DNA from: Candidatus Cloacimonadota bacterium
Lineage (GTDB): Bacteria > Cloacimonadota > Cloacimonadia > Cloacimonadales > Cloacimonadaceae
Reading direction: 5' to 3'
Assembly: GCA_023228285.1 (NCBI GenBank)
Contig: JALOBM010000043.1
Span: forward strand, 1 to 18,248
Length of the DNA: 18,248 nt
Shown here: positions 1 through 18,248 of the stretch, piece by piece
Position numbering within the stretch: the first letter of the stretch is position 1
Layout: each line of letters begins with the position of its first letter
Program-made: the position numbers and the translations under genes
Notes under the pieces: model-generated
The model's input: only the letters and a program-made list of their open reading frames with translations
Told to the model about the DNA's origin: nothing
Databases searched by the model: none

Positions 1-67
1 CACTGCGAGCGTCCTTCGATTTCAGTCGCTGCACGCCATATCCTTGCTCTGACTTAATCTTGTCCAT
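1..67 (-). CDS. Start of an unrecognised gene, cut by the window edge
   Basis: On the minus strand an ATG at 67 opens a frame of 22 codons with no stop before the window edge. It begins MDKIKSEQGYGVQRLKSKDA. A good Shine-Dalgarno sequence (AAGGAG on the minus strand, about 73-78) lies 6 nt upstream, which is the main reason to call it a gene. The visible stretch is hydrophilic and lysine-rich, with no signal peptide or known motif. It is divergent from the rimP-nusA operon. Function cannot be judged from 22 residues. Confidence 0.6.
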   Translation of the reverse strand, partial: MDKIKSEQGYGVQRLKSKDARS

Positions 68-148
68 AAGAGTCTCCTTATTTCTGATAGCTTACTCCTA
101 TGGTCATATGATACAAACTTAAAATAACCTTAACAACAACCTAATACA

Positions 149-177
149 GAACCCCGGATACTCTTCGGGGTTTTTTG
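149..177 (+). terminator. Orphan rho-independent terminator reading rightward
   Basis: A 7-bp stem AACCCCG/CGGGGTT (about 150-156 with 166-172) with a 9-nt loop runs into six Ts on the plus strand. The minus strand has no T-run after the stem, so it is directional. No plus-strand gene lies between the window start and this point; the only neighbour is the divergent minus-strand gene at 1-67. It therefore ends either a transcript entering from outside the window or a short RNA antisense to that gene's leader. Confidence 0.7.
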
Positions 178-197
178 TTAGAGGATTCGACAGGTCT

Positions 198-285
198 CCT
201 TCGGAAGGTTGAATGTTCCGCTTCGCGTCACTGTTGAAACGGCCTTCGGCCTGTTGAACGCTCAGGCTTCGCCTTCGCTGTTGAG
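198..285. repeat. GTTGAA/CTTCG hairpin repeat array (four units)
   Basis: GTTGAA occurs at 208-213, 233-238 and 253-258, and as GTTGAG at 280-285, so the units are 20-27 nt apart. Before each one lies a short self-complementary segment with CTTCG at its loop: CCTT/AAGG at 198-208, CGC/GCG at 219-227, GGCC/GGCC at 241-251 and AGGC/GCCT at 264-274. The spacer stems differ in sequence while the loop and the GTTGAA tag are kept. That pattern suggests a structured repeat family rather than simple slippage. Confidence 0.7.
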
Positions 286-300
286 CGGTACTGTAGTGCT

Positions 301-332
301 GCAGTGTTGCAGTGCTGCGGTTCTGCAGTTGA
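301..332. repeat. Degenerate 8-nt tandem repeat, four copies
   Basis: Four consecutive octamers read GCAGTGTT, GCAGTGCT, GCGGTTCT and GCAGTTGA. They follow the GTTGAA array by about 15 nt. They show no open-frame conservation or strong fold. Confidence 0.6.
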
Positions 333-464
333 TGGTATTGCTGGAGTGTAGCTCATGCCTCCGGCACGTTCTCGTTATTGCAGCTCTCCTGAGGTGTCAA
401 AGTGCAGAGATCAAATGTCAACCCTGAGGGGGTTTTGGGGACTCCGGCCAACCACCCTTCAAAA

Positions 465-491
465 ATCTGCGTGATCTGCGTAATCTGCGTG
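465..491. repeat. 9-nt tandem repeat ATCTGCGT(G/A), three copies
   Basis: Three head-to-tail copies, ATCTGCGTG, ATCTGCGTA and ATCTGCGTG, at 465-473, 474-482 and 483-491. They end 9 nt before the 76-bp dispersed element copy A. No coding role is evident. Confidence 0.8.
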
Positions 492-500
492 CTATTCCAA

Positions 501-576
501 GCAGTGCCGAACTGGATATAAAGCCGTTATCAAGCAGTGGTCACTCGATGATAACCCGATGATATCTGCTTCATAT
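501..576 (+). repeat. 76-bp dispersed element, copy A
   Basis: The reverse complement of this segment matches 12724-12799 at 71 of 76 positions by eye, with no gaps and the first 43 identical. It contains two near-copies of ATATCATCG/TTATCATCG about 11 nt apart. It carries no open frame. It sits between the 9-nt tandem repeat and the operon promoter, about 45 nt upstream of the -35 box. Confidence 0.9.
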
Positions 577-583
577 CAAGAGG

Positions 584-623
584 AAGCAAAAAGCATCAAT
601 GTGGAAACTTGCACATTTTGCTT
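584..623. promoter_or_regulatory. Nested dyad next to the -35 box, possible operator
   Basis: AAGCAAAA (584-591) is the exact reverse complement of TTTTGCTT (616-623). Inside it, ATGTG (599-603) pairs with CACAT (612-616). The right arm runs into the -35 hexamer at 622-627. This could be a repressor or activator site for the operon. No known operator is recognised and the pairing may be incidental. Confidence 0.35.
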
Positions 624-649
624 GACACGATATCATCGCAATTTATGTT
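622..649 (+). promoter_or_regulatory. Sigma-70-type promoter of the rimP-nusA-infB operon
   Basis: A perfect TTGACA -35 box (622-627) is followed after 16 nt by TATGTT (644-649), a 4-of-6 match to TATAAT. Transcription would start near 656, giving a leader of about 215 nt before rimP. It is the best promoter match upstream of the twelve-gene run, and no other obvious promoter is seen inside the tightly packed operon. Confidence 0.6.
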
Positions 650-655
650 GTCTCA

Positions 656-744
656 AATAGTAGATTCCGCCCAAGATGGCGGCTAAGTTGTTATGGTTCC
701 CGCATTTGCGGTTTTGATAGCTACAAGGGTTAGCTATTTTTTTT
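656..744 (+). ncRNA. Structured leader of the operon, possible attenuator or small RNA
   Basis: From the predicted start near 656 the RNA would fold into three hairpins: CCGCC/GGCGG (667-682), CCGC/GCGG followed by TTTT (700-715), and a terminator (717-744). GGCTAA at 681-686 can alternatively pair with the terminator's 3' arm (730-735, one G-U pair), which would disrupt both the first hairpin and the terminator. This is the arrangement expected of an attenuator, or of a small RNA with partial read-through into rimP. It matches no riboswitch family I know. NusA autoregulates its own operon in other bacteria, so it is a natural candidate effector, but that is inference. Confidence 0.45.
717..744 (+). 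terminator. Intrinsic terminator in the operon leader
   Basis: A perfect 7-bp stem, ATAGCTA (717-723) with TAGCTAT (731-737), has a 7-nt loop and runs directly into eight Ts (737-744). It lies between the operon promoter and rimP, so transcription of the whole operon must pass it. Confidence 0.75.
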
Positions 745-871
745 GATGTGAAACAGATGTGTTTGCGCTCATGGGGACTTGCTCTCCGGGCACAGTCACA
801 AGAGATTTACCGAGTATTTGCCGGTAGAATGGATATGAACAGCGGTTTTTCCGCAAAGATTAGAGGTTTAT

Positions 872-1351
872 TTGCAATACTTTAGAACTCAGATTGAAGA
901 CATCGCCAAGAAGATCTGCGCAGAAATGCATCTTGCCCTGTACGACATTGATGAAAAGATGAGCGGCAAGGGGCGGATCATCATAGTGTACCTTACCAAG
1001 ATCGGCGGAGTAACGCTGGATGAGTGTGCCCGTTTCAGCCGGGCTCTGAGTGATGAGTTGGAGACCTTTGATCTGATTCCGGAGCGCTATTTTCTGGAAG
1101 TGTCCTCTCCCGGTTTGGAGCGACCGCTAAAGCTGAAGAGTCACTGGGTGAGTGCCATCAATGAGAAAGTGGCGGTTCAATATAGCGAAGAGGAAGAGAA
1201 GCGCTCTGTGATGGGTACTTTGCTGGAGGTAAATCAGGATACCGTGGTTTTGGACGATCGCGGGGAGCGGATCGAGATTGCACTGAAATCGATCTCCAGA
1301 GCCAAAACAGTATATTTGGGAATAGTCCGAGGTGAGAACAATGAACGCTAA
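872..1351 (+). CDS. rimP: Ribosome maturation factor RimP
   Basis: A 159-residue cytoplasmic protein of normal RimP length. RimP assists assembly of the 30S subunit, acting on the S12/S19 region of pre-16S particles. The family hallmark YFLEVSSPGLERPL lies at about residues 73-86, at the end of the N-terminal alpha/beta domain. An Sm-like barrel follows (about 95-150, including VMGTLLEVNQDTVVLDD). The start is TTG at 872, with AGAGG at 862-866 correctly spaced; no in-frame ATG fits. It is the first gene of the operon and its end overlaps nusA by 11 nt, the classic rimP-nusA order. Identification is firm. Confidence 0.95.
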   Translation: MQYFRTQIEDIAKKICAEMHLALYDIDEKMSGKGRIIIVYLTKIGGVTLDECARFSRALSDELETFDLIPERYFLEVSSPGLERPLKLKSHWVSAINEKVAVQYSEEEEKRSVMGTLLEVNQDTVVLDDRGERIEIALKSISRAKTVYLGIVRGENNER

Positions 1352-2579
1352 TATTCTGGATGCGGTTATCAAGCTGGCCGCGATCAAACAGTTGGATGGA
1401 GCTTTGATCCAAGAGATCATCGTGGAATCCATCACAAATACTTTGTCCAAGAAATTGGGGCCTGAAAACGAACTGGAAGTATATATCGATGAAGCGGTGA
1501 GCGGCATAAAGGTTCGCTTTAAATGCCAGGTGGTGGAATTGGAAAATGAACTAGGCGAGATATCTTTGACCGATGCCCGGGCAGACTTTGATCCCCGCGC
1601 TCAGTTAGGCGATTACATCCAAAAAGAGATGTCGCTGTATGAGTTCGAGCCCAAATTGGTAAAAACAGCGCAAAAGATTATTCAAGATCGTATCCGCAAT
1701 CTGGAAGATGAAAAGATACAGAACGACTTCAATAAACAGAAGCACACTATCGTCTCCGGAAAGATAAAATCCATCGACGAAAACAACGGCGGATACCGCA
1801 TAGACTTCAGCTACACAGATGCGCTATTGCCGCTGGACGAACAGATTGAGAACGAATTTTACCGTGTGGGCGACAATATCAAAGCCTACGTGACCAATAT
1901 CCGCAATGGAAATAAAGGTGTGACGGTGATCCTCTCCCGCACGAATCCTGAATTTGTGAAAAAGCTGTTCGAAGCGGAGATCCCCTCCATATTCAACGGT
2001 AAGATGCACATCCGCAAGATCGTGAGAGAGCCCGGAATCCGCACCAAAGTGGAATTGGAAAGCATGGATGAGAGCTTGGACCCCATCACAGAATGCGTGG
2101 GCCCAAAAGGTACCAGAATCGACAGTATCCGCAGAGAACTGCACGGCGAACAGATCGACATCGTGGTACATAGCGAAGACATGGAACAGATGGTTCAAAA
2201 CGCCCTGGGCATCAGCAATGCCAAGCGCGTGGTGGTCGAACGCGGCCGCGCCGCTAGTGTGATCGTGGATGAAGCGGACAAAGTGGTGGCCATAGGCAAG
2301 CAAGGCAAGAACGTGCGTTTGGCTGCCAAGCTTACCGGACTCAAAATCGACATCTTTACCAGCGAAGAATATGAAGAAAAGATGTCCAAAGAACGTCGCA
2401 CCGTAAGCCATATCACCGAACTGGACGGAGTAAGTCCCAAGATTGCCGAAGTGTTGCGCAATGCAGGATATACAAGTGTTCAGGATATCTTCCAGGCCTC
2501 TGTGAATGAACTGGCATCCCTGGAAGGCATGGGCCAGAAAACAGCGGAAAAGCTGAAGGAAGCTGCTAAGTATTTCTAA
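1341..2579 (+). CDS. nusA: Transcription termination/antitermination factor NusA
   Basis: A 412-residue RNA polymerase-binding factor that modulates pausing, termination and rRNA antitermination. In order it has the N-terminal polymerase-binding domain (1-125), an S1 domain (about 134-200), KH1 (about 225-290, with GPKG near 254), KH2 (about 297-340, with GKQGKN near 319) and a helix-hairpin-helix domain (about 355-412, with LDGVSPKIAEVL and LEGMGQKTAEKL). It has none of the further C-terminal acidic repeats seen in Escherichia coli. I chose ATG 1341 rather than GTG 1332 because GAGGTGA sits just upstream and the family begins this way. It overlaps the end of rimP and ends in TAATG with the next gene. 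Confidence 0.96.
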   Translation: MNANILDAVIKLAAIKQLDGALIQEIIVESITNTLSKKLGPENELEVYIDEAVSGIKVRFKCQVVELENELGEISLTDARADFDPRAQLGDYIQKEMSLYEFEPKLVKTAQKIIQDRIRNLEDEKIQNDFNKQKHTIVSGKIKSIDENNGGYRIDFSYTDALLPLDEQIENEFYRVGDNIKAYVTNIRNGNKGVTVILSRTNPEFVKKLFEAEIPSIFNGKMHIRKIVREPGIRTKVELESMDESLDPITECVGPKGTRIDSIRRELHGEQIDIVVHSEDMEQMVQNALGISNAKRVVVERGRAASVIVDEADKVVAIGKQGKNVRLAAKLTGLKIDIFTSEEYEEKMSKERRTVSHITELDGVSPKIAEVLRNAGYTSVQDIFQASVNELASLEGMGQKTAEKLKEAAKYF

Positions 2580-2812
2580 TGACAAATATGAATAGTAAAG
2601 CCGGACACATCCCCATTCGCAGCTGTGTAATCTGCAAGACAAAGCGGGCACAGAAAGAGCTGCTGGGCTTCATGATGATGCCCTCGGGGATCGTGTATGA
2701 CCTCGCTCGCCGGCTGCAAGGGCGCAAGCAGTATGTGTGCCCCTCCAGGGAATGCGTTGCCCTATTGCCCAAATGGCAGAAAAGACGCGCAAAAGGGAGG
2801 TCAGCGAAATGA
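2579..2812 (+). CDS. ylxR: YlxR/RnpM family RNA-binding protein (DUF448)
   Basis: A 77-residue basic protein of the YlxR fold, always found between nusA and infB in many bacteria. The hallmark RSCVICK lies near residues 14-20, and the second signature, GRKQYVCPSRECV (usually GRGAYVC), lies near 48-60. The C-terminus is strongly basic (KWQKRRAKGR). In Bacillus the family has been linked to modulation of RNase P; here the role is inferred from family and context. The start ATG overlaps the nusA stop by one base (TAATG) and the stop overlaps ylxQ by ATGA, so translation is probably coupled. Confidence 0.9.
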   Translation: MTNMNSKAGHIPIRSCVICKTKRAQKELLGFMMMPSGIVYDLARRLQGRKQYVCPSRECVALLPKWQKRRAKGRSAK

Positions 2813-3126
2813 CAGAGCTGAATCCCAAGATATTGAATCTGATGCAGTTTGCCCGTAAGGCAGGGAAACTGGTGGCGGGAGTGGATGCCTGCATAAGAGG
2901 CATGCATCACAGGCATATACACTTGATTGTGATAGCCGGAGATACCTCGGAGCGTACCGCAGAACGGATTCGCTACGAGATCAAAGAAGACGGTAACAAG
3001 TTGCTGATTATCCGCGCAGGAGAACAGGCAGAGATAAGCGCTGCTTTGGGATTGCCCGTCACCGGAGTGTTTGGCATCAGCGACAAAAATTTTGGTGCCA
3101 AGATGATCGAATATTGGCAGGCGTGA
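2809..3126 (+). CDS. ylxQ: YlxQ-type L7Ae/L30e-family RNA-binding protein
   Basis: A 105-residue protein with the L7Ae core: LMQFARKAGKLVAGVDAC at about 10-27, then HLIVIAGDTSERT and LPVTGVFGISDKNFGAKMI. Members bind kink-turn RNA, and those between ylxR and infB are the YlxQ group. I start at ATG 2809 (MTELNPKIL) because GGGAGG at 2795-2800 precedes it and the family aligns from there; the longer frame from 2737 only runs into ylxR in another phase. It overlaps ylxR by 4 nt and lies directly before infB. The exact RNA target is unknown. Confidence 0.9.
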   Translation: MTELNPKILNLMQFARKAGKLVAGVDACIRGMHHRHIHLIVIAGDTSERTAERIRYEIKEDGNKLLIIRAGEQAEISAALGLPVTGVFGISDKNFGAKMIEYWQA

Positions 3127-3137
3127 GTGGAGGAACC

Positions 3138-5768
3138 TTGCAGATACGAGTACATGAATTAGCCAAGGAACTCAAGATCAGTACAATGGCTCTAAAAAAG
3201 CATCTTACAGATCTGGGTGTGGTAACTAAAAGCCACATGAGCTTTATCGAAGAAGAAGTCGCGGATAAAATCCGTGCAAAATACAACGAACAGGTTGATG
3301 CCGAAAAAAGAGCGGAAAAAGACCGTAAAAAACTGATTGAACTGCGCCAGCAGGCAAGGAAAAGCGAAGCTAAGGCCGCTGCCAAGGCAGAAGAAATAGT
3401 ACCTACCGAACCGGAACCGGTACCTGAAGTAGAAGAGCCTAAAACGGAAAAAGCCAAACGAACCAAGAAAGCTGCCAAGTCAGATGAGCCCGAAGCAGAA
3501 GCAGAAGATACCGCTATAGCGGAAGAAAGTTCCGAAGCTCCTATGGTACCTGCAGAAAGCATTACTCCGGAAGAAGCCAAACCATCGTATCAGGAATTGC
3601 AGGAACAGAAAGCCCGCGAAGAAGTAAAAAAGAAGCGTGAATCCCTGGATATCCGCGTGCCTTATAAGCAGGCTACTCCGCCTCCAAAGGCCAGAGAGAG
3701 CAAGAGTAAAGCGGTGGAGAAACCCCGCAAAAGCCGTGCAACAGCCACCCACACTCCCCCTCCCTCTCCACCCGTGGTGATTCCGGAGAAAAAGGAGATC
3801 GAAAAGAAGTTTGGCAAGGCTAAACCCGTTCACGATGAACTGGGCGAAAAGAGTAAGCACAAAAAAGCTCTGCTCTCCAGTAAAAAGGGTAAAATCAAGG
3901 TTTTGGAACCCACAGAAGTTGACGAAGCCGTAATCTCCAGAAACATCAAGAAAGTGATGCAGAAAACCACGAAGCGCAAAAAGTATCATCGAGAAGCGCA
4001 AGTAGTGGAAGACAACAGCAGTGAGATCATCATTCGCGAATTCACTTCGGTGTCCGAGCTGGCCAAGATCATGAATGTATCTCCCAGCGAGATTATCTCA
4101 AAGTTCTTTATGATGGGGCAGCTTGTTACCATGAACCAGCGTTTGGATCGGGATTCATTGGAGATGATTTGCGATGAGTTCAAGGTAGATTTCCGCTTTG
4201 AAGATGAGTATGGCTCAGAGCTTATTGAACAAGAAATGGACAAATATGCTGATGTTCCCGAAGTGCCCAGGCCTCCTGTGGTTACTATTATGGGTCACGT
4301 GGACCACGGTAAGACCTCGATTCTGGATTATATCCGCAATGAAAACATCGTAGCCGGAGAATCCGGAGGCATCACTCAGCACATCGGTGCCTATCAGATA
4401 GAAATAAACAACTATAAAATAACTTTCCTGGATACCCCCGGTCACGAAGCATTCACCGCTATGCGTGCCCGTGGCGCCAATGTTACAGATATCGCCGTGA
4501 TCGTGGTTGCCGCTTCCGAAGGGGTGAAACCTCAGACCCGCGAAGCTATCGACCATGCCCGTGCAGCAGGAGTCTCGCTCATTATTGCGATTAATAAAAT
4601 TGATTTGCCTGAAGCGAATGTAGATAAAACCATCGCTGATCTGCTGGAAGCTGGCGTTTATCTGGAACAATACGGCGGTGATGTACCATGGTGCAAAACT
4701 TCCACCGTGACCGGAGAAGGCATCCTGAATCTGATAGAATTGATCCTTTTGACAGCGGAGATGCTGGATCTGAAGGCGAAAGAGAACATTCCGGCAGAAG
4801 CTATTGTAGTGGAAGCGCAGAAAGACTCCCGCATGGGATCAGTAGCTACCATCCTGATGCAACAGGGAACCCTAAGACGAGGTGATATAATCGTTTGCGG
4901 CGCAGTTAGCGGTAGAGTTCGGCGTATGGAGAATGCGAGCGGTCTGGAAATGAAAACGCTATACCCCAGCGATGTGGCACGAATCTACGGTTTATCCGAT
5001 ACACCCAAGGCTGGTGACGTCCTGAACCAGGTGGATAGTGAGAGAACTGCGCGGGCAATTTCGACCGAGCGTCAGCAAATCCGCATGGAACGAGAGAAAT
5101 ACCAGAACAAATCCAGTCTGCAAAACATCTTTGCCCGCATCAAAGAAGAGCAGGTAAACACATTGAACATAATCCTGAAGACAGATACGGACGGCTCGGC
5201 TGAGGCAATAGCGGATAGCTTGCAAAAACTTGCTAATGAGGAAGTATCGGTTAAAATTATTCACAAGAGCGTGGGTGGTATCTCCGAAACTGACGTATCA
5301 CTAGCTTCGGCTTCGGATGCCATCATCTTGGGATTCCATGTTCGTGCTACTCAACAAGCTCGTCGCCTGGCGGAAGATGAAGGAGTTCAAATACAGCTCT
5401 ATCAGGTAATCTACGATGCCATAGACGATATCACGGCAGCTCTGGAAGGAATGCTGGCTCCCACGATTGAAGAACAAAATATAGGCAGCGCCACAGTAAA
5501 ACAAGTGTATAAGATCAAAAAGCTTGGTACCATCGCCGGTTGTCAGGTGGATCGCGGAGTGATCCAAAGCAATTGTCTGGTACGTATATATCGCAACGAT
5601 GTGCTGATTAACGAAGCCAAGCTAAGCTCTTTGAGGCATTATAGCAACGATGTGAAAGAAGTCCGTGCGGGTTCCGATTGCGGCATCACTCTGGAAAACT
5701 TCTCCGACATCAAAGAAGGCGACGTTTTTGAAGCATACATCGAACAAGAGGTAGCCAAGAAACTCTGA
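3138..5768 (+). CDS. infB: Translation initiation factor IF-2
   Basis: An 876-residue GTPase that brings initiator tRNA to the 30S subunit and promotes subunit joining. It has a first IF2_N domain (QIRVHELAKELKIS, residues 2-50), a long Lys/Glu/Pro-rich linker (about 55-290), a second IF2_N domain (about 300-360), and a G domain with GHVDHGKT at 386-393, DTPGHEAF and NKID. Domains II to IV follow to the C-terminus. TTG 3138 is chosen because GGAGG lies 4 nt upstream and the family begins M-x-I-R-V-H-E-L; GTG 3123, which overlaps the ylxQ stop, and TTG 3114 are alternatives. Its stop overlaps the rbfA start (TGATG). Confidence 0.96.
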   Translation: MQIRVHELAKELKISTMALKKHLTDLGVVTKSHMSFIEEEVADKIRAKYNEQVDAEKRAEKDRKKLIELRQQARKSEAKAAAKAEEIVPTEPEPVPEVEEPKTEKAKRTKKAAKSDEPEAEAEDTAIAEESSEAPMVPAESITPEEAKPSYQELQEQKAREEVKKKRESLDIRVPYKQATPPPKARESKSKAVEKPRKSRATATHTPPPSPPVVIPEKKEIEKKFGKAKPVHDELGEKSKHKKALLSSKKGKIKVLEPTEVDEAVISRNIKKVMQKTTKRKKYHREAQVVEDNSSEIIIREFTSVSELAKIMNVSPSEIISKFFMMGQLVTMNQRLDRDSLEMICDEFKVDFRFEDEYGSELIEQEMDKYADVPEVPRPPVVTIMGHVDHGKTSILDYIRNENIVAGESGGITQHIGAYQIEINNYKITFLDTPGHEAFTAMRARGANVTDIAVIVVAASEGVKPQTREAIDHARAAGVSLIIAINKIDLPEANVDKTIADLLEAGVYLEQYGGDVPWCKTSTVTGEGILNLIELILLTAEMLDLKAKENIPAEAIVVEAQKDSRMGSVATILMQQGTLRRGDIIVCGAVSGRVRRMENASGLEMKTLYPSDVARIYGLSDTPKAGDVLNQVDSERTARAISTERQQIRMEREKYQNKSSLQNIFARIKEEQVNTLNIILKTDTDGSAEAIADSLQKLANEEVSVKIIHKSVGGISETDVSLASASDAIILGFHVRATQQARRLAEDEGVQIQLYQVIYDAIDDITAALEGMLAPTIEEQNIGSATVKQVYKIKKLGTIAGCQVDRGVIQSNCLVRIYRNDVLINEAKLSSLRHYSNDVKEVRAGSDCGITLENFSDIKEGDVFEAYIEQEVAKKL

Positions 5769-6259
5769 TGAAGAACTATCGCATACCCAGATTGCAGGAA
5801 GAACTGAAGAAGATCTTCAACATCACACTCAGCAAGAAACTGGGGGATCCCATGTTGGCTTGGGTAAACATCACGGATGTAGTGATCTCCAAAGATCTGC
5901 GCTATGCAAAGATATACTTTTCCCATTACAACAATCCCGCCTCGCACAACGAGATCCGGGAGCACCTGATGAAGACAAGCGGATTCTTTAAGAAACAAAT
6001 TGCAGGAGCACAAATTATGAGAACAATACCTGAACTCTCATTCTTCTACGATGATACCGAAGACCGCGCCGCGAAAGTGGAAGCCCTTTTGGCTGGTATC
6101 AAAGACGATTATGACGATGCTGACGATTACGATCCGGACATCGATATCGACGATTATCTTGATGATGATGAATACTATGAGTATGATGACGAAGACCTCG
6201 ACGAAGATGATTATGAAGACTTTGACGATGACGACGACGATGATGATGAGGATGATTGA
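5768..6259 (+). CDS. rbfA: Ribosome-binding factor A with a long acidic tail
   Basis: Residues 1-112 are a complete KH-type RbfA (RIPRLQEELKKIF at the start, ISKDLRYAKIYFS in the middle, IPELSFFYDD near 87-96). RbfA binds immature 30S subunits near helix 1/helix 44 of 16S rRNA. The family is usually about 115-135 residues. Here a further 51 residues follow with no basic residue and about 37 Asp or Glu, ending in a run of eight Asp then EDD. The tail is encoded by GAY-rich DNA (6110-6259). The ATG overlaps the infB stop. The core identification is firm; the tail's role is unknown. Confidence 0.93.
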   Translation: MKNYRIPRLQEELKKIFNITLSKKLGDPMLAWVNITDVVISKDLRYAKIYFSHYNNPASHNEIREHLMKTSGFFKKQIAGAQIMRTIPELSFFYDDTEDRAAKVEALLAGIKDDYDDADDYDPDIDIDDYLDDDEYYEYDDEDLDEDDYEDFDDDDDDDDEDD

Positions 6260-6298
6260 GCTACCCTGTTGAATCACAACGATCACGACATACAATTG

Positions 6299-7285
6299 AT
6301 GAATAAAGACATATCGAGCGACTTCTTTGCCTTGGTGAAAGAGGCTGAGAGCATCGCGTTGACTACTCATATCCATTCGGACGGCGACGGCATGGTGACC
6401 TGCTTTGCCTTGCAGGAGATCATGAAAGCTTCCGGTTTCGACTCTACCATCGTTACCGACGGGGAAGAGCTGGATCGCTATGCTTTCCTGATGCGATACA
6501 CAAAGGTGCAAGCTTTTCACGAAGACATGGACTTTGGGCTGGTGATTGTGCTGGATTGCAATAGCTACGACCGCATCGGTAACCGGCATACACTTCTGGA
6601 CAAAGCCCGGAAAGTGGCAGTATTGGATCACCATATGATAGAGCATAATCACATCCCTGCAGATCTGCAACTGGTGGATTACAGCTATCCTTCGGTGGGA
6701 GCGTTGATCTGGCGCAGTATGCGAGAGACAATTCAAAAGCTGAATCCCGCTGTTCGGAAATATGTGGCAGATTGTGTGTATGTAAGCATTCTGAACGATA
6801 GCAACAACTTTAGTAATGCCAATACCAATGCCACCATGTTCGAGATCTCCGCAGAGCTTGCCCAGGAAGGCATCAAAGCCCACGAGCTGCACATGGCTTA
6901 TCTGCAAAATCACAGTGCCAAAGAAATGCTCTATGTGGGCAGAAGTCTATCCACAATCCGCCTGTTCGAGGATGGCAAGTACCTGTTTCTGCACTCCGAC
7001 AAAGCTTTGGCGGAAGAATTGGATGTGGATCCCTCTGCATATATGAGCGTAACTCGTTGGGTACAGGGCATATCTGGCCTCAGTGCCATCGCTTATTTTC
7101 GTGAAGATGAACCCGGAATGTGGAAAATATCGCTACGTTCTTTAATCCTGGATATGCACGAAGTAGCAGCTCGGCACGGAGGCGGTGGGCATCGCCAAGC
7201 ATCCGGATTGACCTTGATGGGCAGTCTTCAGGAAGTGCAGGAAGTCATTTTGCACGATCTGAAGCAGGCCAATTCCTTATCATGA
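6299..7285 (+). CDS. nrnA: DHH/DHHA1 phosphoesterase, NrnA-like nanoRNase/pAp phosphatase
   Basis: A 328-residue DHH-family protein that would degrade 2-5 nt RNA leftovers and/or dephosphorylate 3'-phosphoadenosine 5'-phosphate. Metal-binding motifs are intact: THIHSDGDG at about 23-31, VIVLDCNS near 80, the DHH signature VAVLDHHMIEHN near 107-118, and the DHHA1 substrate loop GGGGHRQASG near the C-terminus. It replaces oligoribonuclease in many bacteria with this operon. ATG 6299 fits the family start; TTG 6269, in the same frame and 9 nt after the rbfA stop, is possible. Neither has a clear ribosome-binding site. The end overlaps truB by ATGA. Confidence 0.9.
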   Translation: MNKDISSDFFALVKEAESIALTTHIHSDGDGMVTCFALQEIMKASGFDSTIVTDGEELDRYAFLMRYTKVQAFHEDMDFGLVIVLDCNSYDRIGNRHTLLDKARKVAVLDHHMIEHNHIPADLQLVDYSYPSVGALIWRSMRETIQKLNPAVRKYVADCVYVSILNDSNNFSNANTNATMFEISAELAQEGIKAHELHMAYLQNHSAKEMLYVGRSLSTIRLFEDGKYLFLHSDKALAEELDVDPSAYMSVTRWVQGISGLSAIAYFREDEPGMWKISLRSLILDMHEVAARHGGGGHRQASGLTLMGSLQEVQEVILHDLKQANSLS

Positions 7286-8154
7286 ATTCGTTCTTCCTGA
7301 TCGACAAGGAGGCGGGTATCTCCTCCTTCAAAGTGATTAGTTCCCTACGCAAGATATTGGGCATCCGCAAGATAGGGCATAGCGGCACCCTTGATCCATT
7401 TGCCACTGGACTCCTAATCTGCGCTACCGGTCAATATAGCCGATTGTTAAAATACGCTTTATCCCAAGACAAGGTCTATGAAGTGGAGTTACTGCTAGGC
7501 AGCAAGAGCAGTACCGGCGATCCTGAAGGAGAGATCATAGAGGAAACGGAGCTTCCGGAGAGCCTCAGCATCCCTGCCAATCTCGAAACGAAAGTTAGGG
7601 CTCTGCAAGAACTGCCCATTCCGAGATACTCCGCTGTGAAGATTGCAGGTAAGAGGGCATACAGCCTTGCCCGGCAGGGGATTGAGGTGGACATGCCCAT
7701 GCGTGAGGTGAAGATACTGGATTTTGAACTCTTGAGCGGAATCGAAGATAAACGCTTGTGCTATCGAGCTAAAGTATCCAAAGGCACTTATATCCGCGCC
7801 CTAAGTGAATACATCGCCGGTGAATTGGGATGTGTGGGAATGACTACTCAGCTTCGCAGATCCGCAATCGCAGACATCAGTGTGGATGAAGCATGCATTG
7901 TGGAAGATCTGGCAAAGGACATACACTCCAAAACGTTTGATGTGCACAGGATACTCCATTATCTACCTGCAATCGAGCTTTCCGAATCGCAGTCAAAGAG
8001 CTTTTTGCATGGTATGAGACTGCCGACAGATGCTGCTGATGCCCCGGATACAGCGATATATTCTGCAAATGGACTCTTTCTGGGTATAGCGAAGGTAGAA
8101 TCCCTTGAGATTATCCCACAATTGGTGATGGACGGAGGCAAGACATGTGCGTAA
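7282..8154 (+). CDS. truB: tRNA pseudouridine(55) synthase TruB
   Basis: A 290-residue enzyme that converts U55 of the tRNA T-loop to pseudouridine. The catalytic motif GHSGTLDPFATGLL lies at 32-45, with the nucleophilic Asp at 38; the usual HTG is HSG. Other motifs are the ELPIPRYSAVKIAGKRAYSL region and SKGTYIRAL. The C-terminal part is short but present. The start is ATG 7282, which overlaps the nrnA stop by 4 nt; the open frame continues upstream but only as an alternative phase of nrnA. The stop lies 10 nt inside ribF. TruB next to ribF is a common arrangement. Confidence 0.95.
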   Translation: MNSFFLIDKEAGISSFKVISSLRKILGIRKIGHSGTLDPFATGLLICATGQYSRLLKYALSQDKVYEVELLLGSKSSTGDPEGEIIEETELPESLSIPANLETKVRALQELPIPRYSAVKIAGKRAYSLARQGIEVDMPMREVKILDFELLSGIEDKRLCYRAKVSKGTYIRALSEYIAGELGCVGMTTQLRRSAIADISVDEACIVEDLAKDIHSKTFDVHRILHYLPAIELSESQSKSFLHGMRLPTDAADAPDTAIYSANGLFLGIAKVESLEIIPQLVMDGGKTCA

Positions 8155-9041
8155 TCAGTCTGGGTACTTTCGATGGCCTTCATTTGGGTCACCGCAAGCT
8201 TCTGGATAGAGTTCGCGAACTTGCTTCTACCGAATGCTTGAAATCCGTGATCATCACATACAAAGATCACCCGGCCTTTATCCTGAATCAAAGAGCTCTG
8301 CCCAAATTGCTCTGTCCCTCGGAAGTGAAAGAGCAGGAATTGAAGCGATTGGGCATTGACCAGGTGGAAATGCTCGATTTCTCCCAGGACTTAGCTGAAA
8401 CCTCTGCACTAGATTTCCTGCAGAATGTGCTCATTCCGCGTTGGCGGCCAAAAATCATCGTAGTAGGTCACGATAGCCATTTCGGCAAAAACCGGGAAGG
8501 CGATCGCAGCTTTCTGGAGCGATTTGCATCGCGTTTCAATTTCCGGGTGGAGTATGTAGAACCGCAGTTATTTGAGGGCAAACCGATCAGTAGCAGTATG
8601 ATCCGAGACTTTCTGAGCCGGGGACAGATCGAAGAAGCCAACCATCTCTTGGGCAGGAGTTACCGTCTTTCAGGCAAAGTGGGGAAGGGTTTGGCCAGGG
8701 GCAGGGAGTTTGGTTTCCCCACCGCAAATCTGATCCTGAGCAATCCGCACCAGCTTATCCCCGCGGAAGGGATATATCTCAGCAAAGCACATTTGGAGCA
8801 AGCGTCTTTTTTTAGCTTGACCAATATCGGGAAGTCTCCTACAGTGAAACACACAGGAATCGTGGAGATAGAAACTTTTCTGATCGATTTTACCGGCGAT
8901 ATCTACGACGATAATATGCAGGTGGAATTGTTACATTATCTCAGGGAGGAAAGGATGTTTGCAAATACTGACGACTTGGTCGCAGCCATGAATCGCGATC
9001 TGGAACGTGCCATCGCTCTGGTAGCGGAGTTGCAAGCTTGA
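8145..9041 (+). CDS. ribF: Bifunctional riboflavin kinase/FAD synthetase RibF
   Basis: A 298-residue enzyme that makes FMN from riboflavin and then FAD. The N-terminal nucleotidyltransferase has GTFDGLHLGH at residues 7-16 and the ISSSMIRDFLSRGQIEEA motif. The C-terminal flavokinase begins around residue 169 with LLGRSYRLSGKV and contains GREFGFPTANL, then FLIDFTGDIYDDNMQVEL. GGAGG at 8134-8138 precedes ATG 8145 with 6-nt spacing. The gene overlaps truB by 10 nt and the next gene by TTGA. Both catalytic halves look intact. Confidence 0.95.
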   Translation: MCVISLGTFDGLHLGHRKLLDRVRELASTECLKSVIITYKDHPAFILNQRALPKLLCPSEVKEQELKRLGIDQVEMLDFSQDLAETSALDFLQNVLIPRWRPKIIVVGHDSHFGKNREGDRSFLERFASRFNFRVEYVEPQLFEGKPISSSMIRDFLSRGQIEEANHLLGRSYRLSGKVGKGLARGREFGFPTANLILSNPHQLIPAEGIYLSKAHLEQASFFSLTNIGKSPTVKHTGIVEIETFLIDFTGDIYDDNMQVELLHYLREERMFANTDDLVAAMNRDLERAIALVAELQA

Positions 9042-10906
9042 AACGCAGCCTTATCATCCTGGCATTGCTCTTCAGCTATCTGTATGGGATAGTATGCATA
9101 TCTGCAGACGGAGAGCAGATCCCGCAGGACCGCGAGTATCACTATTATCTGCATAATAATGCACATGACTACAGCTTTTACGGTGCCAATAAATGGGCGG
9201 TGAGATTCGATTTTAGCCAGGCATATCCTCTTATGAGCAACGTGAACTTCACCGCTAGCGGAGCCAGACTGTGGTTTCCGAATCCTGGAGGACAAGTAAC
9301 GGTAGAACTTTGTACGGACAATGTATCTCAACCTGGTAGCGTAGTATCCGTGCAAACGGTGGAAGTATCATCCCAGCAGATTGACATCGCCTTTCCCTCC
9401 ACCAGCACACATGATATTGCCTGGCTGGTGGTTACATACGAGACAAACATGCAATCCCGCTATGTAGCGGCTAGTGCGGGAGGCGGTGATAATAGCTTTT
9501 ACATGACAACCGTGGGCGATCAGTTTTACCTGTCTTCACTTAGCAATGCCGGTTTTAACTGTGAACTGCTGTTTGGTTTGTTAGGCGACTTCACTCACAC
9601 AGAGGTGGATCTGGAATTATGTGATTTTTACCTTGAGGGAGATCTGTTGCCAGGTAGCAGAGTGTATCCCAGATTCACAGGTTACAATCACAGCAATCAG
9701 ACACTGGATGAGGTGGGCTTGAGCATCACGATGAACCGGCCGGGAGAACCCCGGTTTGACAGTCTCTATATTGCCTTGCCTCAGAGCCTTGCCCCACTTA
9801 GCAGCTTTGACTATACCAGTGATCTGCAGTTTATAGAGCTGCCCTCAGATCCATTGCAACTACGTCTTGATATGAAGCTGATTAGTGAAATTGCCGAGAG
9901 TGATTCTCTCTCCGGCAATAACAGCTTCAACTGCTTTTTCAATATATTTGCAGATCCCATGCCAGGTCAAGTGGTGGAGAACTTTCTGCGTACTAGCGGT
10001 GACAATGCTATTTCCACGATCCAGTCTCCATATTTGAACCGTGATTTTCATGTGCTGGACTACTATCCTCTGTTATCTGACCCATTATCAAATCTGGGAG
10101 CAATGCAACGCTTCAATTGGTATGGTTTCAATGCGTTACCTCAAACTATCGGTAATGGACACAGCCGCATTATCGGGCTTACGCAAGCTTACGAAAGCAG
10201 TTTTGCCGAGCTATTGGACGACATCTCTGCCGATCGCACCTTTATCTCTGAATCCTCTTGCCGGTTGGATTCCATTCCGGAGTCCGCAAACATGTATCTT
10301 AGCGTCAGTTTGCTGAATCAGAACACGAGCTTGTATGAGTCCAATCTGGAAAACATCACACTGGATTCCCGTTTGTTTGTGGGTCTTTTTGCCAAACCAA
10401 GCGCAGAAAGTACACAGAAATACAGTTTATTACAGTGGATTTGTTTTGCCGATACCATAAATACGGCCCTCCAACCGGAAGTAACTGTGGAAAAGACTTA
10501 CAGTGTAAGTTTTAGCAATCTGTTCAATGACAGTGCAGAGACAGATTACCGCATCTACTATTGGTTGCAGGATCAGTACGGCGGCAGAATTCATTTTATG
10601 AATTTCTACGATTTTGACCCCCAGCAGTATACTTCAAATGCGGATTTATATACACCAAGCCTGAGCTTTAGCGCTTATCCCAATCCGCTGAGGCAGGATG
10701 AATATCTGCATCTCAGCATAAAAGACGCTACTGCAGCGAAGATAAGCATTTACAACCTGAAAGGTCAGCGGATCCACAGGCAAAACGACATCACGGGGAA
10801 ACTGGATCTATGCGGAAAGCTCTTCCCAGCATCAGGCATTTACTTTATCCGTGTGGAACAAAGCGGTAAGGCCCCTCAAACGAAGAAAATAAGCATTATT
10901 AAGTGA
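9038..10906 (+). CDS. Secreted protein with type IX-like C-terminal sorting domain and thioredoxin-like (Omp28-like) region
   Basis: A 622-residue exported protein. Residues 1-24 (MKRSLIILALLFSYLYGIV) form a signal peptide. The last 76 residues (from YPNPL at 547) fit the Por/type IX C-terminal sorting domain: a beta-rich segment with ISIYNLKGQRI and GIYFIRVEQSG, ending in basic and aliphatic residues. Residues 1-300 look like beta-sandwich extracellular material. Residues about 312-400 resemble a thioredoxin/Omp28-like domain (VVENFL, then RFNWYGFNALPQT at 359-370, with a likely cis-Pro at 368), but no CxxC is present. TTG 9038 has GGAG 8 nt upstream and overlaps the ribF stop by 4 nt. Substrate or partner is unknown. 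Confidence 0.75.
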   Translation: MKRSLIILALLFSYLYGIVCISADGEQIPQDREYHYYLHNNAHDYSFYGANKWAVRFDFSQAYPLMSNVNFTASGARLWFPNPGGQVTVELCTDNVSQPGSVVSVQTVEVSSQQIDIAFPSTSTHDIAWLVVTYETNMQSRYVAASAGGGDNSFYMTTVGDQFYLSSLSNAGFNCELLFGLLGDFTHTEVDLELCDFYLEGDLLPGSRVYPRFTGYNHSNQTLDEVGLSITMNRPGEPRFDSLYIALPQSLAPLSSFDYTSDLQFIELPSDPLQLRLDMKLISEIAESDSLSGNNSFNCFFNIFADPMPGQVVENFLRTSGDNAISTIQSPYLNRDFHVLDYYPLLSDPLSNLGAMQRFNWYGFNALPQTIGNGHSRIIGLTQAYESSFAELLDDISADRTFISESSCRLDSIPESANMYLSVSLLNQNTSLYESNLENITLDSRLFVGLFAKPSAESTQKYSLLQWICFADTINTALQPEVTVEKTYSVSFSNLFNDSAETDYRIYYWLQDQYGGRIHFMNFYDFDPQQYTSNADLYTPSLSFSAYPNPLRQDEYLHLSIKDATAAKISIYNLKGQRIHRQNDITGKLDLCGKLFPASGIYFIRVEQSGKAPQTKKISIIK

Positions 10907-10912
10907 TATAGT

Positions 10913-11863
10913 ATGGAAGAACACATTTTTGTAGCAGACATGCATCAGCATGAGAACAAAGAGATTAGCGGGTTCTATCTGGCTCAGGAGAAAGAACTGC
11001 GAGAGGGTAAGGGCGGCAGCTTTATCCGCATAAAGATTCAGGATAGAAGCGGTTATGTCACGGCTAATGTATGGAAAGACGCTGCTAAGACCAGTGAACT
11101 TTTCGATGCCGGAGATGTGGTTCACATCAAAGCTCAAGTGGTGAATTACAAAGGCCAGATTCAACTGAGTATCCAACAATTGCGTTTTGCGGATAAAAGC
11201 GAATTTGATATTGGTTTGTTTGTGGCAAAAAGCAGATTTACTCCGGATTTTCTGGCAGAACGCTTTTGGGAATTTGTGGATAAAGTAGAACATGAATATC
11301 TCAATCGACTTTTACACGAGATCTTCGATGATAAACCGTTTTTCCAGCGTTTTTTGGAAGCCCCCGCCGCTAAAAGCTGGCACCACAATTATGTTCACGG
11401 GCTCATCGAACATACCGTAGCCGTAGCTGCCCTGTGCGAGTTTACCTCTACCCAGTATCCGGTATCCATGGATCTCATGCTCTGCGGAGCCTTACTGCAT
11501 GACGCCGCCAAACAGAGAGAATACCATGGAAAGGCCAGTATAGATTTTACCGATGAGGGACGCCTATTGGGGCATCTCAGTATGGGTGATCAGATGGTGG
11601 TCGAGGCTGCATCCCGGATCCCAGGATTTCCTGAAGAAGTGTTGTTAAATCTGCGTCATCTCATCCTTTCCCATCATGGCGAATACGAGAAAGCATCTGT
11701 GCGCCTGCCGCAAACTCTGGAAGCACTTCTGCTGCACCATTGTGACAATCTGGACGCCCAAAGCGCCGGAGTGTGTCAATTGCTCGCCGCCGCTCCTCCC
11801 GATGCAGTCTGGAGTGAGTACGACAAGCTGAACAACCGCTATTATCGCATTGTAAGAATTTAG
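10913..11863 (+). CDS. yhaM: YhaM-type 3'-5' exoribonuclease (OB fold + HD domain)
   Basis: A 316-residue protein built like YhaM/CbfA: an N-terminal OB-fold nucleic-acid-binding domain (about 15-92, including GGSFIRIKIQDRSGYVTANVW) and an HD phosphohydrolase domain (about 155-285). Metal ligands are visible at H162/H167, H196-D197 (ALLHDAAK), H254-H255 and D278. YhaM degrades RNA and single-stranded DNA from the 3' end. The gene starts 6 nt after the preceding stop, with only a weak ribosome-binding site, and ends 4 nt before the next gene. It is one of three hydrolase genes in this operon. Confidence 0.85.
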   Translation: MEEHIFVADMHQHENKEISGFYLAQEKELREGKGGSFIRIKIQDRSGYVTANVWKDAAKTSELFDAGDVVHIKAQVVNYKGQIQLSIQQLRFADKSEFDIGLFVAKSRFTPDFLAERFWEFVDKVEHEYLNRLLHEIFDDKPFFQRFLEAPAAKSWHHNYVHGLIEHTVAVAALCEFTSTQYPVSMDLMLCGALLHDAAKQREYHGKASIDFTDEGRLLGHLSMGDQMVVEAASRIPGFPEEVLLNLRHLILSHHGEYEKASVRLPQTLEALLLHHCDNLDAQSAGVCQLLAAAPPDAVWSEYDKLNNRYYRIVRI

Positions 11864-11867
11864 GCTT

Positions 11868-12644
11868 ATGTTCCAAACCTCCGTACTTGCCAGCGGCAGC
11901 AAAGGTAATTCGATCCTCGTGCGTAGCCGGGATACAGGGATTATTTTGGATGCAGGGATCAGCATGAAGCGGATTTGGGAAGCTCTAGACACACTTAGAA
12001 TCCAGCGCAGCATCATCAAAGCCGTAATAGTGTCCCACGAGCATTCCGATCATACCCGTAGCGCCGGAGCGCTGTGCCGCAGCCTGAAAATCCCGCTCTA
12101 CATTTCTCCAGATACTTTTGCCTATAGCTCGCACAGACTGGGTAGCGTGGATGAGCGTCTGTGCTATTTTGACGCTGGAACAGAGTTTCTGATTGGAGAC
12201 ATCCTGATACAGCCTTTCCGCTCTTCACACGATGCGGTGGACAGCTGCAACTTTACCTTTGAACATGATGACCGGAAGCTGGGTGTAGCCATCGATCTGG
12301 GGTACTTTTCCAAACTGACCGTAACCAAACTGAGTGATGTGCATACTTTGGTACTGGAAAGCAATCACGACCTGCAGATGCTGATGGACGGCCCTTACGA
12401 CTGGAATCTGAAGAAACGTGTGAAAAGCGAACACGGACACCTTTCCAACGAACAAGCGGTGGGACTTCTCTCCCAAGTGCTGCATCCGGGATTGAAAAAC
12501 CTGGTGCTGGCTCACCTTTCAGAAACCAACAACCGCCCCGATCTGGCATATCAGACGATGAACGAGTATCTGCAAACCATCCGTAGCGACATCAACCTCA
12601 TGGTGGCAGATCAGTATTGTCATACTCCACTGGTGGATATCTGA
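11868..12644 (+). CDS. yycJ: YycJ/WalJ-type metallo-beta-lactamase fold hydrolase
   Basis: A 258-residue metallo-beta-lactamase-fold enzyme. It begins with the family motif LASGSKGNS (7-15) and carries the metal motif SHEHSDH at 56-62, a further ligand in FRSSHD near 122-127 and a late His in LVLAHLSE. In Firmicutes YycJ (VicX/WalJ) is a 5'-3' exonuclease that accompanies the WalRK system; no such system is near here, so the housekeeping DNA or RNA role is inferred only from the family. It is the last gene of the operon. No clear terminator follows; the 76-bp element copy B lies just downstream. Confidence 0.85.
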   Translation: MFQTSVLASGSKGNSILVRSRDTGIILDAGISMKRIWEALDTLRIQRSIIKAVIVSHEHSDHTRSAGALCRSLKIPLYISPDTFAYSSHRLGSVDERLCYFDAGTEFLIGDILIQPFRSSHDAVDSCNFTFEHDDRKLGVAIDLGYFSKLTVTKLSDVHTLVLESNHDLQMLMDGPYDWNLKKRVKSEHGHLSNEQAVGLLSQVLHPGLKNLVLAHLSETNNRPDLAYQTMNEYLQTIRSDINLMVADQYCHTPLVDI

Positions 12645-12844
12645 GCAGGCTCTGAGCCCAAGCCGCTCCTCCATTTACAGCATCCGTCGTTCAGTCTCAA
12701 TCTTCCCCCTCTGAGCTTACTATATATGAAGCAGATATCATCGGGTTATCATCGAGTGACCACTGCATTATAACGCGTTTATATCTAGTTCGGCACTGCC
12801 GGATATATAGGGGGAATATCCAGGATATATAGTCTGAAACTCTG
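12645..12844. other. Convergent intergenic gap with the 76-bp element
   Basis: This 200-nt gap lies between the end of the plus-strand operon and the end of priA. It holds GGCTC/GAGCC (about 12648-12658, no T-run), copy B of the dispersed element, and GGATAT/ATATCC (12801-12821). No recognisable intrinsic terminator is present on either strand, so transcription of the two units may be ended by Rho or by these weak structures. Confidence 0.6.
12724..12799 (-). repeat. 76-bp dispersed element, copy B (inverted relative to copy A)
   Basis: It matches the reverse complement of 501-576 at 71 of 76 positions by eye without gaps. Its edges are flanked by CTATATAT (12720-12727) and ATATATAG (12803-12810), an 8-bp inverted pair that copy A does not share. 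GGATATATAG is also repeated directly at 12801-12810 and 12823-12832. It lies between convergent genes and contains no open frame. Confidence 0.9.
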
Positions 12845-15187
12845 CTACATCAACATCGAAGGATCAATGTCGATCTGAAAATAGAGCTTGGTTTTAAAGG
12901 AATTGCAGATATTGTCTATGGCTTGTTTTAATACTGCCGGATTGTAGCCCTTCAAGATGAGATGATGGCGGTACATGTTGTTAATCTTGGTAAAGGGAGC
13001 GGGGGCAGGGCCCAGAATAAGCAAGTGCTCATCGGTCTTGGGCAGGTGATCCCGGCTCAAGCGTGCCATTTCGGAAACGATTTCCTGTTCATCTGCGCTT
13101 TGATAGAGGATGCGCGCCAAACGGTAGTAGGGAGGGTAATACAGCCTTTTACGCAATGCTGTTTCCACGCGGGCAAAGCCTTCAAAATCCTGATGGCTGG
13201 CATATTGAATGGCGTAGTGCTCGGGATTGTAGGTCTGGATGATTACTTCTCCTTTCTTCTCTGCTCTGCCGCTGCGTCCCGCTACTTGCGTAAGGAGCTG
13301 AAAGGTTCGTTCCGCAGAGCGAAAATCCGGGATGTTCAAGCTGATATCCGCGTTCACGATGCCAACCAGGGTTACATTGGGAAAGTCGAGTCCCTTGGTG
13401 ATCATCTGCGTGCCCAACAGAATGTCCAGCTCATGCTTTTTCATGCGTTGATACATGCTTTTCAGGTTGATGCGGCTGCTGTCGCTATCCAATCTGAGAA
13501 TCCGCGCCATGGGAAAAAGAATCTTCAGGCTTTGTTCTACCTTCTGAGTTCCAGGAGATCCATAGGAAAAAGTAAAAGAATTGCAGGAGGGGCATCGTCG
13601 GGGTACGGGGTAGAAGGATCCGCAATAATGACATTGCATTTCTTCACGGTCGCGATGGTAATACATGCTAATTTCGCAGTTTGGACAGGTAATCAGTTTA
13701 CCGCATTTCAAGCATTGCACAAAGGATGAATATCCGCGGCGGTTTTGGAAGAGGATTACTTGTTCTTTACGATCCAGCCGTTGTGCTATCGCCTTGGCCA
13801 AGTCGTCCGAAATCAGTTCTGTGCTGTCACAATCGCAGAGATCCAGGATTCTAACTTCCGGCAATTTGTAGTTCATCGGGCGTTGAAGCAATTTGTGCAG
13901 TTTATACTTTCCGGTCATACTGTTGTTCCAGCTTTCCAGAGATGGCGTGGCAGAACCCAATATAACTTGCGCACCTTGCTGTTGCGCTCGTACTATTGCT
14001 ACATCCCGTCCATTGTAGCGGGGTTGGCTATCCTGTTTATAACTTTGTTCATGCTCTTCATCTACGATGATCAGTCCCAGGTTTTGCACGGGAGCAAAGA
14101 TCGCACTACGGGCTCCAAGAGCGATGCGGCATTCGCCATTCTGCAGCTTTTGCCACTGGGCAAAGCGTTGGGTGTCGGTTAACTGACTATGTAGTATGGC
14201 GAGTTGTTCACCAAAGCTTGCATCAAATTTGTCCAGCATTTGGGGAGTGAGGGCGATCTCCGGGATTAGAAAGATCACGGATTTTCCGGCATTCAGATAC
14301 TTCCGGATTATCTCGATGTATACCTCGGTCTTGCCACTACCGGTGATGCCATAGAGTAAGTGAACCTGAAAGCTGCCAAAATCTGAGGATATTTCTGAGA
14401 TGGCAGAAATCTGTGCATCATTCAACACGATGTTCTTGGCTTTTGCGCCTGTATCCCTGAGTAATTGAGCGCTCTGCACTTCTCTGGGGAAGATCTTGAT
14501 AATTCCCTTTTTCACTAATGCCTTGAGGCTGCTGTAGGAAACTACATTGCTGATGTCCGCCATGGGGAAGGGCTTGGTCTGAGTTTTGATGAGCTCCCAA
14601 GCTTCTCTTTGCCTGAGTGGAAGAGTGTCCGGATCAAAATCACTACTTATTATCTGAATAAAATTTAGGATCTTGGGCTTATCTTTGTGCCGCAATTTGT
14701 TATCTATCTTTAGTAAACCTGCAGTTGCAGCGGCTTCGCAGAGACGGTATATGGGAAGATTGGGGAAGCTTTTACGCAGATCGCATATTCGGCTTTTTCC
14801 ACTGTGGATCAAAGCTCTGTAGAGTGCTTCAAACTGAGGGGGGATATCTTCTTCGGGGCCAATCCAGATCAGTTCGGCATCCACATCACTTTGCAGCTTT
14901 GCAGGAAGCATGGCAAATAGTGCTTTTCCCATGCTGCAATGATAGTATTCGGACATCCATCTTGCAAGCTTGATCAACTCAAGTGGCAGGATGGCAGTGT
15001 CGTCCAAAACCTCGGCAACGGACTTGTAGTTTAGCTTTCCAGCAGTATGGCTTTCCAGACATATACCCAGCATCAGTTTGGCTTTGAGAGGTACCAACAC
15101 CCGGGCACCCAGAGGTATGGGATCCTGGCTGCTATAGCTGAAATCACGGTTTATTCCAAGAGGGAGTGCGATTTTGTAGTAATGCAT
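12845..15187 (-). CDS. priA: Primosomal replication restart helicase PriA
   Basis: A 780-residue superfamily 2 DNA helicase that reloads the replisome at stalled forks. The N-terminal 3'-end-binding domain begins MHYYKIALPLGINRDFSYS. Walker A is GITGSGKT at 280-287 and Walker B is VDEEHEQSY. The zinc-binding insert keeps eight cysteines in four CxxC pairs (CLKC, CPNC, CHYC, CPSC). Helicase motifs GTQMITKGLDFPNVTLV and QVAGRSGR follow. I start at ATG 15187, as the family does; TTG 15199 adds only four residues. It is convergent with the yycJ-type gene. A TTGACA box sits at 15221-15216 but its best -10 (TATAAC) is 21 nt away, so its promoter is uncertain. Confidence 0.96.
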   Translation of the reverse strand: MHYYKIALPLGINRDFSYSSQDPIPLGARVLVPLKAKLMLGICLESHTAGKLNYKSVAEVLDDTAILPLELIKLARWMSEYYHCSMGKALFAMLPAKLQSDVDAELIWIGPEEDIPPQFEALYRALIHSGKSRICDLRKSFPNLPIYRLCEAAATAGLLKIDNKLRHKDKPKILNFIQIISSDFDPDTLPLRQREAWELIKTQTKPFPMADISNVVSYSSLKALVKKGIIKIFPREVQSAQLLRDTGAKAKNIVLNDAQISAISEISSDFGSFQVHLLYGITGSGKTEVYIEIIRKYLNAGKSVIFLIPEIALTPQMLDKFDASFGEQLAILHSQLTDTQRFAQWQKLQNGECRIALGARSAIFAPVQNLGLIIVDEEHEQSYKQDSQPRYNGRDVAIVRAQQQGAQVILGSATPSLESWNNSMTGKYKLHKLLQRPMNYKLPEVRILDLCDCDSTELISDDLAKAIAQRLDRKEQVILFQNRRGYSSFVQCLKCGKLITCPNCEISMYYHRDREEMQCHYCGSFYPVPRRCPSCNSFTFSYGSPGTQKVEQSLKILFPMARILRLDSDSSRINLKSMYQRMKKHELDILLGTQMITKGLDFPNVTLVGIVNADISLNIPDFRSAERTFQLLTQVAGRSGRAEKKGEVIIQTYNPEHYAIQYASHQDFEGFARVETALRKRLYYPPYYRLARILYQSADEQEIVSEMARLSRDHLPKTDEHLLILGPAPAPFTKINNMYRHHLILKGYNPAVLKQAIDNICNSFKTKLYFQIDIDPSMLM

Positions 15188-15233
15188 GGTTATAGGCAAT
15201 GGAAAGCCTGATTTTTGTCAATACAAAGCTCAC

Positions 15234-15262
15234 AAAAAAAGGCCTCGTACAATAACGAGGCC
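15234..15262 (-). terminator. Intrinsic terminator of the ExbB/ExbD/TonB-like operon
   Basis: On the minus strand GGCCTCG and CGAGGCC (15262-15256 with 15247-15241) form a perfect 7-bp stem with an 8-nt loop, followed by seven Ts (15240-15234). It lies about 30 nt after the stop of the TonB-like gene and before priA, separating the two minus-strand units. Confidence 0.9.
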
Positions 15263-15292
15263 ATTATTAAGTATATGATTGATTAACTTACA

Positions 15293-16702
15293 TTATCCTG
15301 CTCTTACGCGGAACTGGTATGCTTCTTCCTGGCTTACATTGAATCTCCAGCTGTTTACGATGGATTTTACACGTGCCACAAAGGATTCTGGATAAGCTCC
15401 TGCAGGAACCACCATTGATTCTCTAACCGTACCATTGGCGTTTATAAACAGGGTGATGGTAAAGCTTACGCTTTGGCGTAATTGAGCTTCGCGATAGGCT
15501 TGGTCAATCTGAGCCTTACGAGCTTCCACCTGATCACGCAGATTTGTAACGCGGGCTATTCCGGCTTCATCCAATCCGGTTACACTACCTTCTTTGAGGG
15601 TCTGAATGCCTCTGCGTTTGTAATCTGCAGCAATTCTTTGCTGTTCCACAATGTCGCCCCAAGCTTTGCCGCTGGGAGCAAGAGCGCTGGCATCACCAAC
15701 GATGTGCGTGCCTGCAACACCAGCAGGACGTTCGGAATGTCCGGCAGTTGCCGGTCCGCGGGTCACAACGGATCCTACGTCACCGAAATTCGGAGTGCTG
15801 GTTGCGCTGAAAGAGGATCCTGCTCCGGTTCCGGCTCCGCCGAAAGCTCCGCTGCCACCACCGGTACCACCTCCACCTCCACCTCCGCCGGGACGACGGG
15901 CAGAAAAGCCTTCCTGTACTGTGACGATTTTAAGAGTAGGTGCTACACCGGTTGCACTTGCATCGAATCCGCCGGCAAAAGCAGCATCCAGGGCAGAAGA
16001 GCCGTAGGCTCCGGGTACGCCTTGTTGGGCAGTTTGGCCGGTCTCAGCTTCTCCAGTCTCTTCCGGAGGAGTCTCTTGTGCGAAGCTTTGAGTCATAGGA
16101 GTGAGATCTGCTTCAACCCGCTGAGCTTCGCTCTTGATGTTTTCAAGGCGTTGTGCCACGGTTTCTTCTTCCATCACATAGTCAGGTTTCAGGGCAAGAT
16201 CAAACAGGATAGCAAACACAACGGCAAGCAAGATTATCATCCACATCATCATCCGGTTGAAGCGGGTAGTAGAGTCAGGTTTTGCTCTGCGAGCATATTG
16301 TGCTACAATTTGTTTTTCTTCAGCAGTAAGCACAGCCACCCATGGTTCGCGGTATTCGAAATGGACGTCCCAATCTGGAGCAAGAGTAACAGTACCTTTC
16401 AGGTCTTTCTTCAAAACCAATTGGTTTCCTGAAAGCAGTTTGTTCTGTTTCAGATAGTTACCGTCCAAGACATTGCCGTCTTTCTCAATGGTCAATTGAG
16501 ATCCGGGTAGCACTTGCATTACGTATTCGCCGCCTTGTTGTTTTACAAAGAGGTGTTTATCCGGAAAAGAAGGGGCTAATATCTGCCATTGCAGGAATTT
16601 GTTTGAGCCAATTGTGAAGCTTCTTTTGATTTCTCTGCCTTCTTTGGCGTAATCCAGAAACTTCCCTTTATAGTTCAATCTAAGACTTAGTATTTTAGCC
16701 AT
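15293..16702 (-). CDS. TonB/AgmX-like energy-transducing protein with FHA-like N-terminal domain
   Basis: A 469-residue inner-membrane protein. Residues 28-118 look like an FHA-type beta sandwich (FTIGSN, then PDKHLFVKQQGGEYVMQVL and LLSGNQLVLKKD). One transmembrane segment spans about 151-171 (MMMWMIILLAVVFAILFDLAL), so the FHA-like part should be cytoplasmic. A coiled, acidic stretch (175-215), a Gly-rich linker (271-297, with eight consecutive Gly) and a basic helix (385-410) follow. The end (411-469) matches TonB/AgmX C-terminal domains: SFTITLFINANGTVRESMVV and SIVNSWRF. GGGAGG precedes ATG 16702. It is the last gene after exbB-exbD-exbD, so it should couple the motor to an envelope partner. 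FHA assignment is by pattern only. Confidence 0.75.
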   Translation of the reverse strand: MAKILSLRLNYKGKFLDYAKEGREIKRSFTIGSNKFLQWQILAPSFPDKHLFVKQQGGEYVMQVLPGSQLTIEKDGNVLDGNYLKQNKLLSGNQLVLKKDLKGTVTLAPDWDVHFEYREPWVAVLTAEEKQIVAQYARRAKPDSTTRFNRMMMWMIILLAVVFAILFDLALKPDYVMEEETVAQRLENIKSEAQRVEADLTPMTQSFAQETPPEETGEAETGQTAQQGVPGAYGSSALDAAFAGGFDASATGVAPTLKIVTVQEGFSARRPGGGGGGGGTGGGSGAFGGAGTGAGSSFSATSTPNFGDVGSVVTRGPATAGHSERPAGVAGTHIVGDASALAPSGKAWGDIVEQQRIAADYKRRGIQTLKEGSVTGLDEAGIARVTNLRDQVEARKAQIDQAYREAQLRQSVSFTITLFINANGTVRESMVVPAGAYPESFVARVKSIVNSWRFNVSQEEAYQFRVRAG

Positions 16703-16713
16703 ACTACCTCCCC

Positions 16714-17247
16714 TTACATTCTAGAGGCAGTTCGGTATGATTGTAACCAATCTGCTTCTTCCAAAGTTGCGAAATAAATGTTTGCGTAACCCACTGAGGT
16801 GCCAACACTCACTATCTGAGTTACATATCCACAAGGCAGATCTGCATCGGCCTGAACTATTAGACAGGCATCACCAAGTTTGTCTTCCGGGATCACACTG
16901 ATCTCAGTTTTGAAGAAATCCTGCATGACTTGGCGAACTTCAGCACTTTCCACCATTTCCTGGGGAGTCCCAAGATATTGGCTGCCAATACCCAGTAGTA
17001 CTCTGTCCATGTACAATTTGACAGGAGTCACCATGGCGTTTTCCATCAGTTTCTCTTTGGTGATGGAGGTGGGATACTTCATATCCGGTAACTGGTTAAT
17101 CTTCACTGCATCCATCGACACGTTTTTGATGAGAAAAACCAGGATGATAGTTAATGCGTCAAGAAGAGAAGTGATCGACAAGCTCTTTACGTCTTCTACT
17201 TTACGACGTACTTGTCTGGTTCCCTTACGACTACGATTCGAAATCAT
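16714..17247 (-). CDS. exbD: ExbD/TolR-type motor protein with the conserved Asp
   Basis: A 177-residue protein with a basic cytoplasmic N-terminus, one transmembrane helix (about 24-43) and a periplasmic domain ending in LIVQADADLPCGYVTQIVSV and YANIYFAT, the typical ExbD fold. The helix keeps the proton-carrying Asp (SLLDALTIILVFLIK, Asp30, codon at 17160-17158), aligned with Asp25 of Escherichia coli ExbD. GGAGG lies just upstream of ATG 17247. It follows the other exbD gene by 17 nt and precedes the TonB-like gene by 11 nt, so both are in one operon. Confidence 0.88.
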   Translation of the reverse strand: MISNRSRKGTRQVRRKVEDVKSLSITSLLDALTIILVFLIKNVSMDAVKINQLPDMKYPTSITKEKLMENAMVTPVKLYMDRVLLGIGSQYLGTPQEMVESAEVRQVMQDFFKTEISVIPEDKLGDACLIVQADADLPCGYVTQIVSVGTSVGYANIYFATLEEADWLQSYRTASRM

Positions 17248-17264
17248 AATATCCTCCCCCAGCC

Positions 17265-17813
17265 TTAATAAATGTATGTAGTTTTGGGGTTACGATAATG
17301 TACTGTTACAAAACCGTTATCTTTGCAGAGGTCAATGGTGCGGATCAGGGTGTCATACAGAACATCAGGATGTACGATTACGGCAATCTCAGTAGTATCA
17401 GAATACTTTTCTTTCAGATCCACCAGCAAGGTGTTCAATCCGTCAAAATCGTAAACATCTTCTCTAAGCCACGGTATTTTGTGAATGGTTTTTTTGTCCG
17501 GTTCTCGTATTTCCATTCCAGGGAACAGTTGGGCCTGTGCATGTTCCTTCATCATCAGATGAATTTCGACGATTTCCGCTTGAGCACCGCCACCTTCTCC
17601 AGTTCCGCCACCACCTCCGTCTGAGGTAAAACTAAGCGCAATCAGAGCTACCTGTGAGATCGAAATCATCATGATCAAAAAAGGTATGATCGAGACGAAA
17701 AGATTCATAATAGGAATCAAGTTTGGTTCCTCAGGTGCAGTCTGACTGTTTTGCTGCCTTGCCTCAGAAGGGCGATATACCTTTCTCGCCCCTGAAGGAT
17801 TTAGTCCTGCCAT
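17265..17813 (-). CDS. exbD: ExbD/TolR-type protein with Asn in place of the conserved Asp
   Basis: A 182-residue protein with a cytoplasmic N-terminus, one transmembrane helix (about 33-62, PIMNLFVSIIPFLIMMISIS), a Gly-rich linker (66-77) and a periplasmic ExbD-like domain (TTEIAVIVHPDVLYDTLIRT). At the position of the proton-binding Asp it has Asn37 (AAT codon at 17705-17703), confirmed by reading the codon. AAGGAA precedes ATG 17813. The gene starts 4 nt after the exbB stop. The protein probably forms the motor axle together with the Asp-bearing paralogue, but loss of function or a structural role is also possible. Confidence 0.82.
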   Translation of the reverse strand: MAGLNPSGARKVYRPSEARQQNSQTAPEEPNLIPIMNLFVSIIPFLIMMISISQVALIALSFTSDGGGGGTGEGGGAQAEIVEIHLMMKEHAQAQLFPGMEIREPDKKTIHKIPWLREDVYDFDGLNTLLVDLKEKYSDTTEIAVIVHPDVLYDTLIRTIDLCKDNGFVTVHYRNPKTTYIY

Positions 17814-17817
17814 GATC

Positions 17818-18248
17818 TTATTCCTTGATCTGGTTGTTAATGTGGTTCACCAATTTCACACTGTATTCGTCGATATCGCTAATCAAATTCTGAGCGCGGG
17901 TGTAGAGACCACCTTTGATCAGAGTAAGCGGAATAGCACCCATTAGACCGAGAGCAGTAGTTCCGATAGCCATATAGATACCTTCGGTAAGAGCGTTCTG
18001 AGCTGCAACACCGGTTAAGAAACGCAAAGAGTTGAAAGCTTGGATGAGGCCAAAGATGGTTCCCAGAAGTCCAAGGTAGGTGGAGATTTGGGCCAGAGTA
18101 TCAAACCAGAATAATCCGCCATCCAGTAGGTGTACTTTCTGCAACACAGCTTCATCAAATGCGTTTTGAACAGCGATGCGGGCTTCTTCGCCCTTCTTGC
18201 CGGTTTTACGCACATCTTTGAAAACAGACAATCCACTCCAGAAAATGA
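17818..18248 (-). CDS. exbB: MotA/TolQ/ExbB proton channel protein, start beyond the window
   Basis: The frame is open to the window edge (reading IFWSGLSVFKDVRKTG from the edge), so only about 143 C-terminal residues are present and no start is assigned. Two transmembrane helices carry the family motifs: ISTYLGLLGTIFGLIQAF and GIYMAIGTTALGLMGAIPLTL, including the Thr residues that line the proton path of ExbB/TolQ. It ends HINNQIKE with TAA at 17820-17818, 4 nt before the first exbD. ExbB pentamers form the channel around an ExbD dimer. Confidence 0.88.
   Translation of the reverse strand, partial: IFWSGLSVFKDVRKTGKKGEEARIAVQNAFDEAVLQKVHLLDGGLFWFDTLAQISTYLGLLGTIFGLIQAFNSLRFLTGVAAQNALTEGIYMAIGTTALGLMGAIPLTLIKGGLYTRAQNLISDIDEYSVKLVNHINNQIKE

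Follow-up and report, generated by a model that had tools for sequence, protein, structure and literature searches.

The window, an 18,248-nt stretch of a Candidatus Cloacimonadota genome, contains a gene cluster beginning with rimP and nusA and bracketed by two inverted copies of a non-coding repeat, one upstream of rimP and the other separating the cluster's last gene from priA, which is convergent with it, in agreement with the placement given in an earlier note on this DNA. Alignment of positions 501–576 with the reverse complement of 12724–12799 reproduced the 71 matches in 76 positions and the 43 consecutive identities reported there, and BLAST against the own genome returned the second copy with an E-value of 5e-27. 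The 76-bp pair constitutes only part of the element, as matches to model R1 extend to 491–596 and 12700–12816. The internal ATATCATCG/TTATCATCG duplication that had been pointed out is real and belongs to a regular array of 11-bp iterons (Table 1).

The element measures about 120 bp and is built of two inverted arms, each an array of three to four 11-bp iterons in helical phase, that flank a short centre with a conserved asymmetry; dyad symmetry runs throughout. Self-comparison of 18 copies on contig C1 gave an identity of 0.54 at lag 11, whereas no other lag between 6 and 21 exceeded 0.31, and the period returned at lag 22. In a profile of 97 aligned copies (from 129 hits after removal of duplicates of overlapping loci, later-found copies not being included), core columns 20–105 contained zero gaps and 11 rows had one gap outside the core; one copy in the relative G020 was shorter by exactly 11 bases. 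The profile also revealed conserved C.C, G.G and A.A oppositions, and pairing of opposite positions was close to the expectation from column composition. Because the mismatches are conserved and covariation is almost absent, a protein site on duplex DNA is favoured over an RNA hairpin.

Table 1. Positions of the two element copies, their iterons and the neighbouring genes in the window.
Feature	Coordinates	Strand	Context and basis
Copy 1	487..599	+	Upstream of rimP–nusA cluster, intergenic; dyad centre 540/541; profile match 487–599; model R1 match 491–596
Copy 1, left-arm iteron 3, GTGCCGAACTG	504..514	+	11-bp register of 97-copy profile
Copy 1, left-arm iteron 2, GATATAAAGCC	515..525	+	97-copy profile register, lag-11 period
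Copy 1, left-arm iteron 1, GTTATCAAGCA	526..536	+	97-copy profile register, lag-11 period
Copy 1, centre, GTGGTCAC (family: GTGNYCAC)	537..544	.	97-copy profile
Copy 1, right-arm iteron 1, TCGATGATAAC (reverse complement GTTATCATCGA)	545..555	-	97-copy profile register, lag-11 period
Copy 1, right-arm iteron 2, CCGATGATATC	556..566	-	97-copy profile register, lag-11 period
Copy 1, right-arm iteron 3, TGCTTCATATC	567..577	-	97-copy profile register
Copy 2	12700..12816	-	Between metallo-beta-lactamase-fold gene and priA, convergent; dyad centre 12759/12760; R1 match
Copy 2, inner iterons (12764–12774, 12745–12755) and centre (12756–12763)	12745..12774	-	Pairwise match, profile register
Gene cluster (neighbour only, outside the element)	872..12644	+	rimP, nusA, L7Ae-like, infB, rbfA, DHH-family, truB-like, ribF-like, T9SS-sorted protein, OB/HD protein, metallo-beta-lactamase fold; truB-like and ribF-like labels from translations read by eye

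The two copies are members of a genome-wide family in this 2.06-Mb genome (G000). The 150 matches listed for model R1 represent at least 130 separate places, and the core pattern, with up to three mismatches allowed, gave 110 matches and none in the control. A full scan of contigs C1–C5 (507 kb) revealed 40 copies scoring 46–120 bits (maximum of the reversed control, 6.3), 37 of which were among the R1 matches listed. All 40 were intergenic, none lying within a predicted gene, and 14 sat between divergent genes; like every intergenic count given here, these depend on gene calls from our own ORF and codon-usage script. The element was spread over the whole genome, and clustering of copies was not visible. 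The conjectured REP-like intergenic repeat family is supported, and the possibility that only two copies exist falls away with the at least 130 places.

The architecture recurs in other species and genera of this family of Cloacimonadota, the iteron sequence being specific to each species. Among 11 relatives of the same genus, the G000 model gave matches in G003 only; a joint model gave weak matches in other relatives, and the sequence-free detector alone explained why. By gene calls, 30 of 30 loci (24 places) in G020 and 24 of 24 detector peaks in G018 were intergenic, and model R3 confirmed the family to which 4 of the 8 detector peaks on 100 kb of G020 belong. Single detector peaks of 50–53 are doubtful because codon-shuffled controls reach 45–52; in 88 kb of G008 there was a single doubtful peak (52; shuffle 51), and one G005 peak coincided, by eye, with a tRNA-like sequence. 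In other families of the order, where 92–100 kb was scanned in each of three genomes, G026 yielded no peak, G028 three peaks of 51–52 (shuffles up to 50) and G031 six peaks of 51–55 against a shuffle of 50, three of the six in coding DNA. At the highest-scoring G031 place (55, L329:14420) there is a direct repeat of 11 bp, so confinement to one family is not established.

Copies kept a minimum distance from one another. The 35 gaps on C1–C5, to which contigs with a single copy contribute nothing, averaged 12.2 kb with none below 5.0 kb, and their coefficient of variation (CV) was 0.42, compared with 0.90 for uniform placement; with copies placed in intergenic regions only, the G000 spacing gave p ≤ 5e-4. 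A further 43 gaps in G000 among the matches listed had a minimum of 5.4 kb, a value that uses rounded centres of the listed places and in which unlisted copies could shorten some gaps. Once a 6-kb dead zone was allowed for, the leftover regularity in G000 was not significant (p = 0.23). In G003, the minimum of 25 gaps was 6.2 kb and one gap reached 52.7 kb. In G020, where 44 copies lie sparsely on one chromosome contig (median gap 38 kb, maximum 176 kb), the minimum gap of 10.5 kb was unusual but the CV was not (0.84, p = 0.15). The genome of G018 carries three sequence families, and its 15 gaps pooled across them had a minimum of 4.5 kb and a CV of 0.24 (null, uniform placement; ambiguous peak C2:379 omitted and three peaks 130–146 bp from a copy merged). 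Ten of its neighbour pairs joined different sequence families, all at least 4.5 kb apart, and this mutual spacing held throughout except for the same three peaks, which are unassigned; the first 43 kb of its contig C2 showed no clear copy in the detector scan. Density is about one site per 5–15 kb in G000, G003 and G018, and sparser in G005 and G020.

Comparison of gene sides in G000 and G003 indicated that places are partly common. Of 31 sides with a G000 copy, 17 also had a G003 copy and 14 had none, against 11 of 114 sides without a G000 copy, a count that includes loci chosen for the copy they carry; when the comparison sides were those having 200 bp or more of intergenic DNA (7 of 19), the excess was not significant (p = 0.17). 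With contigs alone, 9 of 14 sides were shared, compared with 11 of 103 (p = 2.5e-5); for comparison sides having 100 bp or more of intergenic DNA the figure was 9 of 36 (p = 0.012), and for those having at least 200 bp it was 7 of 17 (p = 0.18). Cores at shared places had an identity of 38.8 of 66, versus 39.3 for random pairs, and orientation was random (5 of 14 agree). The letters are not tied to position: G000 and G003 often share places, not orientation or copy-specific sequence.

Our tentative reading, held at somewhat less than even confidence, is that the copies are putative DNA-binding sites between transcription units, probably structural, with spacing under selection and letters drifting with a candidate protein. 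An oligomeric DNA-binding protein would cover each iteron array, and a nucleoprotein complex would form between neighbouring transcription units; selection would maintain the sites at intervals, and the letters of all sites would drift together as protein specificity and copy turnover change. Their most likely role, we would guess, is a structural one: they would separate domains of supercoiling or contact, or anchor DNA, and would serve neither to control any one promoter nor to invert the rimP–nusA operon; the topology mark proposed in the earlier note is perhaps supported as well. Recent copy spread in G000 counts against this reading: 21 of 97 copies are near-identical to another and 13 of 97 lie in composites. 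The unshared gene sides, the random orientation at shared places, the sparse copies of G020, the long stretches without a clear copy in G003 and G018, the three unassigned G018 peaks close to a copy and the non-significant regularity left in G000 beyond a 6-kb dead zone weigh on the same side. The wider picture would be one of chromosome punctuation, within a family of Cloacimonadota, by 11-bp iteron arrays between transcription units, with one or more candidate fast-evolving reader proteins and a code rewritten per species while design, place and minimum spacing persist, different codes in one genome respecting each other's spacing; taken as a whole it strikes us as doubtful. The copies may form a hitherto unrecognised set of chromosome marker sites.

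The main rival is a mobile origin, which we think less likely than not. Here a MITE-like non-autonomous element would be inserted into intergenic DNA by a transposase that binds the iterons, and target immunity would space the copies, so that the lower bound of spacing would be a property of the transposase and not of selection. Like a MITE, the element is a non-coding repeat, and Mu-type immunity would explain the avoidance of close neighbours. In G000, 33 of 97 copies have a partner at 90% identity or more, 21 are at least 95% identical to another copy, and 13 lie within composites of about 280 bp with inverted-repeat (TIR-like) ends such as CTAGTG...CACTAG; the minimum gap without regularity in G020 and the random orientation at places common to G000 and G003 also fit. 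Target immunity is known from Tn7. Cis-immunity of Mu has been described in the literature (PMC7350765). Against this origin, the 13 composites had, by eye, no target duplication at their ends, no transposase or autonomous partner was found in a search for Y1_Tnp, whose only match in the assembly had no copy in its 2-kb locus, and plasmid and phage records gave no match of copy 1; viral contigs contained no copy of two exact patterns, a search that would miss diverged copies. Moreover, G003 showed no recent copying (best pair 0.70, 36 copies) yet kept the spacing, positions are partly common to G000 and G003, and the avoidance between different sequence families in G018 is not what a single transposase's immunity would produce.

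The favoured site on duplex DNA has also to be weighed against a REP/ERIC-type element that would act as an RNA or a single-stranded hairpin and might, for instance, stabilise mRNA ends, a reading we consider improbable. The element is an imperfect palindrome, in co-directional gaps the copy is mostly (14 of 18) closer to the upstream gene's 3′ end, and a few positions pair above expectation (34/87, 0.60 versus 0.47; 20/101, 0.62 versus 0.45), but most opposite positions pair no better than column composition, several conserved oppositions are mismatched, copy 1 gave fold z-scores of only -0.8 (DNA) and -1.4 (RNA), and the 14 copies between divergent genes speak against both this role and the transcription end that had been suggested earlier. 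Of 80 element sides, 2 had a T-run within the adjoining 35 nt, whereas 9% of random intergenic 35-mers have one. An RNAalifold run on 30 copies returned -0.42, covariation was slight, and the RNA element or intrinsic terminator was dropped with neither a covarying stem nor a stem followed by a T-run; an Rfam scan of the window at E up to 1 gave no match. Two other candidates were rejected: a coding peptide, suggested by an open frame seen by eye to span part of the element, because, again by eye, stops interrupt it in some copies and third positions are not where the changes fall, and integron attC or dif-like sites, because the copies are dispersed and number more than 100. Some other chromosome-maintenance site, for segregation, replication or condensin loading, with iterons bound as in plasmid partition or replication sites, would suit the spread over the whole genome and the apparent resemblance to the ParR-bound 11-bp iterons of plasmid parC, but more than 100 copies without visible clustering make it decidedly improbable; known sites of these kinds are, to our knowledge, fewer. 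Least credible by far is a recombination-site pair that inverts the 12-kb operon: the two window copies are inverted, but the element occurs more than 100 times and, of 35 neighbouring pairs, 22 are inverted and 13 direct, so that, given the spacing of the family, an inverted pair round 12 kb is expected anyway; a special tie to the operon is not supported.

In the E. coli nucleoid, topological domains are described as variable in size, with barriers randomly placed and their identities still to be established (PMC6907758). Dedicated, spaced, intergenic sites, if that is what the copies are, would offer a case in which topological barriers are readable from sequence. Letters that differ at more than 100 sites between two species, at places often common, pose a question of concerted evolution or site–protein coevolution in bacteria. 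If the element is mobile instead, avoidance between different sequence families would require a new kind of immunity.

Among known systems, REP/BIME elements with RAYT transposases are described as often exceeding 100 extragenic imperfect palindromes per genome, with species-specific sequence, and a role in chromosome organisation has been suggested for them (PMC2817692). The present element is likewise extragenic (place checked for 40 of 40 copies), imperfectly palindromic, species-specific in sequence and present in more than 100 copies. It differs in consisting of about 120 bp of 11-bp iterons, whereas REP sequences are given as some 20–40 bp with a GTAG or GTGG head, and in being solitary, with a minimum spacing and little covariation, whereas REP are often clustered (PMC2817692). 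The 97-copy profile contains no such conserved head. A rayt gene flanked by inverted copies was not found in the assembly, whose one Y1_Tnp match lies at a contig end with a best model score of 1.5 bits in its 2-kb locus; because the assembly is 97% complete, such a gene may have been missed. ERIC, an imperfect palindrome of about 127 bp that is intergenic and occurs in tens to hundreds of copies, resembles the element in size, symmetry, place and copy number, and we know of no iteron structure or spacing rule in it. ERIC is counted among small mobile repeats (PMC2229807). In the present element, unlike ERIC, the design is constant while the sequence varies between species. Two helically phased 11-bp iteron arrays round a centre also make up parC, the site bound by ParR, which is one locus per plasmid and not more than 100 dispersed chromosomal sites. 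The matS, parS, Noc and SlmA sites, each for a chromosome-organising protein, are dispersed, short and single, with widely conserved sequence; the copies described here would likewise be dispersed, putative sites for such a protein, but take the form of long arrays whose letters differ by species.

The inverted pair described in the earlier note was recovered as described, its 76-bp arms agreeing at 71 positions, 43 of them in an unbroken run. Each arm lies within a copy of an approximately 120-bp intergenic palindrome in which inverted arrays of 11-bp iterons surround a short centre. The genes between the two copies include those for rimP, nusA, an L7Ae-like protein, infB, rbfA and a DHH protein, and the convergent priA lies to the right of copy 2. 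The proposal that the pair belongs to a repeat family was borne out across the assembly (2,057,537 bases, 90 contigs, 97% complete), in which the window is C5:1–18248: a model of its copies, R1, gave at least 150 matches, and those listed occupy at least 130 distinct places, all at E < 1e-15. BLAST with copy 1 against its own genome yielded 49 matches at 40 places (40 of 143 initial candidates were scored). A core pattern allowing up to 3 mismatches matched 110 times, 56 in forward and 54 in reverse orientation, against none in the control; the 100 of these that are listed each occupy a separate place. Full scanning of contigs C1–C5 (507 kb) found 40 copies scoring 46 to 120 bits, with a reversed-control maximum of 6.3 bits and one extra place scoring 7; at this density, the genome would hold approximately 160. 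Many contigs end 200–500 bp from a copy, three of them (C42, C52 and C63) at both ends, and the assembly seems to break near elements. At E values up to 1, Rfam contained no family matching the window, copy 1 matched no plasmid or phage record, and two exact patterns scanned against viral contigs found no match.

Positions of the features in the window, its own genome (G000), the relative G020 and G031, a genome of another family
Feature	Position	Description
Copy 1	window 487–599	Upstream of the rimP–nusA cluster
Copy 2	window 12700–12816	Between the metallo-beta-lactamase-fold gene and the convergent priA
Inverted 76-bp pair	window 501–576 and 12724–12799	
Tandem tract	window 467–492	GATCTGCGTAATCTGCGT, adjoining copy 1
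Lone iteron-like word	window 629–639	GATATCATCGC, approximately 90 bp from the copy 1 centre
Stem, then T-run	window 140–180	Intrinsic-terminator-like; distinct from the element
Further repeated words	window 200–340	CTTCGGCCTGTTGAACG and GCAGTGCTGCAG-like, in the intergenic stretch of copy 1
Palindromic peak L293	G020:C1:58557	Score 52; letters unlike the 44-copy family of G020
Repeat in L329	G031, L329:14420	11-bp direct repeat ATTATGCAACA, showing a degree of dyad symmetry
Y1_Tnp match L133	G000:C46:297–554	IS200-like transposase, near a contig end

Alignment of 97 unique copies revealed a core (columns 20–105) free of gaps in every copy, with a single gap outside it in 11 rows. The left arm has the consensus GTGyyGAAgCw-GATATmAAGCy-GTTATcAwsCw and is followed by the centre GTGnyCAC and an inverted version of the left arm, in which ATCG replaces AAGC. 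Self-identity reached 0.54 at a shift of 11 and 0.46 at 22 (0.48 and 0.40 in G003, a relative of the same genus), compared with at most 0.33 at the remaining shifts from 6 to 21 in both genomes. Near the centre, conserved mismatches stand opposite each other (C.C in 89/97, G.G in 87/97 and A.A in 87/97 copies), and at most opposite positions pairing is as frequent as the composition of the two columns predicts, and more frequent at a few (34/87, 0.60 versus 0.47; 20/101, 0.62 versus 0.45). A hairpin maintained by selection for pairing is therefore unlikely; the anatomy fits helically phased half-sites in duplex DNA. A GATCTGCGT-like word adjoins 14 of the 97 copies, and words resembling CTTCGGCCTGTTGAACG or GCAGTGCTGCAG adjoin some others.

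By ORF and codon-usage gene calls, all 40 copies on C1–C5 are intergenic, in DNA that is 86–89% coding. Their flanking genes are divergent in 14 cases, co-directional in 18 and convergent in 5, with 3 copies at contig edges; in 14 of the 18 co-directional gaps, the copy is closer to the 3′ end of the upstream gene. The suggestion that the element marks a transcription end was not supported: T-runs flank it on 2 of 80 sides, versus 9% of random intergenic 35-mers, so the element is not an intrinsic terminator.

The copies keep their distance from one another. On C1–C5, the 35 gaps between neighbours average 12.2 kb, with a minimum of 5.04 kb and a coefficient of variation (CV) of 0.42; uniform placement gives a CV of 0.90 and reached the observed CV or minimum in none of 20,000 runs, and placement restricted to intergenic DNA (thresholds of 100 to 300 bp) gave p ≤ 5e-4. 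If neighbours are first kept 4, 5 or 6 kb apart (a dead zone) and otherwise placed at random, the p value for CV rises from 0.005 to 0.045 and 0.23, so avoidance between copies is the strong signal and any further regularity is weak. On 25 more contigs, none of the 43 gaps among the matches listed is shorter than 5.4 kb; on C1–C5 this listing included 37 of the 40 full-scan copies. Neighbours in opposite orientation (22 pairs, minimum 6.8 kb) keep apart as do those in the same orientation (13 pairs, minimum 5.0 kb), so the avoidance needs more than the loss of copies through recombination of direct repeats.

BLAST of 39 relatives matched G003 alone. A model specific to G003 found 36 copies across 513 kb of that genome; their 25 gaps have a CV of 0.71, the smallest being 6.2 kb and one reaching 52.7 kb. 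A letter-free detector scores only palindromy and the 11-bp period. Each of the nine peaks of at least 50 that it returned over the opening 100 kb of C1 was a known copy, and it revealed the same design in other letters in G005, G011 and G020. In G005, it marked seven places on 137 kb, 11–33 kb apart, and one more peak at a tRNA-like sequence. Of the loci of 16 NusA relatives in named genomes, every one a Candidatus Cloacimonadota (Cloacimonetes) MAG, six score at least 50 at 0.7–1.2 kb upstream of nusA (0.8 kb for copy 1), one strongly (67, HGW-Cloacimonetes-3) and five at 50–57; the other ten score at most 47, some of the 16 stopping within 1 kb. G020, a single contig of 2,246,820 bases, gave 76 pattern matches (control, 1) and 88 matches to a model of its copies, R3, the two concurring on 44 places. 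Its gaps have a minimum of 10.5 kb (0/20,000 uniform runs), a median of 38 kb and a maximum of 176 kb, with a CV of 0.84 (p = 0.15); one copy lacks exactly 11 bases. The L293 peak is perhaps a second family, or chance. Apart from the one place in G031, nothing rose clearly above shuffle in three genomes that belong to other families of the order.

G018, from a third genus, holds three families, with iterons ATCACAAGGGG, CAAGCAGGATA and GATCAAGAGCA, and all 24 of its peaks are intergenic by gene calls. Pooled over families, with three peaks 130–146 bp from a copy merged and one ambiguous peak omitted, its 15 gaps span 4.5 to 11.2 kb with a CV of 0.24 (uniform placement: minimum, p = 2e-4; CV, 0/50,000); ten are between families, the smallest 4.5 kb. 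The merged peaks (L346, L351 and L353) are palindromic, adjoin a CAAGCAGGATA-family copy and have sequences assigned to none of the families. The detector found no clear copy in the first 43 kb of G018 C2.

Between G000 and G003, the orthologous side bears a copy for 17 of 31 gene sides with a G000 copy versus 11 of 114 without (p = 2.8e-7). The excess weakens when the sides without a copy are limited to those with 100 bp or more (9/41, p = 0.004) or 200 bp or more (7/19, p = 0.17) of intergenic DNA, so the sharing comes in part from both genomes favouring long intergenic regions. The distance between copy and gene matches to within 5 bp at 3 of 17 shared sides (p = 0.013) and to within 30 bp at 5 (p = 0.06), orientation is the same at 5 of 14 shared places, and core identity there (38.8/66) is no higher than for random pairs (39.3). 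On this sequence comparison, place and letters are decoupled.

What maintains the copies can be read in two ways. Tentatively, and somewhat short of an even chance, we propose that the element is a site in duplex DNA to which an oligomeric protein would bind, maintained at intervals between transcription units; such a site would account for the phasing, the gap-free core, the genomic position and the avoidance seen across families. A purely mobile element with target immunity, which we consider rather unlikely, would account for avoidance within one family, for the sparse copies of G020 and for the signs of copying in G000. There, a partner at least 95% identical exists for 21 of 97 copies (best pairs elsewhere: 0.70 among 36 G003 copies and 0.86 among 24 G020 copies), and 13 of 97 lie in approximately 280-bp composites with TIR-like ends such as CTAGTGTCATGTCAAG...CTTGACGAGTCACTAG, which indicates that copying is ongoing or past in this genome. 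No target duplication was visible by eye at the ends of the 13 composites, and no copy lies beside the sole Y1_Tnp match in the assembly. Immunity leaves the avoidance between families unexplained, however. The protein-site and mobile readings are compatible, as a mobile element may have supplied sites that were later retained. In composites at L074, L093, L094 and other loci, outer-arm types are exchangeable.

Searches of the open-licence literature, aimed at accounts from Cloacimonadota and at evenly spaced or 11-bp iteron palindromes, returned no paper whose title and abstract opening describe the element. The closest kind is REP/BIME, outlined in PMC2817692 as extragenic, species-specific and coevolving with RAYT transposases; unlike these, the family described here has no GTAG head, no clustering and, in this assembly, no flanked RAYT.
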